Origin: Hymenobacter sp. BT559
GTDB taxonomy: Bacteria; Bacteroidota; Bacteroidia; Cytophagales; Hymenobacteraceae
Direction: 5' to 3'
DNA: 64,000 nucleotides
NCBI RefSeq assembly: GCF_017571525.1
Contig: NZ_JAGETY010000001.1
Coordinates: 62,001-126,000 of the forward strand
The position numbers and the translations under genes were made by a program. Shown in pieces: positions 1-64,000 of this stretch (within the stretch, counting starts at the first letter, position 1; each line of letters begins with the position of its first letter). Under the pieces are notes generated by a model that saw only the letters and a list, made by a program, of their open reading frames with translations, ran no database searches and had not been told where the DNA came from.

Positions 1-2079
1 GGCAACCGCACTACCACCGCGCAAAATGCGAACACCCGCCGCAACGACGCCTTCGGGCGCTACACGCTGGGCCTGACCTACGACTTCGACAAGCATAACT
101 CGCTGGCCGGCTCGCTGGCCTACGGCATCCGCAACTCGGACAACTACCAGGATGGCCTGCTGAGCCGCATCGCCACCAACGGCGGGACCCTGACGCCCAG
201 CTCCTTGCGCGATGTGCACTCGACCAACAACTCGAATACCATCGACGCCAGCCTCAACTATACCCACACCTACCAGGTAGAGCAGCGCGAGCTGAGTGTG
301 CTGACCCTGTTCAGCCGGAACAACCAGACCAACAACTTTACCAACAACAACTACGACCCTAGCGACTTGTCGAAGAGCCGCTACCTCGGCCAGCTGGGCA
401 ACAACAACGACAGCTACAATGAGGAATACACGGGCCAGATTGACTACCAGACGCCAACCGTGAAAAACCAGCTGCTGGAGCTGGGCGCCAAAGACATTGT
501 GCGCCGCGTGAACAGCGACTACAGCTACTTCTACGACGCCGCGCTGGCACCGCCGGCCGGCTCGCCCTCGCTCAATAACTCGTTTCGCTACCGCCAGAAC
601 GTGGCCGCCGGCTACGCCACTTATACCATCGGGCTGCCCAAGGGCTTCACCGTGAAGCCGGGCGTGCGCTTTGAGTACACCTCCATCTCGGCCGATTTTA
701 CCAACGGTGCGGGCATTGTTACCCAGCCCAACATTCCGAACTACGGTATTGTGGCGCCGAGCATCAACCTCTCGCGCAAGCTGGAAAACGGCAACGTGCT
801 GAAGTTCTCGTACAACCTGCGCATTCAGCGCCCGTCGCTGCAATTCCTGAACCCCAACGTGCAAGCCAGCAACCCGCTGAACGCCTCGTCGGGTAACCCC
901 GAGCTGCGGCCCGAAAAAACCAACAACTTCGAGCTAGGCTACAGCACCACCGTCAAGCAGAAGGTGAACCTGAACCTGACGGCTTTCGTGCGCAACACGA
1001 ACAATGCCATCCAGACGGTGCGCGTGCCGCTGCCCGACTCGCTTAACCCCAACCGCGTGCAGGGCGCGCTGCTGAGCACCTTCCGCAACGCGGGCACCGA
1101 GAACGCCTACGGCGGCAGCCTCTTCGCGGGCGCCAATACCGGCAAGCTCTCGCTGAATGGCAGCGTGGACGTGTACTACGCCGTGCTGCGCAACAACGAC
1201 GCCACCACCATCTACAACTCCAGCAACCAGGGCTTTGTAACCAATGCGCGGGTGTTCGGCTCCTACGACCTGGGCAAGAGCTACTCGTTGCAGGCCTTCG
1301 GCTTTTACCGCGGCCAGCAAGTGCAGCTGCAAGGCTACCAGACCGGCTTCGGCATTTACAGCCTGAGCCTGCAAAAGAGCTTTGCCGAGAAGCGCGGGAG
1401 CATCGGGTTTGGCGCTGAGAACTTCTTCACCGGCTCCATCCGCATTCGCACCGACGTATCGACGCCCTACGTGGACAGCTACAACGGCGTGCCCCTCAAC
1501 GGCCCAGTGCTGAGCCAGAACAGCACCAACGTCATTCATAACCTGAACTTTAAGATTAACTTCAGCTACCGCATCGGCAAGCTGACGGCCGGCGACACCG
1601 GCCGCCGCCGCAAGGGCGTGAACAACGACGACCTGAAAGAAGGCGGCGATGCCGGTGGTGGCATGGGTGGCGGGGGCGACATGGGCGGTGGCGCAGGTGC
1701 CGCCGGCGCCGGTGGCCAGGGTGGCGGCCAGCGCCCGGCCGGTGCGGGCGGACAGCGCCCCGGTGGCTACCCCGGCGCGGGCCAGCGCCCCGCCGGCGCT
1801 CGCCCGGCCAGCGACTCGACGCGCCGCGCCATCCCGGCCGACTCGCTGCAGATGCTGCGCAACCAGGCGGCCCCGGCCGCCACGCCCGGCACCAACACGC
1901 CGGCTAGCCCCGGCCTAGCGGCTCCTGGCCAGCAGCCCGCCGATAGCTCGGCCACCAAGCCTGCCACTTCGCCAGCGGTGAAGCCGGGCAGCACCACCTC
2001 GCCGGTGGGCCCGCCCTCGCCGGGCACTACCTCGCCCAGCGGCATCACGCCGGCCGGCAGCCCCGGCGGGCGGCCCTAG
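1..2079 (+). CDS. Outer-membrane beta-barrel / TonB-dependent receptor-like protein (5'-truncated by window)
   Basis: The reading frame is open from base 1, so the true start lies upstream; 692 residues are visible. The sequence alternates aromatic and polar residues in short strands (for example YRQNVAAGYATYTIGL, KPGVRFEYTSISADF, GNPELRPEKTNNFELGY). The last of these matches the N-P-x-L-x-P-E signature of TonB-dependent receptor C-terminal barrels of the outer membrane protein beta-barrel family (PF14905-like). The barrel ends near NLNFKINFSYRIGKL at about 1540-1580. About 150 residues of Gly/Ala/Pro/Gln-rich low-complexity sequence follow, encoded from about 1640 to the stop. A TTG at 205 is only an internal codon. 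The protein probably sits in the outer membrane; the ligand is unknown. Plug and signal peptide fall outside the window, so classification rests on the barrel alone. Confidence 0.8.
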   Translation, partial: GNRTTTAQNANTRRNDAFGRYTLGLTYDFDKHNSLAGSLAYGIRNSDNYQDGLLSRIATNGGTLTPSSLRDVHSTNNSNTIDASLNYTHTYQVEQRELSVLTLFSRNNQTNNFTNNNYDPSDLSKSRYLGQLGNNNDSYNEEYTGQIDYQTPTVKNQLLELGAKDIVRRVNSDYSYFYDAALAPPAGSPSLNNSFRYRQNVAAGYATYTIGLPKGFTVKPGVRFEYTSISADFTNGAGIVTQPNIPNYGIVAPSINLSRKLENGNVLKFSYNLRIQRPSLQFLNPNVQASNPLNASSGNPELRPEKTNNFELGYSTTVKQKVNLNLTAFVRNTNNAIQTVRVPLPDSLNPNRVQGALLSTFRNAGTENAYGGSLFAGANTGKLSLNGSVDVYYAVLRNNDATTIYNSSNQGFVTNARVFGSYDLGKSYSLQAFGFYRGQQVQLQGYQTGFGIYSLSLQKSFAEKRGSIGFGAENFFTGSIRIRTDVSTPYVDSYNGVPLNGPVLSQNSTNVIHNLNFKINFSYRIGKLTAGDTGRRRKGVNNDDLKEGGDAGGGMGGGGDMGGGAGAAGAGGQGGGQRPAGAGGQRPGGYPGAGQRPAGARPASDSTRRAIPADSLQMLRNQAAPAATPGTNTPASPGLAAPGQQPADSSATKPATSPAVKPGSTTSPVGPPSPGTTSPSGITPAGSPGGRP

Positions 2080-2114
2080 TCCGCTAGGGGGTCGTCGCTA
2101 GCCGGAGTTGAATT

Positions 2115-2153
2115 AAACGGGGCCTGCCGCGCTTGTCGTGGCAGGCCCCGTTT
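2115..2153. terminator. Intrinsic terminator hairpin
   Basis: A 14-bp perfect inverted repeat, AAACGGGGCCTGCC (2115-2128) with GGCAGGCCCCGTTT (2140-2153), starts 35 bases after the barrel gene stop and ends in a short T run. It fits termination of the receptor gene. Confidence 0.85.
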
Positions 2154-2201
2154 CACTTCACGCAATAGCCACGGTCGGCGGCGGTTGCTGGAGGGGCAGC
2201 T

Positions 2202-2209
2202 TACTTTTG
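2202..2209 (+). promoter_or_regulatory. Probable -7 element (TACTTTTG)
   Basis: TACTTTTG matches the Bacteroidota -7 consensus TAnnTTTG. A TTG at 2185-2187 could be the -33 element, but the spacing of 14 bases is short. The element lies downstream of an in-frame TTG at 2185 and 20 bases before the ATG at 2230. That argues against starting the next gene at 2185. Confidence 0.45.
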
Positions 2210-2229
2210 TGCTATCCTTTCCGCGTTCT

Positions 2230-3339
2230 ATGCCGCTAGCCTCTCCTCCCCCAGCCCCGGCCCGCCCCGAAGCCGACCTGCTGCACCAGCTACGGCCTTC
2301 GCGCATCGTGGTGCCGGCGCTCATTGGCCTGAGCGTGGTGGCATTCCTGTTCTGGCGCTCCTACAAGCCCGGCGACCTGGCCCCGCTGCTGCACGCCAAG
2401 TGGCAGTGGCTGCTCATCACGCTGCTTGTGCTGTGGGCCCGCGACCTGGGCTACATCTACCGCATCCGCAGTATTGCGGAGAAAGAGTTGAGCTGGCGCC
2501 AGGCCTTCGGCGTAATTGTGGTGTGGGAATTTGCCTCGTGCGTGCTGCCCTCGGCGGCGGGCGGCACGGCGGCGGCCCCGGTCATCCTCACCCGCGAGGG
2601 CATTCCGCTGGGCAAGGCCATTGCCTACACCATCGTCACGGCCTTTCTCGATAATCTGTACTACGTGCTGATGGTGCCCCTGGTGGTGTGGCTGGCCGGC
2701 GATGGCCTCTATCCCCACGGCCTGCAATCGGCCTTCGTGCAAACACTGCGCATCTTGTTCATCGTCAGCTACCTGGCGGTATCGGCCTACGCTGGCCTGC
2801 TCATCTACGCATTGTTTGTAAACCCGCGCTCGGTGCGGCGGCTGCTGGTGCGCCTCACCTCGGTGCGGGGGCTGCGGCGGTTTCGGCGGCTAGCCTACCG
2901 GCAGGGGCAGGAGATGGTGCTGGCCTCGGCGCACCTGCGGGGGGCGGGCGCGGCCTACTGGTGGCGCGCCAGCCTCAGCACCGTCTTTGTGTGGACGGCC
3001 CGCTACGCCGTTATCGGCTGCCTCATCGGCGCTTTCACGCCCATGACCACGGGCACGTTTCTGTTCATTTTCGCCCGCAACATCACCTACAAAGTGGTGC
3101 TGCTGCTGGCCATCACGCCCGGCGGCGCGGGCATTGCGGAGGGCGCGTTCCCCACATTCTTCGGCCGCTTCATGGGCTCGGCATCCATGACGAGCTTCCT
3201 GGTGCTGCTCTACCGCATCGTCACTTACTACTTCTACCTGGCTCTTGGCGTGGCCTATCTGCCGCGCTGGCTGGCCGGCTCAGCTAGCCCTGCCCACACG
3301 CAAAAAGGCCCCGCTCCGATACCGGAGCGAGGCCTCTAG
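2230..3339 (+). CDS. LPG-synthase-TM / UPF0104-like integral membrane protein
   Basis: This 369-residue polytopic membrane protein has roughly seven to eight hydrophobic segments, starting at IVVPALIGLSVVAFLFW and ending at FLVLLYRIVTYYFYLALGV. Segment order and the motifs EFASCVLPSAAGGTAAAP and ITPGGAGIAEGAF match the lysylphosphatidylglycerol synthase transmembrane family (PF03706). The soluble LPG synthetase domain of MprF is absent, so it may be a flippase-like or glycosyltransferase-associated membrane protein; substrate unknown. The ATG at 2230 is preferred to the in-frame TTG at 2185 because a TAnnTTTG element lies between them. The final codons, including the stop, form one arm of a strong hairpin (3306-3335). 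Confidence 0.8.
   Translation: MPLASPPPAPARPEADLLHQLRPSRIVVPALIGLSVVAFLFWRSYKPGDLAPLLHAKWQWLLITLLVLWARDLGYIYRIRSIAEKELSWRQAFGVIVVWEFASCVLPSAAGGTAAAPVILTREGIPLGKAIAYTIVTAFLDNLYYVLMVPLVVWLAGDGLYPHGLQSAFVQTLRILFIVSYLAVSAYAGLLIYALFVNPRSVRRLLVRLTSVRGLRRFRRLAYRQGQEMVLASAHLRGAGAAYWWRASLSTVFVWTARYAVIGCLIGAFTPMTTGTFLFIFARNITYKVVLLLAITPGGAGIAEGAFPTFFGRFMGSASMTSFLVLLYRIVTYYFYLALGVAYLPRWLAGSASPAHTQKGPAPIPERGL
3306..3335 (+). terminator. Terminator-like hairpin overlapping the 3' end of the membrane-protein gene
   Basis: AGGCCCCGCTCCG and CGGAGCGAGGCCT flank the loop ATAC. The hairpin lies inside the last codons (encoding GPAPIPERGL), and the stop codon follows at once. It sits between convergent genes. 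No long T run follows, so it may act as an mRNA 3' stabiliser as well as a terminator. Confidence 0.6.
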
Positions 3340-3369
3340 CCGGGCATAGGCCCTCTTATAAACGCGGGG

Positions 3370-3786
3370 TTATTTAGCCTTCAGCATCAGCTTCGACTCG
3401 GGGCTGTTGGGGTTCACGAGCGTCAGCTTGCTGTCGGTCAGGGTTTCAATATTGAAGGTGTTGCTGGTAGTGCTGCCCTCGGGCGTCATCGTGATGGTTT
3501 TGGCCGTTTGGTCAAATACGTATTTGCCGCTCTGGGTGCCCGAGTAGGTACCGTTTGAGGCAAAGCTGATTTCCTGGTCTTTGGCGGCAGCATCCTGCTT
3601 CACTTTGTCGCCCGCAGCGTTGGTTTGCTTGTCGGTCACCCACACTTTGCTGCTGGAGCCATATAACATATTAACGCCTTCAACCTTGCCTTTGTCGCTG
3701 CCGCACGACGATACAATGAACAGCAAAGCAACTACGCTGAGCAGCGAGGCGAAGTAGGACCGGAAAGAAACTGGTGAAAGGTTCAT
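3370..3786 (-). CDS. Small lipocalin-like lipoprotein
   Basis: This 138-residue protein begins with a lipoprotein signal peptide. A hydrophobic run ends in FIVSSCGSDKG, and the Cys at about residue 28 is the predicted lipidation site. The mature part has alternating short strands and a sequence order (YGSSSKVWVTDKQ, ISFASNGTYSG, TITMTPEG, SKLTLVNP) resembling Bacteroidota lipocalin-like domain proteins (PF13648 type). The start at 3786 was chosen because it places the signal peptide correctly; an in-frame upstream ATG at 3846 would bury it. It is probably a surface or periplasmic lipoprotein of unknown ligand, convergent with the upstream membrane-protein gene. Confidence 0.7.
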   Translation of the reverse strand: MNLSPVSFRSYFASLLSVVALLFIVSSCGSDKGKVEGVNMLYGSSSKVWVTDKQTNAAGDKVKQDAAAKDQEISFASNGTYSGTQSGKYVFDQTAKTITMTPEGSTTSNTFNIETLTDSKLTLVNPNSPESKLMLKAK

Positions 3787-3957
3787 GAGGAGAAAAGAAA
3801 GAATGTGAAAGAAAAGCCCGATAGCTTCGGCCCTGCTTACGCACACATTTTTTTTTAGTTATCGGCAGCAACCCTGGCCAAGCGGCACCGTAAAAGGCTC
3901 AAAAGCACTCCGCTTCACAGCGCAGCTTTTCTTTCACACTTTAACCGCACTTATCAC

Positions 3958-4251
3958 ATGGGCTTGCTCGATTTTTTGAATAACGAGGGTGATAAAAAGC
4001 CCGCCGCACCGGCTCAACCTGCCGCTGGTGGTACCGACTTTTTCGGTAACAACAACAATGCAGCTGCTGACTCTACTGCCGCCGGCTCTACCTACACGGT
4101 AGTTAGTGGCGACTCGCTCTCCAAGATTGCCAAAAACCACTACGGCGACGCTGCCAAGTGGCACCAGATATACGAGGCCAACAAGGCCATCATCGGCTCT
4201 AACCCCGACCACATTGAAGTAGGTCAGGAGTTAACCCTACCTAGTATCTAG
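3958..4251 (+). CDS. Small LysM-domain protein
   Basis: This 97-residue protein has no signal peptide. Residues 1-45 are a short N-terminal segment (MGLLDFLNNEGDKK) and an Ala/Asn-rich linker. Residues 46-95 form one LysM domain (YTVVSGDSLSKIAKNHYGD, then WHQIYEANKAIIG and IEVGQELTLP). Architecture resembles the C-terminal LysM half of E. coli Kbp/YgaU without the BON domain. LysM usually binds peptidoglycan or chitin-type glycans, but a leaderless protein of this size may act in the cytoplasm as Kbp does. It is monocistronic with its own terminator at 4277-4308. Confidence 0.85.
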   Translation: MGLLDFLNNEGDKKPAAPAQPAAGGTDFFGNNNNAAADSTAAGSTYTVVSGDSLSKIAKNHYGDAAKWHQIYEANKAIIGSNPDHIEVGQELTLPSI

Positions 4252-4276
4252 GTACTTTTTGCAGAAAAAAGGTGAG

Positions 4277-4308
4277 AAAAGCCACTCCAATATTGGGGTG
4301 GCCTTTTT
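4277..4308 (+). terminator. Rho-independent terminator of the LysM gene
   Basis: The stem GCCACTCC/GGGGTGGC (4281-4288 and 4295-4302, one G-U pair) is flanked by AAAA on the 5' side and TTTTT on the 3' side. It lies 30 bases past the LysM stop. Confidence 0.9.
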
Positions 4309-4371
4309 GTGTGTAGTGGCCAGCAGTGAGAGGGCTAGTCAAAAAATATTTTCGCATTTAGTAGTGTTTTC

Positions 4372-4401
4372 TTGCGCATTCAAGGCGCGGCGCTATCTTT
4401 G
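4372..4401 (+). promoter_or_regulatory. Bacteroidota-type promoter of the sulfur/methionine leader
   Basis: TTG at 4372-4374, a 19-base spacer, then TATCTTTG at 4394-4401 match the -33/-7 consensus TTG-N19-TAnnTTTG. Transcription should start near 4407, about 46 bases before the riboswitch P1 stem. This is the best promoter match in the window. Confidence 0.75.
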
Positions 4402-4452
4402 CCCTTACCAATCCGGTACTCCCCCGCAGCAGGCAGGGCAGTTTTAGTAAGT

Positions 4453-4567
4453 TTTATACAGAAGCGGCGAGAGATTAGGCTCTTTGACCCGCTGGCAACC
4501 TTCACCCGCTGAAAGGTGCCAATTCCTACCCCGGTAGCCGCCACGCGCCGCCCGGGGGTCTATAAAT
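4453..4567 (+). ncRNA. SAM riboswitch (SAM-I/SAM-IV clan) upstream of peroxiredoxin-metY-metX
   Basis: The sequence carries the S-box core: TGACCCGCTGGCAACC (4485-4500), then GGTGCCAATTCC (4515-4526). Stems I can pair are: P1, TTTATA (4453-4458) with TATAAA (4561-4566); P2, GCGG (4464-4467) with CCGC (4489-4492); P2 inner, GAGAG with CTCTT; P3, CCTTC with GAAAGG. The P2 loop TAGG (4476-4479) can pair with CCTA (4525-4528), the SAM-I-clan pseudoknot. P2 lacks an obvious kink-turn, so it looks closer to the SAM-I/IV variant than to canonical SAM-I. Family knowledge: such elements bind S-adenosylmethionine and lower expression of Met genes. The downstream genes metY and metX fit this. Confidence 0.85.
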
Positions 4568-4576
4568 CGAGTACCC

Positions 4577-4717
4577 ATGGCACATTCCGTTTTCTTCGCT
4601 ATCCCTTCCACCTCCGCCACCACTGTGCGCGGCTTCGGAAAATTTTTGCTAGCCCCCACGGCTAGCCCGGCCCCCGCGAGCCTGCGAATGCGAATGTGCT
4701 GTTGTTGCCAAGGCTAA
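4577..4717 (+). CDS. Putative polycysteine leader peptide (46 aa, ends CCCCQG)
   Basis: A 46-codon ORF begins at an ATG ten bases after the riboswitch P1 stem and ends LRMRMCCCCQG. The four Cys codons are TGC TGT TGT TGC at 4697-4708. Internal ATGs at 4688 and 4694 could give nine- or seven-residue versions. The fourth Cys codon overlaps the 5' arm of a hairpin whose loop is the TAA stop (4707-4727), followed by a T-rich stretch. This is how an attenuator driven by Cys-tRNA starvation would be laid out, and it lies before sulfur-assimilation genes. Polycysteine leader ORFs acting as Cys-responsive attenuators are known in mycobacteria; applying that here is inference. Whether the peptide itself is stable or functional is unknown. 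Confidence 0.5.
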   Translation: MAHSVFFAIPSTSATTVRGFGKFLLAPTASPAPASLRMRMCCCCQG

Positions 4718-4738
4718 GCCTTCTGGCGCTTTTCAATT
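4707..4738 (+). terminator. Attenuator-like hairpin on the leader-ORF stop codon
   Basis: GCC-AAGGC (4707-4714) pairs with GCCTT-ct-GGC (4718-4727, two-base bulge), and the loop is the leader stop TAA. TTTTCAATTTT and more T-rich sequence follow. A ribosome held on the Cys codons would cover the 5' arm. Terminator activity is inferred. Confidence 0.45.
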
Positions 4739-4761
4739 TTCTCCTTTTTGCGGGTAGTACA

Positions 4762-4841
4762 AGTGCAGCCGGCCTAGCCGCTGCTGCACTACACTAATGC
4801 AAGCACAGCAAACTCAACCTGCTGTTTAGCAAACGCTTGCA
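4762..4841 (+). other. Two further hairpins in the untranslated leader
   Basis: The first is AGTGCAGC (4762-4769) with GCTGCACT (4783-4790). The second is nested: TGCAAGC (4798-4804) with GCTTGCA (4835-4841), enclosing ACAGCA (4805-4810) with TGCTGT (4820-4825). They fill the leader between the Cys ORF and the peroxiredoxin gene. No T run follows either, so they look like structural or anti-terminator elements rather than terminators. From 4842 to 4936 I see nothing recognisable. Confidence 0.5.
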
Positions 4842-4936
4842 AACCAGCTGCTACCTGAGCAGCAACCCCGGAGAACGCGAAAAGCCAACAGCACGGAGTT
4901 TACCCAAACTTTTCTTGTCGCTATTTCTCGCTTCGC

Positions 4937-7065
<2,129 letters not shown>

Positions 7066-7083
7066 GTATAGCAAGTAGTTAGC

Positions 7084-7120
7084 AAATGGTGCCCCGGCCG
7101 CTGGCCAGGGCACCATTTTG
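7084..7120 (+). terminator. Terminator between metY and metX
   Basis: AAATGGTGCCC (7084-7094) pairs perfectly with GGGCACCATTT (7108-7118), followed by TTTG. It implies that metX has its own promoter or depends on read-through, although no clear TAnnTTTG box precedes metX. Confidence 0.8.
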
Positions 7121-7203
7121 TGTTGTAGCCCGTGGGTAGCCCGGGCCAGTCGTTCTGCCTTCCGCTTTTACTTTATTCTACGCTCGTTATTTTTTAGCCT
7201 GTT

Positions 7204-8232
7204 ATGCCCGAGTTATTCTTTTCCCTGCCCGACCCATTGCCACTTGAAAGCGGCGAGCTACTGGCCGGCGCTAGGGTAGCCTACCGCACCTGGGGACAGC
7301 TCAACGCCACCCGCGACAACGTGGTGTGGGTGTGCCACGCCCTCACGGCCAATGCCGACGTGCTCGACTGGTGGCCCGGGCTGTTTGGGGAAGGCTGCTT
7401 TTTTGACCCGGCCGATTGGTTTATCGTGTGCGCCAACGTGCTGGGCTCGTGCTACGGCAGCACCTGCCCACTCGATGCCGACCCGGCCACCGGGCTCGGG
7501 CGCTTCCAGGATTTTCCACTGCTCACCATCCGCGACCTGGCGGCCGCCCACGAGGCCCTGCGCCAGGAGCTGGGGCTAGCCCACATTCATACCCTCATCG
7601 GCGGCTCGCTGGGCGGGCAGCAGGCCCTGGAATGGGCCGCCAGCCAGCCTGATGCTATTGGCCACCTGGTAGTTATTGCTACCAGCGCGCGGCATTCGGC
7701 CTGGGGCATCGCCTTCAACGAGGCGCAGCGCCTAGCCATCGAGGCCGATGCTACCTACCACGAAAACCGGCCCGGCGGCGGCGATGCCGGGCTAGCAGCG
7801 GCCCGCGCCGTGGCCCTGCTCAGCTACCGCGGCTACGAGGCCTACGCCAACACCCAGACCGAGCCCAGTGACGACGTGCTGCGCGACTTTCGGGCAAGCA
7901 GCTACCAGCGCTACCAAGGCAACAAGCTCGTGGCCCGCTTCGACGCCTATAGCTATGTGGTGCTCTCGCGGGCCATGGACTCGCACAACCTCGGCCGGGG
8001 CCGGGGCGGGGTAGCCGCAGCCCTAGCAGGCATTCGGGCGCGCACGCTGGTGCTGGGCATTACTTCGGACGTGCTGTTTCCGCTCAGCGAGCAGCATACC
8101 CTAGCCGAGGGCATTCCAGGCGCGGTGTATGCCGAACTGGATTCGAGCTACGGCCACGACGGCTTTTTGCTCGAAACTGCCAAAATCACGCAGGCCCTAG
8201 AGGCCTTTTACGCCGCGGCGCTGGCTGAGTAG
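7204..8232 (+). CDS. metX: Homoserine O-acetyltransferase
   Basis: The 342-residue alpha/beta-hydrolase-fold enzyme matches the MetX family along its length. Landmarks are YRTWGQLNATRDNVVWVCHALTAN cut across residues 22-45, NVLGSCYGSTCPLDADP, the nucleophile elbow IGGSLGGQQALEWA with Ser135, the SYVVLSRAMDSHNLGRGRGG stretch, an Asp in ITSDVLFPLSEQ, and the catalytic His318 in YGHDGFLLE. It acetylates homoserine with acetyl-CoA, giving the substrate of MetY. The L-homoserine acetyl- versus succinyl-transferase split cannot be settled from these motifs alone, but pairing with an O-acetylhomoserine sulfhydrylase favours acetyl. It ends at a bidirectional terminator shared with the convergent SusCD operon. 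Confidence 0.93.
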   Translation: MPELFFSLPDPLPLESGELLAGARVAYRTWGQLNATRDNVVWVCHALTANADVLDWWPGLFGEGCFFDPADWFIVCANVLGSCYGSTCPLDADPATGLGRFQDFPLLTIRDLAAAHEALRQELGLAHIHTLIGGSLGGQQALEWAASQPDAIGHLVVIATSARHSAWGIAFNEAQRLAIEADATYHENRPGGGDAGLAAARAVALLSYRGYEAYANTQTEPSDDVLRDFRASSYQRYQGNKLVARFDAYSYVVLSRAMDSHNLGRGRGGVAAALAGIRARTLVLGITSDVLFPLSEQHTLAEGIPGAVYAELDSSYGHDGFLLETAKITQALEAFYAAALAE

Positions 8233-8260
8233 CACGGTAGCGCTTACAGCAGTGAGCCAT

Positions 8261-8296
8261 AAAAATAGCCCTAGCCGTACGGCTAGGGCTATTTTT
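8261..8296. terminator. Bidirectional terminator
   Basis: A perfect palindrome, AAAAATAGCCCTAGCCGT followed by its reverse complement, lies between convergent metX and the SusCD-linked lipoprotein gene. The A run and T run make it usable in both directions. Confidence 0.92.
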
Positions 8297-8319
8297 ATAC
8301 CCTCTTTTCTACTTACTCC

Positions 8320-8937
8320 TTAGAATATCAGGCGCACATCTACCTCAGTAGAAATAAGCTGCGTGCCGTCTTCTAGTGTAATAAGGAAGAAAAAGCGTAG
8401 CTGATTGGGCGTCTGGGGGTTACTGTTGGGCGTGAGCGTGCCTTTACGCCGGGCCAGGTTTTCGGTAAAGGCATAGGCGGCTGTTTTGGTAGAGCCGGCC
8501 GGCAGGGTTGGAAAGGCCGCGTTGAGGCGCGTCACGTAGTTGCGCACCGCGTTCAGGTCTGAGCTGAAGGTAATCGTGTTGGAGCCGTTGCCTGCAACGG
8601 GAGTGGTCAGATAGTTGGGGTAGAGGTTGCTTTGTAGGTACTCCACGCCGCTGTTGCCGGTCGCAACCTTGGTAATTTCCTTAATCTTACCCTTATCGGC
8701 CGGAATGCTCAAGGTGATAGAAAAGCTCCCGGTGCTATTGGCCAGGCCATTAGTTGTGTCCACTTTGGCCGTTACGACGGGGAAGCGCTCGAAATATACT
8801 TGATTAGTGACCGTAATCGGGATGGCCGCCACACTGTCTTGCAAGGGGCCTAGCTTGTTGCCATAGTCCTTTTTGCAGCCCGCAAAGCCGGCAACTAAGA
8901 CCAGGAGAAACAAGAACTGAATAGCTGATTTTTTCAT
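8320..8937 (-). CDS. SusCD-associated lipoprotein of unknown function
   Basis: This 205-residue protein has a lipoprotein signal, MKKSAIQFLFLLVLVAGFAGC, with predicted lipidated Cys at residue 21. The mature part is rich in beta-strand-forming sequence and ends LEDGTQLISTEVDVRLIF. I do not recognise a named domain. It is the third gene of a susC-susD-lipoprotein operon, 34 bases after the susD-like stop. In such operons a third lipoprotein often acts as a surface glycan- or ligand-binding accessory, which is inference here. The start at 8937 was chosen over an in-frame upstream ATG at 9003 because it begins the signal peptide. Confidence 0.7.
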   Translation of the reverse strand: MKKSAIQFLFLLVLVAGFAGCKKDYGNKLGPLQDSVAAIPITVTNQVYFERFPVVTAKVDTTNGLANSTGSFSITLSIPADKGKIKEITKVATGNSGVEYLQSNLYPNYLTTPVAGNGSNTITFSSDLNAVRNYVTRLNAAFPTLPAGSTKTAAYAFTENLARRKGTLTPNSNPQTPNQLRFFFLITLEDGTQLISTEVDVRLIF

Positions 8938-8971
8938 GATAGAAAGCAGTAGAAAGTAAAAATCCGCCGGC

Positions 8972-10480
8972 CTAGTTGCTGGCCCACCACACTGGTTTGT
9001 CAATGGTCACATTCGTCTTCGGCATCACGTCGCCGTTGGCGGCTACCTCGGAGGGCGGGTACAGCAGGCGCTGCGGAATGTTGGGCGTGAAGGACACGTT
9101 CAGCGCCGGCTGCAGATGCGGCGAGCCCGTGCGGCGGTAGTCGTTCCAGGCTTCGTAGCCATTGCCCACCCAGGCTATCCATTTCTGGAACAGAATCTGA
9201 TTTAGCTTGTGCGTGTCGGAGCCGCTAAGGGTGACGATGGTCGGATTGGCCGCGAAGTAGGTGTCGATATCATTGGTCGAAAGCCCTGTTAATTCCATTG
9301 ACCGCCGAATACCTTCTTGATAAAGTGCGTTGGCATCGCCCGCAGTGCCTAGCCGAACGGCCATTTCAGACAGGATGAATGCGCGCTGGAAATTGGTGAG
9401 CAGGCGCACTGGTGCCTCGCCTACTGCCCCTAGCACGTAGGTGCTGTATACCGACCGGTTGGCTATTGCGGGAGCTGTAGCATTACTGCCGTTCTCAAAC
9501 CCGGTGAATTTACCAAACGGGGTATTGTGGGTAGAAGTGGGGTTGCTGTTGGTGGTCGTGAAGAATTTGGGCAGGCGGGGGTCTTTGTATGCCGTCAGCG
9601 AGTCCAGAAAGCGCGTGCTAGCCATCTGGTCATTGGGGCGGTTCGTTATGTTATAGGCATAGAACGGGTTGGTGTTGCCCACCGCCGTGCCGAAAGGCAC
9701 GGAGAAATCTTCCGAGTTGGCGGCGATAGCCGCGCTACCATTGGCGCCCTTGGCCAGCACCTCGTTTATCACTTTGGTGGCCAGAGCGGGGTCTTTGCGA
9801 CTTACGGTACAGGCAAACTTGAGCAGCAGCATATTGCCTACTTTCCTCCACTTAGTGAGGTCGCCTTTGTACACAAAGTCGTCGCCGGCCGGCTTGAGCA
9901 CGCTAGGCTTGTCGAGGTCGGCCAGCCCCTCGCGCACCAAGTCAAACAGGCTCTGGACGCCGGTAGCGCCCTCGTAGATATCCTGCTGGCGGTCGAAGGC
10001 GGGGTGAATATTATTCAACCCCTGCAAGGCCTGTGAGTAGGGCACATCGCCCCACATATCGGTAACCAGGGCAAAGTTGTAGGCTTTCAGCAGCTTGGCA
10101 ATACCGGTGTAGGCGGGGTTAGCGGCGTTGTTGTTGATGAGCGTTTGGGCGCCGTTCAGGTTGTTGCCGTAGAGGTCGCCGCGCCACTCGTTGTCGTAGT
10201 TGCCGCTGATGGCGTATTTGTCTTCCGTAAACGGCTGGTTGGCAATACCAGCGTAGTGCTGAATAAAGAGGTCGCCGTCGCGGCCCAAGGTGTTGCCCAC
10301 CACGAAGGCAGTGCCTACGGTGATGGTCGGCAGCTGCACCGACGGCTGCACCACTACCGGGTTGTTAGGGCTGACATTGACATCCAGAAACTTATTAGGC
10401 GAGCAGCCGGCGGCAGCCCAGCCCGCTAGGGCCAGCGCGGCGTAGCGCAGACGAGGAAGGTGCGATAGCGATAAAGTCAT
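8972..10480 (-). CDS. SusD/RagB-like outer-membrane lipoprotein (SusD-like_2 type)
   Basis: The 502-residue protein has signal and lipobox LALAGWAAAGCSPNKFLDVN, with Cys at about residue 26. Family landmarks follow: NPNNPVVVQPSVQLPTI-type N terminus, LLKAYNFALVTDMWGDVPYSQAL (TPR region), LRFLDSLTAYKDPRLPKFF-like segment, and the C-terminal QKWIAWVGNGYEAWNDYRRTG and RLLYPPSEVAANG. These match the SusD-like_2 family (PF12771). It forms the lid of the SusC channel and captures substrate at the cell surface. It is 18 bases downstream of susC. No glycoside hydrolase or peptidase is in the same operon, so the substrate cannot be inferred. Confidence 0.92.
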   Translation of the reverse strand: MTLSLSHLPRLRYAALALAGWAAAGCSPNKFLDVNVSPNNPVVVQPSVQLPTITVGTAFVVGNTLGRDGDLFIQHYAGIANQPFTEDKYAISGNYDNEWRGDLYGNNLNGAQTLINNNAANPAYTGIAKLLKAYNFALVTDMWGDVPYSQALQGLNNIHPAFDRQQDIYEGATGVQSLFDLVREGLADLDKPSVLKPAGDDFVYKGDLTKWRKVGNMLLLKFACTVSRKDPALATKVINEVLAKGANGSAAIAANSEDFSVPFGTAVGNTNPFYAYNITNRPNDQMASTRFLDSLTAYKDPRLPKFFTTTNSNPTSTHNTPFGKFTGFENGSNATAPAIANRSVYSTYVLGAVGEAPVRLLTNFQRAFILSEMAVRLGTAGDANALYQEGIRRSMELTGLSTNDIDTYFAANPTIVTLSGSDTHKLNQILFQKWIAWVGNGYEAWNDYRRTGSPHLQPALNVSFTPNIPQRLLYPPSEVAANGDVMPKTNVTIDKPVWWASN

Positions 10481-10498
10481 GACAGGAAAAAGGCTGAA

Positions 10499-13400
10499 TT
10501 AGAAAGTGAGCCGCAGGTAGGCGCCGTAGCTGCGCACGCTGGGCGGGCCTTGCAGGTCGAGGCTGCGGATGTTGCCGGCACCCTGGGTGTTCACTTCGGG
10601 GAAGAAGTTGGCGTTGGGCGCGTAGTAAAACAGGTTGCGGCCCGATACCGAGATGGAGGCACTACCGAAGGGCGTGCGCGCGAGGAAGTCTTTGGGCAGG
10701 GTGTAGCCTAGCGACACTTCGCGCAGCGTGTAGTGCGTGCCGTCGAAGATGTTGAGGTCGCTCTGCAGGCCCTGGTTGCTCCAGTAGCTCTGGGCATCAA
10801 CCTGGATGTTGTTAGGGCGGTAGGTGCCGTCGGCGTTCTGAATCACGCCCGGAATAACGCGCGGCTGGTCGCGGGCCACGCCGGTTTGCTGCAGCATACC
10901 AGCCGACTTATACGCCGCCTGCGTAAACGAGAGGATATCTCCTCCCACGATGGCATCGACGAGCACCGACAGGTTGAAGCCTTTGTAACCGAACGTGTTG
11001 GTGATGCCGCCCTGCCAATCTACGTTGGGGTTAGCCGTTACTTGCGAGCTCAGCTCCGTCACCCAAAGCCCGGTTTTGGGGTTAATCAGGTACTGGCCAT
11101 CGGGAGCGGTAGCCTTCTTCTGGCCCAGAATAACACCGTAGGGCTGGCCCACCACAAACGAGGGTACCGAGCCGATAAACGAGCTACCGGGAATAGACGA
11201 GCTAACGACGCCTGGGTAAATCGACACCACTTGGTTGCGGATGCGCGTGTAGTTAGCCGAAATATCCCAGGTGAAGCCCCCGGCGCTGCGCACGGGCGAG
11301 GCCGTGAGCAACAGCTCAATGCCCTTGTTGTCGAGCTCGCCGGCATTAGTGTAAAAGCTGCTGTAGCCGGTGGTCGGCGCTATCGTAACCGGAATAATCT
11401 GGTTCGAGCTCACGGTCTTGAAGTACGTGGCGTCCAGCGTCACACGGTTGTTGAAGAAGCCCAGGTTCAGGCCGACTTCGGCCGACTTCGTAAACTCGGG
11501 CTTTAGCGTATTCAACACGTTTACGCCGCCGATAGTAGTGCTCGGCCGGAAACCCACCACGTTGTTGAAGGGGAAGGTTACGTTGGCTACGTTGTTGCCC
11601 TGGCCACCGGGCACAAAGTAGGTTTCCAGCACGTAGGGGTCAGCGTCGCGGCCCACTTTGGCGATGTTACCCCGGATTTTACCGTAGGAGAAGATGTCTG
11701 AGTCGATATTAAACGCATCCGTGAACACGAAGCCGGCCGACACTGAGGGGTAGAGGAAGGTGCGGTTGCTGGCGGGCAGCGTTGAAGACTGGTCGACGCG
11801 GGCGGTGCCTTCCAAAAAGAGGTAATTGTTGTAAGCCAGCGACAGGTCGGCGTAGTAGCCTAGCAGGCGGCGCGTATAGTTGGTTTCGCCGCTGCCCGTG
11901 AATACGGCCGCGTTGATGGTGTTGTAGAAGCCCGGCTGTGAGAGCGTAGCCGCCGACACGTACGTCTCGTTGCGCTTGCGCTGGTTGGTTTGCTGCCCGA
12001 GCAGCAGCGTCGCGTTCAGCTTGTCGAGAAAGATATTTTCCTTTTTGGCCGTAATCAGCAGGTCACCTGTAAACTCAGCGTACTGGATATTGTCTTGAAA
12101 AATAAGGCCTGTGGGGTTGCGCGCCGAGCTAATGGCCGCAATCTGCTTGCGGCGGTCGGCGTAGGTATCGAGGCCGGCCCGGTACACCACGCTCAGCCAC
12201 GGAAAGAAATCATACCCCACGCTTGCCACGTTGATAAAGCGCGTGACATTGCTGGCTGTATTGCTGTTCAGCAGGTTATAATTCGGGTTATCGAGGCCGG
12301 GAAAATAGAGGTTAGCGCCGGTAGCCGTCTGGTAGGTCTGGTTCTGCAAATCGAAGCTACGTGGCACCGAGGACAGCGTGCCAAAGGCACTGCCACCGTT
12401 GCCGGTTTGGGGGGCTAGCTGGTCGGTTTGCGAAAAATTGACCGAGCCCGTCAGGCGGATTTTATTCTGCAACGTAGTGCCGCCGCCCAGCTGGATGTTG
12501 GTGCGCTGCAATTTTGACGACTCGGTGATGCCCTTCTGGGTCGTGCTGTTCACATTCAGCGAGAAGTTGGAGGTGCCGTTGTTGCCGGCCAGCTGCACGC
12601 CATTGGTCCACAGCGTCCCCGTTTTAAAGAAATCGCGGATGTTGTTGGGATAGGCCTGGTACGGCAGGTTGGTGCCATCAGCCAGCAGCAAGCCATTGGC
12701 GCGGGTGGGCGTAGTGCCAAAGCGCGGGCCCCACGAGTTGGTGCTGCCCGTGAAGATGTTACCGAGCCCGTTGGCGGTCGTAATCACGCCGCCCGTGCCC
12801 TGGCCGTAGTCGTTCTGAAAATCGGGCAGGCCCATCACCGTCTGGAAGTTAAAGCCGGTATTCAGCACCACTTCGAGCTTTTTGTTCACGTTAGCGCCCG
12901 ATTTGGTCGTAATCAGAATGGCGCCCGACGAAGCACGCGAACCGTAGAGAGCGGCCGCCGCCGGGCCTTTCAGGATGCTGATATTGGCAATGTTCTCGGG
13001 GTCGATGTCGGCCGCGCGGTTCGAGGTTTGAGCGCCGTAGAGCGTACCGGCCGCGCCGCCGTTGGTGCGGTCGGTGTCGTTGCTCACCGGAATGCCATCC
13101 ACCACAAACAGCGGCTGGTTGTTGCCGGTGAGCGAGGTAATGCCCCGGATGTTGATGTTGGTCGAGGTGCCAGCCAAGCCGCTAGCCCCCGTAATATTTA
13201 CGCCCGACACCTTGCCTTGCAGCGTGTTCAGTACGTTGGGCTCCGACTTCTGGGCCACCGCGCCACCCTGGATTTCCTGGGTAGCGTAGCCTAGCGTGCG
13301 CTTGTCTTTCTCAATGCCCAAGGCCGTCACCACTACCTCACTCAGCTCACGTGAATTTGCAGTCAAGGCCACATTGAACGTACTGGCACTGCCCACGGCC

Positions 13401-13651
13401 TGCTCCTGAGTGTTCATGCCCACCGAGGAAAACACCAACGTGGCCCCGGCCGTTGGTACAGCCAGCTGAAACGAGCCATCAGCGTTGGTCGAGGTGCCAT
13501 TAGTAGTGCCTTTCACAAGCACTGTCACGCCCGGCAATCCCTCGCCGGTTTTCTGGTCCGTAACCTTACCCGTTACTGTTTTCGTCTGTGCCAGGACTAG
13601 CTGGAACACCGATATCAGCAAGAGACAGGTTAGTAGTATGCGTCTTTTCAT
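10499..13651 (-). CDS. SusC/RagA-family TonB-linked outer-membrane receptor
   Basis: This 1050-residue protein starts with signal peptide MKRRILLTCLLLISVFQLVLA. It continues with a CarboxypepD_reg-like domain (VTGKVTDQKTGEGLPGVTV, about 22-105), the SusC/RagA motif around LSEVVVTALGIEKDKRTLGY (about 120-140), a plug domain (IRGITSLTGNNQPLFVVDGI, SILKGPAAAALYGSRASSGA) and a long beta-barrel. The C-terminal end is VRSYGAYLRLTF with the terminal aromatic residue expected for Bam recognition. It imports an unknown ligand across the outer membrane using TonB energy, with the SusD-like protein next to it. The start at 13651 begins the signal peptide; an in-frame ATG upstream at 13702 would disrupt it. 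Confidence 0.95.
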   Translation of the reverse strand: MKRRILLTCLLLISVFQLVLAQTKTVTGKVTDQKTGEGLPGVTVLVKGTTNGTSTNADGSFQLAVPTAGATLVFSSVGMNTQEQAVGSASTFNVALTANSRELSEVVVTALGIEKDKRTLGYATQEIQGGAVAQKSEPNVLNTLQGKVSGVNITGASGLAGTSTNINIRGITSLTGNNQPLFVVDGIPVSNDTDRTNGGAAGTLYGAQTSNRAADIDPENIANISILKGPAAAALYGSRASSGAILITTKSGANVNKKLEVVLNTGFNFQTVMGLPDFQNDYGQGTGGVITTANGLGNIFTGSTNSWGPRFGTTPTRANGLLLADGTNLPYQAYPNNIRDFFKTGTLWTNGVQLAGNNGTSNFSLNVNSTTQKGITESSKLQRTNIQLGGGTTLQNKIRLTGSVNFSQTDQLAPQTGNGGSAFGTLSSVPRSFDLQNQTYQTATGANLYFPGLDNPNYNLLNSNTASNVTRFINVASVGYDFFPWLSVVYRAGLDTYADRRKQIAAISSARNPTGLIFQDNIQYAEFTGDLLITAKKENIFLDKLNATLLLGQQTNQRKRNETYVSAATLSQPGFYNTINAAVFTGSGETNYTRRLLGYYADLSLAYNNYLFLEGTARVDQSSTLPASNRTFLYPSVSAGFVFTDAFNIDSDIFSYGKIRGNIAKVGRDADPYVLETYFVPGGQGNNVANVTFPFNNVVGFRPSTTIGGVNVLNTLKPEFTKSAEVGLNLGFFNNRVTLDATYFKTVSSNQIIPVTIAPTTGYSSFYTNAGELDNKGIELLLTASPVRSAGGFTWDISANYTRIRNQVVSIYPGVVSSSIPGSSFIGSVPSFVVGQPYGVILGQKKATAPDGQYLINPKTGLWVTELSSQVTANPNVDWQGGITNTFGYKGFNLSVLVDAIVGGDILSFTQAAYKSAGMLQQTGVARDQPRVIPGVIQNADGTYRPNNIQVDAQSYWSNQGLQSDLNIFDGTHYTLREVSLGYTLPKDFLARTPFGSASISVSGRNLFYYAPNANFFPEVNTQGAGNIRSLDLQGPPSVRSYGAYLRLTF

Positions 13652-14037
13652 GCAAGTACAATCCTTTAGTTGATGAAAATTATGAGAAAAATCCAGACGC
13701 AAACTACTGCTTGTTAGTCAGTCATTTATAGTGAGAACTCAGCATCTACCCTAAAAAAGCAAAACGGCGCTCCTGTACAGGAGCGCCGTTTTGCATAAAT
13801 TAACTGATTATCAAGGGCTATCACACCCTATCCTCCTCCTTTTTTTCCTCTATGAAATATTTGCACAGCCTATTCTTTTCAGGAATACATTAGTTTCTCA
13901 AATACTTCACTAACAGCATATTAACTGCTAAGGGGCAAAAAATACAGAATTCCATTTGGTAAACAACACCCCTTAACACATCGCCCTACTAAACACGTCC
14001 TTACGCGCAACCTACCGGTTTACGGGTCCGGCGTGCG
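13652..14037. other. AT-rich intergenic region before susC
   Basis: This 386-base gap is visibly more AT-rich than its surroundings. It holds the terminator at 13759-13794 and, nearer susC, the susC promoter region on the minus strand. That region has a degenerate TAGTTTG about 60 bases before the ATG, one base short of TAnnTTTG. Bases 13795-14037 show no convincing ORF or RNA gene; they would be a 3' untranslated tail of the esterase transcript. Confidence 0.5.
13759..13794 (-). terminator. Terminator on the minus strand upstream of susC
   Basis: A perfect 36-base palindrome, GCAAAACGGCGCTCCTGT plus its reverse complement, is followed on the minus strand by a six-T run (AAAAAA at 13753-13758 on the plus strand). 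It would stop transcripts from the esterase gene 244 bases after its stop codon. Confidence 0.8.
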
Positions 14038-15282
14038 CTATTCAAACACGACGCGCGCCGGCGCATAGCCAGCAAACTGGAGCAGGTAGACGCCGGCGGC
14101 CAGCCCATTGCGCGGCAGCGGCACTTGCTGGGCCAGCGGCGTGAGCCGGCGCACCACGCGGCCGGTCAGGTCGAGCAGCTGGGCATCGCCCAGTTCGCGC
14201 CAGTTGGCGGGCAGGGCTAGCTGCACGGCCTCACGGGCCGGGATGGGGTAGGCCAGCCCCACGGGGCTAGTGGCCAGCGCGGCACGGGCTGCCAGCGGGG
14301 TGCCGGCCTGCCGCAGCAGGGGCCGCAAAAAGTCGCGAATAGTCCAGAATGTGGTGTCGGCATACTGCGCATTGCTTTCGAAGGGAATGTGACCGGCCTT
14401 GCTGAGGCGCCGCAGCGTGTTGCGCACGCCCACGGCCGTAGCGCGCGGGTTGAGGCGGCCGCTGCCATACACATACTTGGGCGGCAAAAGCCCCCCTCCT
14501 ATTTTGCCCTGCAGGTAGGGCACCGTAGCATCGGCCGTGCCGTGCACGCTGCACAGCGGCGCATTGCCGGCCTCAATAATGCTGGGGCTCTCGGTGGCGC
14601 CGCTCAGGTTGAGCACAGCGGCCACGGCGCTGCTGTAGGCAGCATTGCCGCCGGTGCCCTCTATGCCGCCCAGGGCCGCTAGCCCCACGTAGGCGGGCAC
14701 TTCGCTGGGCTTGTCGAGGTAGCCGATTTCGAGGGCGATGAAGGCGCCCGCCGACGAGCCGCCGGCCACAATGTAGTTGCTATATATGTGGTAGGTTTTG
14801 GTGCTGGCCGCGTCGTTGCGGAAGAAGCGCACGGCGGCGCGCATATCCTGCATACCCCGAATGGCGGCCTGCGCCACCCCCACCGTGTCGGCCGGCTGCG
14901 CAACACCCGTAACCGAAAAACCCAGCCGGTAATCGATGCTGGCCGCCACGTAGCCGAGCCGAGCCATGCGCGTGCAGATGGCCACCATATACGGGTCGGT
15001 TTTTGAGCCCAGAAAGAAGCCGCCCTGATGCGCAAAAATGATGAGCGGCCGGCGCTTCACTGTGTCGCCGGCGGGCTGGTAAATGTCCATCGTCAGCACC
15101 TGGGCCGCGCCCGTGTAGCTAGGTGCCGTGGCGTAGGCCACACCGCTAGTGACGGTCACATTGGCAAAAACCGGCTGGTAATAGCGCCCGCCCGTGGTGT
15201 CGATGGGGGCTAGCTGAGCCGAGGCCAGCCCGGGGCTGGCCAGCAAGCCCAGCACAGCCAGGAAGCGGAAAAGTGCTTTCAT
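14038..15282 (-). CDS. Secreted alpha/beta-hydrolase (esterase-like) with T9SS sorting domain
   Basis: This 414-residue protein has signal peptide MKALFRFLAVLGLLASPGLASAQ. Its alpha/beta-hydrolase domain spans about 40-320: MDIYQPAGD, RRPLIIFAHQGGFFLGS (oxyanion region), the nucleophile motif VAGGSSAGAFIALE, CSVHGTADATVPY (acid) and SKAGHIPFES (His). Residues 335-414 form a type IX secretion C-terminal sorting domain: LAYPIPAREAVQLALP, LLDLTGRVVRRLTPL, LAAGVYLLQF. It is therefore probably exported through the T9SS and surface-anchored or released. The BD-FAE/carboxylesterase group is the nearest family; substrate unknown. The start at 15282 begins the signal peptide. It is divergent from the LD-carboxypeptidase gene. 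Confidence 0.88.
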   Translation of the reverse strand: MKALFRFLAVLGLLASPGLASAQLAPIDTTGGRYYQPVFANVTVTSGVAYATAPSYTGAAQVLTMDIYQPAGDTVKRRPLIIFAHQGGFFLGSKTDPYMVAICTRMARLGYVAASIDYRLGFSVTGVAQPADTVGVAQAAIRGMQDMRAAVRFFRNDAASTKTYHIYSNYIVAGGSSAGAFIALEIGYLDKPSEVPAYVGLAALGGIEGTGGNAAYSSAVAAVLNLSGATESPSIIEAGNAPLCSVHGTADATVPYLQGKIGGGLLPPKYVYGSGRLNPRATAVGVRNTLRRLSKAGHIPFESNAQYADTTFWTIRDFLRPLLRQAGTPLAARAALATSPVGLAYPIPAREAVQLALPANWRELGDAQLLDLTGRVVRRLTPLAQQVPLPRNGLAAGVYLLQFAGYAPARVVFE

Positions 15283-15418
15283 AGGGGTAAATCCAGGCTG
15301 CTGTGACGCAACCAGTTGCGTGAGAGTTGCTTGTGCCAACGCGTTTTGGCGCGTAAGGTTAGTGCCGGGGCTATGGTTTCTTTGTGAACTTTCACCGCTA
15401 GCCCCCGCCTACCGCTTT

Positions 15419-16318
15419 ATGCCCTCTATCGCTCCTCCTTTTTTGCAAGCCGGCCAGCGCGTGGCCATTGTGGCACCCGCCCGCAAAATCAGCACCGCCG
15501 AAATCGAGGTGGCCCGCCAAACGCTGCAAGGCTGGGGCCTGGAAGTGGCGCTGGGCGAAAGCATCGACGCCGCGCACCACCAGTTTGCGGGCGAAGATGC
15601 GCTGCGCCGCCGCGACTTTCAGCGCCAGCTCGACGACCCCGGCATCCGGGCCATCTTGTGCGCGCGCGGCGGCTACGGCACCGCCCGCCTGGTCGATGAG
15701 CTGGATTTTAGCGCCTTCGCCGAAAGCCCCAAATGGGTGGCGGGCTTTTCCGATATCACCGTGCTCCACAGCCACCTGCTGCGGCTGGGCTACCAAAGCA
15801 TTCATGGCGTGATGCCGGTGCTCTTTTGCCAGGAAAACGGCGAAGCCGCCCTGACGAGCCTGCACCACGCACTGTTTGGCGAGCCGCTGGCCTGCGCGGC
15901 ACCGGCCCACCCGCTCAACCGCCCCGGCACCGCTAGTGGTGAGCTGGTGGGCGGCAACCTGAGCTTGCTCCAGACCATTACGGGTACGCGCTCGCAGGCC
16001 AGCTTTGCGGGGCGCATTCTTTTCCTGGAAGACCTGGATGAGTACCTCTACCACATCGACCGCATGCTGCTGCACCTGCACCGCAGCGGGCAGCTAGCCG
16101 GGCTGGCCGGGCTTGTGGTGGGCCACTTCTCGCAAATGCGCGACAACGCCGTGCCCTTCGGCCAAACGGCCTACGAGATTATCGACCACTATGCCCAGCG
16201 CTACAGCTTTCCGGTGGGCTACGGCTTCCCCATCGGCCACAAGGCCACCAACGAGGCCGTGGTGGTAGGCCGCCACGTGACCCTTACCGTAGGGCAGGCC
16301 GGCAGCCGACTGGGCTAG
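15419..16318 (+). CDS. LD-carboxypeptidase family (S66) protein
   Basis: The 299-residue protein matches the S66 peptidase family (LdcA/MccF). Landmarks are FLQAGQRVAIVAPARKI at the N terminus, ILCARGGYGTARLVDELDF, the nucleophile motif VAGFSDITVLHSHLL (catalytic Ser), FLEDLDEYLYHIDRML (catalytic Glu), and VGYGFPIGHKATNEAVVVG (catalytic His). LdcA removes the terminal D-Ala from tetrapeptides in cytoplasmic peptidoglycan recycling, and MccF cleaves microcin C. With no signal peptide and no immunity context, LdcA-type recycling is more likely. The ATG at 15419 is preferred because it gives the family N terminus; an upstream in-frame alternative start would add 33 non-conserved residues. Confidence 0.9.
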   Translation: MPSIAPPFLQAGQRVAIVAPARKISTAEIEVARQTLQGWGLEVALGESIDAAHHQFAGEDALRRRDFQRQLDDPGIRAILCARGGYGTARLVDELDFSAFAESPKWVAGFSDITVLHSHLLRLGYQSIHGVMPVLFCQENGEAALTSLHHALFGEPLACAAPAHPLNRPGTASGELVGGNLSLLQTITGTRSQASFAGRILFLEDLDEYLYHIDRMLLHLHRSGQLAGLAGLVVGHFSQMRDNAVPFGQTAYEIIDHYAQRYSFPVGYGFPIGHKATNEAVVVGRHVTLTVGQAGSRLG

Positions 16319-16336
16319 TAAGCTACTGATTGACGA

Positions 16337-16780
16337 TTACTTACGGCGCTGGCGCAGGGCCTGCGACACAGCGCCGGCCACCAGGCCGCCTACCGTGTAC
16401 CAGGCTACGGTCATGGCCTGGGTCTGGGGCGTGCGGTTGCTGGGTGCCTCGCCCAGGCCCATCGGGCCAGGCAGTACCACGCCGCCCACGCCCGCCGTGA
16501 CCCCTAGCAATAGGCCGCGCCGCAGGCTGTGCTTGCCGCTGCCCACTACCGTGTAGTAGAGGCCATTGCTGAGTATATCGCCGAGCATAGTAGCGGTGTA
16601 GAGTTCGCCTTCACTAGGCTGCGGCAAGTCGGCCAGGTTCAGTATTTTGCGCAGGCCGCGCTCACCCAGCACGTCCATGCGGGGTGCATCCTGGGGGCGC
16701 AGGCGGCGCGCCGCTTCGTGGAGCGCAGTGAGGGCAATGGCCCCGGCAAAGCCGGCAGCCAGTGAAGGTAGTAGTTTCAT
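16337..16780 (-). CDS. Small hydrophobic membrane protein, unknown function
   Basis: This 147-residue protein has an N-terminal hydrophobic segment (LLPSLAAGFAGAIALTAL), a middle polar stretch with LHEAARRLRPQDAPRMDVLG and LADLPQPSEGELYTATMLGDILSN, then two glycine-rich hydrophobic segments (LLLGVTAGVGGVVLPGPMGL and AWYTVGGLVAGAVSQAL) and a basic tail RQRRK. It is probably an inner-membrane protein with three or four spans. I do not recognise a named domain. It is convergent with the LD-carboxypeptidase gene (18-base gap). The start at 16780 was chosen over an upstream in-frame ATG at 16846 because it places the first hydrophobic segment at the N terminus. Confidence 0.6.
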   Translation of the reverse strand: MKLLPSLAAGFAGAIALTALHEAARRLRPQDAPRMDVLGERGLRKILNLADLPQPSEGELYTATMLGDILSNGLYYTVVGSGKHSLRRGLLLGVTAGVGGVVLPGPMGLGEAPSNRTPQTQAMTVAWYTVGGLVAGAVSQALRQRRK

Positions 16781-16849
16781 CTGGGCGTCTTTCGTGTCTG
16801 CTTTCAGACGCAAGCGGGGCGCTGGGGTTGCGCAATTTTTTTGCAAGCA

Positions 16850-16881
16850 TTGCGCCGCGTTGGTCGGGCGGCGTATATTTG
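16850..16881 (+). promoter_or_regulatory. Promoter of tRNA-Thr
   Basis: TATATTTG at 16874-16881 matches TAnnTTTG, and TTG at 16850-16852 gives a 21-base spacer. Transcription would begin about 30 bases before the mature tRNA. Confidence 0.65.
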
Positions 16882-16914
16882 CAGCCCCAATGGCTACAAG
16901 CCACTGCGGAAAGC

Positions 16915-16987
16915 GCCGATTTAGCTCAGCTGGTAGAGCAGCTCATTCGTAATGAGCAGGTCGTTGGTTCGAGTCCAATAATCGGCT
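16915..16987 (+). tRNA. tRNA-Thr (anticodon CGU)
   Basis: The cloverleaf is complete. The acceptor stem is GCCGATT with AATCGGC. The D arm is GCTC-AGCTGGTAGA-GAGC-like. The anticodon stem GCTCA/TGAGC encloses the loop TTCGTAA, giving anticodon CGT, which reads ACG (Thr). The T arm GTTGG-TTCGAGT-CCAAT follows. The 3' CCA is not encoded, as is common in Bacteroidota. A TAnnTTTG promoter precedes it and a hairpin terminator follows at 16996. Confidence 0.95.
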
Positions 16988-16995
16988 CTCCTAAT

Positions 16996-17044
16996 ACCCG
17001 GAAAACCGCCTCTTACCTTGTAAAGGCAGTTTTCCGGGTTTTTT
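16996..17044 (+). terminator. Terminator of tRNA-Thr
   Basis: ACCCGGAAAACCGCCT (16996-17011) pairs with AGGCAGTTTTCCGGGT (17024-17039) with one mismatch, followed by TTTTT. It begins nine bases past the mature tRNA. Confidence 0.88.
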
Positions 17045-17112
17045 GCGTCTGGCGGTATGAGCTCTTTCCGACGCGAAGCCGAGGGTTTGACGCAAGCGCC
17101 GCCCGTTACGCC

Positions 17113-17161
17113 CCTTGCCTAGCTGTTCAATATGGATTGCGCCGCAACAAGCTAGGCAAGG
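17113..17161. repeat. Isolated inverted repeat downstream of tRNA-Thr
   Basis: CCTTGCCTAGCT (17113-17124) pairs perfectly with AGCTAGGCAAGG (17150-17161) around a 25-base loop. It has no adjacent T run and lies in a roughly 230-base stretch (17045-17278) with no gene I can support. It could be a structured RNA, the end of a lost element, or the 3' structure of the small gene at 17279-17500. Confidence 0.5.
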
Positions 17162-17278
17162 CCAAGCGCTGCGCTGCGCATCTGGCAGTGTGCTTTCATA
17201 GCACGAGCAGGGGCAATCTTACCCGCTGGAGACGAAGCGGCTACTATCAGGCACATAGCTAGGTCGACCAGGCAGCAG

Positions 17279-17500
17279 CTAGCTTCGAGGGCGGCGCAGC
17301 CGTCGCAGGCCGTAGGCAAGGCTGCTGGCGAGCAATAGCCCCGCTCCACCATCGAGGGGCACGGCAGTAGGGGCTGCCGGGGCGCCGGGGCCCCCGGTGG
17401 TGCCGCCATTGCCGGGTTGTGCTGTCGCCGCCCGGCCGGCAACCAGCAGGCTGCCCAGTACTACTGCGCGCAAAGCGAACGAAAACCAAGACATCTTCAT
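17279..17500 (-). CDS. Small PID-CTERM-type protein
   Basis: This 73-residue protein has an N-terminal signal peptide (MKMSWFSFALRAVVLGSLLVAGRAATAQ), a Gly/Pro/Ala linker (PGNGGTTGGPGAPAAPTA) and a C-terminal tripartite signal. That signal is VPLDGG, then the hydrophobic AGLLLASSLAYGL, then basic RRLRRPRS. This order matches the Bacteroidota PID-CTERM sorting motif (P-I/L-D-G-G, membrane stretch, basic end). It is likely anchored or processed at the inner membrane by an exosortase-like enzyme, none of which is visible here. It lies 80 bases downstream of the 2302-residue T9SS protein on the same strand, so it may share its transcript. It is easy to miss because of its size. Confidence 0.7.
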   Translation of the reverse strand: MKMSWFSFALRAVVLGSLLVAGRAATAQPGNGGTTGGPGAPAAPTAVPLDGGAGLLLASSLAYGLRRLRRPRS

Positions 17501-17580
17501 GGTAGTGATTTAAAGTAAAAGCGAAAGGGAATATTTGCCGATAGGGGCCGGGCACCGAGGGCGGCCCGGCCCCGTCGGGC

Positions 17581-20500
17581 CTAGCGTAGCACTAGCCGCT
17601 GCGTGGGGAGTGTGCCCGTGGCCTGGCCCTGCGCATTGCGAGTGGCCAGGCGCAGCACGTACACGCCGCTTGGCAGTTCGGCCGTGGGCACGTGCAACTG
17701 CCCCGCGCCTTGGCGCACGGCTAGGGTATAGTTCCCGACCAACCGCCCCAGGATGTCGAGCAGCTGCACCTCGAGGGCCGCGGTGAGGGCCGGCAGCCCA
17801 GTTACGGCCAGCGTTACCTCGGCCGTAGTCGCGGCGGGGTTAGGGTACAGGGTGGCCTGGGCGCTGGCCAGGCTCGCACTGGCCGTAGCCAGCGGGCCAG
17901 CCGGCCGGAACACCAGCTCAAAGCGCCCGCTCGTGGCCGCGCCCGCTGCCACGCTGAAGGTGTAGCTTGGCTGCTGGCCAAGGTCGGTGAGGGTGCCGGC
18001 CAGGCCGTCGCGCAGGTACACGGTGGTGCCGCCGGCCAGGCTAGTGAAGTTAACCAGCTCGGTAGCGGTGAGCGAGTAGGTGCCCGCCGGCACTTGCAGC
18101 CACACCGGTATCACCTCATCGGCAGTCGCGCCGGCGGCCAGTGGAGCACGGCCATCCACCGATACCCCTACGGCGGGGCTAGCGGCGGGCGTGATGGCCG
18201 TAGCCAGGTAGTACCCATTGGAATTGAGCAGCTTGTAGGCGTCGAACCGGCTATCGAACCCGGCCGTGGCGCCCGCCTCAAAGTACACAAAAGTTTCGTC
18301 CTGGGCCGTGGCGGGGGTGGCGGGGGTGGCACCCAGCCCTAGGCTCAGGCGCAGTAGTGGGCGGGTGCTGGCCGTGCGCTGCACGGCGGGCTGGCCGGCC
18401 GCATAGCTGGTGAGGCGGTTAGCATTGGTGAGGGTGAGGGTGCCGGGGGTGCCCGCCGCACTGGTGCGCACGAAGAAGCCTTGCCCGGCGGCCAGCACGC
18501 CCGTGCCCGCCCCTACCCCATTCACGAAGGACCGGTAGCGGCCGGCATACGCACTGGTGCTCTGGAAGACGTAGGCCGCCGCATCGAGGCCCGCTAGGCC
18601 CGAGCCGCCGGTATTGGGGGCACCCACCGTGCCCCAGTCGAGCGGGGCCGGGTAAGGGTTGCCGAGCAGCTGCCAGCCGGCATCGGGGTCGGTGCCGCGG
18701 CTGAGGCCGGCCAGCGTGATGGGGCCATTGTTGAAGCTGCCGCGGAAATCGACCAGCTCCTGGTTGCCAATCTGCACGGTGTAGCCCCGGCCCACGGCTA
18801 GGGGGTCGCTGAGCGCGGCCGGCGAGAAGTACCCTTTATCAAACGCCGAGATGCCAGCGGCCGGCGAAGTAGCCAGGCGGGTTTCGTCGTAGCCAAATAC
18901 GTTTGGGTAAGGCGTGACGCTGGGCGGCGTGGCGCTGGTGTTATAGGCCGGGTTCACGACGGGCGTAAAGGCGCCGCCGGTGGCCGTAGTGGCCAGGTCG
19001 GCCACGGTCGAGTTGCTGACCGGGGCGCTGTAGTGGCGGTAGCCGCTGGCGCCGGTGTTGCCGCTGGCGTCGATGTAGCGCTGCATGGTACCAGTGCCCA
19101 CCACCGTGCCCGTGCCGCTATTGACGACGAGCGCCGTGCCGGCAGCCGACGACAGCAGCGTGAGCGACTGGCCATTGAGCACAAGGTTGCCCGCCCCGGC
19201 CACGGCCACTACCTGCGCCACTGCCACTGGGGCCGTAAGCGTGACGGTGGTGCCGCTGATGGTGCCCAGGTTGCGTACCTGGCGCGGCAAAGCGTCGCCG
19301 GTTACCTGCGCCGCCTTGCCAGTATATACGTAGCTGGCATCGGTCGAAAAGGTGCGGGTACCGGTGGTTTGCACGGCCCCCTGGCCGGCGGTCGTGCTCA
19401 GGCCCAGCGGGTCGCAGATGGCCAGGGTGCCACCGGCGGCCAGGGTGAAATCAGCCGTGCCGGTCAGCGGCTGGCAGTTGGTGTCGAATGCCCCATTGAT
19501 GACGATGCTACCCGTCACGCTGGTGCTACCCACCAGCTGCGCCACGCCTGTGCTGGTGACGGTAATGGAGTGGTAGGTGCCCGCCGCCACGGCCGTGGGG
19601 CTAGCCTGCGTGCCGGTGCTAATGACAAGGTCAAGAGGGGCGCTGCCCTGGCCCAGGAGCACGGCTACCGAGTTGGTCCCCTGGCCAGTCGCGGCAATGT
19701 CCAGGCGGCCATCGCCATCCACGTCTCCTAGGGCCACGTCAAACGCTTGCGTATTAGCGGTGTTGAAATTCGTCTTGTTGCCGAAGGTACCGGTGCCGGT
19801 ACCTAGCAGCACCGAAACGGAGCTGGCCGCATTGTTAGTCGTGACCATATCCAGGCGGCCATCGCCGTTCACGTCGCCTAGGGCCACGCCGCGGGGGCCG
19901 GCCGCAGTAGGGTAATCCGTTTTGGGACCGAACCCACCCGAACTCAACCGAAGCATGACGGAAGCCGAATTGCCATACTCGTTCGTTACGACGACGTCGA
20001 GCAGGCCGTCGGCATTCAAGTCGCCCAGCGCTACGCCAAAGGGGCTGCTACCAGCCGCATAATCCGTCTTGGGGCCGAAGCTGCCCGTGCCCGTGCCCAG
20101 CAGTACGGAAGCAGTATTGCTGCTTGCGTTAGCGGTTACCATGTCCAGGCGGCCGTCGCCGTTCACGTCCCCTAGGGCCACGCTCAGGGGGATGCCGCCG
20201 GTAGCAAAGTCCGTTTTGGCTCCGAAGCTGCCAGTGCCCGTGCCGAGCAGCACCGAGGCAGTGCTGGCATACGAGTTGACGGTCACTATATCCAGGCGGC
20301 CGTCGCCGTTTACGTCGCCTAGGGCCAGATGGTAGGGACCGATTCCGGTCACAAAATCGGTTTTAGCCCCGAAGCTGCCCGTGCCCGTGCCGAGCAGCAC
20401 CGAAACGGTATTGACGCTGATGTTGCAGGTAAGCATATCCAGCAATCCGTCGCCATTCACATCGCCCAGAACAATGCCATCTGGGGCGCTCCCGGTCGCA

Positions 20501-23500
20501 AAGTCGGTTTTGGCCCCGAAGCTGCCCGTGCCAGTACCTAAAAAAACCGAAGCTGTGTTGCCGCTCCCCGTGACGCTGCCATAGTTGGCAGTCACCATAT
20601 CCAGATGCCCGTCACCATTTACATCGCCCAGTGCTACTCCATCCGGGTATGGACCGCTGGAATAGCTTGTTTTACTTCCAAACGTGCCCGTGCCCGCCGC
20701 CGTGGCGGCCGTGAACTGAAAGACCAATGGTGTAGTCAGCGCTGCTCCACCAGCTGTAGCCGCCGTTGTCACCGTGCTGAACACCGTCTCACCCGGCTGA
20801 AAATTATAGGCTGAGGGGGAGAAAATAAGCGTGCTGCCACTCACCGTAGCAGAGGTGGCGGCGGTGCGCAGCCCGCCCCTCTGGCTGCTGAATACTTTCA
20901 ACGCCGAGGCAGCGCTGGCATCCAACGCCTGATTGAACGTCACAACAACTGGAGCACTCGATGAGGCTGATGCGGTGTTGGCCGCCGGGCTGGTGCTCGC
21001 GATGGTAAGCGGGGCTGCCACCGTGAAGGTCACGCCATTGCTAGTGCCACCGGGCGTAGTCACGGTTACGTTGCCGGTGGTGGCGCCCGTAGGCACAGTA
21101 GCCGTTACAGTCGTGGCGCTCACCATCACCACATTGGTTGCGGCCGTGCCGTTGAAGCTCACGGCGGTGGCCCCTGTCAGGTTGGTGCCCGTCAGCGTCA
21201 CGCTGCTGCCCACGGGTCCACTAGTCGGGTTCAAGCTAGTCAGCACGGGGGCGGCAATAACGGTGAACGGCAGCCCATTGCTGCTCCCGCCGGGCGTAGT
21301 GACGGTTACGCTGCCAGTCTGAGCACCGCTAGGCACTACTACACCGGTTATCTGTGTGCCGGTGGCGTTCACCGTAAAGCCGGTGGTTACGGTGTTATTG
21401 CTTGTGCCGGCAAACGTGATGCTGGACGTGTTGGTCAGGTTGGTGCCCGTAATCGTCAGGCTGGTGCCTACGGGCCCACTCAAGGCCGACAGGCTGCTCA
21501 GGGCCGGGGCCGGCGGGCTAGTGGGGCCGGTCAGGGTGAAGGGCAGCACCACGCTAGGGTCGGTGGTGCTGGCAAAGCCGGGGCCAGTGCCCGTAACGCG
21601 CACCGCTACCGCGCCGGGGCTGAGGCTAGCCGGCAGGTCGGCCGATACGGTCTGCTGGGTGCCGCTGGTGCTGGCCGTGAAATTCTGCCCGGCCACGCCG
21701 TTGAACGTCAGGCCCGTGGGGTTATTGCCGCCAAACAGCCAGCTGCCCGTCACGGTGACGCGCGTACTGGCCGGACCACTAGTCGGGCTCAGGCACGAAG
21801 CAAAAGGGCTGTCAATCTGCGGATTGAAGAAAAAGGCGTTGCCATTGTAGCCCTGCGGCGTCTGGCTGCCGAGCGTGGTCGTGATATTGACACCCGTGGT
21901 GAAATAGCCCAGGCCCGCCAGGTTATACTGAAACGGCACGTAGAGCATCGAGTCGTTCACAATAGTGGGAGTGGCCGCTAGGGTCATGGTCGAGCCGCAG
22001 CCGGTAGAGGCCCCGGCCACGAACGCCGCGCCGGTGGCACCCAAAAACCCGGAGCCGCGCACGTACACCTGGTCGCCGGTGTGCAGGCGGTAGAGCCCGC
22101 CCACCACCTGGCTGGGCGGCGTGTTATAACCCTGGGCGCCATCGTAGTAGCCCGTCACGTTGAATATGCGCAGCTTGGTAGCGCTGGCCGCCGAGCCGCC
22201 GGGGGTGGTCACGGCAATGAGCCGGCTGGTGAGCGGGTACGTAGTGCCGTTCACCATGTAAGAGGCGCCGGGCACGGTAGTCGTAATTTGAGTGCCGGCC
22301 ACGTTCACCGTGAATGAGGACTGCACGGCCCCGCCAATTTTGAGCTGGGTCAGGCCCTGGAGGTTCTGGCCCGTAATGGTGAGCGCATCGCCGGGCTGCA
22401 CGTAGGTCGGGCTGAAGGCGCTAACAACCGGCGCAGCAGTTACGCTGAATGTCAGGCTATTGCTGGTACCGCCGGGCGTGGTTACAGTCACGTTGCCGGT
22501 GCTAGCCCCCGTGGGCACGGCTACCGTCAGCTGCGTGCCCGCGCTGTTCACAGTATAGCCCGTTGCCGCCGTGCCGTTAAAGGCCACGGCCGAGGCACCG
22601 CTCAGGTTCGTGCCCGTCACCGTCACGCTGGTGCCCACCGGCCCGCTGGTCGGGTTCAGGGCGCTGATAGTCGGCGCGGGTGTGAGGGTAAAGACCACGC
22701 CGTTGCTGGTGCCGCCGGGCGTAGTCACGGTTACATTGCCGGTAGTTGCACCGCTAGGCACCACTACGCCGGTTATCTGCGTGCCAGCGCTATTCACTGC
22801 AAAGCCAGTGGTCACGGTATTACTACTGGTGCCAGCAAACGTGATGGTAGTGGCCCCCGTCAGGTTAGCGCCATTCAGCACAATGGTGCTGCCCGCCACG
22901 CCGCTCGCGGGCGCCAGGCTAGCCAGCGAGGGCTGCGCGGTCACCGTGAAATTGACGCCGTTGCTGGTGCCATTGGCGGTCGTAGCGGTCACATTGCCAG
23001 TCGTGGCGCCGCTGGGCACCACCACGCCCGTAATCTGAGTGCCATCGGCGCTCACCGCAAAGCCGGTGGTCACGGTGTTGTTGCTGGTGCCGGCAAAAGT
23101 CAGCTGTGTCGTGCCCTGCAGGTTGGCCCCGGTCACGGTGAGGCTGGTGCCCACCGGGCCGCTATTAGGCGTGAGGCTGGTAATGCTGGGCGTCAGGCAC
23201 TGAAAGTTGAAGGCGCCTGCGCCCGATACCACCACGTAGTAGCTGCTATTTGAATTCTGAAATTGCAGGCGCAGCACCCGCGCCGACACCGGCGTGGCCA
23301 GCTTGCGCGCCACGAGCAGCGTCGTATTGGCCACGAGCGGCGCCACGTAGGTATCAATAGTCGTGAACGGCCCGGCCGCGCTGGCCGCCGTTTGTAGTTG
23401 AATTGTGGTCGAGTTGGCCGCGCTCACGGCCGTGAGCCGCACCCGCACCTCGCTGATAGTCTGAGTCGTACCTAAATCAGCCTGGAGCGTTCCAGCCGTG

Positions 23501-24489
23501 GAGAAATACGGCGAGTTACCGGTGCTGGGGCTAGCCGGGTCGGTGTTGAAGGCCACGCTGGGCTGGCTGCTGAGCGTACCGCTAGTGCTGGTGCCCACGT
23601 AGCTGGCGGCGGGCAGGCTAGCGGCGAAGTTGGCCGAGCTGGCGCAGCCGCTTTTCGTAAAGGCCGCGTTGCTCACCAGGCTCCACTTGCCGTTGGCATC
23701 GCGCGAGCGGATGAACAGCCGGTGCGCGCCATCGGCCAGGGTGTTCAGGTCAACGGCAAAGCCCAGGTTGGCCACGTCGGGGGCCGGCGTGGGCACCGGC
23801 ACGCTGGTGGCGCTGCCAAAGCCGGGGTCGGTGTCGAAGTAATATTCGACGCGGGTAATGTTGGCCGGCGCCGGCGTGATAGCCGAAGCCGGCTGATAGT
23901 AAAAGCTACGCGTGGTAGTGAGACTCCACGTACCATTGACATCGCGCGAGCGGGTGCTGAGGCGGTGAAAGCCTACGGTCAGTGGCGTCAGGTCGACGAC
24001 GAAAGCTAACCCGCTCACATCGGTAGCCGGGGTGGCTATCGGAATGTTCACCCCATTACCCAGGCCCGGCTCGGCGTCAATGAAATACTCGGCCTTGGTG
24101 ATGTTGGCCAGCGTGGGCGAGCTGGTGGGGGCTAGCGGTAGGTAGAAGCTGCGTGTATTGGTGAGGCTCCACACCCCACCCACATCCTGCACGCGGGTCG
24201 AGAGGCGGTGGAAGCCCGCCGTTAGCGCGGCCAAATTGACACTGAAGGTGATGCCGCTCACGTCGGTGCCCGGTGTGAACGGCACGGCGGTGCCATTGCC
24301 CAGGCCGGGGTCGGCATCCACAAAGTATTCGAGGCGGTTGATGTTGCCCTGCGTAATGCGGGCGGTGCCAGCCGGTACAGGCTTGAAAGTTAGGCTAGTA
24401 GCGGCAGCCGGGTGGCCGGCCAGGCTGCCCAGCAGCCATAGCAGCGCTAACCCGACCCAGCGACTGGGGCGAAAAGTAACTAGTTGCAT
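17581..24489 (-). CDS. Giant T9SS-exported multidomain protein (IPT/TIG repeats + VCBS propeller)
   Basis: The 2302-residue protein has signal peptide MQLVTFRPSRWVGLALLWLL. Three ~70-residue repeats follow, each carrying INRLEYFVDADPGLGNG-like and GFHRLSTRxxDxxGxWSLT motifs. Next come a discoidin-like beta-sandwich and seven IPT/TIG domains (each with SLxPxSGPVGTSxTxTGxNL). An Ig-like SbsA domain (VVVTFNQALDA) precedes seven VCBS/FG-GAP blades carrying the Ca-binding loop GDVNGDGRLD (about 19.6-20.7 kb). A large beta-rich region with GWQLLGNPYPAPLDW precedes the C-terminal T9SS sorting domain (LYPNPAATTAEVTLA, LLDILGRLVGNY, LPSGVYVLRL). It is a predicted cell-surface adhesin-like or matrix protein; ligand unknown. 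It is 27 bases downstream of the beta-helix gene, consistent with one operon. Confidence 0.9.
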   Translation of the reverse strand: MQLVTFRPSRWVGLALLWLLGSLAGHPAAATSLTFKPVPAGTARITQGNINRLEYFVDADPGLGNGTAVPFTPGTDVSGITFSVNLAALTAGFHRLSTRVQDVGGVWSLTNTRSFYLPLAPTSSPTLANITKAEYFIDAEPGLGNGVNIPIATPATDVSGLAFVVDLTPLTVGFHRLSTRSRDVNGTWSLTTTRSFYYQPASAITPAPANITRVEYYFDTDPGFGSATSVPVPTPAPDVANLGFAVDLNTLADGAHRLFIRSRDANGKWSLVSNAAFTKSGCASSANFAASLPAASYVGTSTSGTLSSQPSVAFNTDPASPSTGNSPYFSTAGTLQADLGTTQTISEVRVRLTAVSAANSTTIQLQTAASAAGPFTTIDTYVAPLVANTTLLVARKLATPVSARVLRLQFQNSNSSYYVVVSGAGAFNFQCLTPSITSLTPNSGPVGTSLTVTGANLQGTTQLTFAGTSNNTVTTGFAVSADGTQITGVVVPSGATTGNVTATTANGTSNGVNFTVTAQPSLASLAPASGVAGSTIVLNGANLTGATTITFAGTSSNTVTTGFAVNSAGTQITGVVVPSGATTGNVTVTTPGGTSNGVVFTLTPAPTISALNPTSGPVGTSVTVTGTNLSGASAVAFNGTAATGYTVNSAGTQLTVAVPTGASTGNVTVTTPGGTSNSLTFSVTAAPVVSAFSPTYVQPGDALTITGQNLQGLTQLKIGGAVQSSFTVNVAGTQITTTVPGASYMVNGTTYPLTSRLIAVTTPGGSAASATKLRIFNVTGYYDGAQGYNTPPSQVVGGLYRLHTGDQVYVRGSGFLGATGAAFVAGASTGCGSTMTLAATPTIVNDSMLYVPFQYNLAGLGYFTTGVNITTTLGSQTPQGYNGNAFFFNPQIDSPFASCLSPTSGPASTRVTVTGSWLFGGNNPTGLTFNGVAGQNFTASTSGTQQTVSADLPASLSPGAVAVRVTGTGPGFASTTDPSVVLPFTLTGPTSPPAPALSSLSALSGPVGTSLTITGTNLTNTSSITFAGTSNNTVTTGFTVNATGTQITGVVVPSGAQTGSVTVTTPGGSSNGLPFTVIAAPVLTSLNPTSGPVGSSVTLTGTNLTGATAVSFNGTAATNVVMVSATTVTATVPTGATTGNVTVTTPGGTSNGVTFTVAAPLTIASTSPAANTASASSSAPVVVTFNQALDASAASALKVFSSQRGGLRTAATSATVSGSTLIFSPSAYNFQPGETVFSTVTTAATAGGAALTTPLVFQFTAATAAGTGTFGSKTSYSSGPYPDGVALGDVNGDGHLDMVTANYGSVTGSGNTASVFLGTGTGSFGAKTDFATGSAPDGIVLGDVNGDGLLDMLTCNISVNTVSVLLGTGTGSFGAKTDFVTGIGPYHLALGDVNGDGRLDIVTVNSYASTASVLLGTGTGSFGAKTDFATGGIPLSVALGDVNGDGRLDMVTANASSNTASVLLGTGTGSFGPKTDYAAGSSPFGVALGDLNADGLLDVVVTNEYGNSASVMLRLSSGGFGPKTDYPTAAGPRGVALGDVNGDGRLDMVTTNNAASSVSVLLGTGTGTFGNKTNFNTANTQAFDVALGDVDGDGRLDIAATGQGTNSVAVLLGQGSAPLDLVISTGTQASPTAVAAGTYHSITVTSTGVAQLVGSTSVTGSIVINGAFDTNCQPLTGTADFTLAAGGTLAICDPLGLSTTAGQGAVQTTGTRTFSTDASYVYTGKAAQVTGDALPRQVRNLGTISGTTVTLTAPVAVAQVVAVAGAGNLVLNGQSLTLLSSAAGTALVVNSGTGTVVGTGTMQRYIDASGNTGASGYRHYSAPVSNSTVADLATTATGGAFTPVVNPAYNTSATPPSVTPYPNVFGYDETRLATSPAAGISAFDKGYFSPAALSDPLAVGRGYTVQIGNQELVDFRGSFNNGPITLAGLSRGTDPDAGWQLLGNPYPAPLDWGTVGAPNTGGSGLAGLDAAAYVFQSTSAYAGRYRSFVNGVGAGTGVLAAGQGFFVRTSAAGTPGTLTLTNANRLTSYAAGQPAVQRTASTRPLLRLSLGLGATPATPATAQDETFVYFEAGATAGFDSRFDAYKLLNSNGYYLATAITPAASPAVGVSVDGRAPLAAGATADEVIPVWLQVPAGTYSLTATELVNFTSLAGGTTVYLRDGLAGTLTDLGQQPSYTFSVAAGAATSGRFELVFRPAGPLATASASLASAQATLYPNPAATTAEVTLAVTGLPALTAALEVQLLDILGRLVGNYTLAVRQGAGQLHVPTAELPSGVYVLRLATRNAQGQATGTLPTQRLVLR

Positions 24490-24516
24490 GACGAATAGAG
24501 ACTAGGGCCGAATACC

Positions 24517-25518
24517 TTAATTATTGGCGCGGGTGCTCAGCGTCACGTTCAGCGAATTGCCCGAAATGGTCAGCGCCTCCTGGTAGATGGCCGGGATGTT
24601 GGGCAGCCCCCCTAGCTTGTAGGGCGTGGTGCCCCCGAAAGCGCCCACATCGATGCCGCCCTGCCCGGTGCCGCGCGCCGGGTTGGTGCCAGCTTTGAGC
24701 TGGTACCACGCATCAAAAGCCGTGGCGCCGGGCGCCAGCACGAACACCGAGCTTTGCGGCACATTGGCCAGGTTGCCGTTCACGTTAGGGTAAGCGGTGG
24801 TAAAAGCCTGCGCGCTGATGTTGTTGTTGAATGTATTCCCTGCCCCCCCTGGGCTAGCGGTGAAGTAGTTGTTGGTGACAAAAAGATTATTTAAGGTAGC
24901 GCTGGCTAATAATACGTTATTATAAAATCCCCCATTATAACTGGCAGGGATATTAATGCTACTAACAAATATATTATTAGTGAAAAGTATGTTATCCATA
25001 CTGTAGTAGGCGTACACTTGATTGATATAGTTCTGCCTAATGATGACGTTGGTCAACGTCTGAGGGGTGCCTATTTGATTACTTCCATTCACGTATAAAG
25101 TACCAATGTTGCAGCGCTGTACCGTAACGTTACTGGCTTCAATATAAAAGGTACCCGATATCGTCAGCCCGGCTATATAGGCGTTAGCCCCACCAGCTTG
25201 CACTTCAATAGTGCTCACCGTCGCTGGCAACGGATTTGCCTGCAAGCCTGCATTCTGACTAGGGTCGAGGAAGTAGCCTGGCCCGACGATGGTCACGTTC
25301 TTATTGACGGCGATACCGCTGTAAGCCGTCCCCGACGGCTCGACCTGAATAATATCACCAGCCGCGGCGGCGGCGTAGGCGGCAGGCAGGTCGGCGTAGA
25401 TGTTGGTGCCTGTAATACCGGTATTATTCACCCGGCGAATGGTTTGGGCCGCAGCCGGGGCCAGGCCGACCAGCGTCAGCAGAAAGCCCAGGAGCGAGAG
25501 AAAGGAGAGCTTGTTCAT
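24517..25518 (-). CDS. Secreted parallel beta-helix (right-handed) protein
   Basis: This 333-residue protein has signal peptide MNKLSFLSLLGFLLTLVGLAPAAAQ. The mature part opens with RRVNNTGITGTNIYADLPAAYAAAAAGDIIQVEPSG, split across the typical start of a beta-helix that lists events. It continues with rungs such as NVTIVGPGYF, ITISGTFYIEASNVTVQRCNI, NVIIRQNYI, NILFTNNIF and NLFVTNNYF, spaced about 20 residues apart. There is no T9SS domain. Pectate-lyase-like helices often bind or cleave polysaccharide, but no catalytic residues can be assigned. The middle of the gene (about 24880-25140) is noticeably more AT-rich than its neighbours, reflecting Asn/Ile/Tyr-rich rungs or transfer. The start at 25518 begins the signal peptide. 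Confidence 0.8.
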   Translation of the reverse strand: MNKLSFLSLLGFLLTLVGLAPAAAQTIRRVNNTGITGTNIYADLPAAYAAAAAGDIIQVEPSGTAYSGIAVNKNVTIVGPGYFLDPSQNAGLQANPLPATVSTIEVQAGGANAYIAGLTISGTFYIEASNVTVQRCNIGTLYVNGSNQIGTPQTLTNVIIRQNYINQVYAYYSMDNILFTNNIFVSSINIPASYNGGFYNNVLLASATLNNLFVTNNYFTASPGGAGNTFNNNISAQAFTTAYPNVNGNLANVPQSSVFVLAPGATAFDAWYQLKAGTNPARGTGQGGIDVGAFGGTTPYKLGGLPNIPAIYQEALTISGNSLNVTLSTRANN

Positions 25519-25584
25519 GGCAAAAAACGGGAAAGGGTGAAAAAGTAAAGGGGTCAAACAATGGAGCGTAGTGAAGCTGGCGGC

Positions 25585-27339
25585 TCAGTGCGGGGCGGGC
25601 GCCGGGCTAGCGGGCGGCGTTTCGGCCGGTGGGGCTGGGGTGGCCGGCGGTAGGGCTTCGGCCGGGGTGGCGGGGCTGGTGGTTTCGGGCGCAGCAGGCG
25701 GGCCGGCTGGCGCGGGGGCGGCGGGCGGGGCTACCTCGGTGGGTGCGGCGGGCGCCGGGGGCGCTGTTTCCACCGGGGCGGCGGGCGTGGGGGCTAGCGG
25801 CGGGGCGCAGCCACGGGTGGCCCAGGTGCCTTTTTCCTTGGGGCACTTGTCGTAGGCGTTGCTCACGCCGTCGCCATCGCGGTCGCGGCGGCGGTGGCGG
25901 CGCAGGGCCAGGGCCAGCCCGAAGTACACATCGGCCCCGGTGGCCGACTCAATACCCAGCAGCCCGCCCAGGTTGTCGGAGCCCACCACCAGCGGCCCTA
26001 GCCGCAGCATGGCGCCCACTTGCAGCTGCCGGTAGCCATTGGCCAGCAGCACCGGCACGGCCAGCTCGACCTTGCTAAACTCGACGCGCGGCGTGAGGGC
26101 CAGCAGGCTGGGCGTGCGGGCGCCGACGGTGCTGGGCGGCAGCACACTTTGCACCCACAGCAGGCCGGCGTAGAGGTGCCCGGCCAGGCGGTAGTCGGCC
26201 GTGAGGCGCAGCGCGGCAGGCAGGTAGGTCGTAAATGAGCGCGCCGTGCTGCTGAGGCCCACCGTGCGCTGCAAGGTATTTTCGACCGATTGTAAGGTGC
26301 TGAATTTCAACGTATCGAGCTGACCCAGGCGCACGGTACCGCTGCTAGCCACCTGGCCCTGGCGCACCCGCTGATTGTTGTTGTAGCCAATGGCCCCGAT
26401 GTCGGTGAGGGCTAGCCCCAGGCGCAGGCGATACTTGTTGCGGCTGTCGTCGGGGCGACGCTGCCCGTCCATCTCGTAATCGTATGCTTCGTAGTCGGGG
26501 CGCCACTCGTAGGTCAGGCCCAGGTCGGCGCCGTAGCCGCGGCCTAGCTGCTGGTCGCCGTAGAGCGAGCCCAGCGAAAAGCCGTTTTCACCATACAGCT
26601 TGTAATCAGTAAGGCCGTAGCTGAGCTGGCGACTTTGCACTTCCAGCGTGTTCTTATCCAGCACCTTAAACTGCGTACCCTCGTTGCGCACGTAGCCGCC
26701 GCCCAGCCCCACCAGGTACTTCAGCGTGAGACCGCCCTTGAAGAAGTGCGTGGTGTTGGGCGTGAAGGTGCGGGCGTAGGTGAAGGCAAATTCGTGGTAG
26801 GCGCTGGCCTCCAGGTTGAAGCTGTTGTCGGTGAGCAGCTGGTTGGCTAGCCCCAGCTGGCTGGCCTGGCCCAGCCCGTAGCGCGCCAGCCGGGCCAGGC
26901 TGTAGCTCACGCCGCTAGCCTGCGCAAAGCCCCGCACCCGGCTGCTAAAGGCCACCGCTGAGCGCGGCCCCAGCGTTAGCAGCAGCGAAGGCAGACGCAC
27001 TTCGGCCGTGGCGCTGGCGTATTGCAGGCCGGCTCCGCCTTGCTCCGTCAGGTTGTCTTTGCTGAGGCTAAACCCCGCCGACCACGGTTTCTGGGGCAGG
27101 TTGAGCTGCAGGTAAGTATTGTAGAAATTAAGGTTGGCCCCGCCCAGGTTGAGGTAGGCACTCAGGCGCGAGTCGGCAATGGCACTGGGGTTGACGTAGG
27201 CGCTATTAGTGCCGCCGTAGTTGCTTTGGGCCAGCCCCAGCCAGCCCTGGGCCGCGGCGGGGCTGGCAGCTAGTAGCCAGAGGCTGGGCAGCAGGCACGC
27301 GGCTGCCCAGCCCCGGCAGGGGGTAGAGGTTGTTTTCAT
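25585..27339 (-). CDS. DUF5723-like outer-membrane protein with TSP3 motif and Pro/Ala-rich tail
   Basis: The 584-residue protein has a signal peptide ending SPAAAQ and the opening GLAQSNYGGTNSAYVNPSAIADSR. That opening is typical of Bacteroidota DUF5723/PorV-type barrels. Barrel-like strands run to about residue 480 (GYRQLQVGAMLRLGPLVVGSDNLGG, DVYFGLALALRRH). A thrombospondin type-3 calcium motif (RDGDGVSNAYDKCPKEKGTW) follows, then a tail of about 75 residues made of P, A, E and T. Proteins with this TSP3 linker usually end in an OmpA peptidoglycan-binding domain, but here the tail ends without one. It is first of the minus-strand cluster with the beta-helix and giant T9SS genes (66-base gap). 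Confidence 0.75.
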   Translation of the reverse strand: MKTTSTPCRGWAAACLLPSLWLLAASPAAAQGWLGLAQSNYGGTNSAYVNPSAIADSRLSAYLNLGGANLNFYNTYLQLNLPQKPWSAGFSLSKDNLTEQGGAGLQYASATAEVRLPSLLLTLGPRSAVAFSSRVRGFAQASGVSYSLARLARYGLGQASQLGLANQLLTDNSFNLEASAYHEFAFTYARTFTPNTTHFFKGGLTLKYLVGLGGGYVRNEGTQFKVLDKNTLEVQSRQLSYGLTDYKLYGENGFSLGSLYGDQQLGRGYGADLGLTYEWRPDYEAYDYEMDGQRRPDDSRNKYRLRLGLALTDIGAIGYNNNQRVRQGQVASSGTVRLGQLDTLKFSTLQSVENTLQRTVGLSSTARSFTTYLPAALRLTADYRLAGHLYAGLLWVQSVLPPSTVGARTPSLLALTPRVEFSKVELAVPVLLANGYRQLQVGAMLRLGPLVVGSDNLGGLLGIESATGADVYFGLALALRRHRRRDRDGDGVSNAYDKCPKEKGTWATRGCAPPLAPTPAAPVETAPPAPAAPTEVAPPAAPAPAGPPAAPETTSPATPAEALPPATPAPPAETPPASPAPAPH

Positions 27340-27850
27340 AGCTCAGAGGAGTGGGTGAGTAACTAGCTGGCCAAGCACGAGGCAGGCGGTAAGTCAAGTA
27401 AGGGGCGGGCCGTTAAAAGCGTGTGTGGGAGCTGGCAGCTTGTTCGGGCGCTATATCTTTTTCAGATATTCGTGGATGTCGTAGCGGGCGCTGCGCAGCA
27501 CCGGGCCACCTGCTTTGGGCAACGCGGCAAGCAGCAGGCTACTGCCGACGAGCCTGCTCGGGCAGGGGGCAGGGAGGCGCCCCCCTTTCCGTGCGCGGGC
27601 ATGGCCGTAAACTGATAGGAAAACGTTTTTCATAAGGCAAAAAGCGAAGGGCGGCGGGGTATGCAAAAGTCCTTGGGGAAGGCGCGCCCGGCAATACCTA
27701 TTTGTAGGTAGAAACAGTTGGTTTTCAGCTGCCCAGTGCACTACTCCGCAAGCCAATAGCTTACTTGCCGCCCTAAGCCGCTATCCCGGCGCAGTGGGCG
27801 CCCGCGCTGGCTACTGCTTGCATTTGTTTTACCAGGCTGCTGTTTGTGCT
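27340..27850. other. Intergenic region between divergent DUF5723-like and PAS-LuxR genes
   Basis: This 511-base gap must hold two divergent promoters. I found no clean TAnnTTTG on either strand; the nearest on the plus strand is the degenerate TACTGCTTG just before 27823. Several short ORFs exist (for example a 60-codon minus-strand frame ending at 27451), but none has convincing composition or homology that I can see. Nothing else was recognised. Confidence 0.4.
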
Positions 27851-28591
27851 ATGTCTGAGTCTACCCCTCCCACCGATGTCTTGGTGCTGAGCCTGCCCCA
27901 GGCTAGTGCACTGCCGACGCGGGCCCTGCAGCAGCAGCTGGCGGCTATTTTGCTCACCAGCCAGTTTGCCTATGTGTACGACCTGCCTAGCCAGTCGCTG
28001 GTGTTCGTTAGTGCCGGGGTAGAGGTGCTGCTGGGCGAGCGGCCGGCCCCCGACGAGCTGACGCTGGACTGGTTTGCCGCCCGCCTGCACCCCGACGATG
28101 CCGCCGCCGTGGCGCAGGCGCAGGCCCTGGTGCACCAGTATTTGCACGAGCGCACGCACGCTAGCCTGCCCAATTTTCTTTTTTCGCTCGACTACCGCCT
28201 GCGCCACGCCGACGGGCACTACCGGCGGGTGCTGCACGAGTGCCTGCTGCTGGAGCGCGCGCCGGGGCCGGGCCTCATTCAGCGTACGCTAGCCCTCTTC
28301 ACCGACCTCTCGCCGCACAAGCTCACGCAGGAAGTACGCTACCACGTCAATCAACCCGACTTTGCGGCTTTTGCGGCCCGGCAGCAGCCCGCGGCTCCAC
28401 TGCTCACGACCCGCGAAAAGCAGATTCTGGCCCTGGTGCTGCAAGGCCTCACCAGCCGCCAGATTGCTCACCGCCTCAAGCTGAGCGAAGCCACCGTGAA
28501 AGCTCACCGGCGCAACTTGTTGCGCAAGGCCGGCACCCACAACCTACACGGGCTGTTTTTGCGGTTAACTCCAGCGGATACTAGCATATAG
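27851..28591 (+). CDS. PAS-like / LuxR-type HTH transcriptional regulator (first of tandem pair)
   Basis: This 246-residue cytoplasmic protein has an N-terminal PAS-like sensor half (about 35-165; FAYVYDLPSQSLVFVSAGVEVLLG, DWFAARLHPDDAAAVAQ, SLDYRLRHADGHYRRVLHE, LALFTDLSPHKLTQ). A C-terminal LuxR/GerE helix-turn-helix (about 182-240) follows: LTTREKQILALVLQGLTSRQ, then IAHRLKLSEATVKAHRRNLL. No receiver domain is present, so signalling is probably by ligand or protein contact with the PAS half. It is followed 45 bases later by a paralogue of the same architecture. The ATG at 27851 is preferred to an in-frame upstream start at 27794. Confidence 0.88.
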   Translation: MSESTPPTDVLVLSLPQASALPTRALQQQLAAILLTSQFAYVYDLPSQSLVFVSAGVEVLLGERPAPDELTLDWFAARLHPDDAAAVAQAQALVHQYLHERTHASLPNFLFSLDYRLRHADGHYRRVLHECLLLERAPGPGLIQRTLALFTDLSPHKLTQEVRYHVNQPDFAAFAARQQPAAPLLTTREKQILALVLQGLTSRQIAHRLKLSEATVKAHRRNLLRKAGTHNLHGLFLRLTPADTSI

Positions 28592-28636
28592 CACACTAGC
28601 CGTCAGTAATTTGCCATTCATTCCTACACTTCGGCT

Positions 28637-29431
28637 ATGCCCCCACCAGTACTGCCATCTGCTACCCCGCCCGTTGTGCGCCAGATACTGGACTCTAATC
28701 CACCGTCTGTCTATACTCAGCCGGAGGAATGCGACGCCAATCAATTTATCAGCGATATGGCCGCGCAACTTGCCCGGACGCCGCTTATTGGTCGTTTTTC
28801 GTACATCTACGATTATCGGGTTCGCGCGCTACTATTTGTAAGCCAAGGCATCGAAGAAGTTCTGGGCGCTAGCCCTCCCAGCGACCGGCAGACCGTAGAG
28901 TGGCTCTATGACCGGGTGCACCCCGATGATGCCCCCCAGGTAGCGCAGGCGTCTGTGCTTGTCAATACCTACATCCGGCAGTGCCCGCCGGAGGAAAGCT
29001 TTAGCCAGTTTGTTATGGCCATCGATTACCGCCTGCGCCATGCAGCGGGCTATTACCTACGTGTGCTTCGGCAGAACCTCATTCTGGAGCGCGACCTGAC
29101 GGGAGCGGTTATTACAACAGCCGCGATTTATACCGATATCAGCCATCATAAGCTAACCCAGGACGTGCGGCTGCATGTCAACCGGCCTGATTTTTCGGCC
29201 TTCGTCATGCAGCAGGCCCGCACTAACATTACCGCCTATAAAGCGCTTTCCTCGCGCGAGCAGCAAGTGGCTTCCTTGGTGCTGCAAGGGCTTACCAGCT
29301 CGCAGATTGCCGCTAAGCTGCACACCAGCGTGCATACGGTGAATACCCACCGACGCAATATGCGGCACAAGCTTAGCGCGCCCAGCTACTACGACCTGCT
29401 CTGTCAGCTTGACAAACAGGATTTTGGCTGA
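28637..29431 (+). CDS. PAS-like / LuxR-type HTH transcriptional regulator (second of tandem pair)
   Basis: This 264-residue protein is clearly homologous to the preceding gene: GRFSYIYDYRVRALLFVSQG, EWLYDRVHPDDAPQVAQ, AIDYRLRHAAGYYLRVLR, YTDISHHKLTQDVRLHVNRP and the C-terminal HTH SREQQVASLVLQGLTSSQIA. The N-terminal 45 residues differ from the paralogue (Pro/Ser-rich, PEECDANQFISDM). A TAATTTG sequence at about 28607, one base short of TAnnTTTG, may give it a separate promoter. The pair probably arose by tandem duplication and divergence. Targets are unknown; the neighbours are unrelated metabolic genes, with the DUF5723 cluster divergent on the other side. It converges tightly (13 bases) on the following hydrolase gene without a visible terminator. 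Confidence 0.88.
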   Translation: MPPPVLPSATPPVVRQILDSNPPSVYTQPEECDANQFISDMAAQLARTPLIGRFSYIYDYRVRALLFVSQGIEEVLGASPPSDRQTVEWLYDRVHPDDAPQVAQASVLVNTYIRQCPPEESFSQFVMAIDYRLRHAAGYYLRVLRQNLILERDLTGAVITTAAIYTDISHHKLTQDVRLHVNRPDFSAFVMQQARTNITAYKALSSREQQVASLVLQGLTSSQIAAKLHTSVHTVNTHRRNMRHKLSAPSYYDLLCQLDKQDFG

Positions 29432-29444
29432 TTTACAAGTACTC

Positions 29445-30290
29445 TTAACGGGTACGTACCGCTTCTACCGGGCTCGTAGCGGCGGCAAAGTCCAGTACTA
29501 GCTGATTAAACACCGTCGGATTTTCCAGAAATGGCGAGTGCCCACTGCCCGGCACTACGTGCAGCACCCCGCCCCAGCGGCTAGGCGCGGCCAGGTCATC
29601 GAAATAAGCAAAATTGATGGCGTGGTCAAACTCCCCTACCGCCAAGGCTAGCGGCACCAAGGTCTTGCCTACATTGCCTACCTCATCGCGCATTTCGCCC
29701 GCCCCGATGCTAACCAGCAAGTCAGCGCGGGCGCGGCCATCGGCGCGGGCAATAGCCGCCGCCAGCAACGCTACCTCAGCAGGTGCCGGGTCGGGGCGCA
29801 GGCAATAGCGGGCCAATGCGTCTACCTGCGTTGCCGATAAAGAGGCTACGTAGAACAGCTTTCCGGTTTCACTGAGTTGAAATGCGGCCTGCATTTCGGC
29901 GGGCGTGCTCACCGGCGGTGCGCCAATAGTTAGCAGCCCCCGCAGGTTTGGCAGGTCTGGCAGTAGCTCCAGCAGCAGATTGCCGCCATAAGAATGCGCT
30001 ACCACCAGCGCGTGCTCCAGCCGTAGGGCGCGCACGGCCTCCAGCACTATCGTTCGCATGGCCGCCACGCCATAGTGGCCCGGCGCGGGCGGCGACTGCC
30101 CGTGGCCCGGCAGGTCGAAAGCGACCAATCGGAAGCCTTGCAAGGCCGGCGCCTGCCACTGCCGCTCAAATACGTCGGCCGCTAAAGAATTGCCATGTAG
30201 CAATAGTAACGGCGGGCCGGCCGGGTCACCGGCTTCGTAGGCGGCGAGGCTCAGCCCGGCGGCCGGCAGTAAAAACGGTACGGGAAGCAT
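29445..30290 (-). CDS. Alpha/beta-fold hydrolase
   Basis: This 281-residue protein has no signal peptide. It follows the alpha/beta-hydrolase order: LLLLHGNSLAADVFERQW (oxyanion HGN), LVAFDLPGHGQSP, nucleophile elbow VVAHSYGGNLLLEL (Ser), LALAVGEFDHAINF (candidate acid Asp) and VPGSGHSPFLENP (catalytic His). It is most like the soluble haloperoxidase/esterase/lactonase group, and the true substrate cannot be named. A cap region lies between the Ser and Asp elements (MQAAFQLSETGKLFYVASLS). It stands alone, convergent with the LuxR pair and divergent from the CDF transporter. Confidence 0.85.
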   Translation of the reverse strand: MLPVPFLLPAAGLSLAAYEAGDPAGPPLLLLHGNSLAADVFERQWQAPALQGFRLVAFDLPGHGQSPPAPGHYGVAAMRTIVLEAVRALRLEHALVVAHSYGGNLLLELLPDLPNLRGLLTIGAPPVSTPAEMQAAFQLSETGKLFYVASLSATQVDALARYCLRPDPAPAEVALLAAAIARADGRARADLLVSIGAGEMRDEVGNVGKTLVPLALAVGEFDHAINFAYFDDLAAPSRWGGVLHVVPGSGHSPFLENPTVFNQLVLDFAAATSPVEAVRTR

Positions 30291-30582
30291 CGTTAGCAGC
30301 TATTTTTAAACGGGTTAGCAACTTAAAGACAGCACATGTACGATTTATGAAGTCGAATATTGACTACTTATCCTAGCCGCTTATTTTTTGCACTGCCGGC
30401 AAGGCCGTGGGGCCTCCCAGCGTGGTGGGTGCAGCGAAGTAGATGGCCCACCCAATAGTTTTTTGATAAGCAGCAGACGGCGGCTACTGGCTGTGGCTGT
30501 GTGTAATAAGCACTTATGCCGGCTAGCGGCTGTGCCGGGCCGCCCAACCCCCGCCCGCCGGTAGCGTACATGTACGTTGCCT

Positions 30583-31506
30583 ATGTCTGCAAACTCTTCC
30601 TCTAAGCTCTCGCTCTACGGCGGTATCGCCGCCAATGTGGCCATCGCGGTCAGCAAATTCGTGGCCGCCTATATCACCGGCTCGTCGGCCATGCTCTCGG
30701 AGGGCATCCACTCCTTAGTCGATACCGGCAATGGCGGCCTGCTGCTGTATGGCATGAGCCGCAGCCAGCGCCCGGCCGATGCGCAGCACCCCTTCGGACA
30801 TGGTAAAGAACTGTATTTCTGGGCCTTGATTGTGGCCGTGCTCATCTTTGCCATTGGCGGCGGCATGTCGTTCTACGAAGGCGTGAAGCACCTCGACCAC
30901 CCCGAGCCGCTCGAAGACCCCATGTGGAACTACATCGTGCTAGGGGTGTCCATCGTGTTTGAGGGGGCGGCGCTGGTGCTGGCGCTGCGGGCGCTGCTCG
31001 AAAAGCCCACGCCCGGCGTGAGCTTCTGGACCACGCTCACTACGAGCCGCGACCCGGCCGTTTTTGCCTCGGTGCTCGAAAATGCCGCCGCCGTGGCTGG
31101 GCTACTTATCGCGCTGCTAGGGGTGTATTTCGGGCATTTGCTGAATAATCCGCTTTTCGACGGCGGTGCCTCTATCATCATCGGCTTGCTGCTGATGGGC
31201 GTGGCCGTGCTGCTGGTGAGCCGCACCCGGGCGCTGCTCATCGGCGAGGGGGCTAGCGAGGCCACCACGCAGCAGGTGCAGGAGTTGGCGCGCCGCATAC
31301 CCGGCGTCGCCACCGTGCGCCCGCCCCTCACCATGTACCTGGCTCCCGACGATGTGATGCTCGCGCTCGACGTAGAATTTGAAGACCACCTTACGGCTAC
31401 TCAGGTGGAAGAAGCCGTGGAGGCCGTACAAAACAGCATCCGGGCGAAGTACCCCGAGTTTAAACGCATTTTTATCGAAGCCAAGTCGCTAGCCGGGCGC
31501 GCCTAG
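30583..31506 (+). CDS. Cation diffusion facilitator family transporter (ZnT9/SLC30A9-like branch)
   Basis: The 307-residue inner-membrane protein has six predicted spans and a C-terminal cytoplasmic domain (about 215-307). TM2 carries MLSEGIHSLVDTGNGGLLL, and HPFGHGKELYFWALIVAVL follows. TM5 reads ASVLENAAAVAGLLIALLG, and SRTRALLIGEGASEA follows TM6. The canonical CDF zinc site (DxxxD in TM2, HxxxD in TM5) is replaced by HxxxD and ENxxA, as in the SLC30A9-like branch. Metal export by this protein is therefore uncertain. The ATG at 30583 is preferred to a TTG two codons upstream. It stands 45 bases upstream of the GH1-like gene on the same strand. Confidence 0.88.
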   Translation: MSANSSSKLSLYGGIAANVAIAVSKFVAAYITGSSAMLSEGIHSLVDTGNGGLLLYGMSRSQRPADAQHPFGHGKELYFWALIVAVLIFAIGGGMSFYEGVKHLDHPEPLEDPMWNYIVLGVSIVFEGAALVLALRALLEKPTPGVSFWTTLTTSRDPAVFASVLENAAAVAGLLIALLGVYFGHLLNNPLFDGGASIIIGLLLMGVAVLLVSRTRALLIGEGASEATTQQVQELARRIPGVATVRPPLTMYLAPDDVMLALDVEFEDHLTATQVEEAVEAVQNSIRAKYPEFKRIFIEAKSLAGRA

Positions 31507-31551
31507 CGCTAGCCCCGGCAGGGCGACAACGGCAACCCTACCCTTACACCT

Positions 31552-32757
31552 ATGAAATATACTCCGACTGATTCTCCGTTTGCTTCGTTTTGGTGGGGCG
31601 GCTACGAATGCACCGACCAGCTCAACGCCTTTGGCAATCGGGTTGATTTTCTGCCCCTTACCGGCCACCTGCCGCTCCTCGACCAAGACTATGCCGACCT
31701 GGCGCAGTTCAACGTGCGCACCGTGCGTGAGGGCATCCGGTGGGCGATGATTGAGAAAACGCCCTACCAGTACGACTGGAGCACCGTAAAGCTGATGCTC
31801 GACGCGGGCGAGCGCCACGGCATTCAGCAGGTGTGGGACATCTGCCACTTCGGCTACCCCGATGACCTCACGCCGCTGCATCCCATGTTTGCCCGGCGCT
31901 TTGCGGCGGTGTGCCGCGCGTTTGTCGATTTTTACCGCTCGGTGCGGCCCGAGGGCACGCTCATCGTCACGCCTATTAATGAGGTCAGCTTCATGTCGTG
32001 GCTAGGGGGCGATGTGCGCGGCACCTCTCCCTACTGCGTGGGCCAGGGCTGGGAGGTGAAGTACGGCCTGATGCGCGCCTATATTGAAGGCAGCTGGGCG
32101 CTGCGCGAGGCTGACCCCAGCATTCGCTTTCTAAGCACCGAGCCGCTCATCAACATCGTGCCGCCGCCCAACCCCTGGGTGAGCCACGTGCGCGAGGCCA
32201 AGCGCATGCACCGCGACCAATTTCAGGCCATCGATATTCTGTCGGGCCGCATGTGCCCCGAATTGGGCGGCCACGAAAGCCTGCTCGATATTATCGGCTT
32301 CAATTACTACTACGACAACCAGTGGCAGCTGCACCCGCACCGCCACTTGGGCTGGAACGACCCCGTGATGGACCCGCGCTGGGTGCCGCTGAGCGAGCTG
32401 CTGCGCCAGGCCCACAAGCGCTACAAGCGGCCCTTTGTGGTCACCGAAACCAGCCACCCCGGCGTAGACCGGCCGCTGTGGTGGAACATGATTGGCAAGG
32501 AATGCGCCAAGGCCCTGCACATGGGCCTGCCGCTGCTAGGGGCCTGCATCTACCCCATGGTAGACCGGCCCGACTGGGACCACCTCGACCACTGGCACCG
32601 CTCGGGCCTCTGGGATGCTGAGCTGCGGCCCGATGGCCCGCCCCGCCGCATCTTGCACGAGCCCAGCGCCCACGCCCTGCTAGAGGCCCAGGCCTTGGTG
32701 CAGGCTGCCCAGCCGCAGCCCAAAGTGCCCCGGCGGCGCCCGGTGCTGGTGGGCTAG
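31552..32757 (+). CDS. GH1-like (clan A) TIM-barrel glycoside hydrolase
   Basis: The 401-residue protein has no signal peptide. Its start (FASFWWGGYECTDQLNAFGNRVD) and barrel elements resemble family 1 glycosidases. DYADLAQFNVRTVREGIRWAMIEK is followed by VWDICHFGYPDDLTPLHP, the acid/base motif TPINEVSFMSWLGGD, LDIIGFNYYYDNQW, and the nucleophile motif PFVVTETSHPGVDRPLWW. The two Glu residues in INE and TET are the expected catalytic pair. It probably hydrolyses a beta-glycoside in the cytoplasm. The family is often annotated as a glycoside hydrolase of uncertain specificity. It ends with a strong terminator at 32771 and probably shares a transcript with the CDF gene. Confidence 0.82.
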   Translation: MKYTPTDSPFASFWWGGYECTDQLNAFGNRVDFLPLTGHLPLLDQDYADLAQFNVRTVREGIRWAMIEKTPYQYDWSTVKLMLDAGERHGIQQVWDICHFGYPDDLTPLHPMFARRFAAVCRAFVDFYRSVRPEGTLIVTPINEVSFMSWLGGDVRGTSPYCVGQGWEVKYGLMRAYIEGSWALREADPSIRFLSTEPLINIVPPPNPWVSHVREAKRMHRDQFQAIDILSGRMCPELGGHESLLDIIGFNYYYDNQWQLHPHRHLGWNDPVMDPRWVPLSELLRQAHKRYKRPFVVTETSHPGVDRPLWWNMIGKECAKALHMGLPLLGACIYPMVDRPDWDHLDHWHRSGLWDAELRPDGPPRRILHEPSAHALLEAQALVQAAQPQPKVPRRRPVLVG

Positions 32758-32770
32758 GCAAGGACACGTT

Positions 32771-32807
32771 GAAAACGCCCGACAAGCTGTGCTTGCCGGG
32801 CGTTTTC
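32771..32807 (+). terminator. Terminator of the GH1-like gene
   Basis: GAAAACGCCCG (32771-32781) pairs perfectly with CGGGCGTTTTC (32797-32807), followed by ATTT. It lies 13 bases after the stop codon. Confidence 0.85.
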
Positions 32808-32856
32808 ATTTAGGGGCTAGTATCTTGCTGAAGTAGCCACCCTTCTTCCTCTGCCT

Positions 32857-33348
32857 ATGCCAGCCGTTGCCCACCTGTACTCGCCCATTGGGATGCTGGC
32901 GCTGCATGGCTCCGATGCCGGGCTGCACGCCGTGCAGTTTCTCGACCACGACGTGCCGCCGCCCACGGCCCCGGCCGACCTGCCCGCCTGCCTGCAAGAG
33001 CCTCACCGCCAGCTCCATGCGTACTTCAACCGCGAGCTGCGCGACTTCGACCTGCTGTGCGTGCCCCTAGCGGGCACCGACTTTCAAAGACAGGTGTGGG
33101 CGGCGCTGGCGGGCATTGCGCACGGGCGCACGGCCTCGTACCTCGACGTGGCCAAGCTGCTCAATAATCCTAAATCGGTGCGGGCGGTGGGTGCGGCCAA
33201 TGGCCAGAACCCGCTAGCCATTGTGTGGCCCTGCCACCGCGTGATTGGGGCTAGCGGCGCGCTCACGGGCTACGCGGGCGGGCTGGTGCGCAAGCAGTGG
33301 CTGCTGGCCTTCGAGCAACCCGAGCGCCAGGGCGCGCTCTTTGGGTAA
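32857..33348 (+). CDS. ogt: Methylated-DNA--[protein]-cysteine S-methyltransferase
   Basis: This 163-residue protein has the two-part Ogt architecture: a variable N-terminal domain (about 1-70) and a C-terminal DNA-binding/active-site domain. The latter includes GTDFQRQVWAALAGIAHGRT, SVRAVGAANGQNPLAIV and the active-site motif WPCHRVIGASGALTGYAGG. Cys126 is the acceptor residue. It removes methyl or larger alkyl groups from O6-guanine and is consumed once per repair. It lacks the Ada metal-binding regulatory domain, so it is Ogt-type, with constitutive expression likely. It is in the same direction as the following peptidase with a 43-base gap. Confidence 0.95.
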   Translation: MPAVAHLYSPIGMLALHGSDAGLHAVQFLDHDVPPPTAPADLPACLQEPHRQLHAYFNRELRDFDLLCVPLAGTDFQRQVWAALAGIAHGRTASYLDVAKLLNNPKSVRAVGAANGQNPLAIVWPCHRVIGASGALTGYAGGLVRKQWLLAFEQPERQGALFG

Positions 33349-33391
33349 GCCAAGCTGCTTACTTTAGCGGCGCTTACTTCTTCCTTTTCTT

Positions 33392-35518
33392 ATGAAAAAC
33401 CTTTCCATTCTGCTAGCCCTGCTGGCGGCCGGGCCCGCTGGGGCCCAAACCATGGCTGCCATTAAGCCCCTGCCCTACCCCAATACCCGCAAGGTCGATA
33501 CCATAACGACCTATTTCGGCACCAAGGTGGCCGACCCCTATCGCTGGCTCGAAAACGACCAGGCTGCCGATACCAAAGCCTGGGTGCAGGAAGAAAACAA
33601 AGTAACGCAGGACTACCTGAGCAAGATTCCGTACCGCGAGGCCATTCGCCAGCGCCTCACCAAGCTCTGGAACTACGAGAAATATACCGCCCCGCAGAAG
33701 GAAGGCAAGTATACGTACTTCTCCAAGAACACCGGCCTGCAAAGCCAGTATGTAATGTATCGGCAGCTGGGCACGGGCGCACCCGAGGTGTTTCTGGACC
33801 CTAACACCTTCTCCAAAGACGGCACGACCTCGCTGGCCGGCCTGAGCTTCACCAAAGACGGGAGCCTGGCCGCCTATTCGATTTCGGAGGGCGGTTCCGA
33901 CTGGCGCAAAGTCATCGTGCTACGCACCGACACCAAGGCTATTGTGGGCGACACGCTCAAGAACGTGAAGTTCTCGGGCCTAGCCTGGAAGGGCAATGAG
34001 GGTTTCTACTACAGCTCCTACGACAAGCCCAAAAGCGGCAGTATGCTAGCCGGCCAGAACCAGTTGCATCGACTGATGTACCACAAGCTGAGCACCCCGC
34101 AAAGCGCCGATGTGCTGGTGTTTGGCGGGGAGAAAACGCCGCGCAGCAGCATCAGAGGCTATCTGACAGAAGACCAACGCTTCCTGATTATATCGGCCAG
34201 CAACGGCGGCAACCGCAACGAGCTCTACCTCCAGGATTTGAGCAAGCCCGGGAGCGGGATTGTGACCGTTGTGGACAACATGAATAGCAGCAACCAAGTG
34301 GTCGACAACGTGGGCAGCAAGCTTTACATCATCACTAACCTCAACGCGCCCAACAACCGTGTAATTACCGTTGACGCTGCCACCCCCAAGTCCGCCAACT
34401 GGAAAGACCTGATTCCGGAAACCAAAAACGTGCTGGAAGTGAACACCGTGGGCGGCAAAATCTTTGCCCACTACCTCAAGGATGCCACTTCGCTGGTGGA
34501 GCAGTACGACATGACCGGCAAAAAGGAGCGGTCCATCGCCCTGCCCGGCCTCGGCACGGCAGGCGGTTTCAATGGCAAGCGGGAGGAGAAGGAAACCTAC
34601 TACACCTTCACGTCCTACATCTACCCGCCCACCATTTTCAAGTACGACATCGCCACGGGCAAATCGACGGTGTTCAAAAAGGCCGGGGTGCAGTTCGACC
34701 CCACCAAGTTTGAGTCGAAACAGGTGTTTTATAATTCGAAAGACGGCACGCGCATTCCGATGATTATCACCTACAAAAAAGGCGTAGTGATGAACGGAAA
34801 GAATCCCACGTACCTCTATGCGTACGGGGGCTTCAATATCTCACAAACTCCTGGCTTCAACCCCGCCAACATCGTGTTGCTTGAGAATGGCGGCGTGTAT
34901 GCGGTGCCCAACATCCGAGGTGGCGGCGAGTACGGCGAAAAGTGGCACCTAGCCGGCACCAAGCTGCAGAAACAGAACGTGTTCGACGATTTTATTGCGG
35001 CTGCTGAATACTTGAAAACCAATAAGTACACCGACACCGACCACTTAGCCATTGCAGGCGGTTCCAACGGTGGCTTACTGGTAGGGGCCGTGATGGCCCA
35101 GCGCCCCGACCTAGTAAAAGTGGCTTTCCCCGCCGTGGGCGTAATGGACATGCTACGGTACAACAAGTTCACCATCGGTGCCGTCTGGGCCCCGGACTAC
35201 GGCACGGCCCAGGACTCGCCCGAGATGTTCAACTACCTCTATAAGTACTCGCCCTACCACGCCCTGAAGCCGGCTAGCTACCCGGCCACGCTCATCACCA
35301 CTGCCGACCACGACGACCGCGTAGTGCCCGCCCACTCCTTCAAGTTTGCCTCCCGCCTGCAGGAAGACCAGCGCGGCCCGGCCCCGGTGCTCATCCGCAT
35401 CGAGACCAAGGCCGGCCACGGCGCGGGCCGCAGCACCGCCCAGGTCATCAGCGAGCAGGTAGATAAGTGGGCCTTTATGTTTGAAAACATGGGCGTGAAC
35501 TACAAGCCGGTGATGTAA
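33392..35518 (+). CDS. Prolyl oligopeptidase family (S9A) serine peptidase, exported
   Basis: The 708-residue protein has a signal peptide, MKNLSILLALLAAGPAGAQ. A seven-bladed propeller domain follows (about 30-430, starting VADPYRWLENDQAADTKAWV, which is the S9A opening). The C-terminal peptidase domain (about 460-708) contains GEYGEKWHLAGTKLQKQN, nucleophile AGGSNGGLLVGAVMAQRP (Ser558), the acid in ADHDDRVVPAHSFK and the His in KAGHGAGR. It cleaves short peptides after proline in the periplasm or outside the cell. Length and motif order match full-length prolyl endopeptidases. Its strong terminator overlaps the -7 box of the next gene. Confidence 0.95.
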   Translation: MKNLSILLALLAAGPAGAQTMAAIKPLPYPNTRKVDTITTYFGTKVADPYRWLENDQAADTKAWVQEENKVTQDYLSKIPYREAIRQRLTKLWNYEKYTAPQKEGKYTYFSKNTGLQSQYVMYRQLGTGAPEVFLDPNTFSKDGTTSLAGLSFTKDGSLAAYSISEGGSDWRKVIVLRTDTKAIVGDTLKNVKFSGLAWKGNEGFYYSSYDKPKSGSMLAGQNQLHRLMYHKLSTPQSADVLVFGGEKTPRSSIRGYLTEDQRFLIISASNGGNRNELYLQDLSKPGSGIVTVVDNMNSSNQVVDNVGSKLYIITNLNAPNNRVITVDAATPKSANWKDLIPETKNVLEVNTVGGKIFAHYLKDATSLVEQYDMTGKKERSIALPGLGTAGGFNGKREEKETYYTFTSYIYPPTIFKYDIATGKSTVFKKAGVQFDPTKFESKQVFYNSKDGTRIPMIITYKKGVVMNGKNPTYLYAYGGFNISQTPGFNPANIVLLENGGVYAVPNIRGGGEYGEKWHLAGTKLQKQNVFDDFIAAAEYLKTNKYTDTDHLAIAGGSNGGLLVGAVMAQRPDLVKVAFPAVGVMDMLRYNKFTIGAVWAPDYGTAQDSPEMFNYLYKYSPYHALKPASYPATLITTADHDDRVVPAHSFKFASRLQEDQRGPAPVLIRIETKAGHGAGRSTAQVISEQVDKWAFMFENMGVNYKPVM

Positions 35519-35558
35519 CGGGGCTAGCCATTTAGCGCCTGCAAGTATATAGTTTTAT

Positions 35559-35607
35559 AAAAGCGAGATTGAAGCCTGCTATTGGCTTCAATCTCGCTTT
35601 ATTTTTG
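35559..35607 (+). terminator. Terminator overlapping the next gene's promoter
   Basis: AAGCGAGATTGAAGCC (35561-35576) pairs perfectly with GGCTTCAATCTCGCTT (35584-35599), followed by TATTTTTG. The U tract ends four bases before the next ATG. Confidence 0.9.
35600..35607 (+). promoter_or_regulatory. -7 element (TATTTTTG) inside a terminator T tract
   Basis: TATTTTTG matches TAnnTTTG and ends four bases before the ATG at 35611. If used, the transcript would start at about 35612, giving a leaderless or nearly leaderless mRNA. A possible -33 TTG at 35582-35584 is only 15 bases upstream, so support is partial. Confidence 0.4.
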
Positions 35608-35610
35608 AGT

Positions 35611-36369
35611 ATGAAACACCTGATACTTCTATCTACTTTATTAGGCTTGGCTGCAAGCGAAGCAGCTGCGCAACAAGCCATTCCGCCGCTAAAGAAGGAC
35701 TTTCTCGACTCGACGTGGCGCGTATTGCCTTCTGCCACTGGCGCTTTTTACCGCCGCGAAACTGAGTACACTGACAGCACGGCCGGCGTAGTGCGCGACT
35801 ATTTTATGAGCAACGGCCAGTTGCAAAGCCGCATAGAGATGGACAACATTCGCCGACAGCGCCACCACGGCGTAAGCGAATACTTCACTAAGGATGGCCA
35901 CTTAAAGACGCACGCCGAGTTTGACCACGGCCGACGTACCGGCGAGTTGGTGCTTTACTACCCTAGCGGGCAACTCAAGCGCCGCGAGCGCTACACCGAT
36001 GCATTGCACGGCACCGGCGAGTGCTTTGCGCCCGATGGCACGCCGGTGCCGTTTTTTGAATACGAGGTAACGCCCCGCTACTCGGAGGGCGATGGCGGCT
36101 TTGCGGCCTTGGTCGGGGCTATTGGCCGCAATTTTAATTACACGAAGGAGGCCCGGCGAGCGGGTATTCAGGGTCGTATGCTCGTGACGTTCAGTGTAAC
36201 GGCCCAGGGCTTGGTTGATGATGTAAAAATCATGCAGCCGCTGCACCCACTGGTCGATGCCGAGGCTATCAAGGCAGTGTACCGGCTCAAACGCTTTACG
36301 CCCGGCCTGCAAGACGGCAAGCCCGTGAAAGTGAGTTTCACCGCGCCCATTAACCTTAAGCTACAGTAG
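35611..36369 (+). CDS. MORN-repeat protein with C-terminal TonB domain
   Basis: This 252-residue protein has signal peptide MKHLILLSTLLGLAASEAAAQQ. A middle MORN/YwqK-like region (about 55-145) includes GVSEYFTKDGHLKTHAEFD, GELVLYYPSGQLKRRERY and GTGECFAPDGTPVPFFEYE. The TonB C-terminal domain (about 170-252) includes GRMLVTFSVTAQGLVDDVKI and DAEAIKAVYRLKRFTPGLQDG. Unlike classical TonB it has a cleavable signal rather than a membrane anchor and Pro-rich spacer, so it is likely a periplasmic or outer-membrane protein rather than an energy transducer. The start at 35611 is chosen because an in-frame ORF upstream runs through the terminator. Confidence 0.85.
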   Translation: MKHLILLSTLLGLAASEAAAQQAIPPLKKDFLDSTWRVLPSATGAFYRRETEYTDSTAGVVRDYFMSNGQLQSRIEMDNIRRQRHHGVSEYFTKDGHLKTHAEFDHGRRTGELVLYYPSGQLKRRERYTDALHGTGECFAPDGTPVPFFEYEVTPRYSEGDGGFAALVGAIGRNFNYTKEARRAGIQGRMLVTFSVTAQGLVDDVKIMQPLHPLVDAEAIKAVYRLKRFTPGLQDGKPVKVSFTAPINLKLQ

Positions 36370-36380
36370 GCTAGCCAGCG

Positions 36381-37274
36381 TTACTCCGCTAGCCGCTTCA
36401 ACTCCGCATACAACTCATTACCAGCCCAAAACAGCTGCGTGACCATGCCCACGTGCTTTTTGCCGGGCAAAATGGTGTACTTCGGCGCCTCGCCCAGCTG
36501 CGTGAGGCGCTGCCGAAATCTCTCGCTGCTTTCCTTGATGCTCGGGTAGGTATCGCCGCCAATGTAGATGCTCATGGGCGGTGCGCCGGCCCGCACATGG
36601 TAGAGCGCCGAGGCCTGCCGCCACACCGCCGGGTCTTTGCTGAAGGGCACGAGGTACTTCTCATCGCCCGCATATTGCATTTTGGTGAGGTAGTCGAGCA
36701 TGTCGAGGCCGGCCGGGTCGTCGAGTAGCACCGCGTGCACAGCCCTAGCCGGCAGGCCGTGGCGCGCCAGCAAGGTGTCGGAGCCAGTGGCCAGCAGCGC
36801 GGCTAGCCCCCCGCCTGCCGAGTGACCCATAAGCACGAGACGGCCAGGGTCGCCGCCGTACTCCGCGATGTGGGCTACCGTCCAGGCCAGGGCGCGGGCG
36901 CAGTCGTCGGCTTGCTGGGGCACCAGCACCTGCGGCGCCAGCCGGTAGCTGATGACCACGCCCACAAAGCCATTTTTAGCCAGCCGCCGGCCGATGGCTT
37001 TATACAGAATATCGTCTTTGCTGCCGCTGTTCCAGCTGCCGCCGTGGATGAACAGCACCACCGGGCGCGGGGCGGCCGCTTTGGCACGGGGCTGATAAAT
37101 ATCGAGGCGGTGCCGCTTGTTGTCAAAGTCGGGCGCCGAAGCGGCCACGTAGGGCACGTCGGCCACGCGGCGGCTAGCCTGGGCCACGGCCCATTCGTTG
37201 GCCAGCAGCACGGTGGCGGCGGCCAGCAGCAGCCCGAGCGGCGGCAGGGCCAGCCAGCGAAGAATACGCATCAT
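36381..37274 (-). CDS. Membrane-anchored or exported alpha/beta-hydrolase (BD-FAE esterase-like)
   Basis: This 297-residue protein has an N-terminal hydrophobic segment (WLALPPLGLLLAAATVLLAN) that could be a signal anchor or signal peptide. The hydrolase domain follows: KRHRLDIYQPRAK, VVLFIHGGSWNSGSKDD (oxyanion HGG), VGVVISYRLAP, nucleophile VLMGHSAGGGLAALLA (Ser), SIYIGGDTYPSIKES and GKKHVGMVTQLF (His). It belongs to the HSL/BD-FAE esterase group acting on acyl or feruloyl-type esters; the substrate is not known. It converges on the MORN/TonB gene with an 11-base gap and no terminator between them. Start 37274 or the adjacent ATG at 37271 are equally plausible. Confidence 0.85.
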   Translation of the reverse strand: MMRILRWLALPPLGLLLAAATVLLANEWAVAQASRRVADVPYVAASAPDFDNKRHRLDIYQPRAKAAAPRPVVLFIHGGSWNSGSKDDILYKAIGRRLAKNGFVGVVISYRLAPQVLVPQQADDCARALAWTVAHIAEYGGDPGRLVLMGHSAGGGLAALLATGSDTLLARHGLPARAVHAVLLDDPAGLDMLDYLTKMQYAGDEKYLVPFSKDPAVWRQASALYHVRAGAPPMSIYIGGDTYPSIKESSERFRQRLTQLGEAPKYTILPGKKHVGMVTQLFWAGNELYAELKRLAE

Positions 37275-37409
37275 AATGAGGAGCTTACGCAGCTGGCACT
37301 AGCCTCGGCCCGCTGTAGCGAGCTGATACTTAACGGCACGATAATGGGAGCTGTCGCGTTTTCTACGTAAATTACCCTAATCCGGCCCGCTTATGAGGCC
37401 CACTATCCT

Positions 37410-37745
37410 ATGCAACACTACACCGCCTCCCCGCAATCGTTTGTTACTACCGCCCGCACCCGCACCCACGAGCTGCAGCTCTGGACGCCCTGCTTCACGG
37501 CCGTGGCCGCCGGCACCAAGCCGTTCGATGTGCGCGAAAACGACCCCGATTTTCAGGTCGGCGACGCCTTGCTTATCCGAGAATACGACCCCGATACGAG
37601 TACCTACAGCGGCCGCACGCTGCTGCGCTGGGTCAGCTACGTAATGCCCGGTGGCGCTTTTGGCGTAGAAGAAGGCTGGTGCGTGCTGGGCCTCGGCAAC
37701 GTAGCGCCGCTGCCCGCTGGCATCACCGATACGCGCCTCTGGTAG
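37410..37745 (+). CDS. DUF3850 (ASCH/PUA-like) domain protein
   Basis: This 111-residue cytoplasmic protein matches DUF3850 closely: HELQLWTPCFTAVAAGTKPFDVREND, broken as HELQLWTPCF and GTKPFDVREND, then FQVGDALLIREYDPDTSTYS, RTLLRWVSYVMPGG and WCVLGLGNVAP. The domain is a PUA/ASCH-like beta-barrel that probably binds RNA or a modified nucleotide. Many copies occur in phages and mobile elements, but nothing mobile surrounds this one. A GC hairpin at 37781-37802 follows and may end the transcript. Confidence 0.88.
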   Translation: MQHYTASPQSFVTTARTRTHELQLWTPCFTAVAAGTKPFDVRENDPDFQVGDALLIREYDPDTSTYSGRTLLRWVSYVMPGGAFGVEEGWCVLGLGNVAPLPAGITDTRLW

Positions 37746-37780
37746 AGGCCGCTAGGCCCTGGGCGGGCGTCTAGCTTGCC

Positions 37781-37802
37781 GCCCCGGTATTTCAACCGGG
37801 GC
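37781..37802 (+). other. GC-rich hairpin after the DUF3850 gene
   Basis: GCCCCGG (37781-37787) pairs with CCGGGGC (37796-37802). The only T run (TTTTT, 37811-37815) is eight bases further on and also forms part of a -7 box, so terminator function is uncertain. Confidence 0.45.
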
Positions 37803-37808
37803 CTTGCG

Positions 37809-37816
37809 TATTTTTG
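37809..37816 (+). promoter_or_regulatory. -7 element (TATTTTTG) before the TPR gene
   Basis: TATTTTTG matches TAnnTTTG and lies 53 bases before the GTG start at 37870. No TTG is found at the expected -33 spacing, so support is partial. Confidence 0.45.
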
Positions 37817-37869
37817 CCATTCCCAGCGGGGATATTCTTTTTACTCCGGCTTCTTAATCTCCTATCTGC

Positions 37870-38613
37870 GTGTTTTTTCGGCTACCTCCCCGCGTGCAGC
37901 GGGGCGCGTTTCTTTTTCTGCTAGGGGCAGCGCTCGCGCTGCCTGCTCATGCCCAAAAAGGTAAAAAAGATAACAAGAACACCCCGCCCCCCAGTGGCCC
38001 GCAGCGCTTGCAGCCACTGTACGGCGGCCTCACGGCGGCTCAGGCACAGCAGGCCGTGGGGGCAAACGTGCTGGCCGATGTAGACCGCAGCTTTGCGTCG
38101 CGGCCCGAGGCCAGCAAGTTTTTCAGCAACAAGGGCTTTGAGTACCTGCAAGAAAATCAGCCCGATACGGCTATCGTGCGCTTCAACCTGGCCTGGGTGC
38201 TCGACCCCCAAAACCCCGACCCCTACCGGGGGCTAGCGGTGCTGCTGAGCCGCCGCCCCGATGCCTCGCCCGAGGCCGTTCAGGCGCTGGTGCTGCAGGG
38301 CCTGGCGGTGGCGCCCACCAACCCGCTGCTGCTCGTCGACGCCGCCAATACGGCTCTGGGCCGCTACGAGCTGAGCAAGAAGAAAAAAGAGCTGCAGCAA
38401 GCCAACGACTACGTGCAGCGCGCTTTGCTGGCCGACAGCACCAGCGCCAGCGCCTGGCAAACCCAGGCCCACATCCACTATTACCAAGAAAACTACGCCG
38501 AAGCCTGGAAGGATGTGCGCAAAGGTCAGAGCCTCAGCCTTGCTAGCCTCGACTTTCAGTTCCTGACTGAGCTCATGGCCAAGATGCCCGACCCGGAAGG
38601 GAAGTTTAAATAG
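37870..38613 (+). CDS. Exported TPR-like protein
   Basis: This 247-residue protein probably starts at GTG 37870 (protein MFFRLPPRVQRG). Its signal peptide is AFLFLLGAALALPAHAQ, followed by a charged Lys/Asn linker. From about residue 75 the sequence shows tetratricopeptide-like helices: SNKGFEYLQENQPDTAIVRFNLAWVLDP, cut at residues 85-112, then LVLQGLAVAPTNPLLLVDAAN and AWQTQAHIHYYQENYAEAWKD. It may scaffold periplasmic complexes; partner unknown. The gene has its own TAnnTTTG box and ends at a bidirectional palindrome shared with metF. Confidence 0.72.
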   Translation: MFFRLPPRVQRGAFLFLLGAALALPAHAQKGKKDNKNTPPPSGPQRLQPLYGGLTAAQAQQAVGANVLADVDRSFASRPEASKFFSNKGFEYLQENQPDTAIVRFNLAWVLDPQNPDPYRGLAVLLSRRPDASPEAVQALVLQGLAVAPTNPLLLVDAANTALGRYELSKKKKELQQANDYVQRALLADSTSASAWQTQAHIHYYQENYAEAWKDVRKGQSLSLASLDFQFLTELMAKMPDPEGKFK

Positions 38614-38642
38614 TGGTTAATTGACTGATGGTCAATTAACCA
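38614..38642. terminator. Bidirectional terminator between TPR gene and metF
   Basis: TGGTTAATTGAC (38614-38625) pairs perfectly with GTCAATTAACCA (38631-38642). It fills the whole space between the two convergent stop codons. The stem is AT-rich, so efficiency may be modest. Confidence 0.7.
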
Positions 38643-39620
38643 TTAAAATAGCCCGGCTGCCACGCGCCGTATTGCTTCGGCCTTGCCCATGCTGTAGTAG
38701 TGCAGGCAGGGCACGCCGTGGGCCATCAGCTCGCGGCTTTGATTGAGACACCATTCAATGCCGATTTCGCGGGCGGCGGCGTTGTCCTTGGCCTGGTGAA
38801 TGGCCTCGGCCAGCGCCTCGGGAATGCTGAGAAAGAAAGCCCGTGGCAGGCTGCTAAGCTGGCTCTTGGTAGTCAGGGGCTTAAGGCCCGGAATGATGGG
38901 CACCGTAATGCCGACCGCCCGGCAGCGCTTCTCAAACTTGAAAAACTCTTCGTTGTCGAAAAACATCTGGGTCACGATGTAGTCGGCACCGCGGTCGATT
39001 TTTTGCTTTAGAAAGCGGATATCGGAGCCATGATTGGGCGCCTCGAAGTGCTTTTCGGGATAGCCGGCCGTGCCGATACAGAAATCGGTGCAGAGCACGG
39101 GCTCAGCACCCTCGGGCTGGTACTGCTCGTCGTGGTCGTGGTAGCGGCCGTGGTTGAGCGAGTCAATCTGGCCGATAAGGTCGCAGGCGTAGGTGTGGCC
39201 ATCGGGGTGCGGCTGGAAATGGCCTTCGCTCTTGATGGGGTCGCCACGAAGGGCTAGCACGTTGTCGATGCCCAGAAAGTGCAAGTCAATCAGGGCGTTC
39301 TCGGTTTCTTCCTTGGCAAAGCCGCCGCAGATGAGGTGCGGCACGGTATCGACATCGAAGCGGTTTTTGATGGCCGCGCAAATGCCTACCGTGCCCGGCC
39401 GCTTGCGCACGGCCTTGCGCTGCAAGAGCCCGCCCGGCCGCTCACGCAGCACAAACTCCTCGCGGTGGTAGGTGACGTCGATAAATGGCGGCTTGAACTC
39501 CATCAGCGGCTCGATATTGGAGAATAGGCTATGGATATTCTCGCCCTTGCGCGGCGGTAGCACCTCGAAGGAAAAGAGGGTTTTGCCCTCGGCGCGGCGC
39601 AGATGTTCGGTTACTTTCAT
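38643..39620 (-). CDS. metF: Methylenetetrahydrofolate reductase
   Basis: This 325-residue TIM-barrel flavoenzyme of the MTHFR family (PF02219) has FSFEVLPPRKGENIHSLF at the N terminus, with the FEVxPP-type motif carrying the catalytic Glu. Further on are FIDVTYHREE, TVGICAAIKNRFDVD, NVLALRGDPIKSEG (folate/FAD region), GADYIVTQMFFDNEEFFKF and VPIIPGLKPLT. It reduces 5,10-methylene-THF to 5-methyl-THF, the methyl donor for MetH next door. It is downstream of metH on the same strand, separated by 166 bases that hold a REP-like palindrome (39676-39767). It probably falls under the metH SAM riboswitch if transcription reads through. Confidence 0.95.
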   Translation of the reverse strand: MKVTEHLRRAEGKTLFSFEVLPPRKGENIHSLFSNIEPLMEFKPPFIDVTYHREEFVLRERPGGLLQRKAVRKRPGTVGICAAIKNRFDVDTVPHLICGGFAKEETENALIDLHFLGIDNVLALRGDPIKSEGHFQPHPDGHTYACDLIGQIDSLNHGRYHDHDEQYQPEGAEPVLCTDFCIGTAGYPEKHFEAPNHGSDIRFLKQKIDRGADYIVTQMFFDNEEFFKFEKRCRAVGITVPIIPGLKPLTTKSQLSSLPRAFFLSIPEALAEAIHQAKDNAAAREIGIEWCLNQSRELMAHGVPCLHYYSMGKAEAIRRVAAGLF

Positions 39621-39675
39621 TTTTTCAGCTATTTGCTAGTAGCTGCTAGCTAGTAGCTTTTAAGACAAAAACCGG

Positions 39676-39767
39676 TTGTCATTGCGAGCAAAGCGAAGCA
39701 ATCGCCCCAGAACGAAGTTGTTCGGGTGTTGTGCAGATGCGATTGCCGCGCTGCGCTCGCAACGACA
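39676..39767. repeat. REP-like imperfect palindrome between metH and metF
   Basis: TGTCATTGCGAGCAAAGCGA and following bases (39676-39704) form an imperfect inverted repeat with GCGATTGCCGCGCTGCGCTC and following bases (39739-39767). The arm pattern CATTGCGAGC-AAGCGAAGCAATCGC is a dispersed palindromic repeat seen in many bacterial genomes. On the metF side, 39630-39660 contains further AGCTNNNAGCT-type words like those in the TldD/TldE cluster. Confidence 0.75.
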
Positions 39768-39786
39768 GATGAAATGGGTGACTGGG

Positions 39787-42700
39787 CTAGGCCGGGTCAT
39801 AGTTCAAATTGGGCATCAGCCAGCGCTCCAGCTCGGCCAGGGGCATGTGCTTGCGCTCGGCAATATCGGCCACCTGGTCGCGGCCTATCTTGCCCAGGCC
39901 GAAGTACCGGGCCGCCGGGTGCGCGTAGTAGAGGCCGCTCACGGCAGCGGTGGGGTACATGGCCAGGTTTTCGGTGAGCGTGATGCCGGTCTGCTTTTCA
40001 GCATCTAGCAGGCGGAAAAGCGTGACCTTTTCGGTGTGGTCGGGGCAGCCGGGGTAGCCCGGCGCCGGCCGGATGCCCCGGTATTGCTCCTTGATAAGCT
40101 CCTCGCCGCTTAAGTTTTCGTTGGGCGCGTAGCCCCAGAACTCCTCGCGCACGCGCTGGTGCAGGCGCTCGGCAAAGGCCTCGGCCAGGCGGTCGGCCAG
40201 CGCCTTTATCATGATGCTGGAGTAGTCGTCGTGGTCGGCTTCGTACTTCTCGATGAGCTTTTCGATGCCCAGCCCGGCCGTGACGGCAAAGCCACCGACG
40301 TAGTCGGCGCGGCCGCTGTCGCTAGGGGCCACGTAGTCGGAAAAGGCCACATTGGGCACGCCGGGGCCTTTTTCGCCCTGCTGGCGCAGCGTAAAGAAGG
40401 CATCGCGCACCTGCTGGCGGGTGTCGTCTTCGTAAATCTCGATGGTATCGTAGCCTTTCGTATTGGCCGGCCAGAAGCCCAGCACGGCCCTAGCGGTGAG
40501 GCTTTTATCGGCGATAACTTCGGCCAGCATTTTCTGCGCATCGTCGAAAAGCCTGCGGGCAGCTTCGCCCAGGTTCTCATCTTCCAGAATGCGCGGGTAG
40601 CGTCCCTTCAGCTCCCAGGTGTGGAAGAAGGGCGTCCAGTCGATATACTGGGCGAGTTCTTCCAGCGGGTAGTTATCGAGCACCTTGGTACCCAAGAAGC
40701 TAGGCTTGATGATGGGCGCGGTCTCCCAGTCGGCGTGGTAGCCGTTCTGGCGGGCCGCCTCGATAGGCAGGTAGCTTTTCTCGCGCTGGCGGCTGGCGTG
40801 GTCGTCGCGCAGGGCCGCGTATTCATCCTTAATAGTTTGGCTGTATGCCACTTTTCCCGAGCCGAGCAGGCTAGCCGCCACGCCCACCGAGCGCGACGCG
40901 TCATTGACATAAACCGCTGAGCCCGAGTAGGCCGGCGCGATTTTTACGGCCGTGTGCAGGCGCGAGGTAGTGGCCCCGCCAATGAGCAGCGGCACTTGCA
41001 GCTTGCGCCTTTCCATTTCGCGGGCCACGTACACCATCTCATCGAGCGAGGGCGTAATGAGGCCGCTGAGGCCGATGATGTCAGCGCCCTGTTTCTGGGC
41101 TTCGTCCAGGATGCGCTCCAGCGGCACCATCACGCCGAGGTCTACTATCTCGAAGTTATTGCAGGCCAGCACCACGCCCACGATGTTTTTGCCGATGTCG
41201 TGCACGTCGCCTTTCACGGTGGCCAGCAGTATTTTACCGGCCGTTTGGCGGGCGGCGCCGGCCTTCTCGGCTTCGAGATAGGGCTGCAGGTAGGCTACGG
41301 CCTTTTTCATGACCCTAGCCGACTTCACCACCTGGGGCAGGAACATTTTGCCGGCCCCGAAGAGGTCGCCCACTACGTTCATGCCGGCCATCAGGGGGCC
41401 CTCTATCACGTCGAGCGGGCGGGCCAGCTGCTGACGCACCTCCTCGGTGTCCTGGTCGATAAAGTCGGTGATGCCGCGCACCAGGGCGTGCTGCAGGCGC
41501 TCGGCTACGGGCAGCGAGCGCCAGGCATCGGTTACCACCTCCACTTTGCCCTTTTGCTTCACCGTTTCGGCAAATTCGATAAGGCGCTCGGTGGCGTCGG
41601 GACGGCGGTCGAGCAGCACGTCCTCACAGAGTTCGAGCAGGTCTTTGGGTACCTCGTCGTACACGGCCAGCTGGCCGGCATTCACAATGCCCATGTCGAG
41701 GCCCGCCGCAACGGCGTGGTACAGAAAGGCCGCGTGCATGGCCTCGCGCACCACGTCGTTGCCCCGAAACGAGAACGAAATGTTGCTGACGCCGCCGCTG
41801 GTGCGGGCGCCGGGCAAATTTTCCTTTATCCACTTCACTGCCGCGATGAAGTCGAGTGCGTAGCGGCGGTGCTCCTCCATGCCCGTGCCTACCGTCAGGA
41901 TGTTGGGGTCGAAGATGATATCTTCGGCTGGAAAGCCAACTTCTTCGGTCAGAATGCGGTAGCTGCGCTCGCAGATTTCGATGCGGCGCTCGTAGTTATC
42001 GGCCTGGCCATTTTCGTCGAAGGCCATCACCACCACGGCCGCACCGTATTGGCGCACCAGCCGGGCGTAGTGCTTGAAGCGCTCCTCGCCTTCTTTCAGC
42101 GAAATCGAGTTGACGATGCTCTTGCCTTGTGTGCACTTGAGGCCAGCCTCGATAACGCTCCACTTCGAAGAGTCTATCATGAGCGGCAGGCGCGCGATGT
42201 CGGGCTCCGAGGCAATGAGGTGCAGGAAGGTCGTCATCACGGCCTCCGAGTCGAGCATGCCCTCGTCCATGTTGATGTCGAGCACCTGCGCGCCGCCCTC
42301 CACCTGGGCGCGGGCCACCGCTAGGGCCGCCTCGTAGTCGCCCGAGCGAATAAGCCGCGCAAAGGCCCGTGAGCCGGTCACGTTGCACCGCTCGCCGATA
42401 TTGACGAACAGGCTGGCGGGCGTGATGTTGAACGGCTCCAGGCCCGCGAGGCTCAGCGACGAGTGCGGGTTCAGGGCCGCGGCATCGACGATGCCATCCA
42501 CGGCTACCTCGGCAGCTGCGGGCTCAATGGTACGCGCTGGGTACTTGTCAGCCAGCTTCTTGAGCTCGGCAATGTGCTGCGGCGTGGTGCCGCAGCAGCC
42601 GCCCACCACGTTGAGCAGGCCTTCTTTGAGGTAGTCTTCGACCACGCCGGCAAACTGCTGGGCGCTCTCGTCATAGCCGCCAAAGGCGTTGGGCAGGCCG

Positions 42701-43554
42701 GCGTTGGGGTAGGCTGACACGGGCACATCGGCGAGCCGGGCCAGCTCGCGCACGTAGGTTTTGAGCTGGTCGGCCCCTAGCGCGCAGTTGAGACCCACGC
42801 TTAGCAAGGGCAAGTGCTTGATGCTGTGCCAAAATGCCTCTACCGTCTGCCCGCTCAGGGTGCGGCCCGAGGCGTCGGTGATGGTGCCCGAAATCATAAC
42901 GGGAACCACCCGGCCGCCCTCGTTGAAGAACTGCTGCACCGCGAAGAGCGCGGCCTTGGCATTGAGGGTGTCGAAAATGGTTTCGATAAGCAGGGCATCG
43001 ACGCCGCCCTCCACGAGGCCGCGGGTTTGCTCCAGGTAGGCAGTGGCCAGCTCATCAAACGTCACGGCCCGGAAGCCGGGGCGGTTGACATCGGGCGAGA
43101 GTGAGGCGGTGCGGTTGGTGGGCCCAATGGCGCCGGCCACGAAGCGCGGCTGCGCCGGATTCTGGGCCGTGAACTCGTTGGCCACCTCGCGGGCTAGCCT
43201 GGCCGACTCATAGTTGAGCTCATACACCACGCTTTCCAGCCCGTAGTCGGCCTGCGCAATGGTGGTGCCCGAGAAGGTATTAGTCTCGACCATATCGGCC
43301 CCGGCCGCGAAATACTCGGCATGGATGGCCCGGATGATGTCGGGCCGCGTGAGGCTCAGCAGGTCGTTGTTGCCGCGCAGCGGGCGCGGGTGGTCAGCAA
43401 AGCGAGTGCCCCGAAAGTCTGCTTCCTCCAGCGGGTAGCGCTGAATCATGGTGCCCATGGCCCCGTCGAGGATGAGCAGGCGCTGGCGCAGCAGCGCAGG
43501 CAGGGGCGAAATACAGGCGGGGTCGGTGGCGACGGGCAAAGGGGCGGCGGACAT
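39787..43554 (-). CDS. metH: Cobalamin-dependent methionine synthase
   Basis: The 1255-residue protein is full-length MetH. The homocysteine domain (about 15-330) has the Zn-binding Cys residues in [10 protein letters not shown] (~257) and [10 protein letters not shown] (~320). The pterin domain (about 360-620) contains [16 protein letters not shown]. The B12 cap and binding domains (about 640-900) carry [16 protein letters not shown] with the cobalt-ligand His785. The C-terminal AdoMet reactivation domain (about 920-1250) has [15 protein letters not shown]. It methylates homocysteine using 5-methyl-THF. The start at 43554 is preferred because an in-frame start at 43656 would translate through the SAM riboswitch (43592-43738), and MSAAPLPV begins the normal family N terminus. 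Confidence 0.97.
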
Positions 43555-43577
43555 ATCTAATCTGGTAGCAAAAGCAC

Positions 43578-43592
43578 GGAGCAAGTAGCTCC
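43578..43592 (-). promoter_or_regulatory. Candidate expression-platform hairpin of the metH riboswitch
   Basis: On the minus strand GGAGC-TACTT-GCTCC directly abuts the P1 3' strand and is followed by GTGCTTTTG. It could be a weak terminator, or could alternate with P1. It ends 23 bases before the ATG. Confidence 0.4.
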
Positions 43593-43738
43593 TATCCAGA
43601 AAGAAAGCCACGCCGGGCGGCGCGAGTTCCGGCTGATATCTTCTTCGACCTAACACAGTGGCCGAACAGGAGTTGGCACCTACTCGAGGTAGGTTGCCAA
43701 GACGTCATCGGGCCTGGTCCCTCGGTCTTTCTGGATAG
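43592..43738 (-). ncRNA. SAM-I (S-box) riboswitch upstream of metH
   Basis: Read on the minus strand, P1 is CTATCCAGAAAG (43738-43727) with CTTTCTGGATAG (43603-43592), 12 perfect pairs. P2a is AAGAC with GTCTT, a kink-turn-like CGA/GATGA lies inside, and P2b is GGG with CCC. The core motifs are CTTGGCAACC and GGTGCCAACTCC. The P2 loop CAGG can pair with CCTG in J3/4, the diagnostic pseudoknot. P3 is CCTAC with GTAGG. All features of canonical SAM-I are present. It lies directly upstream of metH and should repress it when S-adenosylmethionine is abundant (family knowledge). Confidence 0.93.
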
Positions 43739-43772
43739 CAGCAAGGGCGAAGATACAACGGCTAGGCCCAAA

Positions 43773-43804
43773 AAAAGCGCCTTCCCGGCGGGGAAGGCGC
43801 TTTT
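43773..43804 (-). terminator. Terminator of the GDSL/FadL operon
   Basis: AAAAGCGCCTTCCC and GGGAAGGCGCTTTT form a near-perfect hairpin 22 bases past the GDSL lipoprotein stop. On the minus strand it is followed by a T run (43767-43776 reads A on plus). It insulates the metH leader from upstream transcription. Confidence 0.88.
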
Positions 43805-43825
43805 CAGTAAAAACAGCTGGGCTGG

Positions 43826-45184
43826 CTAGGGCAGCAGCACGCCGCGGTAGAGGTTGGGGTCTACCTGCGGCACGGTCGAACCGTAGTAGTTATTAATAAC
43901 TCGAATCCACTCGTTGGCAATAATGGCGTAGCCGCGGGGCGAGGGGTGCACGCCGTCGAGGCCAAAGGCGTTGCCGCTGGCAAACGTGGCGGTGTTGTTT
44001 ACGGCATTGGTTGCAATGCCGCTGTTGGCCAGGCGGGTCAGGAACGAGTTGGCATCCACTACCGGCACCTTAAAGCGCTGGGCCGTTTTGGCGATAATGT
44101 TGTTGAGCTGCGTGGTGCGGGCGGTTACGCTGGCTATCTCAGTGGCATCGAGCACATACTGATTCGGAACCGGGTTGGAAGGCAGGCTACCCGCGCCCGC
44201 AGCTACAAGGGGCTGCGCAGTGAGTGTGAGCAGGTCAGCGCTGGTGGCCAGGCGCACCACCGGAGCCGCAGCGGTGCCGGTTTGGATGAATACGCCTGGC
44301 GAAGCAGCATTCGCAGCCTTAAAGGCCGCCGCTACCGCCGCCACGGTTACTGTATTAAAATACGGTACGCTGGTCACGTTCGGGATGTTAGCCACGGCGC
44401 CTTTCACCGTGCCGCCCTTCGAGATAGTGCCCACGATGGCGCGGTACCCGATGCCAAAGCGCGTCGTATCGGTGAGGTCGCCGAAGGGGTTGGTAGGCTG
44501 CACCACCCCGCCGGCCGTGGCGTAGGCCAGCACGTCGTTATTGCCCATCCAGCAGGTGAAGAAGGTCGCCGACTTCTGGCCGATGTAGGTCACGTAGTCT
44601 TTGGTAGGCTTCTCGGCCGGCGTCAGCAGGCGCTCATAGAAGGGGTTGATGAGCCCGTAGGGGGCTAGCCCGCCCGTAAGGGACGACACGCTGCTGAGCA
44701 CCGAAATGCCCGGCACGCCCAGGTTGTCGGGCTGATTGCCCGAGTAGGCTTCCAGCTGCGGGCCACCGGGCAAGGCATTTCCCGTCACGGCGAGCTGCTC
44801 GCTCAGGTAGTTGTTGGCCGCCGAGGGCACTACTGGCGCTAGGGCACCATTTACTACCTGCAATTTGATATAGCCCGAGCCGTCCTTTTTAGTGCTCGAA
44901 AAAGCGGGCTGCACGAAGTTGGCCGGCCCCTTGCCGGTTTTGGCAAACTGCTGGGCCAGGATGGCCGGGTAAGACGTGGCCTGCCCCTCATTATAGAGGC
45001 CACCATCGGTGTAGCCCGAGGTGAGCGAGTTGCCCACGGCCACGTAGCTCGTAAAGTCGAGGCCATTGGCCGAAGGCGAAGGGTTGGCAGCGTCGAGCTT
45101 GGGCTGGCAGCCCGCCACCCCGAGGCCGAGCCCTAGCAGCGCGAGCGCCGGGCGGGCAGTTTTAGGAAAAGATAACGTCGTCAT
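43826..45184 (-). CDS. SGNH/GDSL-like hydrolase lipoprotein
   Basis: This 452-residue protein has lipoprotein signal ALALLGLGLGVAGCQPKLD, with Cys at about residue 26. The SGNH fold follows: block I FTSYVAVGNSLTSGYTDGGL (nucleophile Ser in GNSLTSG), block III-type FFTCWMGNNDVLAYATAGG (GNND with Asn), and block V LDGVHPSPRGYAIIANEWI (catalytic Asp/His in DGVHP). A long insertion (about 240-340) separates blocks III and V. It is probably an outer-membrane or periplasmic esterase/lipase. It is 21 bases downstream of the FadL-type gene. The pairing of a FadL porin with an SGNH lipoprotein suggests hydrophobic-ester handling at the cell surface. Confidence 0.88.
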   Translation of the reverse strand: MTTLSFPKTARPALALLGLGLGVAGCQPKLDAANPSPSANGLDFTSYVAVGNSLTSGYTDGGLYNEGQATSYPAILAQQFAKTGKGPANFVQPAFSSTKKDGSGYIKLQVVNGALAPVVPSAANNYLSEQLAVTGNALPGGPQLEAYSGNQPDNLGVPGISVLSSVSSLTGGLAPYGLINPFYERLLTPAEKPTKDYVTYIGQKSATFFTCWMGNNDVLAYATAGGVVQPTNPFGDLTDTTRFGIGYRAIVGTISKGGTVKGAVANIPNVTSVPYFNTVTVAAVAAAFKAANAASPGVFIQTGTAAAPVVRLATSADLLTLTAQPLVAAGAGSLPSNPVPNQYVLDATEIASVTARTTQLNNIIAKTAQRFKVPVVDANSFLTRLANSGIATNAVNNTATFASGNAFGLDGVHPSPRGYAIIANEWIRVINNYYGSTVPQVDPNLYRGVLLP

Positions 45185-45205
45185 TGGGTAGGAGAAAAGG
45201 CAGGG

Positions 45206-46474
45206 TTAGAACTTCACGTACAGCTGCACGCCGGGCACGGCGATGGTCGTTTTGTAGGTGCCGGCCACGCGGTCGGTAGTGCCGTTGCTGATGAGGTCAT
45301 CCTGGCTCTGGCTGCGCTTCATGAAGTCTTCGAACAGGAACGAGGCATCGATGCCAAAGCGCTGGGCAAACTCGTAGCCAATGCCCGCCGTGAAGCCAAT
45401 GCGGTCGGCATCGGGCGTTTCGGGGGTCACGAAGCCATCGCGCACGCACGCCATGTCGTAGAACGTGCCGGCGCGCAGCGAGAAGCCATCGGTCACTTTA
45501 TACTGGGCGCCTACGCGGAAGGCCAGCGCATCCTGGTACTGGCGCTTGGACGACGACGACGCGTTGCCGCCGAGCACGCCGCCCGAGTACGTGAAGTCGA
45601 GCGACTGGTAGCGGCTCCAGCCCACCAGGTTGGCATCAAAAGCCAGCGTCAGCTTGTCGTTAGGGCGCACCCCGATGCCGAAGCTATACACATCGGGCAG
45701 CGGCAGGGTCACGTCGAAGCTCTTGGCCGTGAAGCTGCCCGCGGCCGAAGCCGGAATGCCGGTGAGGGCAATGTCGCCGCCGCTCACGTGGGCATCTACT
45801 GCCGAGCGGTAGCTGAGGCCTACGCTCAGCTTTTCGCTTGGCTTAAACATCACGCCCAGGTTGTAGCCCACTTTGTGGTCGGCCTTGCCCGTGAGCTGCG
45901 CGTGCGCCGGGCTGGTGCTGCCCTGGGCCTGCACCGGAATATCGCGCTGCAGGTCCACGTCGCCGTAGAGCAGCGTGGTGACGCCCGCACCAATGCTGAA
46001 CTGCGGAGTGATGGCGTAGGCGGCCGTTACCTGCCCAAAAACTGAGCGCAGGTTGATGTCGGTAAGCGCATAGCGGCCTTCCCAGCCCTGCTGGTAGTGC
46101 AGCTCGCTGCCGAAGGGCGTGTATACGCCGGCACCCAGGCGCCATTTGCCCTCCTTGGGGCCAAAGCCCACAAAGCCGCTAAACGGAAAAACGTTGGTAT
46201 TCTGCAGGGTGCGCTGGCCGCTGTCGGCATCGCCGGGCCGGAACGAGATGCGCGGAATAGCCATGTTGCCACCCACCTGAAAGCCAGTAGGGGCGAAGGC
46301 AAACGCGCCGGGATTGAAAAACTGCGAAGCCTGGTCGAGGTAGAGGCCGGTGCCCGTGCCGCCCATGCCAACGTTTTTGGCGCCGGTAAGGCCAACCTGG
46401 AAGCCGCTGGCCAGTGCTCCCGACGTGGCCGCTAGCAGCGCCCCGCCCGTGAGGAGGATAGATTTAGCTTGCAT
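45206..46474 (-). CDS. OmpP1/FadL/TodX-family outer-membrane transporter
   Basis: This 422-residue protein has signal peptide MQAKSILLTGGALLAATSGALA followed by the FadL N-terminal hatch pattern SGFQVGLTGAKNVGMGGTGTG and LDQASQFFNPGAFAFAPTGF, with the conserved NPA/NPG turn. Beta-barrel strands follow (FSIGAGVTTLLYGDVDL, VGLSYRSAVDAHVSGG, SFGIGVRPNDKLTLAFDANL), and it ends with a terminal aromatic (VPGVQLYVKF). It probably passes hydrophobic compounds such as fatty acids across the outer membrane. A perfect 11-bp inverted repeat at 46534-46557, 60 bases upstream of the ATG, may be an operator. It is the first gene of a two-gene operon with the GDSL lipoprotein. Confidence 0.9.
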   Translation of the reverse strand: MQAKSILLTGGALLAATSGALASGFQVGLTGAKNVGMGGTGTGLYLDQASQFFNPGAFAFAPTGFQVGGNMAIPRISFRPGDADSGQRTLQNTNVFPFSGFVGFGPKEGKWRLGAGVYTPFGSELHYQQGWEGRYALTDINLRSVFGQVTAAYAITPQFSIGAGVTTLLYGDVDLQRDIPVQAQGSTSPAHAQLTGKADHKVGYNLGVMFKPSEKLSVGLSYRSAVDAHVSGGDIALTGIPASAAGSFTAKSFDVTLPLPDVYSFGIGVRPNDKLTLAFDANLVGWSRYQSLDFTYSGGVLGGNASSSSKRQYQDALAFRVGAQYKVTDGFSLRAGTFYDMACVRDGFVTPETPDADRIGFTAGIGYEFAQRFGIDASFLFEDFMKRSQSQDDLISNGTTDRVAGTYKTTIAVPGVQLYVKF

Positions 46475-46533
46475 AAATGCAAAAAATTAGGTGGGGAACA
46501 ATGAGGGGTTAAATGTAAGCCCAATTTTGAAAT

Positions 46534-46557
46534 AAGTAGTAGGCTTGCCTACTACTT
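46534..46557. promoter_or_regulatory. Perfect inverted repeat upstream of the FadL gene (possible operator)
   Basis: AAGTAGTAGGC (46534-46544) and GCCTACTACTT (46547-46557) are separated by two bases. With half-sites centred 13 bases apart it looks like a dimeric-regulator operator more than a terminator, since no T run follows on either strand. It lies in the 263-base region between the divergent FadL and nuclease genes. A second small inverted repeat (CGTGGTG-TCTTT-CACCACG) sits at 46584-46602. Confidence 0.5.
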
Positions 46558-46674
46558 GGGTGGGTGGAGCTTTTTTTGGCCATCGTGGTGTCTTTCACCA
46601 CGTTTGCCTGCCACCGACCTAAACTAGTTCATTTAGAAACATTAAGATAACGTGAACATCGGGATGGCGGCACT

Positions 46675-46682
46675 TATTTTTG
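46675..46682 (+). promoter_or_regulatory. -7 element (TATTTTTG) of the nuclease gene
   Basis: TATTTTTG matches TAnnTTTG and lies 55 bases upstream of the ATG at 46738. No convincing TTG is found at -33. Confidence 0.5.
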
Positions 46683-46737
46683 TTCTTTAAAATACCATTT
46701 CTTCTTCATTCTCTTCTACAATCTTTCCGTATTCCAC

Positions 46738-49700
46738 ATGATAAAACAACTCCTCACGCTGGGTTGGGTAGGCCTGCTGGCATTTGCCACGCTGGAAACC
46801 CGTGCTCAAACGGCGGTGACGCTCACCACCAGCCCCTATGTTGAGAATTTTGACGGATTAACCAATGGCCTTCCTGTTGGCTTTAGTGTGTATACCAACG
46901 CCTCGGCTACTAGCTTAGGCACCGCCCCAACCACTACGCAGCTCATCCTGGCGCCGGGCGCCACCACGGCCTGGGCCGCCACGGGTGCTGGCTTCAAAAA
47001 CTATGCATCGGCGACGGGCCTGAGCAGCAAGGCCAGCGTGGCCACGCAAACAGCCGCCCCCAACCGGGCCCTGGGCGTGCGCCAGACCGGCTCGTTTGGC
47101 GATGGCACCAGCACCGCTACCCCGCCCATTGGCGCGGGCCCAGCCTTTGTATTTCAACTGGCAAACACTACCGGCAAAGCAGACTTCGCCCTGAGCTTTA
47201 AGCTGCAATCGCTTGATAGCACCATTGTTACGTCTTCTGCTACCGGCCGCACTACTACCTGGCAGGTAGACTACGGCACCGGGACCACACCCACCGCCTT
47301 TACGCAGGTGGGCTCGACGGCCACTACGGGGCCGTTTTTTGCCAACGCCACCGTCACTGCCAGCTTCGGCACCGCGCTCAACAACCTGGCTGGCCCGGTG
47401 TGGATTCGCATTGTGGCGCCCGCCAACACAACCGGTGGCGGCAGCCGGCCCAGCTCGGCCATCGATGATTTCTCGCTGAGCTGGAACACGCCCACCGCCA
47501 GCACCCCGACGCTTACTGCGGCCCCCAACACGTTATCCTTTGGAAGCCAGAATCTTACCACTACCTCGGTCGCCCAAACGTACACCCTGACAGGCGGCAA
47601 CCTGACTGCCGCTACCACCGTCACGGCCACCGGGCCTTTCACCGTATCGAAGGATAATACCACCTTTGCGGCTTCGGTGAGCTACACGGCTGCCGAGCTG
47701 GCCACCGCCCAAACGGTGTACGTGAAGTTTACACCCACCACTACCGGCACCTCTACGGGCACCATTACCAACGCCAGCACGGGCGCCGTAGACCGGACCG
47801 TGGCCCTGACCGGCATTGGCTCGGACCCCAACCAGACTACGTTTAACTTCAACACCTGCACCACAGCCTTATCAGACGGCTGGAGTCATTATAGTGTAAC
47901 CGGCGCCCAGGTGTGGGCCTGCACCACCTTTGGCCGCGACCCCAACGCCCCCACTGCTACCACCGCTACGCCCTATGGCGTGCAAATAAATGGCTACGCC
48001 AGCGGCAACCAGCTAAACGAAGACTGGTTTATCTCGCCGGCTTTCGACCTGAGCACCTACACCTATCCGCTGTTCTCGTTCTGGAGCCGCACCGCGTTTA
48101 GCGGCCCTGGCCTGAAGCTGCGCGTATCGACCAACTACAGCGGCACTGGTGCCCCTAGCGCCGCCACCTGGACCGACCTGAACGCCCAGTTTCCGGGCTT
48201 GGGCTCGGACACCTGGACGCAGACGGCCAACCTCAACCTGGTCGCCTTCAAAGGCGCGAAGGTGTACGTGGCCTTCGTTTATACCTCCACTACGGCTGGC
48301 GCCGCCCGCTGGACGCTCGACGATATTTCGCTCACCAACTCGACGACGGCCCCCGCGCCTAGCTTCTTCACCGATGTGAACAGCTTGGCGTTTGGCTACC
48401 AGGCCGTGGGCACCAGCGGCACCCGCACCCTGAACGTGTCGGCCAACGACCTGACCGGCGACGTAACGCTGACTTCGCCCAGCCCCGCCTTCACGCTCTC
48501 GAAAGATGGCACCACCTTCGCCAGCACCCTGGCACTGACCAAGACCGAAGTAAGCGGCACCGTGAAGCCGGTGACCGTGCGCTTTAGCCCCACCGTGGCT
48601 TCGACCAACTACTCGGCTACGCTAGCCCTGGCCTCGGCCGGTGCTACCAACCAGACCGTGACCGTAACCGGCGACACCTACGACGTGGCCAAAACGCTGG
48701 AGGTCGTAAACTGGAACATGGAGTGGTTTGGCTCGGCCGACGCCACTCTCGGGCCGACGGACAAGAACCTGCAGTACACCAACGCGCTCACCGTGCTCAG
48801 CGCCCTGAAAGCCGACGTGTACGCCCTGGAAGAAGTAGTAGACACGGTGCGCCTGCGTACCCTCACTACTCAGCTCTCTACCGCCAGCGGCTTCACCTAC
48901 GCCTATAAGATTTCGGAATACGGCTCGTATGCTGATGATAAAAATGACGCCGACTACGCCGGCGACCAGAAGCTAGCCTTCCTCTACCGCACCGACATCG
49001 TGAAGAACCCCTCGTTTCAGGGGTTGCTGCGCTGCTCGCAGGCCCAGGCTTGCGCTGCCTATACGCCGTGGGCCTCGGGCCGCTTCCCCTACCTGATGCG
49101 CGCCGACGTGACCCTCGACGGCATAACCAAGAAAGTGAATTTCATTGCGATTCACGCCAAGGCCAATGCCACTGCGACCTCGGCCAACGACTATGCCCGC
49201 CGTAAAACCGGGGCCGACCTGCTCAAGGCCGAGCTGGAAAAGACGTACCCAGACGACAACACGCTCATTGTGGGCGACTACAACGACGTGCTGAACGGCA
49301 CTATTGCCACGGGCGTAACGCCGGCCATTACCTCGTATTCGTCTTTCACCCAAGATGCTAACTATCTGTCCATCACGCTGCCGCTGGCCCAGGCCGGCCT
49401 GCGCTCGACGGCCAGCTACCCCACGGTGATTGACAACGTTATCGCCAACAAAGGCATGGCGCCGTACTACATCGCTGGCACGGCGGCCATCCGCACCGAT
49501 GTAACGGCGGCTATCACGAATTACGCTAACACGACGTCGGACCACTACCCGGTGTTCTCGCGCTACTCCTTTACGAACACTACGCTGGCTACCAAGGCTA
49601 GCCGCACTGCCTCGCTAGGCCTCTACCCCAACCCCGTAGCCAACAGCGTGCGCTTCGACGTGCCCGAGACTGGTAAAGACCTGAGCCTGCAGGTATTCAC

Positions 49701-49854
49701 TACTACCGGCCGCCTCGTGCTGCAAGGCAAGGGCTCGGTAGAGCAGCTCAACCAGCAGCTAAGCCAGCGCGTGGGCGGCCTCGGCGCCGGCCTGTACGTG
49801 GTGCGCGTTATCGGCGCGCAGCAGACGTACACCGACCGCTTCGAGAAGCAATAA
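46738..49854 (+). CDS. Secreted endonuclease/exonuclease/phosphatase-family protein with T9SS sorting domain
   Basis: This 1038-residue protein has signal peptide MIKQLLTLGWVGLLAFATLETRAQ. Residues 25-255 form a beta-sandwich (SPYVENFDGLTNGLPVGFSV). An Ig-like domain at about 258-360 (LSFGSQNLTTTSVAQTYTL) is followed by a choice-of-anchor-J-like domain and a second Ig-like domain. The endonuclease/exonuclease/phosphatase fold lies at about 655-940: VVNWNMEWFGSADAT, VYALEEVVDTVRL, FIAIHAKANAT, IVGDYNDVLNGT and TSDHYPVFSRY (catalytic Asn, Glu, Asp and His positions). The C-terminal T9SS domain is LYPNPVANSVRFDVPE to AGLYVVRVIG. It is a predicted surface or secreted nuclease or phosphodiesterase, possibly for extracellular DNA use. 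Confidence 0.9.
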   Translation: MIKQLLTLGWVGLLAFATLETRAQTAVTLTTSPYVENFDGLTNGLPVGFSVYTNASATSLGTAPTTTQLILAPGATTAWAATGAGFKNYASATGLSSKASVATQTAAPNRALGVRQTGSFGDGTSTATPPIGAGPAFVFQLANTTGKADFALSFKLQSLDSTIVTSSATGRTTTWQVDYGTGTTPTAFTQVGSTATTGPFFANATVTASFGTALNNLAGPVWIRIVAPANTTGGGSRPSSAIDDFSLSWNTPTASTPTLTAAPNTLSFGSQNLTTTSVAQTYTLTGGNLTAATTVTATGPFTVSKDNTTFAASVSYTAAELATAQTVYVKFTPTTTGTSTGTITNASTGAVDRTVALTGIGSDPNQTTFNFNTCTTALSDGWSHYSVTGAQVWACTTFGRDPNAPTATTATPYGVQINGYASGNQLNEDWFISPAFDLSTYTYPLFSFWSRTAFSGPGLKLRVSTNYSGTGAPSAATWTDLNAQFPGLGSDTWTQTANLNLVAFKGAKVYVAFVYTSTTAGAARWTLDDISLTNSTTAPAPSFFTDVNSLAFGYQAVGTSGTRTLNVSANDLTGDVTLTSPSPAFTLSKDGTTFASTLALTKTEVSGTVKPVTVRFSPTVASTNYSATLALASAGATNQTVTVTGDTYDVAKTLEVVNWNMEWFGSADATLGPTDKNLQYTNALTVLSALKADVYALEEVVDTVRLRTLTTQLSTASGFTYAYKISEYGSYADDKNDADYAGDQKLAFLYRTDIVKNPSFQGLLRCSQAQACAAYTPWASGRFPYLMRADVTLDGITKKVNFIAIHAKANATATSANDYARRKTGADLLKAELEKTYPDDNTLIVGDYNDVLNGTIATGVTPAITSYSSFTQDANYLSITLPLAQAGLRSTASYPTVIDNVIANKGMAPYYIAGTAAIRTDVTAAITNYANTTSDHYPVFSRYSFTNTTLATKASRTASLGLYPNPVANSVRFDVPETGKDLSLQVFTTTGRLVLQGKGSVEQLNQQLSQRVGGLGAGLYVVRVIGAQQTYTDRFEKQ

Positions 49855-49894
49855 CCCAGGCCAACGGCGGTAAGCCGCTAGCCCCTCACTACGC

Positions 49895-49928
49895 AAAAGG
49901 CCCCGACCGCTTGGTCGGGACCTTTTTT
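49895..49928 (+). terminator. Terminator of the nuclease gene
   Basis: AAGGCCCCGACC (49897-49908) pairs with GGTCGGGACCTT (49913-49924) with one mismatch, followed by TTTT. Confidence 0.9.
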
Positions 49929-50029
49929 GTGCGTCGTTTTGCGACTGGCCAGCTGCGCCGTGCAACGCTAGCGGGCGCCGCCGCTACCTTGCCTTAGCTA
50001 TTAGTACCCACACGCTTACTTTCCCCGCT

Positions 50030-53000
50030 TTGCTAAAACACTACTTAACCCTACCGCTGCTGGCGGCGGCGCTGCCGACCCTGGCCGCGCCGCCCGCCGC
50101 CCTCCCCTATTTTTCGGAGCCCGCCGTATCGCCCGACCGTCAGGAAATCGCCTTTGTCTCGGGCGGCGATGTGTGGACGGTGCCCGTGGCCGGCGGCGAG
50201 GCGCGCCTGCTCGTGGCCCACCCCGCCACCGAGAGCCGCCCGCTGTACGCCCCCGATGGGAAGTCGCTGGCTTTTATTTCTACGCGCACCGGCAACGGCG
50301 ACATCTACCTGCTGACCTTCGCCACCGGCGAGCTGAAGCGCCTGACTTTCGACGACGGGCTCGACCAGCTCGACGGGTGGAGCGCCGATGGCAAGTACCT
50401 CTACTACTCGAGCACCAGCCGCGACATCTCGGGCATGAACGACATCTACCGCGTGCCGGTGGGTGGCGGCACGCCCACCGCGGTGAGCGCCGACCGCTAC
50501 GCGAATGAGTTCTTTGCCGCCCCTAGCCCCGATGGCAAGGCGCTGGCCTTTGCCGCGCGCGGCGTGGCTTCGAGCCAGTGGTGGCGCCACGGCCATAGCC
50601 ACCTCGACGAATCGGAGATATGGCTGCGGCACGAGGGCAAAAATGGCCCTAGCTACACCGGCCTCACCAGCGGCGGCGCTAAGGCGCTGTGGCCCATGTG
50701 GGGGCCGGGCGGCCAGAAGCTGTTCTACACCTCCGACCAGGGCGGGGCCGAGAACATCTGGACTACGGGCCTAGCGAAAGGCACGCCCCAGCAGGTTACC
50801 AACTTCAAGGATGGCCGCGTGCTGTGGCCCAGCGCCTCGGCCGATGGCAAGCTCATTGTGTTTGAGCGCGACTTTGGTATTTGGACCCTGAATACCGAGA
50901 ATGGGCAGGCGCAGCCCGTGCGCATTCAGCGGCGCGGTGCGCCCGCTAGCCCCACCGTGGAGCGCCAGCGCTTCACTGACCGCTTACAGGAACTAGCCCT
51001 CTCGCCCGATGGCAAGAAAGTGGCCTTCATCGTGCACGGCGAGGTGTTTGCCGCTTCGGCCGCCGATGGCGGCGACGCTACGCGCCTCACCAGCACCGTG
51101 CCGGCCGAAAGCGACCTGACCTGGGCGCCCGATAGCCGCCGGCTCATCTACGCCTCGGCCCGCGACGGCGCCAAGCACCTGTATAGCTACACCTTCGCCA
51201 CCGGCCAGGAAACGCGCCTCACCAACTCGCCGCTCAGCGACGCGCAGCCGCGCTTCTCGCCCGATGGCAAGCTGCTGGCCTTCGAGCGCGACGCTAAAGA
51301 ATTGCGCATTCTGGACCTGGCTACTAAGCAGGAGCGCGTGGCTGGCACGGGCCGCTTTGGCCGACCGCCGCTGGCGGCCGAGCGCTCGTTTGTGTGGTCG
51401 CCCGATGGGCGCTGGCTGGCCTTTGCGCCGGCCGGGGCACGCGGCTTTACCAACGTGCAAGTGGTGCCCGCAGCGGGCGGCCCGGCCCGGGCCGTCAGCT
51501 TCCTGGCCAACTCCAACAGCAACTCGCTGTCGTGGAGCCCCGATGGCAAGTACCTGCTCTTTGACACCGGCCAGCGCACCGAAGATACCCAAGTGGCGCG
51601 CATCGACTTGCAGCTGCGCACGCCGCGCTTCCGCGAAGACCAGTTCCGCGACTTATTTAAGGAAGCCGTACCGGGCCCGATTTCACCCGATAAAAACCAG
51701 AGCCCGCCCCTGACGCCAGCCAAGCCGGCTAGCCCCGCCCCGCTGCCCGTAGCGGCCGCAGACTCAGTACGCACCAAAAGTCGCACGGTGACAACCAAAC
51801 GCAAGGGTAAAAAGGGCGCCGTGGAGGTAGTAACGACCACGCCCGCCAAGCCGCCGGTCAACATTAACTTCGACGACATTCGGCGGCGCCTGAGCCTGGT
51901 GCCGGTGGGCGTAGACGTGCGCAGCCAGCGCATCAGCCCCGATGGTAAGTGGCTGCTGCTCACGGCCACGGTATCGAACCAAACCAACCTGTATATCTAC
52001 CCGCTCGATGAGTTGAGCAAGGACGCGCCCACGGCCCGACAGCTTACTTCTACGCCCGGCGCCAAGCGCGAGGCGCAGTTTTCGCCCGACAGCAAGGAGG
52101 TATACTACCTCGACCAGGGCCGCATTCAGGCGGTGCCGGTGGAGGTGGGCAAAGGCCCCGCCGCCCACCCGGTGGCCGTGGCCGCCGAGCTCGACGTGGA
52201 CTTCGAGCAGGAAAAGATGGTGGTCTTTGACGAGGCCTGGAGCTACCTGCGCGACTTTTTCAACGACCCCACTTTCAACGGCGCCGACTGGCCCGCGCAG
52301 CACGACAAGTTTGCGCCCTACATCGCCGGCGCCCGCACGCCCGACGAGGTGCGCCGCCTCACCGGCCTCATGATTGGCGAGCTCAATGCCTCGCACTCGG
52401 GCATTGGGGCGCCCGCGCCGCCCACTGGCACCGTAGCCCCGGCTACCGGCCGGCTCGGGGTGCGTTTCGACCCTAGCGAATACGAGCAGAACGGCCGCCT
52501 GCGCCTCACTACGGTGCTGCCGCTGGGCGCCGCCGCGCTGGCCGGCCTCAAGCCCGGCGACGTGCTGCTGGCCGTAGATGGCCGCCCGCTGAATGGCAGC
52601 ACCAACCTCGACGAGCTACTGCAATACAAGGTGGGTCGCCGCACCACGCTGCGCGTCTCGTCTGATACTAAGGAGCGTGAGGTAGTAGTGCGCCCCCTCA
52701 GCCGCGAAACGGAGAAAGGGCTCGACTACCGGCAGTGGGTAGAGGAGCGCCGCGCCTACGTGGCCCAGGCCAGCGGCGGCCGCCTGGGCTACGTGCACAT
52801 GTTTGACATGAGCGCGGCCTCGCTGGCCCAGCTGTACGTGGACCTCGACGCCGAAAACATGACCCGTGATGGCGTGGTGGTAGACGTGCGCAACAACAAC
52901 GGTGGCTTCGTGAACGTGTACGCCATCGACGTGCTGGCCCGCCGCAGCTACCTCAGCATGATGAGCCGGGGCATGGCCGCGCCGGTGCCGGCGCGCTCGG

Positions 53001-53350
53001 CCCTCGGCCAGCGCAGCCTCGAAGTGCCCACGGTACTCGTCACCAATCAGCACTCGCTCTCTGATGCCGAAGACTTTAGCGAAGGCTACCGGGCTAGCAA
53101 GCTGGGCAAAATAGTAGGCGAACCGACCGGCGGCTGGATTATCTTCACCTCGGGCACCAGCCTGCTCGACGGCTCCAGCCTGCGCCTGCCCACCAGCACC
53201 ATCCGCTCGACCCGCGATGGCCAGGTGATGGAAATGAACCCCCGCCCCGTGGATGTACCCGTGACGCGCCCCATCGGCGAAAGCTACACCGCCCACGACA
53301 CCCAGCTCGACGCAGCAGTAAAAGAGCTGCTAGGGCAGCTTGGCAAGTAA
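50030..53350 (+). CDS. Tricorn-like S41 peptidase with beta-propeller and PDZ domains
   Basis: This 1106-residue protein probably starts at TTG 50030, giving signal peptide MLKHYLTLPLLAAALPTLA. PD40-type propeller repeats fill about 28-520 (VSPDRQEIAFVSGGDVWTV, SPDGKKVAFIVHGEVFAA, WSPDGRWLAFAPAGARG). A Pro/Ala-rich and Lys-rich linker follows (about 545-620), then a second short propeller section. A C1-like helical domain leads into PDZ (about 815-890; LGVRFDPSEYEQNGRL, LKPGDVLLAVDGRPLNG). The S41 domain ends the protein: GRLGYVHMFDMSAASLAQLY, GVVVDVRNNNGGFVN, and NQHSLSDAEDFSEGYRASKL, with Ser1011 the likely nucleophile. It degrades peptides in the periplasm; archaeal tricorn is the family reference. 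No ATG alternative keeps the signal peptide. Confidence 0.92.
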   Translation: MLKHYLTLPLLAAALPTLAAPPAALPYFSEPAVSPDRQEIAFVSGGDVWTVPVAGGEARLLVAHPATESRPLYAPDGKSLAFISTRTGNGDIYLLTFATGELKRLTFDDGLDQLDGWSADGKYLYYSSTSRDISGMNDIYRVPVGGGTPTAVSADRYANEFFAAPSPDGKALAFAARGVASSQWWRHGHSHLDESEIWLRHEGKNGPSYTGLTSGGAKALWPMWGPGGQKLFYTSDQGGAENIWTTGLAKGTPQQVTNFKDGRVLWPSASADGKLIVFERDFGIWTLNTENGQAQPVRIQRRGAPASPTVERQRFTDRLQELALSPDGKKVAFIVHGEVFAASAADGGDATRLTSTVPAESDLTWAPDSRRLIYASARDGAKHLYSYTFATGQETRLTNSPLSDAQPRFSPDGKLLAFERDAKELRILDLATKQERVAGTGRFGRPPLAAERSFVWSPDGRWLAFAPAGARGFTNVQVVPAAGGPARAVSFLANSNSNSLSWSPDGKYLLFDTGQRTEDTQVARIDLQLRTPRFREDQFRDLFKEAVPGPISPDKNQSPPLTPAKPASPAPLPVAAADSVRTKSRTVTTKRKGKKGAVEVVTTTPAKPPVNINFDDIRRRLSLVPVGVDVRSQRISPDGKWLLLTATVSNQTNLYIYPLDELSKDAPTARQLTSTPGAKREAQFSPDSKEVYYLDQGRIQAVPVEVGKGPAAHPVAVAAELDVDFEQEKMVVFDEAWSYLRDFFNDPTFNGADWPAQHDKFAPYIAGARTPDEVRRLTGLMIGELNASHSGIGAPAPPTGTVAPATGRLGVRFDPSEYEQNGRLRLTTVLPLGAAALAGLKPGDVLLAVDGRPLNGSTNLDELLQYKVGRRTTLRVSSDTKEREVVVRPLSRETEKGLDYRQWVEERRAYVAQASGGRLGYVHMFDMSAASLAQLYVDLDAENMTRDGVVVDVRNNNGGFVNVYAIDVLARRSYLSMMSRGMAAPVPARSALGQRSLEVPTVLVTNQHSLSDAEDFSEGYRASKLGKIVGEPTGGWIIFTSGTSLLDGSSLRLPTSTIRSTRDGQVMEMNPRPVDVPVTRPIGESYTAHDTQLDAAVKELLGQLGK

Positions 53351-53387
53351 AAGCTGAAAAATTATTGCACTCTAGTATGATACGACA

Positions 53388-53416
53388 AGAGCCAGGCAGT
53401 TAGCTGCCTGGCTCTT
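53388..53416. terminator. Bidirectional terminator
   Basis: AGAGCCAGGCAG (53388-53399) pairs perfectly with CTGCCTGGCTCT (53404-53415) between the convergent tricorn-like and lipoprotein genes. Confidence 0.88.
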
Positions 53417-53417
53417 A

Positions 53418-53915
53418 CTATTTCGCTACCAGCGTTGATACTTCCGCGCTGCTGCCACTGGCCAGCAGCTGCACGTCGAACGCCACCTTGGCTGTTTCAG
53501 GCAGCTTCGGAATTAACACGTAGTACACCACGCTTACGGCCTTGGGAGACGCGTCGGGGGCTAGCTGCACGGCGTAGGTGTAGCCGGTGCAGGTCTGCAC
53601 CACTTGCTGGGCCAGCAGGTGGTAGCTGCTGGCGGTGCGGGTCTTGCCGGCCAGCAGCGTGTGCGTAGTGAAGTCGATGGCTGGCAGCTTTTTACCCGCA
53701 AAGAGCTCGTGGTATTCGGCTGCTGAGTTGATAATGTATTCGTTAGTTTGGCCCACGTAGGGCACGGGCTCGCTGATGCTGGCCTTGAGGCCGGCCAAGG
53801 GTAGCATTGTCACATCGGCCGAGGCGTTGCAGGGCACCACGTCTTCTTTTTTGCAGCTGTTGCTCATGGCCACCAGGCTGAGCACGGCCAACGCCAGGAG
53901 TTGACGTATCTTCAT
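53418..53915 (-). CDS. Small lipoprotein of unknown function
   Basis: This 165-residue protein has lipoprotein signal MKIRQLLALAVLSLVAMSNSCKKED, with lipidated Cys at about residue 21. The mature part has a compact alternating pattern (YIINSAAEYHELFAGKKLPA, DFTTHTLLAGKTRTASSYHL, VVQTCTGYTYAVQLAPDASP, VSVVYYVLIPKLPETAKV). It contains two Cys in total, and the second (TCTG) is unpaired. The strand-rich layout and the EYHELF/KLPAIDF elements resemble the protease-complex PrcB-like C-terminal domain family found in Bacteroidota lipoproteins, which is a weak suggestion. The start at 53915 begins the signal peptide; an in-frame upstream ATG at 54020 is not credible. Confidence 0.65.
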   Translation of the reverse strand: MKIRQLLALAVLSLVAMSNSCKKEDVVPCNASADVTMLPLAGLKASISEPVPYVGQTNEYIINSAAEYHELFAGKKLPAIDFTTHTLLAGKTRTASSYHLLAQQVVQTCTGYTYAVQLAPDASPKAVSVVYYVLIPKLPETAKVAFDVQLLASGSSAEVSTLVAK

Positions 53916-54267
53916 AAAAACCAGGGTACTCGGGTGGGAAAAGGAGAGCGGGCAAGAAATATAGCGCCCAGCGCGCGATATCCAAGCACCGATTGAGATA
54001 TGCCAGGTCTGGTTGAGCACTGGCCGCGCTTTTTTGCGGGCCTAGGCAGACAACCACAGTTTCGCCCATTGCCGCTTGGCTAGGGCATTCGCTAGTTAGT
54101 AGCTCAGCAAAATGCGGGTACGGAAATTTACAATAATAGATTTTCCAGCTTCAGGCAGAAAAAGGCTAGTCAGTGCTGCAACGCCGAGCAAGTGGGTATG
54201 TCTTTTTCGTGAAAAAGGTGCATCTTGCCAGTCGGTTTTTGCCCATTGCCTTTAATTTCTTGCTGTT
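53916..54267. other. Intergenic region before the TldD/TldE cluster
   Basis: This 352-base region holds the promoters of the divergent lipoprotein and tldD genes. On the minus strand TATATTTC (around 53956-53963) is one base from TAnnTTTG. On the plus strand no consensus box is evident. A small hairpin, CTTTTTC-GT-GAAAAAG, occurs near 54203-54218. No ORF or RNA gene is supported. Confidence 0.4.
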
Positions 54268-55920
54268 TTGAAACGACGTGACTTTGTAGGCCTCACGGGC
54301 CTGGCCACCGGCGCCCTGCTGCTGCCCAATTTTCCAGGCATGGGCGGTACCCTCGTAGACCCCGCCCGCCTGCTCGAGCCCGGCCTCGACGTGGCCGCCA
54401 AAAAGCGCCTGGCCGATGCGGCCCTGAACACGGCCAAAAGCGCCGGCGCCTCTTACGCCGATGTGCGCATCGGCCGCTACCTCAACCAGAGCATTTTCAC
54501 CCGCGAAAAGCAGGTGCAGAACATCGCCAGCGGCGAGAGCTTCGGGGCCGGCGTGCGCGTCATCGCTAACGGCAGCTGGGGCTTTGCGGCCACCAACAAC
54601 GTGAGCGAAGTCGGGCTGGCCCAGGCCGCTAAGCTGGCCGTAGCCATGGCCAAGGCCAATGCCAAAACCCAGAAGCAACCCGTGCAGCTAGCCCCCCAAA
54701 AGGGCTACGGCGAGGTGAGCTGGAAAACACCCATCAAGCAAAACGCCTTTGAAGTGCCCGTAGCGCAGAAGGCCGAGCTGCTGCTGGCCGCCAACGCAGC
54801 GGCCCAGGCCAACGGCGCCAACTTCGTCAATTCCAGCCTCTTCCAGATAAACGAGCAGAAGTACTTCGCCAGCACCGACGGCTCGTATATCGACCAGGAC
54901 GTGCACCGCATCTGGCCTACGTTCTCGGTCACGGCCATCGACCGGGCCAGCGGCAAGTTCAAAACCCGCGACGCGCTGAGCTCGCCCATGGGCCTGGGCT
55001 ATGAGTACCTCTCGCCCCAGGCGGTTGATAAGGTGGCTGGCCCTAGCGGCACCGGCCTCGTGGGCTACCGCAACAGCTACGACATTCTGGAAGATGCCGC
55101 CCTGGCCGCCCGCCAGGCTAAGGCCAAGCTCACCGCCACCTCGGTGCTGGCCGGCAAATATGACCTCGTGCTCGACCCTAACCACCTGGGCCTCACCATT
55201 CACGAAAGCATCGGCCACCCGCTGGAGCTCGACCGCGTGCTGGGCTACGAGGCCAACTACGCCGGCACCAGCTTCGCCACGCTCGAGTGGCGCAAGAAGA
55301 ACATTCCGTATGGCTCGAAGAACGTAACCATCGTGGCCGACAAGCTGCAGCCCGGCTCGCTGGGCGCGGTGGGCTACGACGACGAGGGCGTGAAAACCAA
55401 GGAGTGGACGCTCATCGACCAGGGGAAACTAGTTGATTACGAGAAGATTCGCGACCAGGCGCACATCGTGGGTCAGAAAGAGTCGGATGGCTGCTGCTAC
55501 GCCGACTCGTGGGGCACGGTGCAGTTTCAGCGCATGCCCAACGTGAGCCTACGCCCCGGCACCGCCAAAATGAATGTAGACGAGCTCATAAGCAAGGTCG
55601 ATAAAGGTATCTATATTGCCGGCCGCGGCTCATACTCTATTGACCAACAGCGCTATAACTTTCAGTTTGGCGGGCAGGTGTTCTACGCCATCGAGAAGGG
55701 CAAAATCGCCGGCATGCTCGACGACGTGGCCTACCAAGCCAACACCCAGGAGTTTTGGAACTCGTGCGCGGCCGTGTGCGACCAGAGCGACTACCGCCTC
55801 TTCGGCTCGTTCTTCGACGGCAAGGGCCAGCCCTCGCAGGTGTCGGCCGTGAGCCACGGCTCGGCCACCTCGCGCTTCAACGCAGTGAACGTCATTAATA
55901 CGGCCCGCAAGATTGGCTAG
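54268..55920 (+). CDS. tldD: TldD-family metalloprotease with Tat-type leader (copy 1)
   Basis: This 550-residue protein probably starts at TTG 54268. A twin-arginine-type leader opens it (KRRDFVGLTGLATGALLLP). The TldD N-terminal domain follows (about 50-290; SAGASYADVRIGRYLNQSIF, REKQVQNIASGESFGAGVRV). The zinc motif HESIGH lies at 312-317, in LGLTIHESIGHPLELDRVL. Then come VGYDDEGVKTKEW, DGCCYADSWGTVQFQRM, and the third zinc ligand Cys in VCDQSDYRLFGSF (about 504). TldD with TldE forms a protease that trims microcin B17 leader and degrades CcdA in E. coli, where both are cytoplasmic. No TldE directly follows this copy; TldD copy 2 comes next, after a 133-base palindromic element. Confidence 0.9.
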   Translation: MKRRDFVGLTGLATGALLLPNFPGMGGTLVDPARLLEPGLDVAAKKRLADAALNTAKSAGASYADVRIGRYLNQSIFTREKQVQNIASGESFGAGVRVIANGSWGFAATNNVSEVGLAQAAKLAVAMAKANAKTQKQPVQLAPQKGYGEVSWKTPIKQNAFEVPVAQKAELLLAANAAAQANGANFVNSSLFQINEQKYFASTDGSYIDQDVHRIWPTFSVTAIDRASGKFKTRDALSSPMGLGYEYLSPQAVDKVAGPSGTGLVGYRNSYDILEDAALAARQAKAKLTATSVLAGKYDLVLDPNHLGLTIHESIGHPLELDRVLGYEANYAGTSFATLEWRKKNIPYGSKNVTIVADKLQPGSLGAVGYDDEGVKTKEWTLIDQGKLVDYEKIRDQAHIVGQKESDGCCYADSWGTVQFQRMPNVSLRPGTAKMNVDELISKVDKGIYIAGRGSYSIDQQRYNFQFGGQVFYAIEKGKIAGMLDDVAYQANTQEFWNSCAAVCDQSDYRLFGSFFDGKGQPSQVSAVSHGSATSRFNAVNVINTARKIG

Positions 55921-55944
55921 GCCTCTCCGCGGCGCTAACGTGGC

Positions 55945-56077
55945 GCCTCACCCCTAGCCCCTCTCCGCAAAGAAGAGGGGAACTAGTGCTAGTTTTAGAA
56001 TAGCCGTTTTCTAAAAACCAGAACTAGAATTAGCAGCTAGCCCCCTCTCCTTTTCGGATAGGGGCTAGGGGTGAGGC
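55945..56077. mobile_element. MITE-like palindromic element (133 bp)
   Basis: The ends are an 18-bp perfect inverted repeat, GCCTCACCCCTAGCCCCT (55945-55962) and its complement (56060-56077). Each arm continues into CTCTCC, and a small internal hairpin (CCCCTCT...AGAGGGG) follows the left arm. The middle is AT-richer. It matches a class of dispersed CCTCACCCCTAGCCCC-type palindromes found in several phyla. No target-site duplication is obvious. It sits between tldD copies 1 and 2. Confidence 0.7.
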
Positions 56078-56137
56078 AACATCAGCAAGACTCATCTTCA
56101 ACACTTTCTATTTCTCAAACCTTTACCTGCCCTCCCC

Positions 56138-57790
56138 TTGAACAGACGCGACTTTACTGCCCTCACCGGCCTGGCGGCCGGAGCCTTGTGGCTCCCCAGC
56201 TTTCCGAGCCTGGCTGGCAACATTATTGACCCTAGCCAGCTGCTGGAGCCGGGCCTCGACGTGGCCGCCAAAAAGCGTATGGCCGATGTAGCTCTGAACG
56301 CCGCCAAGGCCGCCGGCGCCACCTACGCCGACATCCGCATTCAGCGCACGCTCAACCAGAGCATTTTCACCCGCGAAAAGCAGGTGCAGGGCATCTCCAA
56401 TATCGAGAGCCTGGGGGTAGGAATCCGGGTGATTGCCAACGGCACCTGGGGCTTTGCCTCGACCAACAACATGACCGACGCGGGCATCGCCAAAACCGCC
56501 CAGCACGCCGTGGCCATCGCCAAGGCCAACTCGAAGGTGCAGAAGGAACCCGTGAAGCTAGCTCCCCAAAAAGGCTACGGCGACGTGTCCTGGAAAACGC
56601 CAATTGAGAAAAACGCCTTCGAGGTACCCATCAAGGAGAAGGCCGATTTGCTGCTGGCGGCCAATGCCGCAGCTACCGACAACGGCGCTTCGTTCGTGAA
56701 CTCGGCGCTGTTTCAAGTAAACGAGCAGAAGTACTTTGCCAGCACCGACGGCTCGTATATCGACCAGGATATTCACCGCATTTACCCCACCTTCGGCGTA
56801 ACGGTAGTAGACCGGGCTAGCGGCAAGTTCCGCTCGCGCCAGAGCCTGAGCTCGCCCATGGGTATGGGCTACGAGTACCTCACGCCCAAGGCCGCCGACA
56901 AGATGGCCGGCCCCACCGGCTCGGATGTAATCGGCTACAAAAACAGCTACGACATTCTGGAAGACGCCACCCGCGCCGCCAAGCAAACCAAGCAGAAAAT
57001 AACCTGCAAGAGCGTGGTACCGGGCAAGTACGACCTCATTCTGGACCCCCACCACCTGGGCCTGACCATTCACGAATCGGTGGGCCACCCCACCGAGCTC
57101 GACCGCGTGCTGGGCTACGAAGCCAACTTTGCGGGCACCTCATTTGCCACGCTGGAGTGGCGCAAGAAGAACATTCCGTATGGCTCGAAGAACGTAACCA
57201 TCGTGGCCGACAAGCTGCAGCGCAACTCACTCGGGGCAGTGGGCTACGACGACGAAGGCGTGAAAACTAAAGAGTGGACACTCATCGACCAGGGCAAGCT
57301 CATTGATTACCAGAAGATTCGTGACCAGGCGGGCATCGTGGGCCAGAACGCTTCGGATGGCTGCTGCTACTCGCAGTCGTGGCGCGATGTGCAGTTTCAG
57401 CGCATGGCCAACGTGAGCCTGCGCCCCAGCGCCACCAAGCGCAGCGTAGATGAGCTGGTGAGCGGTGTGGAAAAAGGCATTTACATCGCTGGCAACGGCT
57501 CATTCTCGATTGACCAGCAGCGCTATAACTCGCAGTTTGGCGGGCAGGTGTTCTACGCCATCGAGAAGGGTAAAATCACGGAGATGCTCGAAGACGTGGC
57601 CTACCAGACCAACACCCTCGAATTCTGGGGCGCCTGCCAGGGCTCGTGCGACCAGAGCGACTACCGCTTCGCGGGCTTCTTCAACGACGGCAAGGGTCAG
57701 CCTTCGCAAAGCTCGGCCGTGAGCCACGGCTCGGCCACCACGCGCTTCAACGGCGTGAACGTGATTAACACGGCCCGCAAAATCGGATAA
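56138..57790 (+). CDS. tldD: TldD-family metalloprotease with Tat-type leader (copy 2)
   Basis: This 550-residue protein probably starts at TTG 56138 (NRRDFTALTGLAAGALWLPS). It is a close paralogue of copy 1 over its whole length, with identical stretches such as KYFASTDGSYIDQD and RVLGYEANFAGTSFATLEW. The zinc motif HESVGH is at 312-317 and the Cys ligand is in SCDQSDYRFAGFF. Differences cluster in the N-terminal domain (TYADIRIQRTLNQSIF; NIESLGVGIRVIANGTWG). It is followed after 109 bases by tldE copy 1, and that gap is almost wholly an inverted repeat. It likely forms the working heterodimer with that TldE. Confidence 0.9.
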   Translation: MNRRDFTALTGLAAGALWLPSFPSLAGNIIDPSQLLEPGLDVAAKKRMADVALNAAKAAGATYADIRIQRTLNQSIFTREKQVQGISNIESLGVGIRVIANGTWGFASTNNMTDAGIAKTAQHAVAIAKANSKVQKEPVKLAPQKGYGDVSWKTPIEKNAFEVPIKEKADLLLAANAAATDNGASFVNSALFQVNEQKYFASTDGSYIDQDIHRIYPTFGVTVVDRASGKFRSRQSLSSPMGMGYEYLTPKAADKMAGPTGSDVIGYKNSYDILEDATRAAKQTKQKITCKSVVPGKYDLILDPHHLGLTIHESVGHPTELDRVLGYEANFAGTSFATLEWRKKNIPYGSKNVTIVADKLQRNSLGAVGYDDEGVKTKEWTLIDQGKLIDYQKIRDQAGIVGQNASDGCCYSQSWRDVQFQRMANVSLRPSATKRSVDELVSGVEKGIYIAGNGSFSIDQQRYNSQFGGQVFYAIEKGKITEMLEDVAYQTNTLEFWGACQGSCDQSDYRFAGFFNDGKGQPSQSSAVSHGSATTRFNGVNVINTARKIG

Positions 57791-57797
57791 ATTATTA

Positions 57798-57890
57798 AGC
57801 TGTTAGCTTTTAGCTACTGGCTGTTAGCTTCTCAAGGGAGGCGCAGGGCAGTACAAAAAGCTAACAGCCAACAGCTAAAAGCTAACAGCT
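57798..57890. repeat. Palindromic repeat between tldD copy 2 and tldE copy 1
   Basis: AGCTGTTAGCTTTTAGCT (57798-57815) and AGCTAAAAGCTAACAGCT (57873-57890) are perfect 18-bp complements. Further TGTTAGCTT/AAGCTAACA pairing lies inside around a GC-rich loop. The same repeat type occurs at the equivalent place in the second module (61133-61219). It ends nine bases before the tldE ATG. Confidence 0.85.
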
Positions 57891-57899
57891 CATCCCAAA

Positions 57900-59234
57900 A
57901 TGGCAATTCTTTCCCAGACCGAAGCTCAGGACATTCTCAAGAAGGTCATCGGCTTCAGCACCGCCGACGAGTGTGATGCGACGCTCAACGGCAGCCTCGA
58001 AGGCAACGTGCGCTCGGCGCGCAACTCCATTAGCACGGCCGGCGCCGTCGACAACGTGTCCTTGGCCGTGACGTCGTACTTCGGCAAGCGCTCGGGCACG
58101 GCAACCTGCAACCAGTTTGACGACGCCACCCTGCGCCGCTGCGTGCAGCGCGCCGAGGAAATAGCCCGGCTAGCCCCCGAAAGCCCCGAGTACATGCCGC
58201 TACTCGGGCCCCAGACGTATCTGTCGTCGCCCCAGTCGTTTGCAGCCAGCACGGCCGGCATCACGCCCGATTACCGGGCTAGCCAAATGGCAGCCAGCAT
58301 GCAGTACTGCGACCAGAAGAAGCTGACTTCGGCCGGCTTCCTCAACGACCAGGCAGGCTTTGTGGCCAAGCGCAACTCGAAGGGCCTCGAAGCCTACCAG
58401 CGCACCACCAACCTCGATTTCAGCATCACCGTGCGCACGCTTGATGGGCAGGGCTCGGGCTACGCGGCTACGGACTTTACGGATATCAAGAACTTTGACG
58501 CGGCGCGCCTCACGGCGGTGGCGGCCAGCAAGGCCGCGTCGTCGGTGGGCGCCAGGGCCATCGAGCCGGGCAAGTACACCGTTATTCTGGAGCCCAACGC
58601 GCTGGTATCGGGCACCGATGCCTCGCTGCTGGCCGCGCTCATGCGCTCGTTTGACGCGCGCTCGGCCGACGAAGGCCGCAGCTTCCTCAGCAAGAAGGGT
58701 GGCGGCAACCGCAAGGGCGAAAAGCTATTTGATGAGCGCGTTACGATTTACTCGGACCCCACCAACGCCGAGGTGCCCGACCTCACGTTCTCGGGCGATG
58801 GCCGCCCGCAGCAGCGCACCACCTGGATTGAAAAAGGCGTGGTGAAGAACCTTTACAGCTCGCGCTACTGGGCCCAGAAAACCGGTATTCCGGACCTGCC
58901 CGGCCCGGGCGGCTTCATCATGGAAGGCGGCACCCAAAGCACCGCCGACCTCATCAAGAGCACGGCGAAAGGCATTCTGGTGACGCGCCTGTGGTACATC
59001 CGCCCCGTTGACCCCCAGACGCTGTTGTTCACGGGCCTCACCCGCGACGGCACGTTCTACATCGAGAACGGCGCTATCAAGTTCCCAGTCAAGAACTTCC
59101 GCTTCAATGAGAGCCCGATTATCATGCTCAACAACCTGGAGGCCATCGGCCGCCCAGTGCGCCTGAATGGTAACCTGGTGCCCCCGCTCAAGATTCGCGA
59201 CTTCACGTTTACGAGCTTGTCCGACGCTGTGTAA
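57900..59234 (+). CDS. tldE: TldE/PmbA-family protein (copy 1)
   Basis: This 444-residue protein lacks any signal peptide or twin-arginine motif (MAILSQTEAQDILKKVIGFS). It has the TldE/PmbA pattern: SARNSISTAGAVDNVSLAVT, KRSGTATCNQFDDATLRRC, RAEEIARLAPESPEYMPLLG, KYTVILEPNALVSGTDASLL, the KGEKLFDERVTIYSDPTN region, and the C-terminal GTFYIENGAIKFPVKNFRFN and LVPPLKIRDFTFTSLSDA. There is no HExxxH, so it is the non-zinc partner subunit. It lies downstream of tldD copy 2 and ends at a strong terminator. In E. coli TldE is cytoplasmic, as expected from this N terminus, whereas the paired TldD here appears to carry an export leader. Confidence 0.9.
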   Translation: MAILSQTEAQDILKKVIGFSTADECDATLNGSLEGNVRSARNSISTAGAVDNVSLAVTSYFGKRSGTATCNQFDDATLRRCVQRAEEIARLAPESPEYMPLLGPQTYLSSPQSFAASTAGITPDYRASQMAASMQYCDQKKLTSAGFLNDQAGFVAKRNSKGLEAYQRTTNLDFSITVRTLDGQGSGYAATDFTDIKNFDAARLTAVAASKAASSVGARAIEPGKYTVILEPNALVSGTDASLLAALMRSFDARSADEGRSFLSKKGGGNRKGEKLFDERVTIYSDPTNAEVPDLTFSGDGRPQQRTTWIEKGVVKNLYSSRYWAQKTGIPDLPGPGGFIMEGGTQSTADLIKSTAKGILVTRLWYIRPVDPQTLLFTGLTRDGTFYIENGAIKFPVKNFRFNESPIIMLNNLEAIGRPVRLNGNLVPPLKIRDFTFTSLSDAV

Positions 59235-59258
59235 TCACGGCTGGCGCCTCCCCTCCGA

Positions 59259-59292
59259 AGCCCCCGAACCTGATTGGTTTGGGGGCTTTTTG
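59259..59292 (+). terminator. Terminator of the first tldD/tldE module
   Basis: AGCCCCCGAACC (59259-59270) pairs with GGTTTGGGGGCT (59276-59287, one G-U or mismatch), followed by TTTT. It separates module one from module two, so tldD copy 3 should have its own promoter in 59293-59476, where I see no consensus -7 box. Confidence 0.88.
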
Positions 59293-59476
59293 GTGGAAAG
59301 CAGGCTAGCCAGACAAACGCCGGTAACGGAGCGGCATCCTGGCCGGTAGTCGGCCACAACTGACTGCCATCAGCCGACTATCCAAAGTTTTAGCTTAACT
59401 AGCAACGCCTTTTGCTACCTGGGCCAGCTTTTGTGGGGGCTAGCGCTTTCTTCTTTCACTCCTCCTTTTTTCTGCC

Positions 59477-61126
59477 ATGAACAGACGTGACTTTGTGGGC
59501 CTTACCGGCCTGGGCGCCACGGCCCTGCTGCTGCCGAGCCTGCCCGGCTTCGGGGCCAAACAAGTGGACCCTAGCCGGCTGCTGGAGCCCGGCGCCGACA
59601 CCATCCTTAAAAAGCGCCTGGCCGACGCGGCCCTCAACGCCGCCAGGAGCGCCGGGGCCAGCTACGCCGACGTGCGCATCGGGCGCTCGCTCAACCAATA
59701 CGTCTTCACCCGCGAAAAGCAGGTGCAGAATATTGTGAGCACCGAAAGCTACGGCGTAGGCATTCGGGTGCTGGTGAATGGCTGCTGGGGCTTCGCCTCC
59801 ACGAGCGTCGTGACCGAGGCTAGCCTGGCCGCCACGGCTCGCCTGGCGGTGGAAATCGCGAAGGCCGACAAGCTGGTGATGAAGGAGCCCGTGCAGCTAG
59901 CCCCCCAGCAGGGCTACGGCGAGGTAAGCTGGAAAACGCCCATCGTGCAGAGCGCCTTTGAGGTGCCGGTAAAGCAAAAGGCCGAGCTACTGCTGGCCGC
60001 TAATGCGGCGGCACTCGATACTGGCGCTAGCTACATCAGCTCGGCGCTGTTTCAAGTAAATGAGCAGAAGTACTTTGCCAGTACCGATGGCTCGTATATC
60101 GACCAGGATATTCACCGCCTCTGGCCCACCTTCACGGCTACGGCCGTCGATACCAAATCGGGCAAGTTCCGCTCGCGCGAGGCGCTGAGCGCGCCGGTGG
60201 GGCTGGGCTACGAATACCTGACCCCTAGCGCCAGTGAGCAGGTGCGCGGCCCGCAGGGCACCGATACCGTGGGCTATAAGCTGCGCTACGATATCCTGGC
60301 CGACGCGGCCCTGGCCGGCAAGCAGGCCAAGGCCAAGCTGACCATGAAATCGGTGACGCCCGGCAAGTACGACCTCGTGCTCGACCCCGGCCACCTGGGC
60401 CTCACCATACACGAAAGCGTGGGCCACCCCACCGAGCTCGACCGGGTGCTGGGCTACGAGGCCAACTTCGCGGGCACCTCGTTTGCCACGCTCGAGTGGA
60501 AGGCGAAGGGCCTGCCCTACGGCTCGCCGCAGGTCAACATTGTGGCCGATAAGCTGCAACCCGGCGCCGTGGGCACCGTGGGCTACGACGACGAGGGCGT
60601 GAAAACCAAGCAGTGGGATATCATCAAAGCCGGTAAGCTGGTTGATTACCAGAAAATCCGGGACCAGGCGCACATCGTGGGCCAAAAGGCTAGCGACGGC
60701 TGCTGCTACGCGCAGTCGTGGGAGGATGTGCAGTTTCAGCGCATGGCCAACATCAGCCTCAAGCCCAGCCCCACCAAAATGAGCGTAGACGAGATGGTGA
60801 GCAAGGTGGACAAGGGCATCTACATTGCCGGAGCTGGCTCATTTAGTATTGACCAGCAGCGGTTTAACTTTCAGTTTGGTGGCCAGCTGTTTTACGCCAT
60901 CGAGAAGGGCAAAATAACGGAGCCGCTCGAAGACGTGGCCTACCAGTCGAACACCCAGGAGTTTTGGGGTGCCTGCCAGGGCTCGTGCGACCAGAGCGAC
61001 TACCGCCTCTTCGGCACCTTCTTCGATGGCAAGGGCCAGCCCATGCAAAGCTCGTCGGTGAGCCACGGCTCAGCCACCACGCGCTTCAATGGGGTGAACG
61101 TGATTAACACGGCCCGCAAAGTTTAA
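59477..61126 (+). CDS. tldD: TldD-family metalloprotease with Tat-type leader (copy 3)
   Basis: This 549-residue protein starts at ATG 59477 (MNRRDFVGLTGLGATALLLP). It carries the same leader, the zinc motif HESVGH at 312-317, and the Cys ligand in SCDQSDYRLFGTF. It is somewhat more divergent from copies 1 and 2 in the middle (ATAVDTKSGKFRSREALSAP; TLEWKAKGLPYGSPQVNIVA where the others have RKKNIPYGSKNVTIV). It is followed 99 bases later by tldE copy 2, with the same palindromic repeat type in the gap. It is the only one of the three with an ATG start. Confidence 0.9.
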   Translation: MNRRDFVGLTGLGATALLLPSLPGFGAKQVDPSRLLEPGADTILKKRLADAALNAARSAGASYADVRIGRSLNQYVFTREKQVQNIVSTESYGVGIRVLVNGCWGFASTSVVTEASLAATARLAVEIAKADKLVMKEPVQLAPQQGYGEVSWKTPIVQSAFEVPVKQKAELLLAANAAALDTGASYISSALFQVNEQKYFASTDGSYIDQDIHRLWPTFTATAVDTKSGKFRSREALSAPVGLGYEYLTPSASEQVRGPQGTDTVGYKLRYDILADAALAGKQAKAKLTMKSVTPGKYDLVLDPGHLGLTIHESVGHPTELDRVLGYEANFAGTSFATLEWKAKGLPYGSPQVNIVADKLQPGAVGTVGYDDEGVKTKQWDIIKAGKLVDYQKIRDQAHIVGQKASDGCCYAQSWEDVQFQRMANISLKPSPTKMSVDEMVSKVDKGIYIAGAGSFSIDQQRFNFQFGGQLFYAIEKGKITEPLEDVAYQSNTQEFWGACQGSCDQSDYRLFGTFFDGKGQPMQSSSVSHGSATTRFNGVNVINTARKV

Positions 61127-61132
61127 TTTTCA

Positions 61133-61219
61133 AGCTGTTAGCTTTTGGCTGTTAGCTGTTAGCCCCTTTCGGTAGGCACAGTTAAAAAGCTAACCGCTAA
61201 CAGCCAAAAGCTAACAGCT
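61133..61219. repeat. Palindromic repeat between tldD copy 3 and tldE copy 2
   Basis: The arms are about 31 bp with one mismatch: AGCTGTTAGCTTTTGGCT and onward (61133-61163) against its complement ending GCCAAAAGCTAACAGCT (to 61219). It is related to the repeat at 57798-57890 but not identical in arm or loop, so the two are separate family members or diverged duplicates. Confidence 0.85.
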
Positions 61220-61225
61220 CAAAAA

Positions 61226-62551
61226 ATGGCTATTCTCTCCAAAGACGAAGCTCAGGCTTTACTTAAGAAAGTCCTCACCTACAGCACTGCCGATGAGTGT
61301 GAGGCCTCGCTGCGCGGGCGCACCAGCGGCAACATCCGCTACGCCCGCAACAGCGTGAGCACGGCCGGCGCTCAAGACTCCGTATCGTTGGCCGTGGAGG
61401 CGCGCTTCGGCAAGCGCGCGGGCGTGGCTACCTGCAATGAGTTTGACGACGCTACCCTGCGCCGCTGCGTGCAGCGCGCCGAGGAAATAGCCCGGCTAGC
61501 CCCCGAAAACCCCGAATACGTGCCCCTGCTAGGCGCCCAAACCTACCTGAGCCCGCCCTCGGCGGCCACGACGGTGCTTACGCCCGCGTTGCGCGCCCAA
61601 GCCGCGGCCGATAGCATGACCCTGTGCACGGCCAAAAACCTGACCTCGGCCGGCTTCCTGGATGGCGGCACGCGGTTCACGGCCATACGCAACTCAAAAG
61701 GACTGGAGGCTTACCAGCAGTCGACCAATACCGATTTTTCGGTGACGGTGCGCACGCCCGACGGGCGCGGCTCGGGCTACGCTATTGCCGATGTGACCGA
61801 CCCAGCCAAGCTCAATACCAAGGCCCTGACGCAGCGCGCCGCCGATAAAGCGCTCGGGTCGGTGGGTGCCAAGGCCATTGAGCCAGGCAAGTACACTGTG
61901 ATATTGGAGCCAGCCGCGCTCATGGCCGGCGACGACCTCTCGCTGCTAGGGGGCCTGGTGAGCGGCCTCGACGCGCGCTCGGCCGACGAGGGCCGCAGCT
62001 TTATGACCAAGAAGGGCGGCGGCAACCGCAAGGGCGAAAAGCTCTTCGATGAGCGCATCAACATCTACTCCGACCCGCTCAACGCCGAAGTACCCGGCAA
62101 TGCCTTCGACGGCGACGGCCTGCCCACGCAGCGCATGAGCTGGGTCGAGAAAGGCGTGGTAAAAAACCTCTACTACTCGCGCTACTGGGCCGAGAAAAAC
62201 AAGGTGGCGCCCACGGCCTACCCGAGCGGCTTTATCATGACGGGCGGCACGCAGAGCACCGCCGAGCTTATCAAGGGCACGCAGAAAGGTATTCTGGTGA
62301 CGCGCCTGTGGTACATCCGGGAAGTAGACCCGCAGACGCTGCTTTACACCGGCCTCACCCGCGACGGCACGTTCTACATCGAGAATGGGGCCATCAAATT
62401 CCCCATTAAGAACCTGCGCTTCAACGAGAGCCCGATTATTATGCTCAATAATATCGAGGCCATCGGGCGCCCGGTGCGGCTGGCCGGCTGCCTGGTGCCA
62501 CCGCTCAAGATTCGCGACTTCACCTTCACGAGCTTGTCCGACGCGATTTAA
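61226..62551 (+). CDS. tldE: TldE/PmbA-family protein (copy 2)
   Basis: This 441-residue protein is a paralogue of copy 1 without a signal peptide (MAILSKDEAQALLKKVLTYS). It shares SVSTAGAQDSVSLAVEARFG, RCVQRAEEIARLAPENPEYV, EPGKYTVILEPAALMAG, KKGGGNRKGEKLFDER, TRLWYIREVDPQTLLYTGLT and LVPPLKIRDFTFTSLSDAI. No HExxxH is present. It follows tldD copy 3 and is the last gene of the cluster. A 39-bp-stem palindrome (62552-62637) begins immediately at the stop codon and probably acts as its terminator or 3' stabiliser. Confidence 0.9.
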   Translation: MAILSKDEAQALLKKVLTYSTADECEASLRGRTSGNIRYARNSVSTAGAQDSVSLAVEARFGKRAGVATCNEFDDATLRRCVQRAEEIARLAPENPEYVPLLGAQTYLSPPSAATTVLTPALRAQAAADSMTLCTAKNLTSAGFLDGGTRFTAIRNSKGLEAYQQSTNTDFSVTVRTPDGRGSGYAIADVTDPAKLNTKALTQRAADKALGSVGAKAIEPGKYTVILEPAALMAGDDLSLLGGLVSGLDARSADEGRSFMTKKGGGNRKGEKLFDERINIYSDPLNAEVPGNAFDGDGLPTQRMSWVEKGVVKNLYYSRYWAEKNKVAPTAYPSGFIMTGGTQSTAELIKGTQKGILVTRLWYIREVDPQTLLYTGLTRDGTFYIENGAIKFPIKNLRFNESPIIMLNNIEAIGRPVRLAGCLVPPLKIRDFTFTSLSDAI

Positions 62552-62637
62552 GCACTGGGAGAATGAGAGAAAGGGTGAATGGCTGAATGATAGTACGTTC
62601 ATTCAGCCATTCACCCCTTCTCTCATTCTCCCAGTGC
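62552..62637. repeat. Very long near-perfect palindrome after tldE copy 2
   Basis: The left arm is 62552-62590, beginning GCACTGGGAGAATGAGAGAA. The right arm is 62599-62637, ending CTCTCATTCTCCCAGTGC. They pair over 39 positions with one mismatch around the loop TAGTACGT. It abuts the stop codons of both convergent genes. It has MITE-like character but could also be an efficient bidirectional transcription stop. Confidence 0.88.
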
Positions 62638-63264
62638 CTAGAGCTTGGGCAGCTGGAAGGCGGCGTAGAACTGAAACACCCGGTTGTGCAGTTGGGGGTC
62701 GTTCACGCCCACCAGATATTGCGTGTTATTGATGTCGTTGAGGCCGGCTACGAAGCGGCCACCCACCCGCACGACGGGGCCCAGCTTAAGGCCTAGCCCG
62801 GCGCACAGCGCGAAGTCACTGCGCTTGTAGTTGTCGGTCGAAGTCTGGCTGGCGCTTACAAACAGCGGCTGGCCGCTGGCATTGCGCACCTGGATGGTGC
62901 CATCTTCATTGGCGGCTACCAGGTAGCTAAACTGCGGGCCACCCTCTACATACAGCGGCCCGAACGTGGCTTTCAGCAGCAGCGGCACCGATATGTAGTT
63001 GAGCTGCGTGGTGTAGTTAGTAGCGGTAGTCAGGCCCTTCAGCTGCGAGCCTTGCAGCGAGTAGAGCACCTCGGGCTGAATGGACAGCGGCCCAATCAGC
63101 TTGGCTTGGTAGAAAATACCGGCGTGAAAATATGTTTTGTAGGTAGCATCTTCGCCGACGCGGCCCGAGAGCACTGCCTCGTTGATGCCGCCTTTAATGC
63201 CAAACTGGGCGTGGGCCTGGCTAGCCAGGAGAAGCAGCAAAGCTGCCAGCATAAAATTCTTCAT
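62638..63264 (-). CDS. Small outer-membrane beta-barrel protein (PorT/OMP_b-brl_2-like)
   Basis: This 208-residue protein has signal peptide MKNFMLAALLLLLASQAHAQ followed by FGIKGGINEAVLSGRVGE, the usual opening of Bacteroidota eight-strand barrels (porin family/PorT-like, PF13568). Strands include YFHAGIFYQAKLIGPLSIQP, EVLYSLQGSQL, YISVPLLLKATFGPLYVEGG and FALCAGLGLKLGPVVRVGGR; it ends VFQFYAAFQLPKL. It probably sits in the outer membrane; its function is unknown. An alternative ATG two codons upstream (63270) would add Met-His. Confidence 0.85.
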   Translation of the reverse strand: MKNFMLAALLLLLASQAHAQFGIKGGINEAVLSGRVGEDATYKTYFHAGIFYQAKLIGPLSIQPEVLYSLQGSQLKGLTTATNYTTQLNYISVPLLLKATFGPLYVEGGPQFSYLVAANEDGTIQVRNASGQPLFVSASQTSTDNYKRSDFALCAGLGLKLGPVVRVGGRFVAGLNDINNTQYLVGVNDPQLHNRVFQFYAAFQLPKL

Positions 63265-63471
63265 GTGCATTGGGTATGAATAGTTTAGCGGGTTGATGAG
63301 GCAGGAGTATTTAGGCCGTGATGGCCCCGGCTAGCCCCCTAACGCATGACAAGGGGCTTTTGGGGTGCGCAAAGGTTGCAGCCGCAAAGGTTGTTTTGGG
63401 TGCCGTGAATGCGGAATGAACCGCTTTTAGGTGCAACCTTGCCGCTTCGCTTGCCGCCCTTTTCCGCAATT
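63265..63471. promoter_or_regulatory. Divergent promoter region with a short direct repeat
   Basis: The element CGCAAAGGTTG occurs twice at 63369-63379 and 63383-63393. On the minus strand each contains AACCTTTG, one base from TAnnTTTG, so one copy may be the barrel gene's -7 box. No clear plus-strand box was found. Confidence 0.35.
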
Positions 63472-64000
63472 ATGCCCGCTCCTTTCACCTTCGTGCGCCT
63501 CAGCTACCACTCCGGCGATTGGGATGCTGTGGACGAGCGCATGCCCGCCAATCTGCTGCACTCGCTGGTGCAGTACACCACGGTACCCGTCGAGGCCAAG
63601 GAAAAAGTGGTGGCCCTCGACAGCCCCGAGCTGTTCAACTATCCCTTTTGCTACCTCAGCGGGCATCGGCTGGTGCAGTTTTCGGCCGCCGAGAAAAAGA
63701 ACTTCACCCAGTACGTGCGCAACGGCGGCTTCGTGTTTGTGGACGACTGCAACCACGATATCGACGGCCTCTTTGCCCGCTCTTTCGAAGAGCAGATGCG
63801 CGTGTGCTTTGGCACCAATGCGCTGCAGAAAATCCCGAAGACGCACCCCATCTACAGCCAGTTTTTCAAGTTCAAGGATGGGCCGCCCAACACCGGCTTC
63901 GAGCTCAACGGCTGGGGCGACGACCTGGTACACGACTACCTCAAGGGCATCACCATCAACAACCGGCTAGGGGTGCTTTACTCCAACAAGGACTACGGCT
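63472..64000 (+). CDS. DUF4159 domain protein (3'-truncated by window)
   Basis: An ATG at 63472 opens a frame that runs off the window end; 176 codons are visible. The sequence matches DUF4159: FTFVRLSYHSGDWDAVDERM, NLLHSLVQYTTVPVEAKEKV, FCYLSGHRLVQFSAAEKKNF, YVRNGGFVFVDDCNHDIDGL, FARSFEEQMRVCFG and HPIYSQFFKFKDGPPNTGFE. The fold is glutamine-amidotransferase-like (ThuA-like), and the gene family is usually linked to MoxR-AAA ATPase/DUF58 clusters, which would lie downstream. The cytoplasmic start without a signal peptide is typical of the shorter family members. Confidence 0.85.
   Translation, partial: MPAPFTFVRLSYHSGDWDAVDERMPANLLHSLVQYTTVPVEAKEKVVALDSPELFNYPFCYLSGHRLVQFSAAEKKNFTQYVRNGGFVFVDDCNHDIDGLFARSFEEQMRVCFGTNALQKIPKTHPIYSQFFKFKDGPPNTGFELNGWGDDLVHDYLKGITINNRLGVLYSNKDYG

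Follow-up and report, generated by a model that had tools for sequence, protein, structure and literature searches.

Upstream of a group of sulfur genes in Hymenobacter sp. BT559 lies a 46-codon open reading frame (ORF) whose predicted peptide ends in a run of four cysteines, which raises the question of what such a run, placed beside a stop codon, could be doing there. The initial annotation of the window (the whole 64,000-nucleotide stretch of DNA analyzed) took this ORF, ending in RMRMCCCCQG, to be a cysteine-responsive attenuator, pointing to a hairpin at 4707 to 4727 with the TAA stop codon as its loop, to a fourth Cys codon overlapping the 5' arm of that hairpin, to a T-rich stretch behind it, and to peroxiredoxin, metY, and metX genes downstream. 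The ORF, the hairpin, the overlap, and the T-rich stretch are all present. Profile searches bore out the peroxiredoxin and metY genes, whereas the third gene is metX-like by matches that fall under their cut-offs. The SAM-I riboswitch at 4451 to 4568, which ends 8 nt before the ATG codon of the ORF, was absent from that first reading. The features of the locus are as follows.

4451 to 4568, + strand: SAM-I riboswitch aptamer (RF00162; cmscan 67.9 bits, E 1e-13, gathering score 44.4)
4453 to 4458, + strand: 5' strand of helix P1, TTTATA, read from the sequence and of the P1 type common to leader-bearing sites
4561 to 4566, + strand: 3' strand of helix P1, TATAAA, read from the sequence, its end 10 nt 5' of the leader start codon
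4577 to 4717, + strand: leader ORF with ATG start, 46 amino acids, MAHSVFFAIPSTSATTVRGFGKFLLAPTASPAPASLRMRMCCCCQG, and stop codon TAA at 4715 to 4717
4685 to 4708, + strand: proposed regulatory codons Arg-Met-Arg-Met-Cys-Cys-Cys-Cys, from the Cys and Met enrichment in the tails of related leaders and the leader alignment
4697 to 4708, + strand: the four Cys codons of the leader, the fourth being 4706 to 4708
4707 to 4727, + strand: predicted stem-loop over the stop codon, GCC-AAGGC-TAA-GCCTT-CT-GGC, from folds, with a counterpart in Hymenobacter metY leaders
4937 to 5626, + strand: peroxiredoxin-like gene (AhpC/TSA; Pfam PF00578), the first gene 3' of the leader
5680 to 7065, + strand: metY, O-acetylhomoserine aminocarboxypropyltransferase (Pfam; TIGR01326, 676 bits against a cut-off of 495)
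7204 to 8232, + strand: metX-like gene, homoserine O-acetyltransferase (best NCBIfam matches TIGR01392 and PRK00175, both under cut-off)

The leader peptide matched no Pfam family and no meaningful NCBIfam family in profile searches. Between metY and the metX-like gene, at 7088 to 7114, there is a GC-rich inverted repeat followed by ATTTTGTGTTG, which suggests that the metX-like gene is possibly a separate transcript. The peroxiredoxin-like gene separates the leader from metY both in the window and at 10 named Hymenobacter loci (L115 to L120, L123, L146, L151, and L167), with 63 to 79% identity, and is absent from this position in the other named loci.

Considered at this one locus, the Cys run and the hairpin are, on shuffling and counting, near what chance would give. 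The window has a single TGYTGYTGYTGY run, and of 100 shuffled versions of the window, 33 had one or more. The run occurs 96 times in the genome, and among 30 of these sites that were examined, 3 (the window's included) lie no more than 16 codons from the stop codon of an ATG- or GTG-initiated ORF of 20 to 66 amino acids. The hairpin segment alone gave a z of -0.38, its fold being equaled or bettered by 61 of 200 shuffles. It is conservation that makes a feature of them.

The aptamer is a full-length one, covering positions 1 to 108 of the RF00162 model, and is one of five SAM-I sites in the genome. An ORF with clustered Cys codons lies directly 3' of two of the five, the window site and a site before cysH (L004), where the peptide ends in QHGCCCMCCPCRMCTGAMRSC. 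At a third site, before an amino-acid permease gene (L002), there is an ORF with two Cys residues near its end, and no such leader ORF was found at the genome's sites before hom and metH. The window contains a second SAM-I riboswitch (43633 to 43741, - strand), located before metH, which has the other P1 type and no leader ORF.

SAM-I sites in relatives were classed by the 5' strand of P1 as TTTATA/TATAAA or as the other type, CTTATC/GATAAG. Across all tabulated sites, a Cys-cluster ORF was present at 170 of 183 TTTATA/TATAAA sites versus 4 of 86 sites with the other P1, in a tabulation that selected for Cys clusters and in which related leaders are not independent, some named and unnamed loci being from the same or nearly the same strain. 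The 183 sites are made up of 179 with an ORF, 9 of them without the Cys cluster, and four without a start codon in range (L236, L251, L260, and L270), which were placed by the P1 rule and of which L251, L260, and L270 have a P1 of the CTTATT type. The ORFs at leader sites are 23 to 64 amino acids long, start a few nucleotides 3' of P1, and have their Cys codons clustered near the end; the 170 leaders represent 165 unique peptides. Of the other-P1 sites, L007, L011, L014, and L019 are the four positives, and in each the ORF is short and carries CCSSD close to the N terminus. Within the genus, the sample had the Cys-cluster ORF at 76 of 78 TTTATA/TATAAA sites versus 4 of 36 CTTATC/GATAAG sites; the share of leader sites within the genus is not a natural frequency because sampling was biased by length (from at least 150 places, every one of the 66 additional sites of up to 96 nt was included, compared with 14 of the 52 longer sites). 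The family, order, class, and phylum samples consist of the best-scoring loci, at most 30 each. Family and order together gave 24 of 29 TTTATA/TATAAA sites versus 0 of 24 of the other type, and the class sample, composed mostly of metH sites, gave 0 of 4 versus 0 of 26.

Loci with a named metY record provided a further sample, in which a riboswitch lies upstream in 72 of 80 cases and is followed by a Cys-cluster leader in 70 of those 72, the leader start having been set by hand at 11 metY loci. The eight loci without a riboswitch match are L157, L161, L163, L164, L166, L171, L175, and L186, some of which are cut by contig ends. The cysteine-responsive leader proposed at the outset is on these counts the best reading of the ORF, but it does not appear to be a stand-alone element; its place is that of the expression platform of a SAM-I riboswitch. 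By family label, eight families of the window's order, that of the window among them, have Cys-cluster leaders (f1, f4, f5, f9, f14, f18, f19, and f22), as does one family outside that order (f61), and the named leader loci include Pedobacter, Mucilaginibacter, and metagenome genomes labeled Cyclobacteriaceae, Flammeovirgaceae, and Microscillaceae. A survey of 247 genomes produced riboswitch matches in 198, a count of riboswitches and not of leaders, and the 29 loci read from the best 30 of that survey, the 30th being the window's own site, included 10 Cys-cluster leaders.

Some sites depart from this pattern. One genus of the order has an ORF without a Cys cluster at the leader position before metY (three sites: L314, L315, and L319/L230), which indicates that cysteine sensing is not obligatory. 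At L325 (family f74), the ORF in the leader position before metY is Met-rich (SMRMRMPM) and has three dispersed Cys residues, possibly a methionine-sensing version. At L332, which belongs to another family, a MetX-like gene starting at +14 takes the place of the leader behind the same P1 type; its product has 47% identity to the window MetX over 77 aligned positions, and at L330 a 501-residue frame starts at +12 behind this P1 type. Genes located at the start position of the leader fit the idea that this P1 type controls the initiation of whatever ORF begins there, which at the majority of the sites read is the Cys leader.

The genes behind the leaders belong to a limited set. In the genus sample, the leader was present at 29 of 30 cysH sites, 15 of 16 amino-acid permease sites, 16 of 16 sites before an ATP-grasp protein, and 3 of 3 metY sites, as well as at 7 of 7 sites before a TonB-type protein, where adjacency is less certain. 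It was found at none of the 10 hom, 8 metH, and 12 MetB/MetC-like sites of the same sample. Sites before a PLP enzyme of the cysteine-synthase type, a label that is a reading of its sequence, were flagged by the loose rule in 4 of 6 cases, and the ORFs concerned are short, with CCSSD early in the peptide. The cysH product exceeds its NCBIfam cut-off, and the ATP-grasp protein has a weak match to RimK-type families. The P1 type would give a simple mark separating Cys-linked from Met-only SAM-I sites.

Several observations bear on whether the leader is translated. The start codon is ATG or GTG and lies most often 6 nt behind P1 (64 of 170 leaders), followed by 7 nt (25 of 170). A purine occupies position -3 of the start in 95% of the 170 leaders, which fits the Kozak-like initiation without a Shine-Dalgarno sequence that is described for Bacteroidetes in the available part of an earlier study (PMC6847099). 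In the last 15 codons of the 165 unique leaders, Cys accounts for 34% and Met for 10%, compared with 3.4% and 0.8% in the rest of the ORF, and when the same DNA is read in its other two frames, Cys accounts for 8% and 3% and Met for less than 1%; the Cys enrichment is partly by construction because the tabulation selected on Cys clusters, whereas the Met and frame tests are unaffected. Cys had been proposed as the signal, and Cys is indeed enriched, but Met codons are enriched alongside. The Met share of the tail codons is 11 to 15% in the cysH, metY, and mixed groups, 6% in the ATP-grasp leaders, and 2% in the permease leaders. The final codon before the stop encodes Cys in 114 of 170 leaders. 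Between close pairs of leaders, gap lengths divisible by three made up 108 of 160 gaps within the ORF versus 48 of 262 in the 80 nt behind the stop; a looser first test (33% in the ORF versus 24% after the stop) was weak because it was diluted by poor alignments, and close pairs were used instead. Synonymous changes were about as frequent as nonsynonymous ones in the Cys codons and about half as frequent in the N-terminal part (0.98 versus 0.53). The N-terminal part of the leader drifts, and the number and spacing of Cys residues in the tail vary between leaders. By these comparative measures, the leader ORF appears to evolve as a translated frame, and the sulfur genes are preceded, as at a leader-peptide attenuator, by a short ORF whose codons specify their end product.

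The RNA behind the leader stop is less uniform. Two further features of the window are located there.

4729 to 4749, + strand: pyrimidine-rich (T/C) tract after the stop, read from the sequence, a candidate Rho-loading (rut-like) stretch
4886 to 4894, + strand: CAACAGCAC, complementary to the Cys-codon stretch 4696 to 4704 (minimum free energy structure, pair probability 0.93 to 0.94)

The stop hairpin has a counterpart in the Hymenobacter metY leaders (z of -1.40 ± 0.20, n = 43, for a 36-nt window from 10 nt before the stop compared with shuffles) and was not seen in the cysH, permease, ATP-grasp, or other metY leaders, whose folding dips lie elsewhere. Conservation of the Cys codons and of the hairpin, which the initial annotation had proposed as its check, is thus divided: the Cys codons are broadly kept, whereas the hairpin is kept only among Hymenobacter metY leaders. 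Pyrimidines make up 80 to 84% and G 10 to 12% of positions +20 to +39 in 46 Hymenobacter metY leaders, and positions +20 to +29 contain 54% C and 10% G. The cysH leaders have an equivalent pyrimidine-rich, G-poor tract at +10 to +19, and no clear C/U tract was found in the permease, ATP-grasp, or other metY leaders. We infer that the tract at 4729 to 4749 may act in Rho loading.

Other structures behind the stop belong to particular groups. One group of other metY leaders (for example, L172, L174, and L188) has anti-Cys stretches of the form CAGCAACA 3' of the stop, and behind them, about 25 to 70 nt after the stop, is a conserved stretch resembling CTGCCGAGTGACGGGTATGG (L172, L174, L180, L181, L184, L188, and L192), for which Rfam scans of three of these leaders (L174, L188, and L192) gave no match. 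An Rfam scan of seven relatives at E values up to 5 returned the SAM aptamer and chance-level matches only, with no known RNA family in the spacer. The Pedobacter and Mucilaginibacter metY leaders (L168 to L194) have two successive hairpins after the stop, with apparent compensatory changes judged by eye and no U tract, and a consensus fold (RNAalifold) of 13 leader spacers of the Sphingobacteriaceae type contained no pair. As far as these folds and scans indicate, there is no downstream structure common to all leader groups.

The reading that we favor, with a probability of roughly 0.6, is a two-input leader in which a SAM-I riboswitch would control a Cys-codon leader, such that the genes behind it would be on only if both SAM and Cys (or Met) are low. 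What sequence comparison supports well is the architecture, with a riboswitch match, an ORF that has a fixed position, a kept frame, and a Cys/Met tail, and a characteristic gene context; SAM control of leader initiation, ribosome stalling, and the downstream action are the steps that we infer from it. The SAM-I riboswitch would form first on the mRNA. SAM binding stabilizes the P1 helix of SAM-I riboswitches, and the 3' strand of P1 would here sit at the ribosome landing site, so that with SAM bound the leader would go untranslated and the genes would stay low; this step is proposed because of the established behavior of SAM-I riboswitches and the geometry of the locus. When SAM is low, the leader would be translated. 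With ample Cys-tRNA and Met-tRNA, the ribosome would run off the leader and expression would remain low, whereas scarcity of Cys-tRNA, and possibly of Met-tRNA, would stall the ribosome on the Cys/Met codon tail by the stop, a step proposed because of the tail codons. The stalled ribosome would cover the RNA around and behind the stop, which in Hymenobacter metY leaders includes the stop hairpin and the C/U-rich tract. This covering would turn on the downstream sulfur genes, most likely by blocking Rho or other termination and alternatively by freeing the downstream start region, and the last step may differ between gene groups. That such leaders form a widespread hybrid in Bacteroidota, acting as a serial NOT-SAM AND NOT-Cys/Met gate that reads both Cys-tRNA and Met-tRNA before several sulfur operons per genome, is a more tentative proposal, to which we give slightly less than even odds.

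Two other readings place the action in RNA structures behind the Cys codons. Control of the mycobacterial type, in which the Cys codons pair near the start of the downstream gene and a stalled ribosome frees that start, is unlikely, although it has some evidence in its favor: the stretch 4696 to 4704 is fully complementary to 4886 to 4894, the same 9 nt recur in L115, L116, and L117, and the other metY leaders have their anti-Cys stretches after the stop, with mean pairing slightly better than in shuffles. The predicted long-range helix in the window lies 42 nt 5' of the peroxiredoxin start, but only 4 of 11 peroxiredoxin-type leaders have the full 9-nt partner, the pairing is weakly above shuffles (mean z of -0.14 to -0.72 by group), and in most loci the partner is 90 to 240 nt from metY or otherwise far from the start codon. 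Long-range pairing between Cys codons and spacer as a general device was accordingly rejected, being weak on average and strong only in a small clade that includes the window. A stand-alone Cys attenuator, in which the stop hairpin would be an intrinsic terminator prevented by stalling on the Cys codons and the riboswitch would be a separate control, is improbable. It can draw on the hairpin and the T/C-rich stretch behind it in the window, on the conservation of the hairpin in Hymenobacter metY leaders, and on the ATP-grasp leaders, where terminator-like sites exceed the shuffle expectation (7 of 18 versus 3.1). The corresponding counts in Hymenobacter metY (6 of 46 versus 9.6), cysH (4 of 32 versus 6.0), and permease leaders (3 of 17 versus 3.6) are not above shuffles, and that in other metY leaders is slightly above (4 of 44 versus 2.5); a simple scan did not list the window hairpin as a terminator, the tract behind the hairpin is C rich in relatives, and the spacing from riboswitch to start is too constant for independent elements. 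Neither the scan nor the shuffle comparison lends general support to an intrinsic terminator at the stop hairpin. Classical attenuation of that kind does not seem to be indicated in general, because terminator-like sites are at or below expectation in three of the five gene groups, and an intrinsic terminator with a competing antiterminator has no support in most groups, the ATP-grasp leaders being the exception in terminator-like sites and the consensus fold and the Cys-codon pairing tests giving no common alternative pairing.

The remaining readings give the Cys codons no sensing role. Leader translation might merely shield the nascent RNA from Rho, with the riboswitch alone regulating and the Cys tail acting as a slow constitutive pause, and the ORF-bearing sites without a Cys cluster (9 of 179, among them L314 and L315) are consistent with this; we consider it slightly less probable again than the stand-alone attenuator, given that Cys clusters are kept in 170 of 179 leaders while the N-terminal part drifts and occur only before genes that use Cys or sulfide. 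A functional Cys-rich micropeptide, for example, one binding metal or sulfide under control of the SAM riboswitch, would account for the conserved Cys-rich C terminus and the kept frame, but it is very improbable: the tail alone is conserved, its Cys number and spacing are variable, four unrelated gene types lie behind it, and the peptide matches no Pfam or NCBIfam family. Finally, GC-rich DNA yields TGC/TGT runs by chance, and the shuffles, the genome count, and the hairpin z would make such an origin likely if the single locus were all there was; the comparison across relatives, in which both the position and the Cys tail recur at 170 sites, refutes it and leaves chance a negligible prospect.

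The favored two-input leader has partial parallels among known regulators. Known SAM-I riboswitches (S boxes) end in a terminator or block the start of the gene itself; the aptamer here is a full-length match to that class, RF00162, and the blocked element would instead be a Cys-coded leader. In E. coli tnaC, a ribosome stalled at the leader stop masks the rut site behind it, the stall depending on free tryptophan and not on codon starvation. In a similar way, the stalled ribosome proposed here, next to the leader stop, would mask the tract behind it. Mycobacterial polycysteine leader ORFs, reportedly the subject of a study by Canestrari et al. in 2020, are leaderless, whereas a leaderless start at the window ORF is unlikely because a complete aptamer lies directly upstream. 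They share with the leaders described here a short ORF with a Cys run near the stop, a position upstream of cysteine or sulfur genes, and the lack of a conserved terminator. They differ in having no riboswitch and in being actinobacterial, whereas the present ORF lies in Bacteroidota and begins at the end of a SAM-I aptamer, its Met codons are also enriched, and the genes behind it are metY, cysH, and those for a permease and an ATP-grasp protein. The accessible parts of the literature describe polycysteine leader ORFs in mycobacteria and other Actinobacteria (Seliverstov et al. 2005, PMC1262725; PMC13236596), and the 2005 paper, in its accessible part, already suggested Rho for the actinobacterial leaders (PMC1262725). 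The uORFC-8-2 motif before cysS in Rhodobacterales has two tandem Cys codons and, in the portion of the source available, is read by its authors as ribosome-mediated attenuation (PMC8632094); a Cys-coded leader ORF is common to both systems, but uORFC-8-2 has an intrinsic terminator and no riboswitch, regulates a Cys-tRNA synthetase, and is alphaproteobacterial. In the ppe2 leader of Mycobacterium tuberculosis, a short translated ORF is under the control of a B12 riboswitch, and the downstream gene depends on that ORF; this leader differs in its ligand and in its termination-reinitiation coupling, and the available part of the report mentions no amino-acid-sensing codon run (PMC11260477). The SAM-II riboswitch of metA in Sinorhizobium acts on an AUG located at some distance upstream of the true start, although it is of another aptamer class and, in the text available, its AUG1 is in frame with metA and no Cys codons are involved (PMC9373788). 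Closer to the present organism, the accessible part of a Flavobacterium study gives clues for leader-peptide attenuation before amino-acid operons and does not name Cys or SAM (PMC9723704), that of a Bacteroides study mentions leader-like short ORFs (PMC7366714), and that of a regulon survey of cis-regulatory RNAs makes no mention of leader peptides (PMC3766115). No description of a SAM riboswitch combined with a polycysteine leader was found in the open-licence literature searched.

If the two-input reading is true, a single RNA leader would integrate SAM with the supply of charged Cys-tRNA, and perhaps Met-tRNA, before several sulfur operons and would do so without a regulatory protein. Polycysteine attenuation would then extend to Bacteroidota, with a codon-based sensor as the direct target of a riboswitch, and these leaders would offer a ready system in which to study how a phylum that lacks Shine-Dalgarno sequences initiates and uses leader translation.
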